Below are positions 1 through 49,140 of a stretch of DNA of 49,140 nt, one piece after another. This DNA comes from a virus. The translations under genes and the position numbers were made by a program. The stretch is from the IMG/VR virus record IMGVR_UViG_3300027734_000109, positions 1-49,140 of that record; one strand, written 5' to 3'. Within the stretch, counting starts at the first letter, position 1. Each line of letters opens with the position of its first letter. The notes under the pieces were generated by a model. It had not been told where the DNA came from and ran no database searches. It worked only from the letters and a program-made list of their open reading frames with translations.

Positions 1-2
1 AC

Positions 3-746
3 CGCAAGCAGCACAATGAAGGACTAGAAAAACTAGAAGGCTTCATGGTGCATGCCCTGGCTCGTGAGATCCAAGAATTTGCTACAGATAAACGTGACGT
101 GGTGGAAACCAAAGTGCGTTTGGTGCGTGAAGCACGTGGCCAATTGGAGCGTCTCAAGACACGTTTCGTAAAAGAAAGTGCTGCAAAAATGAGTCAAGCT
201 GTTAGCCATCATCTCAAGGCTGAACTTACACAGTTACACGAAGATGTCAAAATTGCTCGCGAGAATAGTTTTGGTCGTCGTATTTTCGAAGCGTATGCTG
301 CTGAATTTGGTGCCACTCATCTCAATGAGAAAGCCGAAGTCCGCAAGTTGCAAAACATCATCGCTGCCAGAGAAAATCAACTGTCAGAAGCCATCAAACT
401 CGGCAGGAAAGCAAAAGTTCTTGTTGAGTCCAAGGAACGTGAAATACGAATCATCCGTGAATCCACTGTGCGTCAAACCACAATGGACGATCTGCTAAGT
501 CCTCTCAATGAGGAAAAGCGTGAAGTGATGCGTAATTTACTCGAAAGTGTGCAGACAAACCGTCTGAAGAACGCCTTCGAAAAGTATCTACCAGCAGTAT
601 TAGCTGAAGGCAAGTCTGTGAAAGCCCGCCAGGTGATCTCAGAAAATGTGTCAGAAGTCACTGGTAATAAAACTGCCCCTCGTCAAGACGAAGACAGTGT
701 TGACAACAGCAATGTGATCGCCATCAAGCGTCTGGCAGGGCTGTAA
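3..746 (+). CDS. gp22: Prohead core scaffold protein, gp22-like (5' partial)
   Basis: Likely the internal scaffold around which the capsid assembles, degraded by the prohead protease before packaging. The frame is open to the left window edge, so the protein starts upstream; the ATG at 45 is probably internal. The visible part is a charged, Lys/Glu/Arg-rich, largely helical chain with coiled-coil character, as expected of a T4 gp22-type core protein, and it ends in IKRLAGL, a C-terminus I associate with gp22 of T4-like marine phages. It lies immediately upstream of the capsid gene with a 22-base gap, the T4 order 22-23. Length and position fit; the identity is by family resemblance, not by a catalytic motif. 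Confidence 0.8.
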   Translation, partial: RKQHNEGLEKLEGFMVHALAREIQEFATDKRDVVETKVRLVREARGQLERLKTRFVKESAAKMSQAVSHHLKAELTQLHEDVKIARENSFGRRIFEAYAAEFGATHLNEKAEVRKLQNIIAARENQLSEAIKLGRKAKVLVESKEREIRIIRESTVRQTTMDDLLSPLNEEKREVMRNLLESVQTNRLKNAFEKYLPAVLAEGKSVKARQVISENVSEVTGNKTAPRQDEDSVDNSNVIAIKRLAGL

Positions 747-768
747 TTTTTTAACTAAGGAGACTTAA

Positions 769-1980
769 ATGTCACAAACTCTATTAGAAGGTCGTTGGAA
801 TGAAACCAAAGACGCTCTTCTCGAAGGCCTGAAAGGCAACAAGCGTACAAGTATGAGCGTGATCCTCGAGAACACACGCAAGTATTTGAAAGAAAATGCA
901 AGCGGTGGTAGCACCGGTTCTGGCAACATCGCCACACTGAACCGTGTGATTCTGCCAGTGATCCGTCGTGTTATGCCAACCGTTATCGCTAACGAATTGG
1001 TCGGCGTTCAGCCAATGACTGGTCCAGTTGGTCAGATCCACACCCTGCGTGTGCGTTATGCCAACACAATGACTGACAACAGTGCTGCTCAAACCAGTAC
1101 CGCTGCTGGTCAAGAAGCATTGAGCCCATTCTTGATTGCTCAGGCATACTCTTCAGCATCAAGCGTTACCGCTGGTGTTGTTGATCCTACACAGAATATC
1201 TATTCTGGTGCTAACACAGCAGTGCTTGAAGGTTCCGGTGGTCGTCAGATCTCTGTGCAAATCTTGAAGCAAGCAGTTGAAGCCAAGACTCGTAAGTTGC
1301 AAGCACGTTGGACTTTTGAAGCGGCTCAAGACGCACAAGCAATGCATGGTATCGACGTTGAAGCCGAAATCATGGCTGCTCTGGCTCAAGAGATTACCGC
1401 TGAAATTGACCAGGAGATTCTCCTGAGCCTGCGTTCATTGGCAACCACTGAGTACACATACAACCAAGCTACCGTTTCTGGTACTGCTACATTCGTTGGT
1501 GACGAACACGCCGCTCTGGCTGTTCTGATCAACCGTGTTGCTAACCTGATTGCCCAACGTACACGTCGTGGCGCTGGTAACTACGCAGTTGTTTCTTCAG
1601 CAAGTTTGACCGTTCTGCAAAGTGCTACCACTTCTGCGTTCGCTCGTACTACAGAAGGTACTTTCGAAGCACCTACAAACACCAAGTTTGTTGGAACACT
1701 GAATGGCGCAATGCGTGTGTTCGTTGACAGTTATGCCAGCGATACCACTCCTGTGCTGGTTGGTTACAAAGGTAGTTCAGAAGCCGATGCTCCTGCTTTC
1801 TACTGCCCATACATTCCCCTGATGAGTTCAGGTGTTGTGTTGGATCCGACCACATTCGAACCAGTCGTGTCATTCATGACACGTTATGGTTTCATCGAAT
1901 TGACCAACACCGCAAGCAGCTTCGGCAATGCTGGCGACTATGTTGGCGAGATCGCTGTTTCCAACTTGTCTTTCTCCTAA
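769..1980 (+). CDS. gp23: Major capsid protein, gp23-like
   Basis: Forms the hexamers of the icosahedral head. The 403-residue product has the gp23 layout: a helical N-terminal propeptide, a Gly/Ser-rich linker, then the block beginning NRVILPVIRRVMPTVIANEL followed by the GVQPMTGPVGQIHTLRVRYA region typical of T4-like capsids. A Leu-Lys-Glu triplet at residues 40-42 precedes NASGG and matches the T4 prohead protease rule (L/I-x-E), so maturation probably removes about 42 residues. It is shorter than T4 gp23 (521 aa), as in many marine relatives. AAGGAGA at 757-763 is a strong ribosome binding site. No late box sits directly upstream, so it is probably read from the scaffold transcript. A terminator follows. 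Confidence 0.95.
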   Translation: MSQTLLEGRWNETKDALLEGLKGNKRTSMSVILENTRKYLKENASGGSTGSGNIATLNRVILPVIRRVMPTVIANELVGVQPMTGPVGQIHTLRVRYANTMTDNSAAQTSTAAGQEALSPFLIAQAYSSASSVTAGVVDPTQNIYSGANTAVLEGSGGRQISVQILKQAVEAKTRKLQARWTFEAAQDAQAMHGIDVEAEIMAALAQEITAEIDQEILLSLRSLATTEYTYNQATVSGTATFVGDEHAALAVLINRVANLIAQRTRRGAGNYAVVSSASLTVLQSATTSAFARTTEGTFEAPTNTKFVGTLNGAMRVFVDSYASDTTPVLVGYKGSSEADAPAFYCPYIPLMSSGVVLDPTTFEPVVSFMTRYGFIELTNTASSFGNAGDYVGEIAVSNLSFS

Positions 1981-2018
1981 TCAGAGAATCACCACTTTCC
2001 CCGGGATGGGAAGTTCAA

Positions 2019-2042
2019 GAAAGGGCCGCAAGGCCCTTTTTT
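2019..2042 (+). terminator. Rho-independent terminator after capsid gene
   Basis: An 8-bp stem (arms 2020-2027 and 2032-2039) closes a GCAA tetraloop and runs into six T residues. It ends the scaffold-capsid transcript about 40 bases after the capsid stop. Confidence 0.92.
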
Positions 2043-2085
2043 GTTGGCTGAACATATATGCAACAATATCATTTACTAGATACCG

Positions 2086-2092
2086 GTAAATA
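2086..2092 (+). promoter_or_regulatory. T4-type late promoter box GTAAATA
   Basis: GTAAATA lies 20 bases before the ATG at 2113 and directly after a terminator. The same extended string, GGTAAATA, occurs before the genes at 10019 and 40983. It fits the gp55-dependent late -10 element of T4-like phages. Confidence 0.65.
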
Positions 2093-2112
2093 CAACAAAG
2101 GGAATTTGAACC

Positions 2113-5100
2113 ATGGCCACAATTAAAACACCCGCCGCAGGCGTATCACCATATCAGGAATCTGCTGTTGCTCCTACGGTATTAACAACCACAGTTAATG
2201 GAAGAACTGCGTCGGTGTTGTCCGCCAGTGCCACTGCTGCTACTGCCACTGCTGCCGCTGCAACAGCAAGCGATACATCTGTTACTATAAATGGGCAAGA
2301 AGCCTTGAATCGAGTAATCACAACCAGCCGAACAGGTGTGTTCGAAGGTGCTAATGTTACTATCAATCTTGAAGAACAACTTTTCAGCACTACCAATCAG
2401 GTTACATCTAGTACTAACTATCCTTCAGGAAATATTGGAGAGATACAATATAACTCTGGATCCAATAGTTTTGCCAGCAGTGCTTATTTTACATATACCA
2501 ATGGCAATGTTGTAACACCAGGTATCCGCACAGATGGTTATTTCTACAGCAACGGATCACCGTTCACGGGTGGTGGCAATGCTGCTATTGGTAATTTTGT
2601 GTTCACTGGTGATACCATGAGCATCAGTGATGATGCCAACGCCTCATTGACCATTCAGGGCAATAGCCTTGGCAACAATCTCAATCAAATAATTATCAAT
2701 CCAACCAGCGTTGATCTCTATGCTTTCAATACCAACCCTTACAGTTACGCTGAACTGTATCTAGACAACAGCAACACAGAAGAGCCTGTTGCCCAGATCA
2801 TTGTGGATGGAAATTCTACACCTACTCAAATCTGGACTTTTGCCGCAGATGGTAATCTAACATTACCATCCAACACTTTTGCAGTAAATTATGCCAATGG
2901 CAGCCCTGTGGTAATATCAGGTGGCGCTGCTGGATTACCATTGGCCAATGGTACCAGCAACATCAACATTGCCACAGCCAACGGCAATGTGACCATCACT
3001 GCCAACGGATCACCAACATGGACTTTTAAATCAGATGGTAATCTTTCATTGCCCACAGCTGGTAACATTCTAGGCGCTGTTAACATTATTGGTAACGGAA
3101 CTGGTAATGTGAATGTCGAGGCCAATGGCAGAGCCTGGACTTTTGCTGCTGACGGTAATCTTGTATTGCCATTGGCCGGCAACATTGTCAACTACGGAAA
3201 TACCTGGAACTTTGGCTATAATGGCACCACACAATTTCCTGCTAATGTCATACAGGCCCCTGCAGGTAGCCCAATAACTGTCAGAGCCACCATTGGCAAT
3301 TCCTCTTCTAGATTTGGAGCGGGTGATAATTTTGCCCAAATAGGATTACAAGATGATACCACTGGTGCATATCAGGCCTGGGCATATGTTGAAACTGACA
3401 TGGCCAATGTCAACACACCGTCGGCTGTGGTCATTATCAAACCTGGCGACACTGGCACCGAAGTGCGTTGGAACTTTGATGCACTTGGTAATCTAACATT
3501 ACCTGCTAATATTATCGCAATAAACTATGCCAACGGTAACCGAGTGACCGGCAATATAACATTCAGTAGCGAGATAGTGATAGGCACGGGCACAAGCAAT
3601 CTCATCAGTGGATTGTATCTTGCACCCAGCAGTTCCAGCGCAAATGCCAATATGTACTTGCGAGTGCGGGGTAATATCAATGACGAACCCACTCACATAC
3701 ATTTTGACACCGGCAACAATGCATACTACAATCAGTTTATTGGTGATGACAACAAATATATACAACTGGCCAACACAGGCAATATTGTTATTAACAGCAA
3801 TGATGTGGCGGGCAACTCGGCACAATGGACCTTTGCCGCAGATGGTAATCTAATATTCCCCACAGGCAATTTAGTTATAATACCTGACTATGCTTCCGAG
3901 TCTAATGCGGCTGTTATTTCATCAACGGATCATATATTGGCCCTGTTATCTACCGGAGTCAATGGTGGAGTTCAATCAGTTTGGACAGAAGATATAGGAA
4001 ACATCGGCACCAGTAACACAGCGGCCGTGCGTGTCAGTCCTATATCACAAATAGGAAATGTTCAAATACAAACAGGAAACAACAGCAGCATAAACACCTG
4101 GAACTTTGGAACCAATAGCATATTGACATTGCCCGGTAACAGTAGAGTTGCTCCAGTAGGAGCCAACATTGAGATACAAGCCGCTGCTGGCGGCTACGCA
4201 GAAATAGTAACTTCCGATGGCAACAGTTATGTAGCGGTCACCACCGGCGGCGCAGAAATTGTTACCAGTGGAATTTACACCTGGACCTTTGGCAATACTG
4301 GTAATCTGACCACTCCGGGTGCATCGGGCAACATCACTGGCGCCAATGTGATCATTGCCAACATACTTTCAGCAATCGGTGATGTGGAATCTAGTAATGT
4401 CAATGCTGCTACCCTTAGTGCAATTGGTAATGTTGTTGCTAACAATGCTATAATAACACAAGTAATCTCCGGTGCAACATTGGAACTAGTAAACACGGCT
4501 AATGTAGGTAATTTAAGCACAGTTGGAAGTGTGAGTGCAAGTGGCAATATCACCTCTCGTAGCGCAATATATGCCGGCAATGGTGCAACTTGGCAAACTC
4601 AAGTAGCTCTGGCTAATGTGGTATTTGTAGGTGCTGAAGTAGCCGATACTTATATTCAAGCTGCTATGATTGAAACTAGTGGAAATGGTAGTGCTGACTG
4701 GGTAAGTTATTCCAACAACGGAAACGCTGATTCTGGGTGGATTGATATGGGTATGACTGGAAATACATTCAATGATCCAGATTATGAACTCACCGATCCA
4801 AATGATGGATATATTTTAGTTCAAGGTACCAACTTTGCTGCTACTCCATTGGGTGGCAACTTGGTTCTTGCTACAGGCAATATCGGACTTGCTCACGATA
4901 TTGTTTTTGCCACAGGTGGGTTCACCCATGCAAATATCAAAGCTAAGTTATTTGATGCTACCGGTGAGTTCAGTGTGGTTGGCAACATCGCTGGCAACTA
5001 CTTTATAGGCAATGGTAGTCAACTCACTGATGTAGGTGCGGCATCGGTTCCCGGTCAAAATATTCTACCTACTATACAAACCATCACGGTTGCTGCTACC

Positions 5101-5988
5101 AGCGGGGTTGGCAATGCAGGTGGCGGCGGCTCTGCGTTTGCTAATGTAACAGTATCCAATGTAACTCCGGTAACTGAATATGGTGTGATCATCACTGCCG
5201 GTACATCAAGTCAAAAGTACGCTACTGGTGCTTTAGGCAGCATTCCTGGAACAGTGAAATTGTCCTTTACAACCGGTTTAAATTCCACACCGTTTACTGT
5301 GTATGCTTATGTGACTAGTAATGCTGGCACATACTATTCAAATGCAGCCACTGGAACATCGGGCATTTGCTTATTGGCCGGAACTCATATCGCACTCAGC
5401 GACGGCACACACAAAGCAATCGAATACATCACCTACACTGACAAACTGTTGAGTTGGGATTTTGATCGCGGCTGCTATGCAGAAACCACAGCATTGTGGA
5501 TCAAACGCAGTGAAACTGGAAGTCAGTATAACCTACTCACATTCAGTGATGGTACAACTTTACGAACATTTGATCAGCATCGTATCTTTAACAAACAAGC
5601 AGGTGCATTTACCTATCCGATGACTGCGGCAACTCCTATCGGAACTGTCACCGTGAACGAACATGGTCAAGAGATCACATTGACCAACAAGCAAGTGATC
5701 AAAGATACCATTGAATACTACAATGTCATCACCGACTATCACATGAACTTGTTCTCTGACAGTGTGTTGACCAGTTGCAGATTCAACAACATCTATCCTA
5801 TAACAGATATGAAGTTTACGAAAGATGGCAGAACATTACGCACAAGAGCGGAATTTGAAAATGTTCCAGATAGATTCTTCCATGGTCTGCGATTGGCAGA
5901 ACAAACCGCAGACATTGAAACTGTTGAATGGTATGTAGACAGACTACTGGCAACAGAAGTATCAACACAATCGGAACTGGCATTTTGA
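2113..5988 (+). CDS. Tail fibre-like virion protein with C-terminal Hint domain
   Basis: A 1291-residue, Asn/Gly/Thr-rich fibre. Residues 1-70 are Ala/Thr-rich, probably the anchoring end. The shaft carries about eight copies of a W-(T/N)-F-x3-G-N-L-x2-P unit (for example WTFAADGNLTLP), then N-x-T-G-N beta-repeats and a module (WIDMG..DPNDGYILVQG) also found in the 10019 fibre. From Cys1086 the last 206 residues form a Hint (hedgehog/intein) domain: CLLAGTHIALSDG with an N-terminal Cys, a T-x2-QHR block near 1155, and YYNVITDYHMNLF close to the end. No C-terminal extein follows, so hedgehog-like self-cleavage is more likely than splicing; activity is inferred. AAAGGGA at 2097-2103 is the ribosome binding site. 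The stop overlaps the next gene. Confidence 0.85.
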   Translation: MATIKTPAAGVSPYQESAVAPTVLTTTVNGRTASVLSASATAATATAAAATASDTSVTINGQEALNRVITTSRTGVFEGANVTINLEEQLFSTTNQVTSSTNYPSGNIGEIQYNSGSNSFASSAYFTYTNGNVVTPGIRTDGYFYSNGSPFTGGGNAAIGNFVFTGDTMSISDDANASLTIQGNSLGNNLNQIIINPTSVDLYAFNTNPYSYAELYLDNSNTEEPVAQIIVDGNSTPTQIWTFAADGNLTLPSNTFAVNYANGSPVVISGGAAGLPLANGTSNINIATANGNVTITANGSPTWTFKSDGNLSLPTAGNILGAVNIIGNGTGNVNVEANGRAWTFAADGNLVLPLAGNIVNYGNTWNFGYNGTTQFPANVIQAPAGSPITVRATIGNSSSRFGAGDNFAQIGLQDDTTGAYQAWAYVETDMANVNTPSAVVIIKPGDTGTEVRWNFDALGNLTLPANIIAINYANGNRVTGNITFSSEIVIGTGTSNLISGLYLAPSSSSANANMYLRVRGNINDEPTHIHFDTGNNAYYNQFIGDDNKYIQLANTGNIVINSNDVAGNSAQWTFAADGNLIFPTGNLVIIPDYASESNAAVISSTDHILALLSTGVNGGVQSVWTEDIGNIGTSNTAAVRVSPISQIGNVQIQTGNNSSINTWNFGTNSILTLPGNSRVAPVGANIEIQAAAGGYAEIVTSDGNSYVAVTTGGAEIVTSGIYTWTFGNTGNLTTPGASGNITGANVIIANILSAIGDVESSNVNAATLSAIGNVVANNAIITQVISGATLELVNTANVGNLSTVGSVSASGNITSRSAIYAGNGATWQTQVALANVVFVGAEVADTYIQAAMIETSGNGSADWVSYSNNGNADSGWIDMGMTGNTFNDPDYELTDPNDGYILVQGTNFAATPLGGNLVLATGNIGLAHDIVFATGGFTHANIKAKLFDATGEFSVVGNIAGNYFIGNGSQLTDVGAASVPGQNILPTIQTITVAATSGVGNAGGGGSAFANVTVSNVTPVTEYGVIITAGTSSQKYATGALGSIPGTVKLSFTTGLNSTPFTVYAYVTSNAGTYYSNAATGTSGICLLAGTHIALSDGTHKAIEYITYTDKLLSWDFDRGCYAETTALWIKRSETGSQYNLLTFSDGTTLRTFDQHRIFNKQAGAFTYPMTAATPIGTVTVNEHGQEITLTNKQVIKDTIEYYNVITDYHMNLFSDSVLTSCRFNNIYPITDMKFTKDGRTLRTRAEFENVPDRFFHGLRLAEQTADIETVEWYVDRLLATEVSTQSELAF

Positions 5989-6476
5989 AAATACTGTTCT
6001 TAGATCATTACGGCGTGATGTGTCTTGGTGCTACTGAGATAGTTAGAACTGAACACAGCATGCCCACTGATGCTGAATTTGCAGGAACCAACAAGACCTA
6101 TTTTAGTGACTTTGACCCAGACGCGGTCCGCACGCTAAATCAAATATTAGATCAAACTGGTGCTGAAATTGTTGTGAGCAGTGACTGGAAATTAAAAACC
6201 AGTATCAAAGGCATGTGTGAGTTTTATCAAAAACAAGGCATTAAAAAAATGCCCGTTGATTATACTGCGTGGTTACCCGGAGCAACCACATACCATGAAC
6301 AACGAGCAAATGAAATAAATGCTTGGCTAGAACAACATCCTGAAACCACTCAATGGGCAGCAATAGATGATTTATACATGGGTACCTGGCTGACAAATTT
6401 TGTTTGGGCAAAAAATGTGCATCTAGGAATAAATGACACCACGGTGCAACAACAACTTTTAGATATTTTGATATAG
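5985..6476 (+). CDS. HAD-like hydrolase fold protein
   Basis: About 163 residues starting at a TTG (5985) that overlaps the stop of the fibre gene; no better in-frame start gives the correct N-terminus, KILFLDHYGVM. The order of motifs is that of HAD-superfamily proteins: motif I LFLDHYGVM, motif II VVSSDWK, and an acidic motif IV in AAIDDLYMG. Motif I normally reads D-x-D; here the second Asp is Tyr, so ordinary phosphatase chemistry is doubtful and the protein may bind rather than hydrolyse. It resembles the small HAD proteins often called the HAD domain of RNA-repair proteins. The translational overlap suggests co-expression with the fibre gene. The substrate is unknown. Confidence 0.65.
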   Translation: MKILFLDHYGVMCLGATEIVRTEHSMPTDAEFAGTNKTYFSDFDPDAVRTLNQILDQTGAEIVVSSDWKLKTSIKGMCEFYQKQGIKKMPVDYTAWLPGATTYHEQRANEINAWLEQHPETTQWAAIDDLYMGTWLTNFVWAKNVHLGINDTTVQQQLLDILI

Positions 6477-6484
6477 GATAACAC

Positions 6485-7213
6485 ATGGCACTAACAATTG
6501 GCACTGGACTCACCATAGGTGGTGGTATCACATTTGAAGCGATATTTCCACCGCCCACACCTTTGCCGGCAGCGTTGAATCTTGATGCTGGCAATCCTGC
6601 AAGTTATCCAGGCACTGGATCTACTTGGACTGACACAGTAGGAGGAATGGTATTTACTCTTGTTAACGGGCCAACATATAGCAGTGATAACGGTGGGTAT
6701 ATACAGTTTAACCCTGGTGCCGGGCAGTATGGATATAGTGGCACAAACTTGGGCACCTTGACCAACTGGTCAATCGAAGCCTGGCACTACTATGATGGCA
6801 CCAATACCCCTAGTGGACCCAACATATTCACAGAATTCTCATACGCTGGTGGCACTATCAATCTTGGATTGGGTTCCAACAGCGGTGCTGCTGATTTACA
6901 GACTTGGTGGTATGGTGCGGGATTTCAAACCACTGCGCCATACACATTAACACCGGGCAACTGGTATCAGATTGTGGGCACATTTGATGGCACTACTCTC
7001 AACTTATATGTAAACAACACCCAGGTAGAAACTGCCAATGCGCCGCCAGGTGGCGCTGCCAATCCTGCAATTGGATATGGGTTAATGACCCGCTGGGATC
7101 CAGGTGGTTTCTGGGGAGGCCGATTGGCTATTGTTCGTGTGTATGATACGGATATCGGTGCCGCCGGGGTTGAACAAAACTGGAACGCTGATCGAGCCAG
7201 ATTTGGTCTTTAG
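6485..7213 (+). CDS. LamG/concanavalin A-like lectin domain virion protein
   Basis: 242 residues. A short Gly-rich N-terminus (MALTIGTGLTIGGG, similar to the start of the 21694 fibre protein) precedes a jelly-roll LamG-type domain. Supporting motifs are WSIEAWHYYDG near residues 98-108, PGNWYQIVGTFDGTTLNLYVNN in the second half (the classic strand-turn-strand of LamG folds) and a C-terminal strand ending in VRVYD. The likely role is carbohydrate recognition on the particle surface. It begins 8 bases after the HAD gene with AGGATAAC as ribosome binding site and runs tail to tail, with a 4-base stop overlap, into the reverse-strand glycosyltransferase. No signal peptide is seen, as expected for a virion component. 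Confidence 0.75.
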   Translation: MALTIGTGLTIGGGITFEAIFPPPTPLPAALNLDAGNPASYPGTGSTWTDTVGGMVFTLVNGPTYSSDNGGYIQFNPGAGQYGYSGTNLGTLTNWSIEAWHYYDGTNTPSGPNIFTEFSYAGGTINLGLGSNSGAADLQTWWYGAGFQTTAPYTLTPGNWYQIVGTFDGTTLNLYVNNTQVETANAPPGGAANPAIGYGLMTRWDPGGFWGGRLAIVRVYDTDIGAAGVEQNWNADRARFGL

Positions 7214-8361
7214 ATCTTAAAGAAGCCCAAGAATTTGTGCATCTTGTTGATCACACTATCCCAGTCGCCCATCCGAGGTTGACGATACAGTCTAGCACTG
7301 GGATACCAAGGTGAATCTTCACGCCGGAGCAACCAACGCCAGCAGTTACCATAAGCATTCAGCGGAATCCAAACAGGACGACCCATGGCTCCGGCCAAAT
7401 GTGCGTTGGCAGTATCCACTGATATCACAAGATCCAAGTGATGCATGAGTCCTGCGGTATCTGAAAAATCATTGATGGTGCCTGGAAAACATTCTGCACC
7501 AGCAGCAGTGATCACAGCAATTTCTTCGTCTGTAGCATCCATCTGCAAGTTGATCCATTGATGTTCGGGATTGCGGCGTATGAGTTCTGCTATCTTCTCT
7601 ACTGGTATGCTTTTGTGAATGTGAATCCAAGAGTCTTTTCGGCCACTCCAACACACCCCGATCCTCATGCGTTTTTTGGCACCCAGTCGATCTGCCCACT
7701 CTTGTGCTTTGGCAGGAGTAGCAGCAATATATTGCAGATTGTGTGTGAGATTATCCAAGGTTGTCCCGATGATCCGTGGAACACTCATCATAGGAATCCA
7801 GTAATCGTATTCACCAAGTTCCTCACCAGGGCCGTAGATGCCGATCACATTGCCAGACGGCGTGGGAAATAATGGTTTCACTCCAGAACTCAGCACCAAT
7901 TTGACTCGGGCACCAGCAGCATTGAGATTGGCTATAAATCGCAGGAACTGGATCTGATCTCCTAGACCTTGTTCACCAACTAATAAAATTGTTTTACCTT
8001 TGGGATCTTCGCCTTGCCATTCGGGTTTGGGTAGGGTAGGTTTGGCTCCGGCTAGATGCTCATAGCGCCATCTTGCTTCGTAGTATTTCCATCCAGGTGT
8101 ATAATCGCCTTTGAGCAAATAAGCCACTGCTAGATTGAATTCCGCAGTGACATTTTTTGGTTCAATGTCGCATGAAGCATGCAGGAATGGGATAGCTCGT
8201 TCAGGATAGCCCATTTCTCTTAACACATTGCCGTAGTTGTTAAATGCAGCAGGGTTATTGAAATCTTCTCCAAATACCTGTGCATAGCACTTCAATGCCA
8301 GTTCTGGATGATGTTCGGCTCGATGTCGATTGCCTTGTTCGATAAGATCGTTAGTGTTCAT
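7210..8361 (-). CDS. TPR-containing glycosyltransferase (OGT/GT9-like)
   Basis: 383 residues. Residues 1-110 are tetratricopeptide repeats (the unit NNYGNVLREMGYPERAIPF is typical). The rest is a Rossmann-type transferase domain with GEQGLGDQIQFLRF near residue 135 and an active-site half with VISVDTANAHLAGAMGRPVW and a C-terminal WRWLLRREDSPWYP segment, the hallmark layout of bacterial and phage TPR glycosyltransferases related to GT9/GT41. It probably transfers a sugar to a protein or glycan; TPRs in this class often bind polypeptide acceptors. It is the only reverse-strand gene among the fibre genes and lies between the lectin and the collagen-like fibre, so fibre glycosylation is a reasonable inference. 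Donor sugar and acceptor cannot be told. Confidence 0.8.
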   Translation of the reverse strand: MNTNDLIEQGNRHRAEHHPELALKCYAQVFGEDFNNPAAFNNYGNVLREMGYPERAIPFLHASCDIEPKNVTAEFNLAVAYLLKGDYTPGWKYYEARWRYEHLAGAKPTLPKPEWQGEDPKGKTILLVGEQGLGDQIQFLRFIANLNAAGARVKLVLSSGVKPLFPTPSGNVIGIYGPGEELGEYDYWIPMMSVPRIIGTTLDNLTHNLQYIAATPAKAQEWADRLGAKKRMRIGVCWSGRKDSWIHIHKSIPVEKIAELIRRNPEHQWINLQMDATDEEIAVITAAGAECFPGTINDFSDTAGLMHHLDLVISVDTANAHLAGAMGRPVWIPLNAYGNCWRWLLRREDSPWYPSARLYRQPRMGDWDSVINKMHKFLGFFKI

Positions 8362-8366
8362 ATGGA

Positions 8367-8373
8367 TATTTAA
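8367..8373 (-). promoter_or_regulatory. Late promoter box TTAAATA, reverse strand
   Basis: On the minus strand TTAAATA ends 5 bases before the ATG of the TPR-glycosyltransferase. A start site 5-7 bases downstream would make the mRNA leaderless or nearly so. Confidence 0.45.
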
Positions 8374-8409
8374 GAACCTTGTGCATGGGTCCTAAAATAA
8401 CTGGTTGTC

Positions 8410-8417
8410 CATAAATA
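8410..8417 (+). promoter_or_regulatory. Late promoter box CATAAATA
   Basis: CATAAATA stands 88 bases before the ATG at 8506, divergent from the reverse-strand late box at 8367-8373. The leader it creates is the longest in the window. Confidence 0.6.
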
Positions 8418-8425
8418 AGTGTTGT

Positions 8426-8458
8426 ACGCAATCCTGCGTCTTATGCGGTTTAACCCGC
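8426..8458 (+). promoter_or_regulatory. Structured 5' leader with two small hairpins
   Basis: Downstream of the late box lie a perfect 5-bp hairpin (8426-8430 with 8435-8439, loop ATCC) and a second 4-bp GC stem (8445-8448 with 8455-8458). A TAAGGAG ribosome binding site follows just before the ATG at 8506. The role is unknown; mRNA stabilisation is one possibility. Confidence 0.35.
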
Positions 8459-8505
8459 CGCGTAGAAGCTAGAACCTTCATCGGACTTCTTTAAGGAGAA
8501 AACAA

Positions 8506-9330
8506 ATGGGACGTCCTCTAAAAATACAGAAATACAGTTATAATACTGGCGTTGGTAGCCCCGGCGCAAACACACCCGTGGATCTTGCTTATCCACCATT
8601 CAGCGCACTTGATGTGCCTGTTTACAATGCACCTACACAGACACTGAATGCAGCCCAATTTGTAGGCGTGGTAGGCGGATCGCCCCCTACCAGCCAACCT
8701 AGCGCCACATACCCTGTGGTCACAGCATTTGTGAATATCACACTGGCCAATGGTTCATCTACTTTTGCGCTTGCTGGATCATATGCAGGCCGTATCATCC
8801 GCCAAAAAGGCAGCCACAAATATCTAGTGGTGTACACAGGCGGAACCACTGCTGCTACCGATTTAATTGTTGGTCAAGCGTATCAGATTGTTGCTCTTGG
8901 TAACACCAACTGGCAATCAGTAGGTACCGGAACAGGTACAGTTTCAGCCGGTGATATCTTCACTGCCACAGCGGTCGGCTCCGGCAGCGGTACTGCATAT
9001 CCAGTTGGCGTATGTGTATTGACCAATGATACCACACCAGCAACAGGTCTCATGGCTATCGGTTACGAATCAGGCGACAGTGCAGCAGCCACAGCCAGTA
9101 ACCTTACCAACAAGTGGGTGCGTGACTGGGCCGGAACAACTGGAGACTACAGCAACAATAATCTTGGTGAAGTTGAATACACTAGTGAGCTTTACTATGT
9201 TGCCAACTTCTTCACAGACGAAGGCGGTGTTGCACAGTCAGGTCTGGAAGTAGATACTGCTACAGAATCTGTTGCAGGAGCACCAGCAGGATACATTCCG
9301 CTAGCAGTTATCAACAACGCAACTTCTTAA
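8506..9330 (+). CDS. Virion structural protein (probable fibre/decoration protein)
   Basis: 274 residues, without a named domain. It is Gly/Ala/Thr-rich with predicted beta structure. Residues 126-165 carry the segment LIVGQAYQIVALGNTNWQSV followed by GDIFTATAVGSGSGTAY, a small beta module that recurs in structural proteins of aquatic phages. No signal peptide or membrane segment is seen. It has its own late promoter, a long leader, a strong AAGGAG site and a terminator at its end, so it looks like a separately controlled and probably abundant virion protein. Being between two putative sugar-modifying enzymes, it could be a surface fibre or head decoration protein; the sequence does not decide. 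Confidence 0.6.
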   Translation: MGRPLKIQKYSYNTGVGSPGANTPVDLAYPPFSALDVPVYNAPTQTLNAAQFVGVVGGSPPTSQPSATYPVVTAFVNITLANGSSTFALAGSYAGRIIRQKGSHKYLVVYTGGTTAATDLIVGQAYQIVALGNTNWQSVGTGTGTVSAGDIFTATAVGSGSGTAYPVGVCVLTNDTTPATGLMAIGYESGDSAAATASNLTNKWVRDWAGTTGDYSNNNLGEVEYTSELYYVANFFTDEGGVAQSGLEVDTATESVAGAPAGYIPLAVINNATS

Positions 9331-9345
9331 AGTTTAGCCACTCTG

Positions 9346-9378
9346 AATCCTCTCAGCTACATACTGAGAGGATTTTTT
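9346..9378 (+). terminator. Terminator hairpin that also carries the next gene's ribosome binding site
   Basis: A perfect 11-bp stem (9346-9356 with 9364-9374) and 7-base loop run into six T residues (9373-9378). The ATG of the next gene follows at 9379, and its only purine-rich site, GAGAGGA, lies in the right arm. The element may terminate most transcripts and mask the ribosome binding site in those that read through. Confidence 0.8.
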
Positions 9379-9966
9379 ATGACCGTGGCATTCGTATTGG
9401 GCAATGGACAAAGCCGAGCAAGCATAGATCTAGTACAACTCAAGCAACTGGGTCCTATCTACGGCTGCAATGGCTTGTATCGAGATTGGGAATCAGACTG
9501 TCTTGTGGCCACAGATCGACCCATTGCAGAAGCCATCCAACGGTCAGGTTACAGTAAAAAAAACAGATTCTACACAAGAAAACCTTTGTCTGATATGGGT
9601 GCTCAAGTGGTTCCTAGAAAATATCATGGCAACAGTTCGGGTCCTATTGCCTGTGCATTGGCAGCCATAGACAACTATACTCGTATCTATATGTTGGGAT
9701 TTGATATGGGACCTAGTCCTAGCATGAGATTTAACAATGTATATGCTGGTACAGAATTCTACAAAGCGCCAGATGCAGCACCTACATTTACAGGAAATTG
9801 GATACGGCAACTGATAACCATAGCCGGAGATTTTCCAACGGTTCAATTTATCCGTGTTTGCGGGCCCACTAGCGCCGAGATCAAAGAGTTCAAGAATATT
9901 CAAAACTTTGAAACCATAGACATCAAACTGTTCCGCCATCGCTTAGATACCAACGACGGGATTTGA
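9379..9966 (+). CDS. GNGQS-motif protein, possible glycosyltransferase
   Basis: 195 residues opening with VAFVLGNGQSR, then IYGCNGLYRDW and DCLVATDRPIAEAI. A G-N-G-x-S loop after the first strand followed by a CN-x-(F/L)-Y element is reminiscent of GT42-type sialyltransferases and DUF115 proteins; this is a motif-level resemblance only. The C-terminal part (FIRVCGPTSAEIKEFKNI) looks like the end of a Rossmann-like domain. The ATG is fixed by GAGAGGA inside the preceding terminator hairpin, so expression is probably low or conditional. Its place directly upstream of the giant collagen-like fibre suggests a role in fibre modification, which is inference. If not a transferase it may be a nucleotide-sugar-binding protein. 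Confidence 0.5.
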   Translation: MTVAFVLGNGQSRASIDLVQLKQLGPIYGCNGLYRDWESDCLVATDRPIAEAIQRSGYSKKNRFYTRKPLSDMGAQVVPRKYHGNSSGPIACALAAIDNYTRIYMLGFDMGPSPSMRFNNVYAGTEFYKAPDAAPTFTGNWIRQLITIAGDFPTVQFIRVCGPTSAEIKEFKNIQNFETIDIKLFRHRLDTNDGI

Positions 9967-9993
9967 GCCAAATACGTTAGAGATCTGAATCTG

Positions 9994-10000
9994 GTAAATA
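9994..10000 (+). promoter_or_regulatory. Late promoter box GTAAATA
   Basis: GGTAAATA ends 18 bases before the ATG of the collagen-like fibre, in the same sequence context as at 2085-2092. Confidence 0.6.
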
Positions 10001-10018
10001 CAGCCAGAGACTCTACAA

Positions 10019-13000
10019 ATGACACAATATACCATTGATATTGGCGCGGTTCCAGACGACGGGCAAGGCGATCCGTTAAGAACTTCGTTCAATTACACCA
10101 ATTTAAACTTTGATCAGATTTTTGCTGCTGGTCCGGTGCTGAGTAATGTGGCCATTGCCAACAATACCATCCGCACGATTACCAGCAATGGCAACTTGAT
10201 CCTGGCACCCAATGGTATTGGTCAGATACAACTCAGTGCCGCTACTGTGCCAGTCCAGGATAATGTATATGATCTAGGTAGTCCCACAGCACGATTCAAT
10301 TCTATCTATGTGGGCAGCGGCGGATTGAATATACCCAGTATCAGTCTCACTGGTAATCTCACTGCTAACAACATCTTCTCCACTGGCTTCATGTCATCTG
10401 CTGGCAATGTTGTTAGTGGTGATACTGTATCAGGTACTACTTTATTGGTTTCAAGTGCCACAGTATATGGAAACTTGGCCACAGTCAATGTCAATGCCAC
10501 AGGAAATGTAACTGCCAGTTACCTTATCGGTAATGGTAGCCAGATCACAGGCATTCCAGCCGGTGCACAGGGTGTACAAGGTATCCAGGGTGTACAAGGA
10601 ACACAAGGCATTTTAGGCGTAACTGGTTCTCAAGGTATAACCGGAACTCAAGGTATCCAGGGTGTGCAAGGAACATTTGGTACCCAAGGTGCAATAGGCA
10701 CACAAGGCGTGCAAGGCACCCAAGGTACTCAAGGAACACAGGGTATAACTGGTATCCAAGGCGAAATTGGTACTCAGGGTGCAACCGGAACTCAAGGTAT
10801 ACAAGGGGTACAAGGATCAATTGGTACTCAAGGTGTTCAAGGCATCACCGGTGTTCAAGGAACACAAGGTATCCAAGGTATCCAAGGTAGACAAGGTATC
10901 ACCGGCGCCCAAGGTACGCAGGGCATCCAGGGTATTGTTGGTACCCAAGGTGTGCAAGGTATCCAAGGTATAACCGGAGTACAGGGTACGCAAGGCATTC
11001 AAGGTATACAAGGCATAACAGGTGCTCAAGGCATACAGGGTGTTCAAGGTACTGTTGGTACCCAAGGTGTGCAAGGATCAATTGGTACCCAGGGTGTTAC
11101 TGGAGCACAAGGTATCCAAGGGGTACAAGGAGAAATTGGTACTCAAGGAACACAAGGCATCCAAGGTATTTTTGGTACTCAAGGCGTACAAGGACTTGGA
11201 GATCGATATGCTACAACCAGTAGCACTAGTTTAACAATCAGCAATGCAACCAAGAGCCTGACCGTTGGAACAGGGTTGAATTATAGTGCTGGACAAACCA
11301 CAATCATTGCGTATGATGGTTCCAACTACATGCAAGGTGTATGTGCATCCTATGACTCTGGTACAGGCGCATTGGTTGTAAATGTTACTGTTTCAGTAGG
11401 CGGCCCTGGGCCTTATACTAGTTGGCAAGTAAATCTTGCGGGTGTTGAAGGCCCTGTGGGAGCACAAGGCGTACAGGGCACACAAGGCGTACAGGGCACA
11501 CAAGGCGTACAAGGTACTCAAGGCATCCAAGGTGAAATTGGCACACAAGGTATTCAAGGTACGCAGGGTATCCAGGGTGATACTGGTGCCCAAGGAACAC
11601 AAGGTATACAAGGCGAAACCGGCGCCCAAGGCACACAAGGTATTCAAGGAGAAATTGGTACACAAGGCGAAACAGGTGCTCAAGGCACACAAGGAGAAAC
11701 CGGTACTCAAGGCACACAAGGTACACAAGGCATTCAGGGTGAAACAGGAACACAAGGTGAAACAGGTACTCAAGGTACTCAAGGAACACAAGGTATTCAA
11801 GGAATCCAAGGCATTCAAGGAATCCAAGGCATTCAAGGAGTAACTGGATCACAAGGTACTACCGGTACTCAGGGCATCCAGGGAACACAGGGATTAACCG
11901 GTACACAAGGTGAAACTGGCACACAAGGTATTGTTGGTGCTCAAGGTACTCAAGGTATTCAAGGAGTCATTGGCTCACAGGGTATAACCGGAGCACAGGG
12001 TATACAAGGTGTACAAGGTGCTATTGGTTCTCAAGGTAGCATCGGCACCCAAGGAGAGATTGGATCTCAAGGCGTACAAGGTACTCAGGGCATACAAGGC
12101 ACACAGGGTGTACAAGGTACTCAGGGCGTGCAAGGCACACAGGGTGTACAAGGTACGCAGGGTATACAAGGTACACAAGGCACTCAAGGTACTCAAGGCA
12201 TCCAGGGAGAAATTGGTGCTCAAGGTACGCAAGGAACTCAAGGTATCCAAGGCACTCAAGGTATCCAAGGTACTCAAGGCGTACAAGGCACTCAAGGTAT
12301 CCAGGGCGAAACTGGCACTCAAGGTACACAAGGTATACAAGGCGTTACGGGCGCACAAGGCACACAAGGCACACAAGGTATCCAAGGTGTGCAAGGAGCA
12401 ATTGGAGCACAAGGTACCCAAGGTACGCAAGGCACCCAGGGTACACAAGGTACACAAGGTATTCAGGGCATCCAGGGTACGCAAGGCGTACAAGGTACAC
12501 AAGGTACTCAAGGTATCCAAGGTACTCAAGGCGTACAAGGCACCCAGGGTACACAAGGTACACAAGGCATCCAAGGTATTCAAGGTCCTGGCAATATTAT
12601 TGAGGCCACTAACAATACTAGTACCACCACATTGTATCCAGTGATGGTAGGTGCTGCGGGTAGCGGTCAACTGGCTAATGTTACAACAGGTGGATTTGCA
12701 TTCAACGCGGCTACCAATGCACTAAGTGTCACAGGTAATATCACTGGCAACTACATTTTAGGTAATGGTGCATGTTTAACTGGTGTAATCACATCCGTGG
12801 CCAACATCAACAATGGCACAAGTAATATCACTGTGGTAAGTTCTGGTGGCAATATCACTGTGGGTATTGGTGGAACATCAAATGTTATTGTATGGGCTAC
12901 CACAGGTGAATACATTACTGGAGTATTATCAGTATCGGGCGACATCACCAGCAGCAACATATCCACAGCCGGCAATGTAGTATCCAACAATGTCATGGCT

Positions 13001-16000
13001 ACCACGATTGTGAATACAGCCAGCTTTACTGGTGGCCAAGTAAGTGTCACAGGCAACATCACCGCCGGCAACTTAACTATCTTTAGCGGACCATTTTCGG
13101 GTAATATTTCTGCTTCCGGTGTAATAAGTTCGCAGGGTAATATACTAACTGGTAGTAATATTAGTGCAACTGCTAATATCACCGGTGGTAACATATTAGC
13201 TGGTTCGGGTGTGATCACCACAACTGGAAATATCACTGGCGGTAATATTAGCACCAGCGGTAATATATTAGGTGGTGGCTCCGGCACCCAAATCAGCACT
13301 GGCGGTAATGTTAATGGCGCAGTATTTAACGGTAATGTAAATTTCAGTACTGGCACAGTGTCGGGCAGTGGTAACATTACCGGTGGAAATATTGCAGTAT
13401 CAGGAGTGCTGTTATCCACCAATACAGTTTCGGCAACTGGCAATGTTATCGGCGGCAACATCACTACTGCTGGAAATGTTGTTACCACAAACACAGTTAT
13501 AGCCGAAGATATCCGAGTTGGCACAGGTATAACTCGTGGCAACATAAGTGCCTATGGTAATATCACCGGCGGCAATATATCAACAGCCGGCAATGTGACA
13601 GGTGCTAATCTGGTAGCAACCATACTCAGTGCCACAGGCAATGTCACAGCCAACAATGGCATGTTCACCAACATTGTGAATGTGGCCAGTCATACTGGTG
13701 CTGTAGTTTCAGTATCTGGCAACATCACTGGCGGTAATATATCAACAGCCGGCAATGTAAATGGTGCTAATCTGGTAGCAACCACACTCAGTGCCACAGG
13801 TAATATTTTAGGTGGAAATCTCAGCCTCAGTGGCACCACTATCAGCACAACTTACAACACAGGTGCTGCGGTTATATCTGGTGGTATGGGACTGGCTGGA
13901 AATCTAAACATGTTCAGCACAGCACAGATACACATGGGCGAAGATATCAGCCCTGTGAATTTTTCTGCTGCCAAGATCCAGGTAACCAGCAATGTCAACA
14001 GTTACAGCCAGGTACTAGGATACAATGTAAATCCAGGTGCATCCGCCAGCACAGATTTTGTGGCCACTGCCAACAATGGTGATGACGCTACTTTCTACAT
14101 TGACATGGGTATCAATAGTAACAACTATAGTGATGCCAGTTACACAGCATTTGGTGCCAATGATGGATACTTGTATATCAATGGTGGCAATCTGGGTATA
14201 GCCACACAGAGCGCAGGCAAGAATGTAAGAATATACACCGGCAATACTCTGTCGGGCAATCTTCGGGCCGAGTTCTGGGATTCAGGTGCTAACATCACTG
14301 GATTGTTATCAGCCAGCGGTAATGTCACTGGCGCTAATGTCAACACAGGTGGATTGATCAGTGCCACAGGTAATGTCACCGGCGCCAATGTCAACACAGG
14401 TGGATTGATCAGTGCCACAGGTAACATAACCGGCGCAAACATCAACACCAACAACATAGTAGGCACTAGTGTCACAATTACCAGCACTGGTGCGTTGAAT
14501 CTTGCACCAAGTGGCAACATAGTATTGACTGCCAACACATACATCAACAATCTTGCTATGCCTGTGCAAGATTATGATGCAGCCACCAAACTATATGTTG
14601 ATAACTTTGCCACAACTGGACTTACATTCCATGAACAAGTTTACGCAGCCACCAACACCACACTAGAAACTGCTACCAGTGGTACCATAACCTATGCTCA
14701 ACCTAATGGTGCTGGCAACGGTGTAGGTGCCACACTTACCACATCCGGAACATTCTACCTAATTGATACAGCCAACATCCAGACAGTGGGCACTCGTGTG
14801 TTGGTTCAAAATCAAGCCAATGGTGTACAAAACGGTATCTATACCTATGCCAACACCACTGCTATCGTTCGTTCCACAGATGCTGACCAATATGGGTCAG
14901 ATAGCACAGAAGCCATCAGTATCAATGATTACTTTTTTGTAACCAATGGTAATGTCAACGCCGGTGCTGCTTTTGTAGTAAGTGCGCCTGCAGGAACAAT
15001 CACATTTGGTACCAGTAACATACAGTTTTCAGAATTCAGCAGAAGTCAAGTTTATAGTGCTAACACCGCTGCTGGTATAAGTCTAACTGGTACCGTATTC
15101 AGTGCCAAGGTTGACAACACAACCACTGCATTTGATGGTGGCGGTAATATCACGGTCAAAGCAGGTGCAGTTCTTACCACACCTAACATTGGTGCTGCTA
15201 CAGGTACAAGTTTAACTACAACTGGAAATATCCAAGGCAGTTATATCCTTGGTAACGGATCACTACTCACCGGCATTGATTCTGCTGCTATATCAAATGG
15301 TACCAGCAATGTAAGAGTATTCAACAACAGCAATGTCACAGTCAGTGTAGCATCTAATTCCAACATAGCCACTTTTGCCACAAATGGATTGTCAGTTACA
15401 GGACTAATAACCAGCACAGGCAATATACAAGGCAGCAACTTGGTCACAGGCGGATCGGCTAGTGTCACTGGGAATTTGGTCGCCAACAATGGTATGTTTA
15501 CCAACATTGTTAATGTGGCCAGTTTCACCGGTGGGTTGGTAAGTGTAACAGGTAATGTCACTGCCAACAATGGTATATTCACTAACATAGTAAATGTGGC
15601 TAGTTTCACTGGTGGGTTAGTAAGTATAACAGGTAATATCACTGCCAATAATGGCATGTTTACCAACATCGTAAATGTGGCTAGTTTTACCGGCGGAGTA
15701 GTATCAGTTTCGGGTAATGTTACTGGTGCCAATATCAACACTGGTGGTCTTATCACAGCAGTTGGCAATGTCCAGGCTGCTGGTTATACCTATGCTAATG
15801 GTGATCCGGTCGCAGGATCTGGACCTCAAGGTACCACAGGTGCTCAAGGCACAATCGGAGCTCAAGGCATACAAGGTATACAGGGTATTTTTGGTACACA
15901 AGGCATAACTGGCGCTCAAGGCACACAAGGTACTCAAGGCATCCAAGGTACTCAAGGCATCCAAGGTGAATTTGGAACTCAAGGCATAACTGGCGCTCAG

Positions 16001-18046
16001 GGTACACAAGGTACTCAAGGCACTCAAGGTACTCAAGGCACTCAAGGTATCCAAGGCATCCAAGGTGAATTTGGTACACAAGGCATAACTGGTGCTCAAG
16101 GCACCCAAGGCATTCAAGGTATCACTGGCACACAAGGCACACAAGGTGTCCAAGGTACGCAAGGTATTACCGGTGCTCAAGGTACTCAAGGCGTACAAGG
16201 CACCCAAGGCATCCAGGGAGAAACCGGTACTCAAGGCACACAAGGCATCCAAGGCATCCAAGGAGTTATCGGAGCTCAAGGTACCACAGGCGCCCAAGGT
16301 ATCCAAGGCATCCAGGGCGCATTTGGTACTCAAGGTGCAGTGGGTACTCAAGGAACTCAAGGGACCCAAGGTATTCAAGGTACTCAAGGCATCACTGGCG
16401 TTCAGGGAGCATTTGGTACACAAGGTATCCAAGGGGTTCAAGGCACACAAGGCATTCAAGGAGCAGGTAGTGCAGTAACTTCCACAGTTGATAATTTCAC
16501 TGGCACCGGTTCTCAGGTTGATTTTGTTCTCAGTACTGCTCCTAGCAATGAAAATTTCACTTGGATCAACATCGATGGTGTGGATCAACTGCGTACCGGA
16601 TATAGTTTATCTGGTAGCACTATCACATTTTCTAGCCCTCCGGCATCCGGTGCAGCAATCGAAATCACAACACTTGGCGGTTCCACACTTGGAACACAAG
16701 GTATTACTGGATCGCAAGGTGCAACTGGTACACAAGGAACATTTGGTACTCAGGGTGCAACCGGAGCAGGTACACAGGGTATTACTGGATCGCAAGGTGC
16801 AACTGGTACACAAGGAACATTTGGTACTCAGGGTGCAACCGGCGCAGGCACGCAAGGTATCCAAGGCATACAAGGTGTTACGGGCGCACAAGGTACAACT
16901 GGCGCACAAGGTACACAAGGTGTTCAAGGTGGTGTTGGCATACAAGGTGCTCAAGGCATCCAAGGTGTTGTTGGTGCCCAAGGTACAACAGGTACTCAAG
17001 GCATACAAGGTATCACCGGATCACAAGGTATACAAGGTATTACAGGCACACAAGGTACAACAGGCGCCCAAGGCGTTCAAGGCATCCAAGGAGCATTTGG
17101 TACCCAAGGCGCAACCGGAGCAGGTACACAAGGTATCCAAGGCACTCAAGGCGTCCAAGGTGCAGGTAGTGCAGTAACTTCCACAGTTGATAATTTCACT
17201 GGCGATGGGTCTCAAGTTGCTTTTGTTCTCACTACAACACCTAGCAATAAAAACTTTACTTGGGTCAACATCGATGGTGTGGATCAACTGCGTACCGGAT
17301 ATAGTTTATCTGGTAGCACGGTCACATTTTCTAGTGCGCCGGCATCTGGTGCAGCGATCGAAATCACATCATTGGGTGGCTCAACCCTTGGAACTCAAGG
17401 TATTACCGGTGCACAAGGTGTTGCTGGAACAGGCACACAAGGAGCAACTGGAGCAGGTACACAAGGTACAACTGGAGCACAAGGTATCCAGGGTATCACT
17501 GGCCCAAGCACAACTATCAATGCCACTGATATCAACACAGGAACAATGTATCCTGTGTTAGTAGGCGCCGCTGGGTCGAATCAAACTGCCAATGTTGACA
17601 CCAATGGAATATCGTTCAATGCATCGTCTAACATACTCAGCGTTGCAGGCAATGTAACATCAAGTGGTAATGTCAGCGGCACCTATATCTTAGGTAATGG
17701 CGCATTTCTAAGTGGAGTGATCACTAGTGTAGCCAATATCAACAATGGAACTTCAAATGTCACAGTAGTAAGTTCGGGTGGCAATGTCACTGTAGGTGTG
17801 GGTGGAAGTGGCAATGTTGCTGTGTTTGCTACCACAGGTGAATATGTAACTGGTGTAGTATCTGCAACCGGCAATGTTACCGGTAGTCAACTGATAGCCA
17901 ACAATGGATTGATAATAAATTCCACCACCGTGGCATCAAACATAACTATTGGTTCCGGATACAATGCAATGAGTGTGGGACCAATGGCTATAAATACTGG
18001 AATAGCAGTCACAGTCTCCGGCGGTCAACGCTGGGTGATCTTATAA
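10019..18046 (+). CDS. Giant collagen-like tail fibre
   Basis: 2675 residues, the largest gene here. Residues 1-181 form an N-terminal anchor (DIGAVPDDGQGDPLRTSFNY, a start common in fibres of T4-like aquatic phages). Five collagen-like blocks of Gly-x-Gln triplets follow, at about residues 182-391, 475-855, 1935-2147, 2225-2380 and 2458-2494. Between blocks 2 and 3 lies a long N-x-T-G-N beta-repeat shaft with a fibre module (YDAATKLYVDNF to NGIYTYAN, about 1520-1680). Blocks 3-5 are separated by two near-identical 77-residue modules. The C-terminus GYNAMSVGPMAINTG..VTVSGGQRWVIL is a cap also present in the 21694 protein. It probably forms a trimeric rod for host recognition. Pro is nearly absent, so thermal stability and modification must differ from animal collagen. 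Confidence 0.88.
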   Translation: MTQYTIDIGAVPDDGQGDPLRTSFNYTNLNFDQIFAAGPVLSNVAIANNTIRTITSNGNLILAPNGIGQIQLSAATVPVQDNVYDLGSPTARFNSIYVGSGGLNIPSISLTGNLTANNIFSTGFMSSAGNVVSGDTVSGTTLLVSSATVYGNLATVNVNATGNVTASYLIGNGSQITGIPAGAQGVQGIQGVQGTQGILGVTGSQGITGTQGIQGVQGTFGTQGAIGTQGVQGTQGTQGTQGITGIQGEIGTQGATGTQGIQGVQGSIGTQGVQGITGVQGTQGIQGIQGRQGITGAQGTQGIQGIVGTQGVQGIQGITGVQGTQGIQGIQGITGAQGIQGVQGTVGTQGVQGSIGTQGVTGAQGIQGVQGEIGTQGTQGIQGIFGTQGVQGLGDRYATTSSTSLTISNATKSLTVGTGLNYSAGQTTIIAYDGSNYMQGVCASYDSGTGALVVNVTVSVGGPGPYTSWQVNLAGVEGPVGAQGVQGTQGVQGTQGVQGTQGIQGEIGTQGIQGTQGIQGDTGAQGTQGIQGETGAQGTQGIQGEIGTQGETGAQGTQGETGTQGTQGTQGIQGETGTQGETGTQGTQGTQGIQGIQGIQGIQGIQGVTGSQGTTGTQGIQGTQGLTGTQGETGTQGIVGAQGTQGIQGVIGSQGITGAQGIQGVQGAIGSQGSIGTQGEIGSQGVQGTQGIQGTQGVQGTQGVQGTQGVQGTQGIQGTQGTQGTQGIQGEIGAQGTQGTQGIQGTQGIQGTQGVQGTQGIQGETGTQGTQGIQGVTGAQGTQGTQGIQGVQGAIGAQGTQGTQGTQGTQGTQGIQGIQGTQGVQGTQGTQGIQGTQGVQGTQGTQGTQGIQGIQGPGNIIEATNNTSTTTLYPVMVGAAGSGQLANVTTGGFAFNAATNALSVTGNITGNYILGNGACLTGVITSVANINNGTSNITVVSSGGNITVGIGGTSNVIVWATTGEYITGVLSVSGDITSSNISTAGNVVSNNVMATTIVNTASFTGGQVSVTGNITAGNLTIFSGPFSGNISASGVISSQGNILTGSNISATANITGGNILAGSGVITTTGNITGGNISTSGNILGGGSGTQISTGGNVNGAVFNGNVNFSTGTVSGSGNITGGNIAVSGVLLSTNTVSATGNVIGGNITTAGNVVTTNTVIAEDIRVGTGITRGNISAYGNITGGNISTAGNVTGANLVATILSATGNVTANNGMFTNIVNVASHTGAVVSVSGNITGGNISTAGNVNGANLVATTLSATGNILGGNLSLSGTTISTTYNTGAAVISGGMGLAGNLNMFSTAQIHMGEDISPVNFSAAKIQVTSNVNSYSQVLGYNVNPGASASTDFVATANNGDDATFYIDMGINSNNYSDASYTAFGANDGYLYINGGNLGIATQSAGKNVRIYTGNTLSGNLRAEFWDSGANITGLLSASGNVTGANVNTGGLISATGNVTGANVNTGGLISATGNITGANINTNNIVGTSVTITSTGALNLAPSGNIVLTANTYINNLAMPVQDYDAATKLYVDNFATTGLTFHEQVYAATNTTLETATSGTITYAQPNGAGNGVGATLTTSGTFYLIDTANIQTVGTRVLVQNQANGVQNGIYTYANTTAIVRSTDADQYGSDSTEAISINDYFFVTNGNVNAGAAFVVSAPAGTITFGTSNIQFSEFSRSQVYSANTAAGISLTGTVFSAKVDNTTTAFDGGGNITVKAGAVLTTPNIGAATGTSLTTTGNIQGSYILGNGSLLTGIDSAAISNGTSNVRVFNNSNVTVSVASNSNIATFATNGLSVTGLITSTGNIQGSNLVTGGSASVTGNLVANNGMFTNIVNVASFTGGLVSVTGNVTANNGIFTNIVNVASFTGGLVSITGNITANNGMFTNIVNVASFTGGVVSVSGNVTGANINTGGLITAVGNVQAAGYTYANGDPVAGSGPQGTTGAQGTIGAQGIQGIQGIFGTQGITGAQGTQGTQGIQGTQGIQGEFGTQGITGAQGTQGTQGTQGTQGTQGIQGIQGEFGTQGITGAQGTQGIQGITGTQGTQGVQGTQGITGAQGTQGVQGTQGIQGETGTQGTQGIQGIQGVIGAQGTTGAQGIQGIQGAFGTQGAVGTQGTQGTQGIQGTQGITGVQGAFGTQGIQGVQGTQGIQGAGSAVTSTVDNFTGTGSQVDFVLSTAPSNENFTWINIDGVDQLRTGYSLSGSTITFSSPPASGAAIEITTLGGSTLGTQGITGSQGATGTQGTFGTQGATGAGTQGITGSQGATGTQGTFGTQGATGAGTQGIQGIQGVTGAQGTTGAQGTQGVQGGVGIQGAQGIQGVVGAQGTTGTQGIQGITGSQGIQGITGTQGTTGAQGVQGIQGAFGTQGATGAGTQGIQGTQGVQGAGSAVTSTVDNFTGDGSQVAFVLTTTPSNKNFTWVNIDGVDQLRTGYSLSGSTVTFSSAPASGAAIEITSLGGSTLGTQGITGAQGVAGTGTQGATGAGTQGTTGAQGIQGITGPSTTINATDINTGTMYPVLVGAAGSNQTANVDTNGISFNASSNILSVAGNVTSSGNVSGTYILGNGAFLSGVITSVANINNGTSNVTVVSSGGNVTVGVGGSGNVAVFATTGEYVTGVVSATGNVTGSQLIANNGLIINSTTVASNITIGSGYNAMSVGPMAINTGIAVTVSGGQRWVIL
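10562..11191 (+). repeat. Collagen-like block 1 (70 Gly-x-y triplets)
   Basis: Nine-base periodicity encoding Gly-x-y without a break, mostly G-T-Q, G-I-Q and G-V-Q, with G-I-T, G-E-I, G-S-I and G-T-F as minor triplets. No proline. Confidence 0.95.
11441..12583 (+). repeat. Collagen-like block 2 (127 Gly-x-y triplets)
   Basis: The longest uninterrupted collagen-like block. It opens with G-V-E, G-P-V and is followed by G-P-G; otherwise the y position is overwhelmingly Gln, with G-E-T triplets clustered in the first half. Synonymous codons (caa/cag, ggt/ggc/gga) vary between units. Confidence 0.95.
15821..16459 (+). repeat. Collagen-like block 3 (71 Gly-x-y triplets)
   Basis: It starts with G-P-Q and continues with G-x-Q triplets, several G-I-T G-A-Q pairs and four G-x-F triplets, ending at the first globular module. 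Confidence 0.95.
16460..16690 (+). repeat. 77-residue inter-collagen module, copy A
   Basis: Encodes a beta-rich module (AGSAVTSTVDNFTGTG to IEITTLGGSTL) between collagen-like blocks 3 and 4. Copy B at 17159-17389 has the same length with about nine amino acid differences. Confidence 0.9.
16691..17158 (+). repeat. Collagen-like block 4 with interruptions
   Basis: Gly-x-y region broken by two GAGTQ phase slips; its first part is a 78-bp tandem duplication. Confidence 0.9.
16700..16855 (+). repeat. 78-bp tandem duplication inside collagen-like block 4
   Basis: Two consecutive 78-bp units (16700-16777 and 16778-16855) encode the same 26 residues, beginning GITGSQGATGTQG and ending GATGAGTQ. 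They differ at only a few synonymous third positions, so the duplication is recent. Confidence 0.9.
17159..17389 (+). repeat. 77-residue inter-collagen module, copy B
   Basis: Direct repeat of 16460-16690. Conserved core: IDGVDQLRTGYSLSGST. Differences are scattered single substitutions. Confidence 0.9.
17390..17500 (+). repeat. Collagen-like block 5 (short, interrupted)
   Basis: A short Gly-x-y stretch with GTG and GAG phase slips leading through G-P-S into the C-terminal head region. Confidence 0.85.
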
Positions 18047-18055
18047 GGATAACGA

Positions 18056-19087
18056 ATGGCAAGCACAATTTCCGCAGGCACCACAACCAGCACAGGGCTG
18101 GTATGTACAGCCGACACCACTGGTGCATTGGTATTGCAGACCAACAACGGAACAACTGCACTCACATTGGATACCTCGCAAAACGCCACGTTTGCGGGCG
18201 CACTTACCACTACAGGGTATGCCAACTTGCCTAACACCTTTGGCTTCAAGAACCGCATCATCAACGGCGCAATGGGAATATGGCAACGCGGAACATCACA
18301 AACATTTACTAATTCTCTTGTGTATGGAAGTGTTGATAGGTGGGTATTTATCCAAGGTGGTGGTAGCGCATCAATAGCGCAAACACAATCAACAAGTGTT
18401 CCAACTGGATTTCAATACGCAATAAAACAACAAAGAACTGCGGCATCTACTACAACAGGAACAGTTTATTCAGCACAAGAAATTGAAAGTGTTAATTGTT
18501 ATGATTTGGCTGGTCAAGCAGTGACTTTAAGTTTTTGGGCTAAATGTGGCGCAAACTTTAGTGCGTCGGGTTCTACTCTTACGTCTTTAATTTATCAAGG
18601 CACAGGCGTAGACCAAGGCACTACATCATGGATTAGCGGAACATGGACAAGTCCCACATCAAACACACAATCTAATACGCTTACTACTACATATCAAAAA
18701 TTTACACAAACAGTAACTCTTGGTAGCAGCACTACTGAATTACTAATTTCTTTGCAATGGGTTCCTGTTGGAACTGCTGGTGCTGATGATTCTGTGTTTA
18801 TCACAGGTGTACAGCTAGAAAAAGGCAGCACAGCCACATCGTTTGATGTGCGCTCTTATGGGACTGAGTTGGGATTGTGTTTAAGATACTATCAAGTTTT
18901 ACCCGGAATTGTGGTTAACACAGCCGCAAGTTGGTACTCATTAACATATGCTGCTCCAATGAGAGCAAGTCCAACAGTAAGTGGAGGCGGTGCTGGTTTC
19001 ACAATAACTACTGCTTCTGTTTATGTGGGCAACTTTTATCAAAACACTAGAACTGACCAAACACTAACTTTTAGTGCGGAGCTATAA
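18056..19087 (+). CDS. Adhesin/receptor-binding fibre protein, cassette 1
   Basis: 343 residues. Residues 1-75 are a Thr/Ala-rich lead-in ending in the block YANLPNTFGFKNRIINGAM, shared with the 19246 protein. A variable beta-rich body follows (CBM-like FWAKCGANFSASG). The block ITGVQLEKGSTATSFD near residues 255-270 is also shared almost base for base with 19246. The last 70 residues are unique. Flanks and body differ in codon use: the body is visibly more A/T-rich with many tt/aa runs. This constant-variable-constant pattern fits exchange of receptor-binding parts by recombination. TAAGGA after the fibre stop is the ribosome binding site, so it is co-transcribed with the collagen fibre. The small 19088 gene follows directly. 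Confidence 0.75.
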   Translation: MASTISAGTTTSTGLVCTADTTGALVLQTNNGTTALTLDTSQNATFAGALTTTGYANLPNTFGFKNRIINGAMGIWQRGTSQTFTNSLVYGSVDRWVFIQGGGSASIAQTQSTSVPTGFQYAIKQQRTAASTTTGTVYSAQEIESVNCYDLAGQAVTLSFWAKCGANFSASGSTLTSLIYQGTGVDQGTTSWISGTWTSPTSNTQSNTLTTTYQKFTQTVTLGSSTTELLISLQWVPVGTAGADDSVFITGVQLEKGSTATSFDVRSYGTELGLCLRYYQVLPGIVVNTAASWYSLTYAAPMRASPTVSGGGAGFTITTASVYVGNFYQNTRTDQTLTFSAEL

Positions 19088-19249
19088 ATGTACAAACTAA
19101 TTAAAAACTCTAACAATGAAGTGTCTTGCGTTTGTAAATTGGCTGATAATTTGGTTATACCCTTTGACCCAGCTAACACCGACTATCAGCAATACCTAGC
19201 ATGGCTTGCTGCTGGCAACACACCTGAACCAGTAGATACACCAGCATGA
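19088..19249 (+). CDS. Small adhesin partner (possible chaperone), cassette 1
   Basis: 53 residues starting at the base after the adhesin stop and overlapping the next adhesin start by ATGA. The C-terminal half, DYQQYLAWLAAGNTPEP, is nearly identical to the end of the 20454 protein and resembles the C-terminal tail of small tail-fibre assembly proteins. Size, repetition and tight coupling to an adhesin suggest a fibre-specific chaperone; no function is proven. The N-terminus (MYKLIKNSNNEVSCVCKL) looks like a small beta domain. Confidence 0.65.
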   Translation: MYKLIKNSNNEVSCVCKLADNLVIPFDPANTDYQQYLAWLAAGNTPEPVDTPA

Positions 19250-20457
19250 CCACAACAATTAACGCCAGCAATTCAGGGTCAGGCGGCTTAGTCCAGACCG
19301 CAGATGCATCGGGCATCCTTGCCCTGCAAACAGCAGGAACCACAGCGGTCACTATCGACACTTCACAAAACGCCACGTTTGTAGGCTACGCCAACCTGCC
19401 CAACACTTTTGGCTTCAAGAACCGCATCATCAACGGCGCGATGGTGATTGACCAACGCAATGCTGGGGCTAGTGTTACGCCTACCGATGGGGCGTACACG
19501 CTAGACAGATGGATTTTTGCAGTAAGCCAAACAAGCAAATTAACTACGCAGCAAAATGCTGGCTCTGTTACACCACCAGCAGGGTTTTCTAAATATCTTG
19601 GAGTTACATCTTCTTCAGCTTACACTTTGTTAGCTGGGGATTATTTTGCGTTAAGTCAAAAAATTGAAGGATTTAATTTTGCAGACATGGCGTGGGGAAC
19701 TGCATCTGCCGCTACTGTTACTTTGTCATTTTGGGTTCGCAGTTCTTTAACTGGGACATTTGGAGGCACATTAAATAATAGTGCATTTAATCGTAATTAT
19801 CCATTTGCATACACAATTTCATCAGCTAACACTTGGGAACAAAAGTCTGTAACTGTTACTGGTGATACTTCAGGGACTTGGGTAGGTGCTACTAGTGGAA
19901 TTGGATTATCAATTTTATTTGGTCTTGGAATTGGTTCTACATATAGTGGTACTTCTGGAGCGTGGACTAGTTCAACTATTTTTGCACCAACAGGCGCAAC
20001 CAGCGTGGTCGGCACAAACGGAGCCACGTTCTACATCACAGGCGTACAGCTAGAAAAAGGCAGCACAGCCACATCGTTTGATTACCGTGCGTATTCAACT
20101 GAATTGGGAATGTGCCAGCGGTATCTCCCAGCGATAACTGCTTCTTCCGCAAATGAGATTTTCGGGAGTGGTATGGTAAATACCCCAAGCGAATGCCGAT
20201 ACTTTATACCGTTTCAAGTAACGCCGCGTGTTTCTCCTACTGGCGTGACGGTTCCAAATGCATCTCTTTTTAATGTTGATTGGCCATCAAACGCTGGAGG
20301 TGGTTTAGGTGGCGGTGGCGTAATTAACTTTTTGTACGGCGGTACAGCGGGCGCAGCAGTTTACGTCCCTGTCGGGGGCGCTCCTACTGGGTATGCATCT
20401 TTTCTTCGTTCCAATACGACTGGCGCACAAATACTTTTTACAGGATGTGAACTATGA
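19246..20457 (+). CDS. Adhesin/receptor-binding fibre protein, cassette 2
   Basis: 403 residues. It opens with MTTTINASNSGSGGLVQTAD, followed by LALQTAGTTAVTIDTSQNATF and the shared YANLPNTFGFKNRIINGAM block. The body is a different beta-rich domain from that of cassette 1 but reaches the same ITGVQLEKGSTATSFD block near residue 270, followed by a Gly-rich head (SNAGGGLGGGGVINFLYGG) and a short beta end. It overlaps its neighbours on both sides by ATGA, so translation is coupled. The start is certain because an identical 29-base copy of the 5' end is found at 21613. It is probably a tail-tip or side-fibre adhesin; the receptor is unknown. Confidence 0.75.
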   Translation: MTTTINASNSGSGGLVQTADASGILALQTAGTTAVTIDTSQNATFVGYANLPNTFGFKNRIINGAMVIDQRNAGASVTPTDGAYTLDRWIFAVSQTSKLTTQQNAGSVTPPAGFSKYLGVTSSSAYTLLAGDYFALSQKIEGFNFADMAWGTASAATVTLSFWVRSSLTGTFGGTLNNSAFNRNYPFAYTISSANTWEQKSVTVTGDTSGTWVGATSGIGLSILFGLGIGSTYSGTSGAWTSSTIFAPTGATSVVGTNGATFYITGVQLEKGSTATSFDYRAYSTELGMCQRYLPAITASSANEIFGSGMVNTPSECRYFIPFQVTPRVSPTGVTVPNASLFNVDWPSNAGGGLGGGGVINFLYGGTAGAAVYVPVGGAPTGYASFLRSNTTGAQILFTGCEL

Positions 20458-20633
20458 AAACTTATCAACTGTATTCGCGTAATGAAGCAGAGCCTGATGC
20501 TGTAGTGGGAATTACAGAAGACGGTGGGTGCGTGAGTTTTATTTTTGATTTAAATAACCCCGACTACCAACAATACCTAGCATGGCTTGCTGAAGGCAAT
20601 ACACCACTACCAGCGAATGAGGTGACCCAATGA
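20454..20633 (+). CDS. Small adhesin partner (possible chaperone), cassette 2
   Basis: 59 residues, ATGA overlap with the adhesin before and after. The C-terminal segment DYQQYLAWLAEGNTPLP matches the 19088 product in protein and nearly in DNA, while the N-terminal 35 residues differ. A conserved tail with a variable N-terminus suggests that each copy is matched to its own adhesin. Confidence 0.65.
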   Translation: MKTYQLYSRNEAEPDAVVGITEDGGCVSFIFDLNNPDYQQYLAWLAEGNTPLPANEVTQ

Positions 20634-21343
20634 CCCTTATCCTTAACGGCACAGACAACAGCGCAACCACCCCAGCGGTGACTGGCACAGATACCGACAC
20701 GGGCATCTACTACCCTACGTCCAATCAAATAGCCATTGCCACCAACGGCACACAAGCCATGCTGGTAAATGCAAGCCAGAACACTACTTTTGCTGGAACG
20801 CTTGCAACAGCCGCCAAAGGTATTACTGCTGCATCTCTGCCAGCAGGCACTGTGTTGCAAGTTGTAAGTGCAACCTTGAACACATATGGATCAACAGGCT
20901 CAACAACTTATGTAGCAGTCACTGGATTAAGTGTGGCAATAACACCCGCAAGCACAAGTAGTAAAGTTTTGATCCGAGGCTATATATGGCTTGCTGGCTC
21001 ATCACAGAATGGCATGTTTGGTGCTGTTTTTAGAGACGCTTCGATATTAAGTGGCGTGGCCGGTTCTTCTTCAAATCCAAATGCTATTGTAAATGGCGGC
21101 AGCGGCACCGTAAGAGCATCTGGTGGTTTTATTCCGGCCTCTGGATATGTTACATATCAAGCAACACCAATATATTTTGAATTTTTGGATAGCCCGTCTA
21201 GCACATCTTCTCTAACATATCAAATATATGTACGAGTCGGTGGCGGCGGAACTTTGTATTATAACTATCAGAGCAATACAAGTACAAACTCCGACTTTGG
21301 TTACTTCGCATCCAGTATTACTGCTCAGGAGATTGCAGCATGA
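20630..21343 (+). CDS. Adhesin/tail fibre protein, cassette 3
   Basis: 237 residues. The N-terminus (MTLILNGTDNSATTPAVTGTD, then GIYYPTSNQIAIATNGTQAM) is a fibre lead-in seen in many phage fibres; residues 65-237 form a compact all-beta head with repeated Ser/Thr/Gly turns and SLTYQIYVRVGGGG near the end. It lacks the NRIINGAM and QLEKGSTATSFD blocks of cassettes 1 and 2, so it is a different adhesin type. The last part is A/T-richer than the start. It is coupled by ATGA overlaps to both small genes around it. Confidence 0.7.
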   Translation: MTLILNGTDNSATTPAVTGTDTDTGIYYPTSNQIAIATNGTQAMLVNASQNTTFAGTLATAAKGITAASLPAGTVLQVVSATLNTYGSTGSTTYVAVTGLSVAITPASTSSKVLIRGYIWLAGSSQNGMFGAVFRDASILSGVAGSSSNPNAIVNGGSGTVRASGGFIPASGYVTYQATPIYFEFLDSPSSTSSLTYQIYVRVGGGGTLYYNYQSNTSTNSDFGYFASSITAQEIAA

Positions 21344-21609
21344 ACAAGCACGACGCAATTTACGCTACACATTCCAATATTGTCACTATCCATGGTGACG
21401 ACGCGTTTGATGCGGCTGGAAACCCTGTTCAGTATGATGAAACGGTGGTTCAAGCGTGTATCAACGCCAACTCATACAAGGCCCAACGCGCTGCGGAATA
21501 CCCGCCCATAACCGACTACCTTGACGGTGTGGTCAAAGGCGATCAGGCGCAGATTGACAAGTACATCGCTGACTGCCAGGCAGTCAAAGCCAAATACCCA
21601 AAAAGATAA
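21340..21609 (+). CDS. Small tail-fibre assembly-like protein, cassette 3
   Basis: 89 residues, overlapping the adhesin stop by ATGA. Sequence features: IYATHSNIVTIHGDDAFDAAGNPV, then a helical half ending in VKGDQAQIDKYIADCQAVKAK. This layout (short beta N-terminus, helix at the C-terminus) is that of small phage tail-assembly proteins found directly after fibre genes. It is unrelated to the 19088/20454 pair, in line with the different adhesin it follows. The role as chaperone is inferred from position. Confidence 0.6.
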   Translation: MNKHDAIYATHSNIVTIHGDDAFDAAGNPVQYDETVVQACINANSYKAQRAAEYPPITDYLDGVVKGDQAQIDKYIADCQAVKAKYPKR

Positions 21610-21612
21610 TCA

Positions 21613-21672
21613 ATGACCACAACAATTAACGCCAGCAATTCGGACCTAGCCGGCGTAAAACTTACTTTCTAA
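21613..21672 (+). pseudogene. Remnant 5' end of a fourth adhesin gene
   Basis: A 19-codon frame whose first 29 bases are identical to the start of the 19246 adhesin (MTTTINASNS) and which then runs into unrelated codons and a TAA. It follows a small partner gene just as a new adhesin would. It looks like the scar of a deletion or recombination that removed the rest of the gene. Confidence 0.7.
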
Positions 21673-21678
21673 ATCTTT

Positions 21679-21686
21679 GATAAATA
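21679..21686 (+). promoter_or_regulatory. Late promoter box GATAAATA
   Basis: GATAAATA ends 7 bases before the ATG at 21694; no ribosome binding site fits in between, so the predicted mRNA is nearly leaderless. Confidence 0.6.
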
Positions 21687-21693
21687 GAAGCAT

Positions 21694-22551
21694 ATGGCAC
21701 TAACAGTAGTTTTACCTTCGGGTCTCAGTAATACCGGCAATTTTTCAGTTGGTAGTTTGGTCGCCACGGGCAATCTTACCGGTAACTATATTCTGGGCAA
21801 TGGCTCACTGTTGACCGGAGTTAGTACCACCAGTTCAAATATCAACAATGGCACATCAAATGTCACAGTGGTAAGTTCCGGCGGCAATGTCACTGTGGGC
21901 ATTGGTGGAACATCAAATGTGGCTGTGTTTGCTACCACAGGTGAATATGTTACTGGCGTGATTTCAGCAAGTGGTAACATTACTGGCGGAAATTTGGTAA
22001 CCGCAGGGTCAGGTGGAAACATCACTGGGGCTAATGTAGTTGCAGCAACTACACTCAGTGCCACAGCAAATGTGGTTGCTAACAATGTGATAGCAACTAC
22101 CATCGTCAGTGCAGTTAGCCACACAGGAACTATAGTAAGTATCACCGGTAACATCACAGCAGCCGGCGGCACATTTGGAGCAGGCAACATTTCTACCACA
22201 GGTAATATCGCTGCTGGTTACTTTGTTGGCAACGGATCAGCACTTACCGGTATCGCATCTGGGGGCAGTTCAAATATCAGCAATGGCACATCAAATGTCA
22301 CGGTGGTAAGTTCGGGTGGCAATGTCACTGTGGGAATTGGCGGAACATCAAATGTAGCTGTGTTTGCTACCGCAGGTGTATACGGGTCGTTATTTTATGC
22401 TACCAATGGATTTGCATTTAATCAGTACACAATAGGATCAAGTGTGGTATTTGGCACAGGATACAATGCCAGTACCGTTGGTCCAATAACGCAATCCCCA
22501 GGAACATCCGTTACACTATCCGCTGGATCAAAATGGATAGTACTCGGATGA
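21694..22551 (+). CDS. Fibre protein, short paralogue of the giant fibre's terminal part
   Basis: 285 residues of N-x-T-G-N beta-repeats with two copies of SNVTVVSSGGNVTVGIG, the same repeat as in the collagen-like fibre (around 12830 and 17770). The C-terminus GYNASTVGPITQSPG..VTLSAGSKWIVLG corresponds to the C-terminal cap of the giant fibre. It is therefore a short fibre built from the same shaft and cap but without collagen-like blocks, perhaps a tip subunit or an alternative fibre. It begins MALTVVLPSGLSNTG, with its own late promoter almost on the ATG. Confidence 0.75.
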   Translation: MALTVVLPSGLSNTGNFSVGSLVATGNLTGNYILGNGSLLTGVSTTSSNINNGTSNVTVVSSGGNVTVGIGGTSNVAVFATTGEYVTGVISASGNITGGNLVTAGSGGNITGANVVAATTLSATANVVANNVIATTIVSAVSHTGTIVSITGNITAAGGTFGAGNISTTGNIAAGYFVGNGSALTGIASGGSSNISNGTSNVTVVSSGGNVTVGIGGTSNVAVFATAGVYGSLFYATNGFAFNQYTIGSSVVFGTGYNASTVGPITQSPGTSVTLSAGSKWIVLG

Positions 22552-22558
22552 ATAAATA
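22552..22558 (+). promoter_or_regulatory. Late promoter box ATAAATA
   Basis: AATAAATA begins right after the stop at 22551, 29 bases before the ATG at 22588; ACAAGGAA serves as ribosome binding site. Confidence 0.55.
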
Positions 22559-22587
22559 ATTTATGAAATGTTACAAGGAATACAAAC

Positions 22588-23436
22588 ATGACCACTACGC
22601 TTAACGCAGCCAGTACAGGATTAGTTTCAACCGCTGATTCATCAACTGCGCTGGCTTTCCAAACAGCTGGAACTACAGCAATAACTATCGACTCAAGTCA
22701 ACGAGTAGGTATTGGTAATACCTCCCCTAGCACAACTTTGGGAGTAACTGGTACTGCATACGTATCTGGAAATATCACAGCATCTGGCGCTGTTTTTGGA
22801 TCAGGAAATATCAGCACAACCGGCAATGTGCAAGCCGGGTATTTTGTTGGACAAATAGCAGCAACCTCTAGTAGTGTAACTGGTAACATTACCGCTGCTA
22901 ATGTAATTATAAACGGTACAGCAGCATTGGGCAGCGGTGTATTGATCGTGTCTGGCAACATACAAACCAGTACTGCCAATGCCACAGCAAATATCGGCAA
23001 TGCTTCTAACTATTTTAATAGACTATTTGCCCAATCAACCACAGCACTTTACGCTGACTTGGCAGAGATGTATACCACAGACGCAGACTATGCCCCGGGT
23101 ACTGTGCTGATATTTGGTGGCAATCAAGAAGTCACAACAAGCACTGTTACTCACGATACAAGAGTGGCCGGTGTGGTGTCTACCAATCCTGCACACATAA
23201 TGAATTCTGGATTACAAGCAGAACGCACAGTGGAAGTAGCATTGGTAGGTCGTGTACCAGTGAGCGTGATTGGTAACATCATACCCGGCGATCGAGTGGT
23301 CACAAGCAATCGAGCAGGGGTAGCCGAAGCACTAGATATCACACGCTATCAACCGGGTGTGATAATCGGTAAAGCCTTGCAGAGCCACTCAGGCGACGAA
23401 GTTGGTGTGATCGAAGTTGTTGTGGGCAGACTGTAA
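22588..23436 (+). CDS. Fibre protein with possible peptidase G2-like C-terminal domain
   Basis: 282 residues. The start MTTTLNAASTGLVSTADSS resembles the N-termini of the adhesins at 18056 and 19246, and the middle has N-x-T-G-N shaft repeats. From about residue 150 there is a separate domain: YADLAEMYTTDADYAPGTV, then THDTRVAGVVSTNPA, VALVGRVPVSVIG and PGDRVVTSNRAGVAEA. This resembles the C-terminal domain of many phage fibres that is related to the self-cleaving peptidase G2/intramolecular chaperone family; I could not identify a catalytic residue with certainty. The domain probably caps or trimerises the fibre. It is the last fibre gene of the region and has its own late box. Confidence 0.7.
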   Translation: MTTTLNAASTGLVSTADSSTALAFQTAGTTAITIDSSQRVGIGNTSPSTTLGVTGTAYVSGNITASGAVFGSGNISTTGNVQAGYFVGQIAATSSSVTGNITAANVIINGTAALGSGVLIVSGNIQTSTANATANIGNASNYFNRLFAQSTTALYADLAEMYTTDADYAPGTVLIFGGNQEVTTSTVTHDTRVAGVVSTNPAHIMNSGLQAERTVEVALVGRVPVSVIGNIIPGDRVVTSNRAGVAEALDITRYQPGVIIGKALQSHSGDEVGVIEVVVGRL

Positions 23437-23447
23437 CCCTTTATAAT
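23420..23447 (+). promoter_or_regulatory. Possible sigma70 promoter before the modification genes
   Basis: TTGTGG (23420-23425), 16 bases, TATAAT (23442-23447). The -10 is perfect and the -35 is weak. It would transcribe the 23480-27284 pair with a leader of about 25 bases. Confidence 0.35.
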
Positions 23448-23466
23448 CTGCATCGCTGCTGGTTGG

Positions 23467-23474
23467 CATAAATG
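23467..23474 (+). promoter_or_regulatory. Degenerate late box CATAAATG
   Basis: One mismatch to the late motif, ending 5 bases before the ATG at 23480, the same spacing as at other near-leaderless genes. Confidence 0.3.
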
Positions 23475-23479
23475 TTAGT

Positions 23480-26098
23480 ATGACATTAAGCCAACAAATC
23501 TATCAAAATGGTCTGACCAAACCCGTGATCGCAGCGGGTGGTACCATACATCCGTTAATAATCCCCGCAGAACTTACCAACGGAACTGGCTTGATGAATC
23601 CCAGTATCTTCATCGACGGTGATCGGATCCTGGTAAATCTGCGCCATGTGAACTACACACTTTGGCACAGCGAAAACAAAAAGTTTGAACACAGATACGG
23701 TCCTTTACAGTATTTGCATCCGGAAAACGATCAACATCTCCGAACCTGGAACTACTTGCTCACGATGAATCCGGATATGACCATAGCCACTACCCAGGCT
23801 ATAGACACATCTACACATGATGTGGAACCAATTTGGACATTTGTAGGGCTGGAAGATGCTAGGATACAACGCTGGAACGACCGACTTTGGATTACCGGTG
23901 TGCGTAGAGATACCACCACAAACGGTCAAGGGCGTATGGAACTCAGTGAACTAGAGGTCACAGATACCGGTGTTCGAGAGATCCTGCGTCGACGCATTCC
24001 TGCACCCGGGGCCGACGATACCTACTGCGAAAAGAACTGGATGCCGGTGCTGGATCAACCCTATACCTATGTGAAATGGGCAAACCCTACTGAAGTTGTA
24101 AAGTACGATCTTGAAACAGGTACCACAGTTACAACACATCTTGACCCAGCACAACGCATACCCGGAGTTCCAGACTTCCGTGGCGGCAGCCAAGTGGTAC
24201 CTTACGGCGACAACTACATAGCCTTGGTACACGAAGTAAATCTATTCAAGAGCGAAGCCGGCGAGAAAGATGCCACATACAAACACAGATTCTTGATGTG
24301 GGATCGTGATTGGAATATCCTGGCTTACACAGATGCATTCAGTCTTATGAAAGCAGACATTGAATTCTGTACCGGTGCTGCTTGGTACAAAAACGAACTG
24401 CTACTGACCTTTGGATTCCAAGACAATGCTGCATTCATACTAAAGATGCCACGAGCATGTGTGGATCAGTTCATGACCGAAGCCAATCGTATTCCTCGAG
24501 TTCCTACTATGACCACACCGGATGGTGTGGAACATGAGTTTGACTGGGGCGTGGCTGCTAACAACTCTTGGTTCCATGCCACTGTGAAAAAAGAAATCTT
24601 TGCCGACAACACATATCAACGGTTCTTTGAGATCCGGCCCGGCGATGTGGTCCTGGATATCGGTGCTAGTGCAGGACCATTTGTGTGGAGCATAGTTCCA
24701 CAACGGCCCGGCAGAGTGATCTGCCTGGAACCACACAAAAAACTCTATCCTACCTTGGTAAAAAATGTCAGTCACACTGGACTAGATGTCACGACCATAA
24801 ACCGGGCACTGGGACATTCCGATGGATTGCACTATCTAGCAGGGCTTTACGACGAAACAAAACAAGCACACAGTGACGGCACAGATGGCGTGATACTGGA
24901 AACTATCAAGTTCAGCACACTGATTGAACAGCAGAAACTCACTCACATAGACTTCCTCAAGATGGACTGCGAAGGCGGCGAATACGACTTCTTCACTGAT
25001 GAAAATTATGATTGGATCATGAACAATGTGCGTAAGATAGCCATGGAGATACACCTAGCCACTCCTGCACACAAGGCCAAATTCCGCCGATTCAGAGACA
25101 CTTACCTGCGTGAATTCACAAACTTCCACATACTCAGCATTGACTATGTGGACATCAAGTGGGCATTGTTTGATGACTGGTTCATTGATCACTATGCCGC
25201 ATGTATGCTGTACATTGATAACAGCGTGGCACCACGAGACAAGAAAAAATGGCAGCACTATCCTGCACCTACATTGGAGATAACAACTATCATTCCAGAA
25301 AAAGGCTGTGTGGTTGATTGTGTGTTCTGCCCACAACGCACACTAGAAGAAGTATACAAGGGTAACAGGATCATGAGCCTGGATGATTACAAGAGCATGA
25401 TTGACAAGGTACCCATAGATGTTCGTATCACTTTTGCTGGATTCACAGAACCATGGATGAACAAATACTGTACAGAAATGGTGTTGTATGCACATGATCA
25501 AGGGCATCCTGTGAGCGTGTTTACCACAGGGGTTGGTGTGAGTACGGAAGATATGGAAGCCATAGCACACATACCATTTGCCGGCAACCCTAACGGCGGC
25601 TTTGTGCTGCACTTGCCCGATGCAGAGATGTTGGCCCGCCATCCGATCACGCCGGGTTATATTAAAACCCTAGAATGGTTCCGAGACAATCACCATAGGA
25701 TCAAGAACTTCTCCAAGATGAGCATGGGAGCCGAACTGCATCCCAGCATCCGACACATATTTGATTCAGCACCCAGTTATGCCATGTGGAGCAGAGCCGG
25801 CAATCTGTTCCGTGAAGCAGTGGCCAAACCACAACTGATCACCTTGAGAGACCGTTGGAACGCGATCACACACGAAGGACCAAAGACCTGCGGATGTGTA
25901 GAAGGCTTGTATCACAATGTGCTCTTGCCCAATGGTGATGTAAGCCTGTGCTGTATGGATTATGGCCTGGATCATATCATTGGCAACTTGCATGAACAGA
26001 CCTACGAGGATCTGATTCCTGAAGATCAGACCTGCTTCACGTTGTGCAACTCTTGTGAGAATGCTACAGATCCAAAAGTCATAACCTTTGTGAAATAA
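23480..26098 (+). CDS. Beta-propeller + FkbM methyltransferase + radical SAM/SPASM fusion enzyme
   Basis: 872 residues in three parts. Residues 1-340 look like a five-bladed beta-propeller of the GH43/GH130 type (FVGLEDARI, CEKNWMPV, RGGSQVVPYGDNYIALVHEV). Residues 360-575 are an FkbM-like SAM methyltransferase: VVLDIGASAGPFVW at 389 on, ICLEPHKKL, then FLKMDCEGGEYDFF. Residues 595-872 are a radical SAM domain with C610-x3-C614-x2-C617 and a C-terminal SPASM-like Cys region (C804, C806, paired Cys in SLCCMDYG, CNSC at the end). Such parts usually act on sugars, glycans or peptides. Combining all three in one phage gene is unusual. It is followed after one base by the oxygenase gene, so both are co-translated. 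Likely target: the fibres or a surface glycan (inference). Confidence 0.82.
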   Translation: MTLSQQIYQNGLTKPVIAAGGTIHPLIIPAELTNGTGLMNPSIFIDGDRILVNLRHVNYTLWHSENKKFEHRYGPLQYLHPENDQHLRTWNYLLTMNPDMTIATTQAIDTSTHDVEPIWTFVGLEDARIQRWNDRLWITGVRRDTTTNGQGRMELSELEVTDTGVREILRRRIPAPGADDTYCEKNWMPVLDQPYTYVKWANPTEVVKYDLETGTTVTTHLDPAQRIPGVPDFRGGSQVVPYGDNYIALVHEVNLFKSEAGEKDATYKHRFLMWDRDWNILAYTDAFSLMKADIEFCTGAAWYKNELLLTFGFQDNAAFILKMPRACVDQFMTEANRIPRVPTMTTPDGVEHEFDWGVAANNSWFHATVKKEIFADNTYQRFFEIRPGDVVLDIGASAGPFVWSIVPQRPGRVICLEPHKKLYPTLVKNVSHTGLDVTTINRALGHSDGLHYLAGLYDETKQAHSDGTDGVILETIKFSTLIEQQKLTHIDFLKMDCEGGEYDFFTDENYDWIMNNVRKIAMEIHLATPAHKAKFRRFRDTYLREFTNFHILSIDYVDIKWALFDDWFIDHYAACMLYIDNSVAPRDKKKWQHYPAPTLEITTIIPEKGCVVDCVFCPQRTLEEVYKGNRIMSLDDYKSMIDKVPIDVRITFAGFTEPWMNKYCTEMVLYAHDQGHPVSVFTTGVGVSTEDMEAIAHIPFAGNPNGGFVLHLPDAEMLARHPITPGYIKTLEWFRDNHHRIKNFSKMSMGAELHPSIRHIFDSAPSYAMWSRAGNLFREAVAKPQLITLRDRWNAITHEGPKTCGCVEGLYHNVLLPNGDVSLCCMDYGLDHIIGNLHEQTYEDLIPEDQTCFTLCNSCENATDPKVITFVK

Positions 26099-26099
26099 C

Positions 26100-27284
26100 A
26101 TGAAATATCTACATCCGTACATTGAAAACTCTGAAGATCCCACAATCAACTTCTTGCTAGGGCAGGAATATGAAAACATGGGCCAAACCGGTGCAGCAGT
26201 GAGTTTCTATCTACGCACAGCAGAGCGTAGCACCACTGACCAACAGCAATACGAAGCACTCATGCGATGCTGTATCTGTTTGGAAAAACAAAAAACTCGT
26301 GATGACACCGAAAAAGGTCTACTGCTCAAAGCCATCGCATTGCTCTCGGACCGTCCTGAAGCATATTTCTTGTTGAGCAGATTGCACGAGAAAAGAAGAG
26401 AATGGCAGGAAAGTTACACCGCAGCAGTGTTGGGTTTGACCTATGGTAACTTTGATCGCACACCCGTGATCACTGATCAGTATCCGGGATATTGTGGATT
26501 GATGTTCCAGAAAGGTGTGGCAAGTTGGCATGTGGGCCTTACTGAACAAAGCCGCCAGATCATGGTACATCTCAAAAACAACTTTAAAATGCATCAAATT
26601 TATATAGATGCTATCAATCACAACTTAAAGATCTGTGGCATGCCTAAGTCTCCGTTGGAGGAATCTAAGTCAGCACCTGCTGTGCATGTATCTCGAAAAA
26701 AATCTGACATAATCAACCCGCAACCCAGGCCAGGTGTATGGATTGTAGACAACTTCTATCAAGACCCTGACGCTATCAGAAAGTTGGCACTAGAACAAGA
26801 ATACGACCAAGGTGGCATTGGAAAGTATTACATAGGCAATCGCACCCGTCAGCAGTTTTTGTTTCCAGGATTGAAAGAAGAATTTGAATACATCATGAAC
26901 CGTAAGATCGAGAAGTGGGAAGAATACGGAATGAATGGTAGATTCCAGGTATGCAAAGAAGGTGAGCCACTGGTTTATCATTGCGATCCACAAAGGTGGG
27001 CTGGTATGCTGTATCTCACACCCAACGCACCTTATCAAACAGGCACATCCACACACGCACTCAAGGGCACAGATGTACGGCATCTCAGTCACCCTGATGT
27101 AAACAAATGTTTCAGACCGGGCAGTCAGAATCTAGATAGAACTATATTTGAGCCTGTGGACAACTTTGGCAATGTGTACAATCGCTTGGTGATCTTCAAT
27201 GCTGGATACTTACACTCGGCCACGGATTATTTTGGATACAACAACGATAATTGCCGACTGTGGCAGATGTTCTTCTTTGACTAG
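26100..27284 (+). CDS. TPR protein with 2-oxoglutarate/Fe(II) oxygenase-like domain
   Basis: 394 residues. Residues 10-170 hold TPR-like helices (FLLGQEYENMGQTGAAVSFY, AYFLLSRLHEKRREWQESY), the kind that precede phage glycosyltransferases. From about 210 there is a double-stranded beta-helix domain: WIVDNFYQDPDAIRKLAL, then H294-x-D296 in YHCDPQRWAGMLYLTP, a distal His372 in AGYLHSATDYFG and Arg386, which fits the metal facial triad and co-substrate Arg of 2OG-Fe(II) oxygenases (DUF6445-like). It probably hydroxylates a protein or sugar. It starts one base after the fusion enzyme stop and ends tail to tail with the Nudix gene (4-base overlap). The TPRs suggest a polypeptide substrate. Confidence 0.75.
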   Translation: MKYLHPYIENSEDPTINFLLGQEYENMGQTGAAVSFYLRTAERSTTDQQQYEALMRCCICLEKQKTRDDTEKGLLLKAIALLSDRPEAYFLLSRLHEKRREWQESYTAAVLGLTYGNFDRTPVITDQYPGYCGLMFQKGVASWHVGLTEQSRQIMVHLKNNFKMHQIYIDAINHNLKICGMPKSPLEESKSAPAVHVSRKKSDIINPQPRPGVWIVDNFYQDPDAIRKLALEQEYDQGGIGKYYIGNRTRQQFLFPGLKEEFEYIMNRKIEKWEEYGMNGRFQVCKEGEPLVYHCDPQRWAGMLYLTPNAPYQTGTSTHALKGTDVRHLSHPDVNKCFRPGSQNLDRTIFEPVDNFGNVYNRLVIFNAGYLHSATDYFGYNNDNCRLWQMFFFD

Positions 27285-27712
27285 GTGCAAGTGATTTCTA
27301 GACTTGATATCTTTTTCTGGATAGCATCTAGATTCACAGTGTTCCACAAGCCAGGATGTAGAGGCCTTGGTAGTCTTCCACTGTGTATCCAAGCATAGCC
27401 TACATGTTCGTGATTGAGTTCCGGGATAAACTCGTGATCCACTCTGCACCAGAAGGTATGATATTCAAATCCACCATCGGGTGATGTGAATTTTTCAATG
27501 GGTATCAATTTCTGATATTCGGGCATGCTGCCTAATTCTTCTGTACATTCGCGTTCCACAGCCGCTATCAGTGTTTCGTCAGGTTCTACTTTGCCGCCGG
27601 CTAACCCCCAGGTGTCTGGGTATTTTGAATCGTTGCGTAGTAGATAAAGATAGCAGCGGGTTCTTACACAATAGAACCAAACACCTACGGCTTTTACAAT
27701 ACCAGGTTCCAT
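27281..27712 (-). CDS. Nudix hydrolase
   Basis: 143 residues with an intact Nudix box: GGKVEPDETLIAAVERECTEELG, i.e. G-x5-E-x7-REx-x-EE-x-G, at about residues 39-61. These enzymes cleave nucleoside diphosphates linked to another group, such as damaged dNTPs, NAD derivatives or nucleotide sugars; the substrate here is unknown. It begins inside the end of the gp15 gene (19-base overlap) and is the last gene of the reverse-strand gp14-gp15 operon. Being near sugar-modifying enzymes, a nucleotide-sugar role is possible, but house-cleaning of dNTPs is just as likely. Confidence 0.88.
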   Translation of the reverse strand: MEPGIVKAVGVWFYCVRTRCYLYLLRNDSKYPDTWGLAGGKVEPDETLIAAVERECTEELGSMPEYQKLIPIEKFTSPDGGFEYHTFWCRVDHEFIPELNHEHVGYAWIHSGRLPRPLHPGLWNTVNLDAIQKKISSLEITCT

Positions 27713-29094
27713 GAGCCTCCGGTGTACAGGCCATCAATGCTCTTGACCCATTTGGTTCCGTTCCAGAAGTATTGTATACCTGTGGTAAGATTGACCACAT
27801 ATTGTGGATCTGTGCTAGTGCTGTTGAAAGCAACAACCCAGCGTGTGCCGTTGTATTCAATGATGTCATTGGCATTGGCTATCAAAGGTTGTCCACCGGT
27901 GCCTTGCCAAGCAATGGGATTGTTTGAGTTATCAGCATCGCCGGTGCTTTCATTCAGCAAGTATCTTTGTCCCACAGCAGCAGGACCTAGTCCATTTCCG
28001 GGTCCGGCTGTGAGTGGATTGATCACAGCATCTACTGGACTCAATGTGTTTTGTGGTGCTGTGTCTGGATCAATGTTGTAGATCAGCAATCGATCATCTG
28101 CAGGATTCACAGCGATAGTACCCACGATGCTGGAATCAGGATTCCACGGATTGTCCAAAGTGATGTAACTAATACCCGGACGTAACACACCATATGCGTT
28201 GATCACAGTGGGCCAAGTTATCTGTGGATTTTCCACTATAGGAAAGTCAAATGGTGCTAGGCTTATACGATCTGGGTTCACAGGCTGTGGAGGTTGCAAT
28301 ACCTGCAACTGCCCATCCAACAACAGAACTTGATAACTCCAAGGTGTTACCTTGACCCGTGTACCCAGTAACAAGTCATTGTTGCTTATAGCATTCACAG
28401 CATCACCCTGAGCATCAAATATGCTGGCGATAACTCTTTCCACCACACCCAGTTTCTTGATCTTGGCCGGCGATGAGATCCAGATAGGCATGCTAAATGT
28501 CATGGTCATGATGTCAATCGGGTCGCCGGTGCCTTGAGGAATAGATCTAGAACTCCATCTCACATTATCGAGATTACATACAGTGAGACTAGTCCAATCG
28601 ATATAGTTGTCTGTGGCCTGTATTTCCAATGCAGGGTTAAACAGCGTGGCGATCTGTTCAAACAACTGCATCTTTTGATTGGTATTTGAAGTCCAAATAT
28701 CCAAGTCAATGGTGAGTTTGTACGGCACAGGCATGAGACGTTCTACTTGGAAAGCATTGCCTTGTGTGGTTTCGTAAGTTTCTGTGCCCGGATCCCAGGT
28801 ACGTTGTCTCACAAACATCTTGTTCACATGATATGGCTCTTGCATTCGTTCACGATCATAAGCAAGTGCAGTGATGTGAAATGTCATCAATGGTGTGGCA
28901 TTTAGACTGTTTGCTGAGTTTTGGTTCAGAATGGTCTGTGCTTGTCTACTAGCATCTCCATAGCGTATAGGCACACGGATTAGATCACTTGTGCCTTGTT
29001 CGTTGCGCCCGTATTCAACTTCAAATAGACTGAACATGCGTGTGAATTGCAGCAGATAGCGACGTATTTGTTCGTCGTAAAAGAATAATTGCAT
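27694..29094 (-). CDS. gp15: Tail sheath stabiliser/tail completion protein, gp15-like
   Basis: 466 residues. The first 240 match the T4 gp15 family: FFYDEQIRRYLLQFTRMFSL at the N-terminus (T4 gp15 has FYNSSFRRYATLMGDLFSN), RVPIRYGDASRQ, and YKLTIDLDIWTSNTNQKMQL..LFNPALEIQ. gp15 forms the hexamer at the top of the tail that locks the sheath and joins the neck. T4 gp15 is 272 residues; the extra 200 here form a beta-rich C-terminal extension ending in YFWNGTKWVKSIDG, a short fibre-type module also seen in the gp14-like protein and the sheath. It follows gp14 by two bases and overlaps Nudix. Confidence 0.8.
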   Translation of the reverse strand: MQLFFYDEQIRRYLLQFTRMFSLFEVEYGRNEQGTSDLIRVPIRYGDASRQAQTILNQNSANSLNATPLMTFHITALAYDRERMQEPYHVNKMFVRQRTWDPGTETYETTQGNAFQVERLMPVPYKLTIDLDIWTSNTNQKMQLFEQIATLFNPALEIQATDNYIDWTSLTVCNLDNVRWSSRSIPQGTGDPIDIMTMTFSMPIWISSPAKIKKLGVVERVIASIFDAQGDAVNAISNNDLLLGTRVKVTPWSYQVLLLDGQLQVLQPPQPVNPDRISLAPFDFPIVENPQITWPTVINAYGVLRPGISYITLDNPWNPDSSIVGTIAVNPADDRLLIYNIDPDTAPQNTLSPVDAVINPLTAGPGNGLGPAAVGQRYLLNESTGDADNSNNPIAWQGTGGQPLIANANDIIEYNGTRWVVAFNSTSTDPQYVVNLTTGIQYFWNGTKWVKSIDGLYTGGSWNLVL

Positions 29095-29096
29095 AG

Positions 29097-30470
29097 TTAA
29101 CTGCTCTTCTGATAAGGTTGTGTTGGCGGATATGGATTAGGAGGCAAATTACCACCTTGGTCACCGTTGGCATCGTTAGGTATCAAGGCCTGGCTGAGAC
29201 TTTGACGACTAGGTATATTGCCAAGATCCGTGGTGTTCACAGTATATGTATTGTTAACGAAGCTGGAGCGTAAAGTATCGTTAGTCGAGCCCGGAGTGAG
29301 ATTGGTTCGTACCTTGCTCTCGATCTTGATCCAAGCAGTACCGTTAAAGCGGAACAAGCGATTAGGAAAGTAATCTAACCGCAACGCAAACTGCCCGGCA
29401 ACCGGATTGATTGGAAAATTTATTCCGGCTGTGACAGGCAACCCATTAGGTGGAACTCCATCTCCGGTCAAATAACCCTCGGTGTAGCCATCACCTCTAG
29501 GTGTATTACCGTCATTGGCCACTGTGCGGCTGGCATCAGATATGGTATAATCTGCGGTGTATGTGGCACTTGCAGGATTAGCAGGCGTGCCATCGGGATT
29601 GGTAGCAACGATATAGAACTTCACAACATCAAATCCCGATGTGGGTACTTCGGCCTCTGCCTGTGCCAAGATAGCATCGTTGATCTCCAGATTTCTTGGC
29701 CGTGTGCTTTGTTGATTTTCAATGGTAGTAGGATTTGTAACCAAGGTCCAATATTCCGTATTGTTGATATCTGTGCCCGGTGGCACATTCTTGTTTGATG
29801 TATAGTAAGTATCGCCATAAAGCACTGTGACACCGCCTGGATAGAAATTGCCCGGATCCCAGATGTTGAGAGGTTCAAAGGGCTGTTTGGTAATCTCATT
29901 GAATTCTTGACTGTTGACCATGGGTGTGGCCTTCACACGCCACAAGTGAGGTAACCAGGTCTGGCTGAAACCTTCGGCAGCAAAGGACGCATCCTGTACC
30001 ACATACCATTTTGGCAACGCTCTGGGTATGGCTGAGTCCAAGGGATTATAGTCTAGGAGATTGGGCAGTTCAAACACATCACCACTCATGAGTTTGCGCC
30101 CTATGGTGTCTATCATGTTGTTGTAGTGGAATGTGATAAACAAGGTATCGTTGTTCAGGAACAAGCCAAACTGGGTAAGATCAAAGTCAAGATCCTGTTG
30201 GCGATAAATGCCACGCATCACATACACATCATTGTCATATGCTCGATCACGGTTTTCCAACAGCAGCAAATCTTCGATAAACAGCGGGTTTGTGCTATCG
30301 TATTTAGGCAGCGTGGCATCGTTGTTGCCGGTATTGTCGTTGGTGAGCGGTCCCAAGTATTTGTGCAAATACATGTCCACCCCACCAACCTGATACATTT
30401 CACTTATTGTGCGGTCGAAAAAACGGTAATCCGCGGTGCGATTGGGACGGTATAGACTGAGTCTTGGCAT
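29097..30470 (-). CDS. gp14: Neck protein, gp14-like
   Basis: 457 residues, first gene of the reverse operon gp14-gp15-Nudix. The N-terminal 200 residues have the gp14 pattern: an N-terminal helix (TISEMYQVGGVDMYLHKYLG), FIEDLLLLENRDRAYDNDVY, then LMSGDVFELPNLLDY and KWYVVQDASFAAEGF, comparable to the LKEGDLIYFP and FEINWVEPYDPFYQ region of T4 gp14. The C-terminal half is an added beta-rich, low-complexity extension with a short module (NPVAGQFALRLDYFPNRLFRFNGTAW) resembling those in gp15 and the sheath. gp14 forms the neck ring with gp13, which is here about 1.8 kb away on the other strand. A late box lies 7 bases before the ATG. Confidence 0.75.
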   Translation of the reverse strand: MPRLSLYRPNRTADYRFFDRTISEMYQVGGVDMYLHKYLGPLTNDNTGNNDATLPKYDSTNPLFIEDLLLLENRDRAYDNDVYVMRGIYRQQDLDFDLTQFGLFLNNDTLFITFHYNNMIDTIGRKLMSGDVFELPNLLDYNPLDSAIPRALPKWYVVQDASFAAEGFSQTWLPHLWRVKATPMVNSQEFNEITKQPFEPLNIWDPGNFYPGGVTVLYGDTYYTSNKNVPPGTDINNTEYWTLVTNPTTIENQQSTRPRNLEINDAILAQAEAEVPTSGFDVVKFYIVATNPDGTPANPASATYTADYTISDASRTVANDGNTPRGDGYTEGYLTGDGVPPNGLPVTAGINFPINPVAGQFALRLDYFPNRLFRFNGTAWIKIESKVRTNLTPGSTNDTLRSSFVNNTYTVNTTDLGNIPSRQSLSQALIPNDANGDQGGNLPPNPYPPTQPYQKSS

Positions 30471-30477
30471 AGTGCTG

Positions 30478-30484
30478 TATTTAT
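30478..30484 (-). promoter_or_regulatory. Late promoter box ATAAATA for the gp14 operon
   Basis: CATAAATA on the reverse strand, ending 7 bases before the gp14 ATG. It is divergent from, and within 8 bases of, the sigma70 -35 element at 30492. Confidence 0.65.
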
Positions 30485-30491
30485 GGGCAGG

Positions 30492-30520
30492 TTGACCAGA
30501 AAGTCTGCTTCAGTTATAAT
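30492..30520 (+). promoter_or_regulatory. Sigma70 promoter TTGACC-17-TATAAT
   Basis: TTGACC at 30492-30497, 17-base spacer, perfect TATAAT at 30515-30520. The ATG of the next gene begins 7 bases after the -10, where transcription should start, so the mRNA is predicted leaderless. Confidence 0.8.
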
Positions 30521-30526
30521 ACTCGC

Positions 30527-30811
30527 ATGAAAGTCATAAAGCTAGATCGAAGATATAAACCGCACAAAGAGGCCGGGTACGAAGCCGGCCTGCGATTCAA
30601 CGGCTGGTGGGATCATAAAGACAAAATCAACCAGATTGAAGCAATCTGCAAAAGTCGCTTGAACAGCGGCTGGTCGGCCCTGAATTCTGATTGGCTTGGG
30701 TATTTTGGAAAACGGAGATATAGCGAATCCGCACCCTACTACATTGTGTTCCGCAAGGAATCAGACATGACTTTTGTGCTGATGTGCGCGGACTTGACCA
30801 GAAAATCATAG
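30527..30811 (+). CDS. Small hypothetical early protein
   Basis: 94 residues, not recognised. Basic N-terminus (MKVIKLDRRYKPHKEAGY), a Trp-rich middle (FNGWWDHKDK, WSALNSDWLGYFGKRRY) and a beta-rich end (YYIVFRKESDMTFVLMCADL). No membrane segment or signal peptide. It is driven by a near-consensus host promoter with no room for a ribosome binding site, which points to early, leaderless expression. It is the first of a short run of early-type genes (30527-32287). Small phage genes with host promoters often act on host functions, but nothing in the sequence says which. Confidence 0.6.
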   Translation: MKVIKLDRRYKPHKEAGYEAGLRFNGWWDHKDKINQIEAICKSRLNSGWSALNSDWLGYFGKRRYSESAPYYIVFRKESDMTFVLMCADLTRKS

Positions 30812-30822
30812 TGTGCTATAAT
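30794..30822 (+). promoter_or_regulatory. Sigma70 promoter TTGACC-17-TATAAT with extended -10
   Basis: TTGACC (30794-30799), 17 bases, TGC-TATAAT (TATAAT at 30817-30822). The -10 is flanked by a 5-bp dyad, GTGTG and CACAC. The promoter overlaps the end of the 30527 gene; the leader to the ATG at 30852 is about 23 bases with AAGGTGAG as ribosome binding site. Confidence 0.85.
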
Positions 30823-30851
30823 ACACACTTATCCACTAAAAAGGTGAGAGA

Positions 30852-31139
30852 ATGCGTGTAGCAAACTTTGTTGCAAAATATTCTACTGCAAATCGTAGCA
30901 AAGCCGTAGTTCCCTACGACAAGATCAAAGCCACGGAAAAATGGGTAGAATACAGCATAGACATACAAGATATGAGTCGTGCTATAATGCGAGCCACTTT
31001 TGATGAAAAATGGAAACTGGCAGCAGCACTGGAAATCGCAGAAAGAAAGCGCACCTACATGTATAGGCATAAAAACTTTGACCTCAGCCGTGCCGGCAGA
31101 TTGTTTGACGCGGTAAGAGATCTCCCCTCAACTAAGTAA
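30852..31139 (+). CDS. Small hypothetical early protein
   Basis: 95 residues, not recognised. Basic and mostly helical: VANFVAKYSTANRSKAVVPY, then a long helix rich in Ala, Lys, Arg and Glu (AIMRATFDEKWKLAAALEIAERKR) and a C-terminal helix (LSRAGRLFDAVRDLP). The composition would suit a nucleic acid- or protein-binding factor, but there is no diagnostic motif. It has its own strong sigma70 promoter and a good ribosome binding site, and is followed after 8 bases by the 31148 gene, so the two are probably co-expressed early. Confidence 0.6.
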   Translation: MRVANFVAKYSTANRSKAVVPYDKIKATEKWVEYSIDIQDMSRAIMRATFDEKWKLAAALEIAERKRTYMYRHKNFDLSRAGRLFDAVRDLPSTK

Positions 31140-31147
31140 GGACACAT

Positions 31148-32287
31148 ATGGCAACCCTAGCAGCCAAAGCAAACATCAAAGCACTGAACCCGCGTAGCCC
31201 TGACACAAAATATGTTGGGCACGAACCTGAGTGGCGTGTGCAACCCACGGAAAACCGCGCCAGCAAGTTCAGCAATGCGTTTGGCTGGTATAACTATTTC
31301 TACGGCAAGAAAGATGCCAAGGACTTTATTGGTGCTTACTTGGATGCACACAATCGCACCAAGGACGCTCGCCGTATCCGCACCCTGCCTGACAGCCAAG
31401 TTCGCCTCACCACAGGCTGGCTGTGCCGTATGGTCACTATGGGCTTGGAACTAACTGATCAGGAACAGATCAAATTGGACAACTTGATCCTGGAACTGTT
31501 GGCAGAAAAACAAGCAGAGCCCACTGAAGCAGTGGAAGCAAAACCTGCTGGCCCTACCATCCAGGATCGTCTCAAAGAAAAAGCCAGTGAATGCGCCGGC
31601 GAGATCGAAGGCCTGTTTGACGACTTTATTGCCGCAGGTGCTAAAATGTCAGCACAATTCCAACCCATCACAATCATCCGTGGGCACAATGTAGCACCGC
31701 AGTTGATCCATCAGATCCAACAAATCTGGAAAAACCACCTCACTGAACTGGAAGCAGTAGTGGCAGGCAAGGATGCACAGTTGGTAGAAGGCTACGGCTA
31801 TCTGACCAAAACTCAACTCAAGCAACTGGTAAAGTTTGCTGAGCAAGTGATAACTGACTGCAATAATTATGTGCAGATCAAGAAAGTGGAACGCAAACCG
31901 CGGGCTAAGAAAGCAGTGAGTGCTGAAAAAGTAACAGCCAAGTTCAAGTATCTCAAGACATTCCCAGATCTCAAACTGGTTAGTGAGCCTGCTGTGAAAC
32001 TGGTAGATGCCACAGAAGCCTGGCTGTACGACACTGTGAAACGCAAACTGATCCATGTGGTTGGTGATGCACATCGCGGCAACTTTACAGTAAAGAGCAG
32101 TGCTGTGATTGGCTTTGACACAGGCGCAAGTTCGCAGAAAACCCTGCGTAAGCCAGCAGAAACCTTGAAAGCACTGTTGGCGGCAGGCAAGCCAGCAACT
32201 CGCAAGATCTTCAAAGAGTTGAGCACCACAGAAACCCAATGGAATGGGCGTGGCAACGACAACTTGATCATACTCAAGGTCTGGTAA
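31148..32287 (+). CDS. Conserved T4-like phage protein of unknown function
   Basis: 379 residues. The N-terminal 110 residues (SKFSNAFGWYNYFYGKKDAKDF) are compact; residues 120-250 are helical and charged (LAEKQAEPTEAVEAKPAGP linker, then IQQIWKNHLTELEAVVAGKD). The C-terminal domain has the pattern ATEAWLYDTVKRKLIHVV, VKSSAVIGFDTGASSQKTLRKP, WNGRGNDNLIILKVW, which I recognise as a conserved block in hypothetical proteins of T4-like marine phages, without known function. TAAGGA precedes the ATG. It is read with the early-type gene before it and ends 4 bases before the late box of gp13. Confidence 0.65.
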   Translation: MATLAAKANIKALNPRSPDTKYVGHEPEWRVQPTENRASKFSNAFGWYNYFYGKKDAKDFIGAYLDAHNRTKDARRIRTLPDSQVRLTTGWLCRMVTMGLELTDQEQIKLDNLILELLAEKQAEPTEAVEAKPAGPTIQDRLKEKASECAGEIEGLFDDFIAAGAKMSAQFQPITIIRGHNVAPQLIHQIQQIWKNHLTELEAVVAGKDAQLVEGYGYLTKTQLKQLVKFAEQVITDCNNYVQIKKVERKPRAKKAVSAEKVTAKFKYLKTFPDLKLVSEPAVKLVDATEAWLYDTVKRKLIHVVGDAHRGNFTVKSSAVIGFDTGASSQKTLRKPAETLKALLAAGKPATRKIFKELSTTETQWNGRGNDNLIILKVW

Positions 32288-32291
32288 TGTG

Positions 32292-32298
32292 CTAAATA
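32292..32298 (+). promoter_or_regulatory. Late promoter box CTAAATA for gp13
   Basis: CTAAATA abuts a hairpin (32299-32317) that contains the gp13 ribosome binding site; a start 5-7 bases downstream would lie inside the left arm of that hairpin. Confidence 0.7.
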
Positions 32299-32317
32299 TT
32301 GGGGACGGAGTCCCCAA
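32299..32317 (+). promoter_or_regulatory. Hairpin masking the gp13 ribosome binding site
   Basis: A perfect 8-bp stem (TTGGGGAC 32299-32306 with GTCCCCAA 32310-32317) with loop GGA. The Shine-Dalgarno GGAG (32307-32310) is in the loop and the A of the ATG at 32317 is the last stem base. Transcripts coming from upstream contain the whole stem; transcripts from the late box at 32292 would lack most of the left arm. Confidence 0.75.
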
Positions 32318-33087
32318 TGGAAGAACAACAACAAATAGACCTAGTAACGCTCAAAAACAACCTTTTTGAGTATGTGCGCCTGCAACTGGGCAGCCAGATC
32401 ATTGACATTGAACTGGACCCAGCCCACTTTGAAGCAGCATATCAGAAGACCATTGGCACTTACCGCCAACGGGCCAACGCCGCGTATGAAGAGTCATACA
32501 GTTTCATGCAGTTGGTCAACCAGCAAAACATCTACACCCTTCCACAGGAAGTGCAGAGTGTGCGACAGATCTTCAAACGCACTTTTGGTATAGCGTCAGG
32601 CCCTATGGGATCAAACTTTGATCCGTTCAGTCAAGCAACGATGAATGTGTACTTGATCAACTTCAACCAATCAGGCGGTCTTGCTACATACGATTTCTAC
32701 AGTCAATATGTGGAATTGGCTGCTAGGATGTTTGGTGGATTCTTAAATTACACTTGGAATCCGGTCACAAAGAAACTGCAAATCATCCGTAATCCAGCAG
32801 GTGGCGGCGAAGTAGTATTGCTATGGACCTACAATCTCAAACCCGAGATCCAATTGTTGAGTGATTTCCAAATCCAGCAATGGATCAGAGATTACACTGT
32901 AGCGGCTTGTAAGATGATCATTGGTGAGGCCCGTGAGAAATTTAGCACTATCGCCGGACCCAATGGCGGCGGCACACTAAACGGTGCTGCTATGAAATCT
33001 GAAGCCAAAGAAGAGATGGCAGATCTCATCAAGCAATTGGTGAATTATGTTGATGGAAGTCAGCCATTAACCTTTGTGATTGGATAA
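32317..33087 (+). CDS. gp13: Neck protein, gp13-like
   Basis: 256 residues. gp13 forms the neck ring that closes the filled head and docks the tail. Family features: LKNNLFEYVRLQLGSQIIDI at the N-terminus, YTLPQEVQSVRQIFKRTFG near residues 70-90, a long helix-strand centre, and the C-terminal QWIRDYTVAACKMIIGEARE..GGTLNGAAMKSEAKEEM, which matches gp13 of T4-like marine phages. The ATG at 32317 is preferred to an in-frame TTG six codons upstream, because that TTG lies in the stem and has no ribosome binding site. It is regulated by a late box and a masking hairpin directly in front. Confidence 0.85.
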   Translation: MEEQQQIDLVTLKNNLFEYVRLQLGSQIIDIELDPAHFEAAYQKTIGTYRQRANAAYEESYSFMQLVNQQNIYTLPQEVQSVRQIFKRTFGIASGPMGSNFDPFSQATMNVYLINFNQSGGLATYDFYSQYVELAARMFGGFLNYTWNPVTKKLQIIRNPAGGGEVVLLWTYNLKPEIQLLSDFQIQQWIRDYTVAACKMIIGEAREKFSTIAGPNGGGTLNGAAMKSEAKEEMADLIKQLVNYVDGSQPLTFVIG

Positions 33088-33102
33088 GATCTGTGCTATA
33101 AT
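33074..33102 (+). promoter_or_regulatory. Sigma70 promoter TTGTGA-17-TATAAT, extended -10
   Basis: TTGTGA (33074-33079) inside the end of gp13, 17 bases, TGC-TATAAT (TATAAT 33097-33102). The next ATG begins 7 bases after the -10, so the transcript is predicted leaderless. Confidence 0.75.
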
Positions 33103-33109
33103 TAGCACA
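33092..33109 (+). promoter_or_regulatory. Perfect 7-bp dyad over -10 and start codon
   Basis: TGTGCTA (33092-33098) pairs with TAGCACA (33103-33109) around TAAT. It covers the -10 region in DNA and includes the A of the ATG at 33109 in read-through RNA. It could be a protein-binding operator or an RNA hairpin limiting translation of gp13 read-through mRNA. Confidence 0.55.
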
Positions 33110-33633
33110 TGGCTGATCTAATGATTGATATTGAAACGGTAGGCACAGGCCCTGAAGCCTGTATCCTGACCATCGCCGCCCAGGCATTTGACCCACTGGG
33201 CACGGGCTATCACAAACAACAATTCTATGCTCGAATCGATCCGGACAGTCAACCTGGCCGTAACATAGAACAGGGCACGATTGAGTGGTGGGCTACACAA
33301 CCCGCTGAAGCACAGGAAGAAGCCTTTGGATTAGACAATCGTATTCCACTAGATACGGCATTGGAAGAATTGGGTCGATTGATTTGGAAAAGCAAAACGA
33401 TATGGGCCAATGGTCCTACGTTTGACATGAACATTCTTGAGCATGCTTACAAGAGTTTCGGCCGCCCGCTGCCTTGGCAATACTACAGAGTAAGAGATGC
33501 TCGAACTGTATATGCTCTATATCCGGGCTTGGGTAAGCCACCTGCGAGCCATCACGCACTGGAAGATTGTCGTAGACAGATCGATCTTCTACAGGTCACA
33601 CTTCAACATCTAAATGTAAAGGCACTATCATGA
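33109..33633 (+). CDS. DEDDh 3'-5' exonuclease
   Basis: 174 residues with all motifs of the DnaQ-like DEDDh superfamily: D7-I-E9 in MIDIETVG (Exo I), D106 in NGPTFDMNIL (Exo II), and H148/H149-x4-D153 in HHALEDCRRQ (Exo III). It resembles the short Rv2179c-type exonucleases of phages more than DexA of T4, which is larger. Likely roles: degradation of host nucleic acid or processing of RNA or DNA ends. It has its own host-type promoter and overlaps the dNMP kinase by ATGA, so nucleotide salvage (exonuclease plus kinase) is a sensible pairing. Confidence 0.88.
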   Translation: MADLMIDIETVGTGPEACILTIAAQAFDPLGTGYHKQQFYARIDPDSQPGRNIEQGTIEWWATQPAEAQEEAFGLDNRIPLDTALEELGRLIWKSKTIWANGPTFDMNILEHAYKSFGRPLPWQYYRVRDARTVYALYPGLGKPPASHHALEDCRRQIDLLQVTLQHLNVKALS

Positions 33634-34277
33634 TCATTGGAATCTGCGGATTTATTTCAGCGGGCAAAGACACTGCTGCTGACTATTTGGTAAACTTTCA
33701 CGGCTTTCGTCGTGACTCATTTGCTGCCACGCTCAAAGACGCTGTGGCCGCTGTGTTTGGTTGGGATCGAGAATTGTTAGAAGGCCGCACAAAATCCGCA
33801 CGAGAGTGGCGTGAGCAAGTGGATCCTTGGTGGGCAGAACGGCTTGGAATGCCACACTTGACACCGCGCTGGGCTCTGCAACACTGGGGCACAGAAGTGG
33901 GCAGGAATGCTTTCCACACTGATATATGGATTGCTAGTTTGGAAAACAAACTGCGAAAAAGTTCGGACAACATCGTGATCTCGGACTGTAGATTTTACAA
34001 TGAAGTGGCTGCTATCAAGAATATCGGCGGGCGTGTGATCTGGATCCAGCGTGGGATAATTCCGCACTGGTATGACATAGCAGCCAAGGCCAATCACGGT
34101 GACGAAGCAGCACAGCGTTGGTTGGATAAAGAAGGTGTGCATGCCAGTGAATACTCCTGGGCTGGCACAACATTTGATCATGTTGTGGAAAACAATTCCA
34201 CAGTGGATGGTTTATACCGCCAACTCAGCGGTCTGCTTGCAGCGGATTTGGCACCCACGGAACGTCAAGCCGTCTGA
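33630..34277 (+). CDS. gp1: Deoxynucleoside monophosphate kinase, gp1-like
   Basis: 215 residues. The P-loop variant GICGFISAGKDTAADYLV (Gly-x4-Gly-Lys-Asp, residues 4-20) is characteristic of phage dNMP kinases; LKDAVAAVFGWDRELLEGRT and WALQHWGTEVGRNAFHTDIW are the usual substrate-binding segments, and IVISDCRFYNEVAAIKNIGG the conserved core strand and loop. It phosphorylates dNMPs from degraded DNA to dNDPs. Translation is coupled to the exonuclease by an ATGA overlap. Its 3' end overlaps the reverse-strand 34225-34569 gene by 53 bases, tail to tail. A forward terminator lies about 110 bases downstream, inside that gene. Confidence 0.92.
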   Translation: MIIGICGFISAGKDTAADYLVNFHGFRRDSFAATLKDAVAAVFGWDRELLEGRTKSAREWREQVDPWWAERLGMPHLTPRWALQHWGTEVGRNAFHTDIWIASLENKLRKSSDNIVISDCRFYNEVAAIKNIGGRVIWIQRGIIPHWYDIAAKANHGDEAAQRWLDKEGVHASEYSWAGTTFDHVVENNSTVDGLYRQLSGLLAADLAPTERQAV

Positions 34278-34569
34278 CCTCTTCTACACAGTTTAGGCAC
34301 ACAGTTCTGAGATTTTTAAGATCCACATTGTTCATATTGCCGTCCATGTGATAAACTAGGATTTGGCTAGCAAACCTAGGCTTGAACCCGCATCGATCGC
34401 ATGCGGGTTTTTTCTTGTAACCTGCCCGTTTCCACAACGCTTCTGGCGGCTTGATTTTCTTTTTTCTCCGGATACAATGATCGCATCTGGTGCGATAGTG
34501 CGTGATGTCGTTTCGGCAATAATTTACTGCTACCGGACGTTGATTGCAGGCTGTGCATATGGGTCTCAT
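34225..34569 (-). CDS. Zinc-ribbon/HNH-like protein
   Basis: 114 residues from the ATG at 34569 (a longer frame exists, but the late box and the homology start, MRPICTACNQRP, select this one). It carries several Cys pairs: CTAC, CDHC, CDRC and C-x2-C in VCLNC, plus the segment YHMDGNMNNVDLKNLRTVCLNC, which has the His-Asn-Asn spacing of beta-beta-alpha-metal (HNH) nucleases. Similar small proteins are widespread in T4-like marine phages. It may be a nuclease or only a zinc-binding DNA-interacting protein. Its codons CDRCGF form, on the other strand, a terminator hairpin. It is expressed from a perfect late box 4 bases before the ATG. Confidence 0.7.
   Translation of the reverse strand: MRPICTACNQRPVAVNYCRNDITHYRTRCDHCIRRKKKIKPPEALWKRAGYKKKPACDRCGFKPRFASQILVYHMDGNMNNVDLKNLRTVCLNCVEEVRRLDVPWVPNPLQADR
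34385..34413 (+). terminator. Forward terminator embedded in the reverse-strand zinc gene
   Basis: A perfect 9-bp stem (34385-34393 with 34401-34409), 7-base loop, then six T residues (34408-34413). It would end the exonuclease-kinase transcript before the sheath gene. On the other strand the same bases encode Lys-Lys-Pro-Ala-Cys-Asp-Arg-Cys. Confidence 0.8.
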
Positions 34570-34573
34570 GGTG

Positions 34574-34581
34574 TATTTATA
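34574..34581 (-). promoter_or_regulatory. Perfect late promoter TATAAATA, reverse strand
   Basis: The canonical T4 late box on the minus strand, inside the palindrome GTGTATTTATACAC, four bases before the ATG at 34569. Transcription would start at about the start codon. Confidence 0.75.
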
Positions 34582-34631
34582 CACAAACCTTTGCAAAGGG
34601 CATCGCAACACCCCTGGTTTTGTAGGCATCC

Positions 34632-34639
34632 GATAAATA
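34632..34639 (+). promoter_or_regulatory. Late promoter box GATAAATA for the tail sheath
   Basis: Ends 26 bases before the sheath ATG; AAAGGAG at 34653-34659 is a strong ribosome binding site. It is divergent from the late box at 34574-34581. Confidence 0.75.
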
Positions 34640-34665
34640 TCTGTAACAGTTTTAAAGGAGCCAAA

Positions 34666-37600
34666 ATGGCAACATCATTCGTACCAGCAACACCATTAGT
34701 ATCACCTGGAGTTCAAGTCACCGTAATTGACGAGAGTCAATACTTACCGGCATCCACCAACAGCGTACCTTACTTTTTAATCTCCACAGCACAGAACAAA
34801 GTTTCTGGTAGCGGAGTTGGTGTAGCAGCAGGAACATTAGCAGTTAACGCCAACAGAGTGTATCTGATCACCAGTCAGCGTGATCTTGCCGCCACTTTTG
34901 GTAATCCGTTTTTCTACAAAACCACAATTGGCACTCCTATCAATGGCTATGAGTTGAACGAATATGGCTTGTTGGCAGCATACAGTGCATTGGGTGTAAC
35001 TAACCGTGCTTATGTACAACGTGTGGATATTGATCTTACCGAACTCACAGCCACTTTGGTCCGCCCCACCGGTGACCCTGCCAATGGCTCATACTGGTTA
35101 GACACTGTAAATACACAGTGGGGAATTTTTGAATGGAATCAAACTACCGGCGCATTTAGTCCAACCGTGCCGTCGGTGATCACTACCACTACTTCTCTGC
35201 AAAGTGGTGTACCACTGCAAGATTACGGTGCAATTGGTGACTACGCAGTAGTGGCCACCAATACAGCCAATCCTGTGTACTATAAAAATGGTGCAGTGAT
35301 AGCAGCCTCGGGCAATGCTACCACTCTCAGCGATTTGTACAACACTTGGGTACTGGTAGGTAGCGATGATTGGAAATTGAGTTACCCTGCGGTACAAGGT
35401 GCCAATGCAGTAACAACAACTCTTAGCGCAGGTAATACCATTGTGATCAATGGTACCAGTGTAGCAGTTCCTGCATCAACCAACAACACCATCCAAGGAC
35501 TCAGCGGTGCTATCAATACTGCTAATATCACTGGCGTCTATTCTGCTGTGATTGATAATAAATTGTGCTTGTTCGCTAACAGTGAAGCCACTGCCGACGG
35601 ATCAACAGCAGATGATGGTATTATCTATATCAATCCGGTGGGATCAACCTCGGGATTGCTGACCACACTGGGACTCACCTCTGGTGTTACATATTATGCA
35701 CCTGGACTACAACAAAGTCCTAACTATGTATTTCCTCGCTGGAGAACCACCGACGATACACCACGTCCTACAGGCAGCGTGTGGAACAAGACTACTGCAC
35801 AAAATCTTGGCACATTCATGTCTGTTCAGAAATACAACACTGCATTAGCACAGTGGGTACAACAAGCAGCCCCTGTTTATCAAAATGACTGGAATGCTAA
35901 TGCCAATCTAGATGCCACAGGCGGTGGTAAAAACATCATAGTTGGCGCAACTTATACACAATACAATGTGGATCCTGCTCCAAGCGGTATATCTGAATGG
36001 AGTAGTGTTACAACCTATGCAACCGGAGATCGAGTATTGTATGAAACACTAACATATGAGTCTCTACAGAATTCCAATCTGAATCAGAATCCTGTTACTG
36101 CGACTACGTATTGGTCAGAAGTTCAAAATGAACTGCCTTACAACAGCACCTACACTCTGCAGGTGTTTGAACGTACTTCACAAGGTTCCACAGTGGTCAC
36201 AGGCAGCACTAGTACCCCTGTAGTAACAAATGGCAATCAGTTTACTGTGACTACCAGCATAGCAAATTCAGGTAGTCTTACCAGCACAGTCACAGTCACA
36301 GTCAATGGCAATACCACCGCTGACTTTGTTACTGCTGTGTCATCTGCTGGTTTACCTTATGTGGTTGCCAGTGTAAACAGTTCTGGTGCAATTGTAATGA
36401 CACAAACTCAAGGCGGTGTGATTTTGTTACAAAACGTCACAGGAACACCTTTGGCTGATGCTGGATTTACTACCAGCACCACAGGTTGCAGAAACATTGT
36501 TGATGATAATTTGACTGCATATTTGCAACTCAGTGGCTGGATTCCATTGGTTTATACAGCCAGTGCCATAGCACCTAATCAAGATCCTGCCTCGGGCACA
36601 TATTGGTATTATTCCACTACCAATCAAGTTGATATCATGATCAACAATGGTTCAAGTTGGGTAGGTTATCAAAATGATTTTAACGATACTCGTGGTTTTG
36701 ATTTGAGCACAACCAACCCAACTGGTCCTATCATTGCTGTCACAGCACCTACTACACAGACTGATGGAACTCCATTGGTATATGGTGATTTGTGGGTTAA
36801 CACCAGCAATCTTGAACTGTATCCTTTGTTAAATCGTTGGCAAACAGTAGAGGGCGTGAATCAATGGGTATTGATTGATAACTCTGATCAACAAAGTTCA
36901 AATGGTATATTGTTTGCTGATGCTCGTTGGAGCAGCACAGGTCTAGTGAATCCTATAACTGATGCCTACCCTACCATAGTCAGTTTGCTTACAAGCAATT
37001 ATTTAGATGCCGATGCACCAGATCCTACACTGTACCCCGCAGGTATGCTGCTGTGGAATTCACGACGTTCAGGATTTAATGTCAAGCAATTTGAAGTTGA
37101 TTACTTCAATGCCGCATCGTTCTCTTATGCAACATGGAGTTCCTCTACCACTTATGCCGTGGGCGACCAGGTATTGTATAACACAGTATTGTATGTGGCC
37201 ATTCAAGGTAGCAATACCAATCAGAATCCAGCCACCCAGATTGCGTATTGGAGTCCGCTGGAAACTAACTCATGGGTCACAGCATCAGGAAATCGTGCCG
37301 ATGGATCCCCTAACATGGGAAGATTAGCTCAACGTGCATTGATTGTGGCAGCATTGAAATCTGGTATTGATACCAGCGTAACTGCTCGTGAAGAACAAGC
37401 ACAGTACAATCTTCTGGCATGTACTGCGTACCCCGAATTGATACCCAACATGGTTGCACTTAACGATGAGCGTAATAACACAGCATTTGTTGTGGGTGAC
37501 ACTCCAATGAGATTAGGACCCAATGGTAATGATATTGCATCCTGGGCCACAAACAACGGCGGGTTAGGAATATATGCCGGTGATGGGTTACAAAGCAATA

Positions 37601-38286
37601 GTCCTTATGCTGGCGTGTTCTACCCCAGTTGCCAAACCACAGATCTAGGTGGAAGCACAGTGGTCACAGCACCTAGCCATATGATGGTACGCACAATTAT
37701 CCGTAGCGATAGTGTGAGTTATCCTTGGTTAGCACCTGCTGGTACACGTCGAGGTGTGATTGATAATGCTGCTCAGATTGGGTACATCAACTCAACCACA
37801 GGTGAATTTGTTACCATCGGTAACAATCAAGGCCTGCGTGATGTTGAATACCTCAACTCTATCAACCCAATCACGTTTATTCCCGGAGTGGGTATTACCA
37901 ACTTTGGTAATAAGACATTGTACAATCAAGCAACAGCATTGAACCGCATCAATGTGGCACGTTTGATTGCATACATGCGTGGTAGATTGGAAGAGATCGG
38001 CAAGCAGTTCTTGTTTGAACCCAATGATCAGATCACACGCAATGAAATAACCAATTCTATAAATGCATTGTGTATCAATCTTGTGGCCAAACGCGGTATC
38101 TATGACTTTTTGGTAATTTGTGATACCAGCAATAACACACCGTTTACCATTGATAACAATGAGTTGATTGTTGATATTGCAATCGAACCAGTAAAATCAG
38201 TGGAATTTATCTATATTCCGCTGCGTATCAAATCCACTGGGGCGATTGCTAATTCACAGACTGCAACGCAAACTTCTATCCAATAA
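34666..38286 (+). CDS. gp18: Tail sheath protein, gp18-like, with large insertion
   Basis: 1206 residues, almost twice T4 gp18 (659). The N-terminus (PLVSPGVQVTVIDESQYLPA, then AFSALGVTNRAY-type AYSALGVTNRAYVQRVD) and the C-terminal 400 residues (WLAPAGTRRGVIDNAAQIGY, ALNRINVARLIAYMRGRLEE, VDIAIEPVKSVEFIYIPLRI) are classic contractile sheath. Between them lie about 600 residues of inserted beta modules. Two copies, about residues 442-486 and 819-865, read W-x4-TYA-x-GD-x-VLY-x4-Y-x9-NQNP-x6-YW, the pattern of CBM5/12 chitin-binding-type modules. Short Y-x-W-x-(N/D)-T units surround them. The start at 34666 is set by the strong ribosome binding site; an upstream extension of the frame is antisense to the zinc gene. 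A terminator follows. Confidence 0.93.
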   Translation: MATSFVPATPLVSPGVQVTVIDESQYLPASTNSVPYFLISTAQNKVSGSGVGVAAGTLAVNANRVYLITSQRDLAATFGNPFFYKTTIGTPINGYELNEYGLLAAYSALGVTNRAYVQRVDIDLTELTATLVRPTGDPANGSYWLDTVNTQWGIFEWNQTTGAFSPTVPSVITTTTSLQSGVPLQDYGAIGDYAVVATNTANPVYYKNGAVIAASGNATTLSDLYNTWVLVGSDDWKLSYPAVQGANAVTTTLSAGNTIVINGTSVAVPASTNNTIQGLSGAINTANITGVYSAVIDNKLCLFANSEATADGSTADDGIIYINPVGSTSGLLTTLGLTSGVTYYAPGLQQSPNYVFPRWRTTDDTPRPTGSVWNKTTAQNLGTFMSVQKYNTALAQWVQQAAPVYQNDWNANANLDATGGGKNIIVGATYTQYNVDPAPSGISEWSSVTTYATGDRVLYETLTYESLQNSNLNQNPVTATTYWSEVQNELPYNSTYTLQVFERTSQGSTVVTGSTSTPVVTNGNQFTVTTSIANSGSLTSTVTVTVNGNTTADFVTAVSSAGLPYVVASVNSSGAIVMTQTQGGVILLQNVTGTPLADAGFTTSTTGCRNIVDDNLTAYLQLSGWIPLVYTASAIAPNQDPASGTYWYYSTTNQVDIMINNGSSWVGYQNDFNDTRGFDLSTTNPTGPIIAVTAPTTQTDGTPLVYGDLWVNTSNLELYPLLNRWQTVEGVNQWVLIDNSDQQSSNGILFADARWSSTGLVNPITDAYPTIVSLLTSNYLDADAPDPTLYPAGMLLWNSRRSGFNVKQFEVDYFNAASFSYATWSSSTTYAVGDQVLYNTVLYVAIQGSNTNQNPATQIAYWSPLETNSWVTASGNRADGSPNMGRLAQRALIVAALKSGIDTSVTAREEQAQYNLLACTAYPELIPNMVALNDERNNTAFVVGDTPMRLGPNGNDIASWATNNGGLGIYAGDGLQSNSPYAGVFYPSCQTTDLGGSTVVTAPSHMMVRTIIRSDSVSYPWLAPAGTRRGVIDNAAQIGYINSTTGEFVTIGNNQGLRDVEYLNSINPITFIPGVGITNFGNKTLYNQATALNRINVARLIAYMRGRLEEIGKQFLFEPNDQITRNEITNSINALCINLVAKRGIYDFLVICDTSNNTPFTIDNNELIVDIAIEPVKSVEFIYIPLRIKSTGAIANSQTATQTSIQ

Positions 38287-38298
38287 TCGGAAGAAATC

Positions 38299-38328
38299 AA
38301 AAATGGGGTGGCAACACCCCATTTTTTT
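38299..38328 (+). terminator. Rho-independent terminator after tail sheath
   Basis: An 8-bp GC-rich core stem (38303-38310 with 38315-38322) extended by A/T pairs, GCAA tetraloop and eight T residues. It has the same loop as the capsid terminator. Confidence 0.93.
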
Positions 38329-38341
38329 TGGCCTCGACAGA

Positions 38342-38349
38342 CATAAATA
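38342..38349 (+). promoter_or_regulatory. Late promoter box CATAAATA for the tail tube
   Basis: CATAAATA ends 21 bases before the tube ATG; TAGGAGAA at 38356 on gives the ribosome binding site. Directly follows the sheath terminator. Confidence 0.7.
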
Positions 38350-38370
38350 ACTGCATAGGAGAATACTAAT

Positions 38371-38988
38371 ATGGCCGTTTCATCATTAACCAGAATGACT
38401 GTGCCCTTGGCAAGTGATCAAAGTAACAGTAACCAAGGCTTGCTCATGCCCAAACTCAGTTACCGCTTCCGAGTGGTATTTGAAAACTTTGGTGTGAGCA
38501 CACCACGAACAGAACTTACAAAACAAGTAATTGACTTCAAGCGTCCCAATGTGACCTTTGATGAAATCACAATTCCAATCTACAATAGCACATTGTATCT
38601 GGCAGGCAAATACAAGTGGGCTACTACCACTTGCAATCTGCGTGATGATGCATCGGGTGCTGTAAGTCGTCTAGTCGGCGAGCAAATACAGAAACAAATG
38701 GACTTCTTGGAAATGGCCAGTGCGGCATCGGGTATTGATTACAAATTTACCACACGTTTTGAAGTACTGGATGGTGGTAACGGCGCTGCCACACCTACTG
38801 TGCTGGAAACTTGGGAACTGTATGGTTGCATGCTTGAAGGTGCCGACTATGGCACTGCCAGTTATGGCGAAAGCAAGGCTATGCAAATTGGTCTCACAAT
38901 CAGATACGACAATGCTAACCAAACACCTAACGGAACTGGTATTGGCAGTACCATTGCTAGAACTGTCAACGACGTTGTAACAGGATAA
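38371..38988 (+). CDS. gp19: Tail tube protein, gp19-like
   Basis: 205 residues. It polymerises into the inner tail tube through which DNA passes. Family features: LMPKLSYRFRVVFENFG at residues 26-42, TKQVIDFKRPNVTFDEITIPIYNSTLYLAGK in the middle, and WELYGCMLEGADYGTASYGESKAMQIGLTIRYDNA near the end, the tube-fold strands conserved from T4 gp19 to marine phages. Length is close to T4 gp19 (163) plus an N-terminal extension. Separated from the sheath by a terminator and its own late promoter, so tube and sheath levels can be set independently. Confidence 0.92.
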   Translation: MAVSSLTRMTVPLASDQSNSNQGLLMPKLSYRFRVVFENFGVSTPRTELTKQVIDFKRPNVTFDEITIPIYNSTLYLAGKYKWATTTCNLRDDASGAVSRLVGEQIQKQMDFLEMASAASGIDYKFTTRFEVLDGGNGAATPTVLETWELYGCMLEGADYGTASYGESKAMQIGLTIRYDNANQTPNGTGIGSTIARTVNDVVTG

Positions 38989-38994
38989 TAAGAA

Positions 38995-40173
38995 ATGTCC
39001 TGGGGACAAGATTTCCTTCAGGGGTTTTTTGGTGGGCAAGGTCTTAAAGATTATGCCCATGCTTCCAAGACCTTTCTCGCCAACGGTTACGAGTATGCAC
39101 CACGGAACAAATTTCTGTTCCATTGCTACTTTAATCTCAACACATCGTTGATTCCTAGTTTGGGTGCAATTTACAGCAGCACAGAAAAAGCCACCATTGG
39201 CCTCATGGTCAAGACCATACAGTTACCTAAGTTTACTATTGACACAGAAATACTGAATCAATACAATCGCAAACGTGTGGTACAGAAAAAGATCAACTAT
39301 ACTTCGGTAGCAGTTACATTTCACGATGATGGTGGTGATTTAATACGTAACATGTGGTACAACTACTACAGTTACTATTACAAAGATCCCAATCAAGCCT
39401 ACGGGCCGGCTGCACAAAATGGAAGTATTGGCGCCCTGCAAACTCAATCCGGATTCACTTATAATTCTCGAGACATATACACCAATGATCGTGTGGTCAA
39501 CGACTGGGGATATATTGGCGAAAGTTTTGATCAAGGCAGTGCTGGTGGCCCGGGCACAAACTCAGGTGGAGATCAGAATTCAGGTAAACCTGCTTTCTTT
39601 AAAGATATCACTATCTACGGAATGGATCAACACAAATGGGCAGCGTATACTTTAATCAATCCACTGATCAAAAGTTGGGAGCACGACACTTATAATTACA
39701 GTGAACCTGCAGGTATCATGCAAAATTCCATGACTATCGACTATGAAACAGTGAAATACTATTCGGGTGCTATTGGTAAGAATCGACCAGATACCAATGT
39801 GATTGGATTTGCTGATCCTGCATATTATGATAATATAAAATCAAGTCTGGCAAGGCCGGGCAGCACACAAACTGTGTTAGGGCAAGGTGGCTTATTAGAT
39901 GCAGGAATTGGTATTGTGGAAGATTTGCAAACCGGCAGTTTAAACCCAATTGGTGCGATACAAAAAGCCGGAACACTTTATAACACTTGGAAAAATGCAC
40001 CATTAAAATCAGTGGTAAGCGAAGAAGCCAATGCTGCACTAAAAAGTGTTCTAAGAAATACCATACCAGCACAGGTGCGACAATCACAAAATTCCGGTGT
40101 TGGATTTATTTTTCCTAGAGCACCAACCACACCAATACCTTCAATTGGCACATATATACCACCAACGAGATAA
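38995..40173 (+). CDS. Tail-tube-fold structural protein (possible tube initiator)
   Basis: 392 residues. The middle repeats the tube fold: KFLFHCYFNLNTSLIP, MVKTIQLPKFTIDTEILNQY, VTFHDDGGDLIRNMWYNYYS, DITIYGMDQHKWAAYTLINP and MTIDYETVKYYSG, equivalent to strands of gp19 and of T4 gp54. The C-terminal 110 residues (GQGGLLDAGIGIVEDLQTG to IPPTR) are an added tail rich in Gly and Pro. Homologues sit next to gp19 in T4-like marine phages and are usually called virion structural proteins. A baseplate tube initiator or tube-end protein is the best guess. It starts 6 bases after gp19. Confidence 0.7.
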   Translation: MSWGQDFLQGFFGGQGLKDYAHASKTFLANGYEYAPRNKFLFHCYFNLNTSLIPSLGAIYSSTEKATIGLMVKTIQLPKFTIDTEILNQYNRKRVVQKKINYTSVAVTFHDDGGDLIRNMWYNYYSYYYKDPNQAYGPAAQNGSIGALQTQSGFTYNSRDIYTNDRVVNDWGYIGESFDQGSAGGPGTNSGGDQNSGKPAFFKDITIYGMDQHKWAAYTLINPLIKSWEHDTYNYSEPAGIMQNSMTIDYETVKYYSGAIGKNRPDTNVIGFADPAYYDNIKSSLARPGSTQTVLGQGGLLDAGIGIVEDLQTGSLNPIGAIQKAGTLYNTWKNAPLKSVVSEEANAALKSVLRNTIPAQVRQSQNSGVGFIFPRAPTTPIPSIGTYIPPTR

Positions 40174-40175
40174 TC

Positions 40176-40538
40176 ATGGGCGGAACAGTAAATTCACTTA
40201 ATACCAATGTAGACCTCACAGTCAGGATCTACGATCAATTCTACGAATACGAGCAATTTGTAAGTGCAGAAGAGTATGATGTAGTATTCAGTTATATGAA
40301 ATCAGTGTTTACAACAGATCTTGCCGCCGGCAATTTCACAGTGGCATTGTTTAGAATAGCAGATACTACTCAAACCTCGGTGTTGACCATCTTGTCTAAC
40401 ATACAAGGACAAAATTCAATACAGGTTACACAAACCTTGGCCTACTATCTCAACAACTTGAGAAGCACTAGCACATTGTTGGGGTTTGGCGCCTTGTCAA
40501 CGCCTAACTACTATACTGCAAGGAATGTGTTGGCATGA
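40176..40538 (+). CDS. Small conserved virion-region protein
   Basis: 120 residues, function unknown. Features: YDQFYEYEQFVSAEEYDVVFSY, VALFRIADTTQTSVLTIL, and the C-terminus LGFGALSTPNYYTARNVLA. I associate this pattern with a small protein lying beside gp4 in T4-like marine phages. It starts two bases after the tube-fold gene and overlaps gp4 by ATGA, so it belongs to the tail/head-completion operon. Mixed alpha/beta, no membrane segment. Probably a minor tail or head-tail joining protein; low certainty on role, high certainty that it is a gene. Confidence 0.65.
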   Translation: MGGTVNSLNTNVDLTVRIYDQFYEYEQFVSAEEYDVVFSYMKSVFTTDLAAGNFTVALFRIADTTQTSVLTILSNIQGQNSIQVTQTLAYYLNNLRSTSTLLGFGALSTPNYYTARNVLA

Positions 40539-40963
40539 GCCGCTGGGCCAACGGGGAGTACCTCATTACCAACCCGGGCAAGTATGTGGGCAAAAACAAA
40601 CCCAGATATCGATCAGGGTGGGAACACTCATTCATGCGTTTTTGCGACAAGAACGATGCGGTGATCCAATGGGCCAGCGAAAGTATAGCCATACCTTATA
40701 AAAATCCCATAACCGGCAAAAACTCCATGTATGTGCCGGATTTCTTTATCACATATCGCACCAAGGGCAATGTTCAACGCGCCGAAATGATCGAGATCAA
40801 ACCCAAAAAACAAAGCGTGATTGAAAGCAAGATGAACAGCAAGGACCGTGCTGTTGTGGCCATCAACTATGCCAAATGGGCAGCAGCACAGGCTTGGTGC
40901 AAGCGAGCAGGCATACATTTCCGAGTCATAACTGAAGACGACATGTTCCATAAGCCGGGTTGA
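40535..40963 (+). CDS. gp4: Head completion protein, gp4-like
   Basis: 142 residues. In T4, gp4 acts after packaging to make heads competent for tail joining. Family motifs: RWANGEYLITNPGKYVGKNK, PRYRSGWEHSFMRFCDKND, then YVPDFFITY and EMIEIKPKKQ, which together form the PD..E-x-K pattern of a TnsA-like nuclease core, and CKRAGIHFRVITEDDM at the end. The sequence is close to full length for the family (T4 gp4 is 150). It overlaps the preceding small gene by ATGA. Confidence 0.9.
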   Translation: MSRWANGEYLITNPGKYVGKNKPRYRSGWEHSFMRFCDKNDAVIQWASESIAIPYKNPITGKNSMYVPDFFITYRTKGNVQRAEMIEIKPKKQSVIESKMNSKDRAVVAINYAKWAAAQAWCKRAGIHFRVITEDDMFHKPG

Positions 40964-40971
40964 CAGATCCG

Positions 40972-40978
40972 GTAAATA
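40972..40978 (+). promoter_or_regulatory. Late promoter box GTAAATA
   Basis: GGTAAATA ends 4 bases before the ATG at 40983, with no room for a ribosome binding site; a near-leaderless late transcript is predicted. Confidence 0.55.
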
Positions 40979-40982
40979 TGGT

Positions 40983-41474
40983 ATGACCAAAAAACTCGAA
41001 GAGTTATTCGACTTACCGCCCTCTGGAGATCCTGAAGAGGAGCTGGTTTACACCCCCGAACAAACCCAGTCAGTGATGGCTGAGATTGACAATGCCATCG
41101 ACAAGATTGATGCTGCCCTGCCGGGTGTGCGTGACTTGTCGTCGTCAGATAGTGAGATGGATGAACTGGCCGATCTAGCCAAAGGCAGTTACAAGGATCT
41201 CATGGACTTGGGTATGAATGTGGATTCAAGATTTGCTGCTGAGATATTCAGTGTAGCAGGCGCCATGCTAGGGCATGCACTCACAGCCAAACAGGCCAAG
41301 ATGAGCAAGAAGTTGAAAATGATCGATTTGCAGTTAAAAAAAGCAAATCTGGATGCCAAACTCGCAGATTCAGATCGAGACCCACCACAGCAAGGCCAAG
41401 GCCATGTGTTGGATCGCAATGAATTGTTGGATAGATTGTTAGGCGATAGAAAGACAAATGCCAAAAAAGTATAA
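40983..41474 (+). CDS. gp16: Small terminase subunit, gp16-like
   Basis: 163 residues, acidic N-terminus (FDLPPSGDPEEELVYTPEQ), central helices (LADLAKGSYKDLMDLGMNVD, then EIFSVAGAMLGHALTAKQAKMSKKLKMIDLQLKKA) and a polar tail. The central region fits the oligomerisation coiled coil of T4 gp16 (164 aa), where helices of about this spacing form the recognition ring that presents DNA to gp17. The match is by length, architecture and neighbours (gp4 upstream, gp17 downstream after a 6-kb insertion), not by strong identity. Its last bases contain the late box of the next gene. Confidence 0.6.
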   Translation: MTKKLEELFDLPPSGDPEEELVYTPEQTQSVMAEIDNAIDKIDAALPGVRDLSSSDSEMDELADLAKGSYKDLMDLGMNVDSRFAAEIFSVAGAMLGHALTAKQAKMSKKLKMIDLQLKKANLDAKLADSDRDPPQQGQGHVLDRNELLDRLLGDRKTNAKKV

Positions 41475-41477
41475 ATA
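41470..41477 (+). promoter_or_regulatory. Perfect late promoter TATAAATA
   Basis: The canonical T4 late box overlaps the stop codon of the gp16-like gene, 17 bases before the ATG at 41495. Confidence 0.8.
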
Positions 41478-41494
41478 TCACATAGGACTCTGAT

Positions 41495-42103
41495 ATGAAA
41501 AAATTTCACCAATATCTTGCAGAAAGCGAACGCACATACGATTACAGGATCAAGATCCTGGGCGATGTGCCCCCAACCTTTATCAAGGATCTGGAACAAA
41601 AACTCGAACAGTTTGACATTGTCAAGATGTCAGGCAAAAAGACCACACCGGTGCAGCGACTATTAAAAGACTTCCCCAACGAAGAAAATGACATGGTTAC
41701 GTCAGTGGATGTGAGTTTCCGTTATCCGGCTATCGAACCACAGATACAACAACTGGCTCAACTGTTAGGGTTCAATCCCAACAGGATCCGACTGTTGACA
41801 CAACCATATGTAGACAGCATTGACAAAGAAATTTCTGACATCAACGCACAGAACAAGGACTTGATCGCTGATACCGATTATCCTGCACCTGATGCCGAAC
41901 AGCAGGCCTTGAAGAAAGATTACTCCGGTGATCCATACAAACATGCGGTATTACAAAATGCATATCGTTCAGATTTCACAGTAGCCGGTGGCAAAACACC
42001 TCCAGCAAAAACCACCAATGATATCAAGCAGGACACAAAGAGTCCAATGACTGATGTCAAACGCACGCCACGGCCTGCTACTTTCGCAACACCAAGAGGA
42101 TAA
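41495..42103 (+). CDS. Putative capsid-targeted head protein
   Basis: 202 residues. The N-terminus MKKFHQYLAE|S closely resembles the capsid targeting sequence of T4 internal proteins (MKTYQEFIAE|A), which is cut by the prohead protease after L/I-x-E. The next 110 residues form an alpha/beta domain (YDYRIKILGDVPPTFIKDLE, VTSVDVSFRYPAIEPQIQQL); the C-terminal 70 are disordered and Pro/Lys/Asp-rich. Similar proteins precede the large charged head protein in T4-like marine phages, so a head-internal or scaffold-associated role is likely. It heads a late transcript with a perfect TATAAATA and is followed after 3 bases by the 971-residue gene. Confidence 0.6.
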   Translation: MKKFHQYLAESERTYDYRIKILGDVPPTFIKDLEQKLEQFDIVKMSGKKTTPVQRLLKDFPNEENDMVTSVDVSFRYPAIEPQIQQLAQLLGFNPNRIRLLTQPYVDSIDKEISDINAQNKDLIADTDYPAPDAEQQALKKDYSGDPYKHAVLQNAYRSDFTVAGGKTPPAKTTNDIKQDTKSPMTDVKRTPRPATFATPRG

Positions 42104-42106
42104 ACC

Positions 42107-45022
42107 ATGAGCGATTATTTTTTCTATGACATGAACAAGAAGATGGCCGACTTGGCTAAAAAGCAGCAATTGGCTGAAGATGCCCAATCTGCTCCAGCCA
42201 AGCCTGCACCCAACCGGTTGATGGAAGCAGCCGCTGACTATTCAGCCAAGAAAGCCGCAGCCGGCAAAGACATCGGCAAGCCGGGCAAGAACTTCAGCAA
42301 GATCGCTGCTGGTGCTGCCAAGAAGTATGGCAGTGCAGAAGCAGGCAAGCGTGTGGCAGGTGCTGTGTTGAACAAACTGCGTCACCCTACAAAGGAAGGT
42401 GTCGAGCCTCCAAAACATTATGGTCCACCAGGACAAATTCCAAGTGTTGAAACAGCTAAATTTGATCGGTATATGCAAAAACGCTGGGCCGAGCACGAAG
42501 CAACAAGACCCGTACCGATAACGCCACCGGGTCTCCCAACCAAAGAAGGCGTGAATCAATCTCAACTCAAGCCTTACAAGTCCACAATGAAGGAAGGCGG
42601 CAAGCCAGACTTCTTGGATCTTGACAAAGACGGAAATCGCAAAGAGCCAATGAAATCTGCTGCTCGCAGTGCCAAGAAAGACATGGATGAAAGTGCATTA
42701 CAAGCTGCGTTTGGCAAAAAGAAATATGGTGATCAAGGTATGCAGGCATTACAAAAGGCCGGAAGAAACAATGCTAGTGATAGCACCATGAAAAAGATTC
42801 GCAACCAGTATGACAAGTATGATGAAAGCATAACGGATGAAGCACATGTTCGCCATCTAGATATAAGAGGTGACAGAGGCGGCGACGAAGCCGACGCAGA
42901 AGAATACAGCAATGAATTTCAATTATATAATCCTCGTATTTCTGACAAGAAACGCAATAGTGAGTTAACAACTAAAGGGTTTAGTCGAGCTCAAGATGTG
43001 GGCGATCGGTTAGGTGATGTAATGCGGCATAACAAAGAAAAATCTGCATATGGTAAGACCATGGGAGGACGCATCAAATCAGCATTAGGGCTAGACGAAG
43101 TTGATGCCACTCCACAACATGTGGATGATTGGACACCACCACCTAAGCCTGCACCCAAAGCCAGCGCACCTCGCCCACCTGTGGCACCTAAGCCTGCTCC
43201 AAAGAAGCCAGCCATGTATCCTCCACAGGCCATTGATGATCCGGTAAAAGAAGGTGGCGTGCCAATGACACCCAAGCAAAAGAAATTTGCTGCTTTGGCA
43301 AAACCTTTTGACAAGATCACTTTCGCTGACAAGATTGTTGGTGCCAAGAAAGAAGTGGACGAAATGTTAGGCGATGTAGCAGCCGATGCTATGAAGAAAG
43401 CAGTTGGCAGCAGAGGACAAAGCAGTTATCAACGCGGACAACAACAAGACGATGAGTTTGCAAGTGATCATTTTGCAAGGGCCCGTAATCAACGTCGTCA
43501 TGACGCAGAAGACGAATGGGCAAGAAGCAAAGGTCGCAAACCTCATGCTGACATGGACGAAAGTTTCCTAGACGACGAACCCACTAGCCGTAGGTCAAGC
43601 ACCGGTGGTAGAATTGATACCTCTGAACCAGGTGTCACACGCCATCGTGCAGTGAAAGGCAACTACAGCGGTGCAGGACACGACGCCGGTGCCGATGATG
43701 AGCCAAGTGGTGCTGTAGGCCGCCGTAAGGTTGGAGCAGGCATGGGCAAGAAGATTGGCGCTAAAATCAATCGAGGCACATCAAAACTCATGACCAAAGA
43801 AGGCGACATGCCCGAAGACATGATTGAGCCACAAGATTCAGGTGAATACGATCGCGAAGGCGAAATGGCCAAGGACGATATCAAGACTGTGGTGCGCCAT
43901 GCACAAGCCTTGGAAAAGATACTAGGTGACGAGGATAATCTGCCAGAATGGGTGCAATCCAAGCTGGCCAAGATCGAAGGCATGATGACTGCTGTGGATG
44001 ACTACATGCAGAATCAGAATGACGATGACAGCGGCGACGATATGGAAATGGACGAAGAGCGAACCAGCAAGCGTGATAACCGTGCCGAACGAGCCGGCCG
44101 CAAGGTAGCCAAAGATATCGAATACGATGAGAAGAGAAAAGACGGTATTCACGGTAAACGCCGTGGTAGCGAAGATGACAAAGCTGAACGAGCCGGTAAG
44201 AAAGTTACCAAGGACATTGAGTACGACGAGAAGAAAAAAGACAAGAAGAAAAAAGAAGTGGATGAAACTACAACTTCTGGATCAGTTGCTACTGGTGCTG
44301 CTGCACCCAAGTCTGGCGGCCATAGTTACGGCAAAGGTATCTACGACAGTCTAAATCGTCAGTTGGAAAACATGATCTCTGAGTCAATGAACATCAACAT
44401 GAGCATGAACAACGACGATCACGGCGGTCCGCGCCAAAGCCTTACAGTTACTGCCACAGATGAAGATGCTGTGATGTTGGCCGGCTTGCTGAAGATGGCT
44501 GGACTAGGGCATGGTGATGAACATATCCACGCCATGACTGGTGATGATTCTGACATGGATGCTTTGCACAATATCAATCACATGCACGGTGATGAGCCAT
44601 GCGAAGAATGTGGATCTACTGAATGCGAATGCGATGGCATGATGGAAAATATCGCAACCAATCCAGACGGAACTCCTTATGTAACCGACATTGACCCTGA
44701 TCAGCACGATGCAGAAACAGCAAGACTGGGACGAGCCGGCCAGGCTCCATCTTTTAGAACACCCGGTGCGGCATCTGCTGGCCAAGGTGGATATAATGAA
44801 ATAGAAGAAGCCTACGGCGACACTGATGCGTCTGAAAATGAACCAGATTGGCCCACAGACGAAGAAGGTACAGACGATGCCATGATGTACAGCGGTGGAT
44901 TGAATGGTCCAAAGTCAACTGGCCAAACTACTACTCCAATCATCGCACATCAAAATGACCGCATGGGATCAGACGGTGATCACGAACTGCGTCGCATGAT
45001 GGAAATTGCTGGACTTAGGTAA
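42107..45022 (+). CDS. Large charged low-complexity head protein (putative)
   Basis: 971 residues, mostly disordered, rich in Lys, Asp, Glu, Met and Gly. Landmarks: QQLAEDAQ and RLMEAAAD near the N-terminus (both fit L-x-E protease sites); repeated (T/V)KEG motifs; an EF-hand-like PDFLDLDKDGNRKEP at about 166-180; a conserved DIKTVVRHAQALEKILGD-to-LPEWVQSKLAKIEGMM helix pair near 600, known from head-region proteins of T4-like marine phages; a tandem repeat (ERAGRKVAKDIEYDEK / ERAGKKVTKDIEYDEK) near 665 and 695; LTVTATDEDAVMLAGLLKMA; and a Cys cluster CEECGSTECEC. It is probably an internal head or core protein processed during maturation; no enzyme domain is seen. Confidence 0.6.
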   Translation: MSDYFFYDMNKKMADLAKKQQLAEDAQSAPAKPAPNRLMEAAADYSAKKAAAGKDIGKPGKNFSKIAAGAAKKYGSAEAGKRVAGAVLNKLRHPTKEGVEPPKHYGPPGQIPSVETAKFDRYMQKRWAEHEATRPVPITPPGLPTKEGVNQSQLKPYKSTMKEGGKPDFLDLDKDGNRKEPMKSAARSAKKDMDESALQAAFGKKKYGDQGMQALQKAGRNNASDSTMKKIRNQYDKYDESITDEAHVRHLDIRGDRGGDEADAEEYSNEFQLYNPRISDKKRNSELTTKGFSRAQDVGDRLGDVMRHNKEKSAYGKTMGGRIKSALGLDEVDATPQHVDDWTPPPKPAPKASAPRPPVAPKPAPKKPAMYPPQAIDDPVKEGGVPMTPKQKKFAALAKPFDKITFADKIVGAKKEVDEMLGDVAADAMKKAVGSRGQSSYQRGQQQDDEFASDHFARARNQRRHDAEDEWARSKGRKPHADMDESFLDDEPTSRRSSTGGRIDTSEPGVTRHRAVKGNYSGAGHDAGADDEPSGAVGRRKVGAGMGKKIGAKINRGTSKLMTKEGDMPEDMIEPQDSGEYDREGEMAKDDIKTVVRHAQALEKILGDEDNLPEWVQSKLAKIEGMMTAVDDYMQNQNDDDSGDDMEMDEERTSKRDNRAERAGRKVAKDIEYDEKRKDGIHGKRRGSEDDKAERAGKKVTKDIEYDEKKKDKKKKEVDETTTSGSVATGAAAPKSGGHSYGKGIYDSLNRQLENMISESMNINMSMNNDDHGGPRQSLTVTATDEDAVMLAGLLKMAGLGHGDEHIHAMTGDDSDMDALHNINHMHGDEPCEECGSTECECDGMMENIATNPDGTPYVTDIDPDQHDAETARLGRAGQAPSFRTPGAASAGQGGYNEIEEAYGDTDASENEPDWPTDEEGTDDAMMYSGGLNGPKSTGQTTTPIIAHQNDRMGSDGDHELRRMMEIAGLR

Positions 45023-45026
45023 TCGT

Positions 45027-45206
45027 ATGACCAATCAATTTCAGACCTACGCAGAGACCATGGCACGGTTGTCGGAACGACATCCGCCCGCACCTACGCC
45101 ACAGGAAGTGCGGAATCAACCTGTGATGATCCCCGGTGTGCTGAGCCAGACCACAAATCTGTTCCGTCCCGTGGCAGTGGCAGATCTAAATAAGGATAAC
45201 AAATAA
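45027..45206 (+). CDS. Small hypothetical protein
   Basis: 59 residues from the ATG at 45027, five bases after the preceding stop; a longer frame would begin inside the 971-residue gene and is less likely. Sequence: a helical start (MTNQFQTYAETMARLSERHP) and a Pro-rich remainder (PAPTPQEVRNQPVMIPGVL). Its stop overlaps the start of the next gene (TAATG). Not recognised. The late box of the next gene lies within its last codons. Confidence 0.5.
   Translation: MTNQFQTYAETMARLSERHPPAPTPQEVRNQPVMIPGVLSQTTNLFRPVAVADLNKDNK
45186..45192 (+). promoter_or_regulatory. Late promoter box CTAAATA
   Basis: Ends 13 bases before the ATG at 45206; TAAGGATAAC overlaps it as the ribosome binding site. Confidence 0.55.
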
Positions 45207-45529
45207 TGGCTATTCAAGTAATCAAGGACACAGCCGGCAATGTGTTATGGACCACAGACAAAGCCCAGATCAATTCTGAAAGCAATAATGTGACCTATCA
45301 AGTCAATGTGCAACAACTGACTTACATACAGGCCAACGGTGTTCCTGCCAATGCTACCATGAGCACTGCCACTGGCAACTTGTATGCCAATGCAGTATCT
45401 GTGCCCAATGGAACCATCCAAGAAATTTATGTGGGCGCAGGCAACTATTTGATCTTAACAGGCACAAATTTTACAGCCGTCGCATTAGGCACAGCATCAT
45501 CCGCTAAAGCAGGCTCAAACGGCATCTAA
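45206..45529 (+). CDS. Small beta-rich virion protein (putative)
   Basis: 107 residues: AIQVIKDTAGNVLWTTDKAQ, VTYQVNVQQLTYIQANGVPA, ATGNLYANAVSVPNGTIQEI, ending in TASSAKAGSNGI. An all-beta, Asn/Thr/Gly-rich composition like the fibre proteins, no Cys. It has its own late promoter and good ribosome binding site, so it may be abundant; a head decoration or fibre-attachment protein is possible. Function not recognised. It is followed after one base by the 45531 gene. Confidence 0.6.
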   Translation: MAIQVIKDTAGNVLWTTDKAQINSESNNVTYQVNVQQLTYIQANGVPANATMSTATGNLYANAVSVPNGTIQEIYVGAGNYLILTGTNFTAVALGTASSAKAGSNGI

Positions 45530-45530
45530 C

Positions 45531-45905
45531 ATGCGAGCAAATGAGTTCATCTCTGAAGGACAAGCAGTAGGCCGACTCAGCAAAACAAAAAGTTTTGCCA
45601 CAGTAGGTCTACACAAATTTGTTGATCCTAATCGAGCCGATCGAGTGTATGAACTAAATCGTATCATGATGGCAGCAGCCAGCACCGATGGAACTTTTGT
45701 GCCTGACATAGATGGTGAATCCTGGGCCGGTCGCTACAACATTGCTGCACCTTACACTGAAGAAGAACACAACATGCTGAAAATGGCCTACAAAGCCATC
45801 GGGTCAGAAGTTGAGGATCTCAACCACGGTGATCTCCGCAGCCTAGAAATCCCCAGCACCAGCACAGTGAGTCCTGTAAAAGCATTCAAAGGTTATCCCC
45901 GATGA
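45531..45905 (+). CDS. Putative capsid-targeted internal protein, paralogue 1
   Basis: 124 residues. The N-terminus MRANEFISE|G has the layout of T4 internal-protein targeting peptides (basic residue, x, E-F-I-x-E, cut after Glu). The body (YELNRIMMAAASTDG, YTEEEHNMLKMAYKAIGSEV) is alpha-helical and acidic. The C-terminus SPVKAFKGYPR is nearly identical to that of the 46432 product, showing that the two are paralogues. It overlaps the next gene by ATGA. Suggested role: packed in the head and ejected with the DNA, or an assembly factor; the basis is the peptide and the cluster. Confidence 0.6.
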   Translation: MRANEFISEGQAVGRLSKTKSFATVGLHKFVDPNRADRVYELNRIMMAAASTDGTFVPDIDGESWAGRYNIAAPYTEEEHNMLKMAYKAIGSEVEDLNHGDLRSLEIPSTSTVSPVKAFKGYPR

Positions 45906-46435
45906 GAGCAAGAGAATTCATAAGAGAACAACTAGCACCTCTAGGCAAAGCGGCTGCTCCTTATGTTCTTCCTGCAATCCAGCAAGGTATCAAGCGGGTA
46001 TTACCTGCGATAGGTGGACTGGGTGCAGGATTGGGATTGGGCAAACTGGCATCTACTGATACTGCCACTGATAATCCTCCGAAAAAAAGTTTTAAACTAA
46101 TCCTTCAAGGAAAGTTTGGAAACAAGCCCGGAAATATGAACTCCGAAACTGTTTGGCATGCTTTGCCAGATGTATTTCCTCGAGACTATCCTAAAACAGA
46201 TTACGGTCATGAGATTCGTGTTCCTCAAGATCTCATAGTAGATCAGATTGGTCAAACAGGAAGTGCTGTGATTAAAAGTGGTATACCCAGCATGGACTTG
46301 GCAGAAACATACCGCCAAAAACTTTGTAGTTTGAATTACCCTGATCAGATAATACCCACCCGAACAACAGGTAAAATTCCTTTAGAATGTTGTCAAATTG
46401 AACAAGAACCTGTAAAAGAAGGAATTCGTCGATGA
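45902..46435 (+). CDS. Putative capsid-targeted internal protein with hydrophobic Gly-rich segment
   Basis: 177 residues. MRAREFIRE|Q is the targeting-type N-terminus. Residues 20-50 are hydrophobic and Gly-rich (VLPAIGGLGAGLGLGKLA), long enough to insert into or disturb a membrane. The remainder is a globular alpha/beta domain (FKLILQGKFGNKPGNMNSET, VFPRDYPKTDYGHEI, MDLAETYRQKLCSLNYPDQI) with three Cys, unrelated to anything I recognise. It ends in VKEGIRR, matching the KEG motifs of the 971-residue protein. ATGA overlaps on both sides keep it in a tight late operon. Confidence 0.6.
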   Translation: MRAREFIREQLAPLGKAAAPYVLPAIQQGIKRVLPAIGGLGAGLGLGKLASTDTATDNPPKKSFKLILQGKFGNKPGNMNSETVWHALPDVFPRDYPKTDYGHEIRVPQDLIVDQIGQTGSAVIKSGIPSMDLAETYRQKLCSLNYPDQIIPTRTTGKIPLECCQIEQEPVKEGIRR

Positions 46436-46824
46436 GAGCAAGAGAATTCATCACTGAACAAGCAGCGCACTTGCCAGCAGAAATAGCAGAGCCCTTGAGA
46501 TATACTTATGTGTTGCCTGGTGTGAATGGTAGCGATCCCTATGGCTCGTATAGATTGTCGGTGGCCATGGCTCGGGCTAGATCAGATGCTGGTCAGCAGG
46601 ACGGTGTGAATGATTTCATGATTCCGTGGACATCAGAAACTGCGTTTGGGGAACATGCTGTGATATCCGGTATGGATGAACAAGTGATACCTATCATTGA
46701 TCAAGCATTGAAAATGACCCAAACACCTGGAGGTAAGCAACTGGTATCAACAGCCAAGAGTCAAGAACCAGCGTTTGTGGACAAAACAAGTCCGGTAAAA
46801 GCCTTCCGGGGCTATCCAAGGTAA
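46432..46824 (+). CDS. Putative capsid-targeted internal protein, paralogue 2
   Basis: 130 residues. The N-terminus MRAREFITE|Q differs from its neighbour's by one residue in the first nine. Body: YTYVLPGVNGSDPYGSYRLS, AMARARSDAGQ, AFGEHAVISGMDEQVIPIID and KQLVSTAKSQEPAF, then the C-terminus SPVKAFRGYPR shared with paralogue 1. The family of small proteins with this start and end seems common in T4-like aquatic phages, function unknown. It overlaps the preceding gene by ATGA and is followed after 3 bases by the endonuclease. Confidence 0.6.
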   Translation: MRAREFITEQAAHLPAEIAEPLRYTYVLPGVNGSDPYGSYRLSVAMARARSDAGQQDGVNDFMIPWTSETAFGEHAVISGMDEQVIPIIDQALKMTQTPGGKQLVSTAKSQEPAFVDKTSPVKAFRGYPR

Positions 46825-46827
46825 CCT

Positions 46828-47637
46828 ATGAAAAAACTTTTAGCAATCTATTTAATCTTTCTCGCGGCCACAGCAAATGCCTGGACACAACGACCACCAC
46901 AGGACATCAGAACCTGTGCTGTGCATGCTCCTTATGGACTGCCTGCCACCATAGCCACACAATCAATCTGTAGACAAGCATATCTTGTGGGTTACGATGT
47001 GGCAGCTAAGATACCCAGATATGTCACATACACATTGATACCACGAAACGCATTAGGTTGCGTGGCAAGAACCAATGCGTTCGCTAGTGATCAATCGATA
47101 CCCAGTGGTGCCACACCTGAAGACTATGCCGGCACCGGCTACGACAAAGGCCACATGAGCCCAGACGGTGACCTATCATGGGATCCGCAGGTGGAGTTTG
47201 AATCATTCCTCATGACCAACATGGCACCACAAGCAGGCAGTTTAAATCGTGGCATCTGGAAATTACTGGAAACAAGTATCCGTGGATGGGCGGTGCAGCA
47301 CAACAACAGTTTCACCATCTATGTGGGTGCCATATACAATGCACAAGATCGACGCATCGGCTCGGGAGTAGTGGTGCCACATGCATTCTACAAGATCGTG
47401 ATCAACAATCAGACCAACGAGATCGCAGGCTGGATGTTTCCACATGTGCCACCCTACCCAAATCTGGGCAATGACTTGACCCGTTTCCGTGTGCCAGTGG
47501 ACTTGATTGAACAAGAATCCAGAGTAAACTATGCGTTTCCGCCCACAGCAAAAGAACTCAACCCTGGACAGGAATGGACAGTAGACTTTGGCGATCTGAC
47601 CCGAGTCAAAAGAGCCAAATGTGGCCGATCCGAATAA
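46828..47637 (+). CDS. Exported DNA/RNA non-specific endonuclease (NUC1/NucA family)
   Basis: 269 residues with a clear signal peptide (MKKLLAIYLIFLAATANA, probable cut after ANA, residue 18). The mature part has the beta-beta-alpha-metal nuclease signature YDKGHMSPDGD (a DRGHM variant with Lys), the downstream Asn-containing MTNMAPQAGSLNRGIWKLLE, and VYVGAIY-type core strands (FTIYVGAIYNAQDRRIGSG). All expected catalytic residues (His of GHM, Asn of TNMAP, Glu of the WKLLE helix) are present. It probably degrades DNA and RNA in the periplasm or outside the cell, for nutrient release or exclusion. It is odd as an exported enzyme between internal-protein genes and the terminase. Confidence 0.85.
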   Translation: MKKLLAIYLIFLAATANAWTQRPPQDIRTCAVHAPYGLPATIATQSICRQAYLVGYDVAAKIPRYVTYTLIPRNALGCVARTNAFASDQSIPSGATPEDYAGTGYDKGHMSPDGDLSWDPQVEFESFLMTNMAPQAGSLNRGIWKLLETSIRGWAVQHNNSFTIYVGAIYNAQDRRIGSGVVVPHAFYKIVINNQTNEIAGWMFPHVPPYPNLGNDLTRFRVPVDLIEQESRVNYAFPPTAKELNPGQEWTVDFGDLTRVKRAKCGRSE

Positions 47638-47640
47638 ATC
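47634..47640 (+). promoter_or_regulatory. Degenerate late box ATAAATC before gp17
   Basis: AATAAATC overlaps the stop of the endonuclease, 17 bases before the ATG at 47658; one mismatch to the late motif. Confidence 0.3.
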
Positions 47641-47657
47641 CGGATAACTAACTGACT

Positions 47658-49140
47658 ATGGCCGCTGCAAATGAAACGGTGCTGATCAAGGCACCACACC
47701 GTCGTCAAAAATTCACAGAACAACAACTGGAAGAGTTTTTGAAATGTGCTGACCCCGACACAGGTCCAGCCTACTTCATGGACAACTTCTTCTACATCCA
47801 GCATCCCACACAGGGCAAGATGCTGTATCATGCTTTTGATTATCAGAAGAAACTGATCGATACATATCACAACTATCGCTATTCCATCTCCATGATGCCC
47901 AGGCAGACTGGCAAATCAACATCAGCAGCAGGCTACATACTTTGGTTTGCCATGTTCGTGCCAGACTCAACCATCCTGATCGCGGCACACAAATACACCG
48001 GTGCCCAAGAGATCATGCAGCGTATTCGCTTTGCTTACGAACTGTGTCCTGATCACATTCGAGCAGGTGCCACTAACTACAACAAAGGCTCAATCGACTT
48101 TGAAAACGGCAGCCGCATAGTGAGTGCCACAACAACAGAAACAACAGGTCGTGGTATGAGTATTACATTACTCTACGCCGACGAGTTTGCCTATGTGCGT
48201 CCTACTATCGCCAAAGAGTTTTGGACTAGTATATCACCCACATTGGCCACAGGTGGTAAAGCCATTATCACAAGCACACCCAACTCGGACGAAGATCAGT
48301 TTGCGTTCTTGTGGAAAGGTGCCAACAAGTGCGAAGATGAATACGGCAATCCTACTGAAGTGGGCATGAACGGATTCCGAGCATACAGAAGTTATTGGGA
48401 AGAACATCCAGACCGTGATGCTGCCTGGGGCGAAAACATGCGAGCACAGTTGGGTGATGATCGTTTCCGCCGTGAGATGGGCTGCGAGTTCATTATCAAT
48501 GATGAGACCTTGATAGCACCTGCCAAACTGCTGGATCTCACTCACAAGGATCCCATACACAGAACAGGACAAGTGCGTTGGTTTGAGCCTATCCGCAAAG
48601 ATCAAGTGTATGTGGTGGCACTGGATCCTAGCCTAGGCACCGGTGGTGATCCTGCTGCCATACAGATCTTGGAAGCCAACACCACACGACAAGTGGGCGA
48701 ATGGCGGCACAACCGCACACCCATTCCGGAACAGGTGCGTATCATGGCTGACATTATCAAGCATATACATGACACCGTGCAAGATGACAAGAGCATCTAC
48801 TACTCAGTAGAGAACAACACCATTGGTGAAGCAGCGTTAATCTCTATCATGGAGTACGGCGAAGAGAATATCAAGGGCTACTTCCTTAGCGATGCCGCCA
48901 GCCCTACCACACGACGCTTCCGCAAGGGCTATAACACAACAAACCGGAACAAACTGGCTGCTTGCTCCAAACTAAAGAACCTGATCGAGTCAGGGCGTAT
49001 GCGGGTGAACAGTGCCAGTTTGATCAGTGAACTCAAGAACTTCGTGGCCCATGGCACCAGTTATGCTGCCAAGCCCGGCGAAACTGACGACTTGATCATG
49101 GCTATGATCCTGGCTGTGCGTATGCTTGTAACCCTGCAGA
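47658..49140 (+). CDS. gp17: Large terminase subunit, gp17-like (3' partial)
   Basis: 494 residues are visible and the frame is open to the right edge. It is the ATP-driven DNA packaging motor and headful nuclease. ATPase: Walker A PRQTGKST at 81-88, Walker B LLYADEF at 171-177 with the catalytic Glu176, coupling motif TSTPN at 205-209. Nuclease (RNase H fold): D323 in VALDPSLGTGGD, E385 in YSVENNTIG, and D477/D478 in GETDDLIMAM, equal to T4 D401, E458 and D542. T4 gp17 is 610 residues; the N-terminus here is shorter. It starts 20 bases after the endonuclease stop, with CGGATAAC as a weak ribosome binding site. Confidence 0.95.
   Translation, partial: MAAANETVLIKAPHRRQKFTEQQLEEFLKCADPDTGPAYFMDNFFYIQHPTQGKMLYHAFDYQKKLIDTYHNYRYSISMMPRQTGKSTSAAGYILWFAMFVPDSTILIAAHKYTGAQEIMQRIRFAYELCPDHIRAGATNYNKGSIDFENGSRIVSATTTETTGRGMSITLLYADEFAYVRPTIAKEFWTSISPTLATGGKAIITSTPNSDEDQFAFLWKGANKCEDEYGNPTEVGMNGFRAYRSYWEEHPDRDAAWGENMRAQLGDDRFRREMGCEFIINDETLIAPAKLLDLTHKDPIHRTGQVRWFEPIRKDQVYVVALDPSLGTGGDPAAIQILEANTTRQVGEWRHNRTPIPEQVRIMADIIKHIHDTVQDDKSIYYSVENNTIGEAALISIMEYGEENIKGYFLSDAASPTTRRFRKGYNTTNRNKLAACSKLKNLIESGRMRVNSASLISELKNFVAHGTSYAAKPGETDDLIMAMILAVRMLVTLQ

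What the first reader, a model, noticed from the sequence alone, without database searches (positions are those of the whole stretch)
41495..46824. Cluster of genes carrying T4 internal-protein-like capsid targeting peptides
Four proteins begin with M-(K/R)-x-x-(E/Q)-(F/Y)-(I/L)-x-E: MKKFHQYLAE (41495), MRANEFISE (45531), MRAREFIRE (45902), MRAREFITE (46432). T4 internal proteins IPI-IPIII start MKTYQEFIAEA and are cut after the Glu by gp21, packed in the head and ejected with the DNA. The bodies here are unrelated to T4 proteins, one has a membrane-active-looking segment, and three are linked by ATGA overlaps. This could be an undescribed set of injected effectors.
Basis: partly seen in the sequence, partly recalled or inferred. 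Interest (0 to 1): 0.78.

Follow-up and report, generated by a model that had tools for sequence, protein, structure and literature searches.

The report
Shared capsid-address tag on phage genes
Several genes of an uncultured giant phage begin with the same nine-residue tag, which turns up in front of about thirty unrelated proteins in related phages and looks like the cleavable address that phage T4 uses to pack proteins into its head, so it offers a way to list the proteins such phages may inject.

Summary
In detail: MRAxEFIxE starts genes 45531, 45902 and 46432, and a T4-spaced version (MKKFHQYLAE; T4 has MKTYQEFIAE) starts 41495. One correction: the bodies of 45531 and 46432 are homologous, so there are three body types, not four. 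The tag is modular. Thirteen of 15 tagged contigs over 100 kb carry a T4 gp21-type protease and gp23-type capsid protein, and the capsid protein keeps an L-x-E cut site like the tag's I-x-E. One kinase-like body carries three different tags in three phage lineages. An Alishewanella phage has 11 tagged genes, including an Acb1 anti-CBASS homologue and an ADP-ribosyltransferase. Best reading: a T4-type capsid-targeting propeptide with a lineage-specific sequence. Packaging and cleavage are inferred. "Injected effector" fits the wider tagged set and perhaps 45902. The conserved pair 45531/46432 and gene 41495 look more like standard head-interior proteins; a 41495 homologue was found in PA5oct virions. 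New variant of a known kind.

The parts
41495..42103 (+). Gene with T4-spaced leader MKKFHQYLAE|S; ferredoxin-like body (bab-bab), conserved in relatives
   Evidence: homologue EST35_0202 in PA5oct annotated 'structural protein, ESI-MS/MS' but without the L-x-E site
41495..41524 (+). Leader codons 1-10, MKKFHQYLAE
45531..45905 (+). Leader gene A (124 aa), paralogue of 46432; leader MRANEFISE at 45531-45557
45902..46435 (+). Leader gene with its own body (177 aa), leader MRAREFIRE at 45902-45928; extra gene absent from L001-L005 and present in L019/L220 and L221
46432..46824 (+). Leader gene B (130 aa), leader MRAREFITE at 46432-46458; family in at least 471 IMG/VR contigs
45863..45902 (+). Conserved C-terminal motif SPVKAFKGYPR of 45531 (within this stretch)
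46789..46821 (+). Conserved C-terminal motif SPVKAFRGYPR of 46432
769..1980 (+). gp23-type major capsid protein; likely protease site after Glu42 (YLKE|NASGG)
   Evidence: phrog_138 E 1.4e-98; site conserved in relatives
3..746 (+). Coiled protein in the position of scaffold gp22, between the (off-window) protease and the capsid gene; cut by the window edge
   Evidence: synteny with Vibrio phage 2.275.O and 121Q
42107..45022 (+). 971-aa acidic protein with repeated T/V/M-K-E-G motifs between 41495 and the leader trio; possible further head-interior protein
   Evidence: positional counterpart in PA5oct (EST35_0203) found by MS
41470..41477 (+). T4 late-promoter-like TATAAATA 17 nt upstream of 41495; TAAATA kept in relatives
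   Evidence: weak: TAAATA lies upstream of about 30% of genes in such contigs

Best explanation
The shared N-terminus is a capsid-targeting propeptide that works like the T4 CTS. The peptide docks the newly made protein onto the scaffold core while the prohead forms (inferred). The gp21-type protease cuts after the last Glu of (I/L/V)-x-E (inferred from the match to the conserved L-x-E cut site of the same phages' capsid protein). The mature body stays in the head with the DNA (inferred) and is delivered at infection (inferred). The tag is modular and lineage-specific: new bodies are acquired behind it, as 45902 was between 45531 and 46432. In this window the pair 45531/46432 is probably a standard head-interior component, 45902 is a candidate effector, and 41495 is a conserved virion protein with a T4-style leader.
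For: Modularity: 162 non-identical tagged proteins fall into 34 body clusters, and the alignment of 51 tagged proteins is invariant only at M1, E5, F6 and E9, with R2, A3 and I7 also kept in at least 90%. Pattern scan: at least 120 contigs (limit reached) against 23 for a scrambled control, and no match of the reversed pattern in 43 records. A body-only search returned the 80 best of 471 contigs, and nearly all their family members keep the leader: 132 strict, and all but three of the other 33 are GTG-start, TTG-start or MRARDF/MRASDF variants or single changes such as MRAREFMVE. A de novo comparison of N-termini makes the leader group the largest cluster in G003, G032 and Slicko01. Leader switching: one kinase-like body carries MRANEFIFE (L078), MKQVRLSQFLSE (XacN1) and MKIYNLYSTLLE (Slicko01). 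Protease: PF03420 and gp23 in 13 of 15 tagged contigs over 100 kb, and PF03420 in Slicko01, XacN1 and a cyanophage. Capsid cut site L-x-E conserved (T4 FLTE|AEIGG). Effector-type cargo: ADPrib_exo_Tox, GH19, GNAT, ParB, Kinase-PolyVal; ART-PolyVal and Acb1 behind the Slicko01 leader.
Against: No tagged protein of the MRAxEFIxE type has been seen in a virion; none of the 11 isolates searched carries that tag. The window's own protease gene is not in the fragment. PA5oct and Phosso homologues of 41495 lack the Glu cut site. Mature 45531, 46432 and 41495 are not basic (pI 5.6-6.3), unlike T4 IPII/III (pI 9.6). Codon 2 of the leader is also constrained at the nucleotide level, which a purely peptide signal does not explain.
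Confidence: 0.77

Rival explanations
1. Core proteins rather than effectors: the tag brings proteins into the prohead core, where they are cut and stay or leave as structural or core components (like T4 gp67/gp68 or gp22 fragments), with no role in the next host. This is the likelier reading for the pair 45531/46432 and for 41495.
For: The pair is present in at least 471 contigs in conserved tandem order near terminase; 41495 is conserved and its homologue is a virion protein in PA5oct; neither body matches a known effector.
Against: The same tag precedes ADP-ribosyltransferases, GH19 lysozymes and GNATs, and the Slicko01 leader precedes Acb1 and an ART; such enzymes make little sense as scaffold.
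Confidence: 0.4
2. Address to another place: the tag targets proteins to a replication compartment, membrane or complex inside the infected cell and is not cut.
For: A conserved short N-terminal tag on varied cargo is also what any localisation signal would look like; no cleavage has been shown.
Against: Close match to the T4 CTS core (EFI-x-E), the protease-type P3/P1 residues, association with gp21/gp23 phages and placement of the window's genes in the head/packaging module.
Confidence: 0.12
3. Common descent only: the N-termini agree because the whole genes are duplicates.
For: True for 45531 and 46432; most tagged proteins (98 of 162) belong to that family.
Against: 34 body clusters, 45902 unrelated to the pair, and leader switching on one body.
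Confidence: 0.04
4. DNA- or RNA-level element: the start region (ATG[AC]GAGC...) is a translation or recombination element and the peptide is a by-product.
For: Arg codon 2 is AGA/CGA in 169 of 181 tagged genes against 38% at internal Arg-Ala pairs; leaders of 45902 and 46432 share 24 of 27 bases.
Against: Synonymous sites of the other leader codons vary freely, GTG/TTG starts and I/L/V changes occur, yet R2, A3, E5, F6 and E9 persist.
Confidence: 0.08

Closest known systems
T4 internal proteins IPI-IPIII and their capsid-targeting sequence (Tequatrovirus; PMC12373910, PMC3012670, PMC5694885)
   Same: Short N-terminal M(K/R)..EFIxE peptide before unrelated bodies, (I/L)-x-E end, host phage with gp21 protease and gp23 capsid; genes swap in and out
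   Different: Leader one residue shorter and MRA instead of MKTY in three genes; uncultured gp23-type giant phages; far wider cargo; two of the window's bodies are acidic, conserved paralogues; packaging not shown
T4 Alt (virion-packaged, injected ADP-ribosyltransferase)
   Same: Tagged ADP-ribosyltransferases occur in relatives (L107; Slicko01)
   Different: None of the window's proteins is an ADP-ribosyltransferase
Polyvalent proteins of phages (PMC5512222)
   Same: Some tagged proteins of relatives are multidomain (GNAT, kinase-like, ART, ParB) with PolyVal-type Pfam domains
   Different: Window proteins are short and single-domain; the polyvalent-protein passages read mention no shared N-terminal tag
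Long head-protein propeptides of SPN3US/phiKZ-type phages (PMC5694885)
   Same: Propeptides cut by the prohead protease on ejection proteins
   Different: About 80-160 residues long and not a shared short motif

Membership tests
T4-type internal proteins with capsid-targeting sequence | Short N-terminal peptide shared by otherwise unrelated proteins of one phage | tested here: met
   G003: 8 tagged genes, G032: 8; window: 3 MRA genes with two body types plus 41495
T4-type internal proteins with capsid-targeting sequence | Peptide matches the T4 CTS (MKTYQEFIAEA) | tested here: met
   41495 matches with equal spacing; the other three match at M, basic residue and EFIxE but are one residue shorter
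T4-type internal proteins with capsid-targeting sequence | gp21-type protease encoded by the same phage | tested here: inconclusive
   Not in the 49-kb fragment; present just upstream of gp23 in 13 of 15 large tagged relatives
T4-type internal proteins with capsid-targeting sequence | (I/L)-x-E cleavage signature shared with other substrates of that protease | tested here: met
   Leaders end I/V/L-x-E; gp23 keeps L-x-E before NASAG/SSAG/SATAG
T4-type internal proteins with capsid-targeting sequence | Protein packaged in the virion and cut after the Glu | not testable with these tools
   Only indirect: 41495 homologue detected by MS in PA5oct virions, there without the cut site
T4-type internal proteins with capsid-targeting sequence | Injected with the DNA | not testable with these tools
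   No experimental data
T4-type internal proteins with capsid-targeting sequence | Basic mature protein (usual in T4 IPs, not defining) | tested here: not met
   pI 5.6-6.3 for 41495, 45531 and 46432; 9.0 for 45902; T4 IPII/IPIII 9.6
Alt/ART effectors | ADP-ribosyltransferase domain | tested here: not met
   No Pfam or PHROG match in window proteins
Phage polyvalent proteins | Two or more effector domains in one long polypeptide | tested here: not met
   Window proteins are 124-202 aa without recognised domains

The most novel reading that the evidence does not exclude
Many gp21-bearing phages, uncultured giants above all, run an open cargo system: each lineage has its own short leader (MRAxEFIxE; MKIDxLYESLLEE; MKxxxLSQFLSE), bodies are exchanged between leaders, and long cargo is strung together as polyproteins separated by repeated protease sites (such as QGVAEG) that the head protease cuts in the prohead, so that one gene delivers several effectors, including anti-CBASS Acb1 and ADP-ribosyltransferases.
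Probability: 0.35. Interest if true: 0.85.

Novelty: new variant of a known kind. Interest (0 to 1): 0.68.

Why it matters
Which proteins a phage carries into its host is mostly unknown outside a few model phages. A recognisable, lineage-specific N-terminal address makes the list predictable from sequence alone, even for uncultured phages, and directly testable by virion proteomics or by packaging of tagged reporters. In the phages seen here the tag sits on likely host-takeover and anti-defence enzymes (ADP-ribosyltransferases, Acb1, GNATs, lysozymes) and on about 20 body families without known function, which become candidates for injected counter-defence proteins.

Tried and rejected
Late promoters as support: TATAAATA lies upstream of 41495 and TAAATA is kept in relatives, but TAAATA lies upstream of 30% of other genes and only 12% of tagged genes, so it does not discriminate. 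AlphaFold of 46432 (pLDDT 76, pTM 0.46) gave no PDB relative and one uncultured-phage relative. AlphaFold of 41495 (pLDDT 63) suggests a ferredoxin-like fold shared with many unrelated proteins, hence no function. Searches for 46432 and 45902 in phage isolates found nothing. The body family was not found in GTDB genomes, so no host could be named. The first alignment-based body search failed for lack of conserved stretches. The whole-protein-conservation explanation was rejected. The internal QGVAEG enrichment (2.4 against 0.5 per 10,000 residues) rests mostly on two proteins and is reported only as a lead.

Full report
WHAT IS THERE. The four starts are real: 41495 MKKFHQYLAESER, 45531 MRANEFISEGQ, 45902 MRAREFIREQL, 46432 MRAREFITEQA. 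Genes 45531, 45902 and 46432 follow one another with ATGA overlaps. Four matches among 43 window genes compare with 0.2 on average, and 2 at most, in 200 shuffles of the N-termini. The window is an IMG/VR virus fragment. Its capsid protein is gp23-type (phrog_138) and is 64-66% identical to those of the giant phages PA5oct, Phosso and Vibrio 2.275.O. The tagged genes lie between tail/head-completion genes (tail tube 38371, gp4-type head closure 40535) and a secreted-type non-specific nuclease (46828) plus the terminase (47658).

CORRECTIONS. Gene 41495 has the T4 spacing (MKTYQEFIAE), one residue longer than the other three. The bodies of 45531 and 46432 are homologous without their leaders (hhalign probability 99.6) and share the C-terminus SPVKAF(K/R)GYPR. 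Gene 45902 is not related to them. It is absent from the same place in close relatives L001-L005 and present in L019/L220 and L221, so it is a recent insertion that came with, or landed behind, a leader. The leaders of 45902 and 46432 share 24 of 27 bases.

IS THE TAG INDEPENDENT OF THE BODY? Yes, on five lines. (2) The tagged proteins, 162 non-identical, fall into 34 body clusters (a few singletons may be chance hits), and 51 representatives align only at M1, E5, F6 and E9, with R2, A3 and I7 nearly invariant. (3) A search with the leader removed found 471 contigs encoding the 46432 family; in the best 80 nearly all copies keep the leader. Most of those that my strict pattern missed use GTG or TTG starts or MRARDF/MRASDF; the exceptions are L290/L291, where a signal-peptide-like start replaces it, and L312, with MRAREFVSAKITE. 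Codons vary while the residues stay. (4) A comparison of all N-termini within a genome, without any preset motif, puts the leader genes in the largest cluster in G003 (352 kb), G032 (259 kb) and the Alishewanella phage Slicko01. (5) Leader switching: the kinase-like body 'PLPxDWD...' carries MRANEFIFE in L078, MKQVRLSQFLSE in Xanthomonas phage XacN1 and MKIYNLYSTLLE in Slicko01.

WHY A CAPSID ADDRESS. The T4 CTS is a short N-terminal peptide on otherwise unrelated internal proteins. It takes them into the prohead core, is cut off by gp21, and the proteins are injected with the DNA (PMC12373910; PMC3012670; PMC5694885). The tag shares its core (EFIxE) and basic second residue with T4 IPII/IPIII. 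Of 15 tagged contigs over 100 kb, 13 encode a gp21-type protease (PF03420) just upstream of a gp23-type capsid protein; the window itself starts downstream of where that protease would lie. The capsid proteins of these phages keep an L-x-E site before a NASAG/SSAG/SATAG stretch, in the place of T4's FLTE|AEIGG, so the protease's preference inferred from an independent substrate agrees with I-x-E in the tag. XacN1, Slicko01 and a cyanophage with such leaders also carry PF03420.

WHAT THE TAG CARRIES. Pfam finds GH19 lysozyme/chitinase, GNAT acetyltransferases, an ADP-ribosyltransferase exoenzyme domain (9.5e-13), ParB_N, Kinase-PolyVal and LPD22 (polyvalent-protein domains) among 51 tagged proteins, and PHROGs adds endolysin matches. 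In Slicko01 the leader MKIDxLYESLLEE starts 11 genes; their bodies include ART-PolyVal (2.1e-11), an Acb1 anti-CBASS homologue (1.7e-30, domain starting at residue 15 right after the leader) and four mutually homologous proteins. One of the 11 (74169, MNFSDLYEDQQ) matches only loosely and may be a chance member. T4's own Acb1 (57B) lacks this extension. This agrees with published arguments that phages package such enzymes (PMC9503650; PMC5512222). T4 IP1-3 are all inhibitors of type IV restriction enzymes.

WHAT THE WINDOW'S OWN PROTEINS PROBABLY DO. The pair 45531/46432 is widespread, tandem and conserved, which argues for a standard head-interior role rather than a variable weapon; its fold is not known from solved structures. 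Gene 41495 has a ferredoxin-like body, and its homologue in PA5oct was detected in virions by mass spectrometry, but that homologue and the Phosso one lack the Glu cut site, so the body is virion-associated with or without a cleavable leader. Gene 45902 is the only one here with the profile of an exchangeable effector (rare, recent insertion, basic, mildly hydrophobic N-terminal stretch).

SHOWN, INFERRED, OPEN. Shown by sequence: the tag, its modularity, its lineage-specific variants, its association with gp21/gp23 phages, its cargo. Inferred: docking on the core, cleavage after Glu, packaging, injection. Not explained: Arg codon 2 of the tag is AGA or CGA in 169 of 181 genes, against 38% at internal Arg-Ala pairs and 26 of 52 in other genes starting MR, so the start ATG[AC]GAGC is constrained as nucleic acid as well.

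NOVELTY. The concept is known from T-even phages. No paper in the library held both 'capsid targeting sequence' and 'metagenom', and none of 11 isolates searched, T4 and ten giant-phage isolates, has the MRAxEFIxE tag. I file it as a new variant of a known kind. Whether it belongs with the T4 internal proteins in the strict sense waits for virion proteomics.

Noticed in passing
Leader codon 2 in tagged genes (window 45534-45536, 45905-45907, 46435-46437 and relatives): Arg is written AGA or CGA in 169 of 181 tagged genes but in only 38% of internal Arg-Ala pairs of the same contigs; a nucleotide-level constraint of unknown cause.
   Followed up: partly
L196:4466-6091; L038:2643-4067: Tagged proteins of relatives contain repeated QGVAEG-type linkers between domains, possibly extra head-protease sites that split a polyprotein.
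   Followed up: partly
42107-45022: 971-aa acidic, low-complexity protein with repeated (T/V/M)KEG motifs and C-terminus LRRMMEIAGLR; its positional counterpart in PA5oct is a virion protein.
   Followed up: partly
46828-47637: Non-specific DNA/RNA endonuclease (Endonuclease_NS, 3.6e-41) with a signal-peptide-like start, between the tagged genes and terminase; a protein with a similar start lies near the same place in G003.
   Followed up: no
Alishewanella phage Slicko01, L368 and L366:16481-16972: Array of about 11 genes sharing MKIDxLYESLLEE, including an Acb1 anti-CBASS homologue and ADP-ribosyltransferase; a cultured phage in which the idea can be tested.
   Followed up: yes
L290:4999 and L291:2126: A family member whose leader is replaced in frame by a signal-peptide-like N-terminus MKKLLLTLLLVPAMALA.
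   Followed up: no
L316:2925-3245 (Synechococcus phage DSL-LC02): A cyanophage gene starting MKSFNQFLSE, a T4-spaced leader, close to terminase small subunit and a DUF6321-type polyprotein.
   Followed up: no
L014:4832, L015:907, L020:92: In relatives, other genes with MKxxxxY(L/I)xE starts and different bodies occupy the stretch upstream of the 45531/46432 pair.
   Followed up: no
34363-38286: The tail-sheath ORF as listed starts with TTG about 110 codons before the first sheath-like residues; the true start is probably further in.
   Followed up: no
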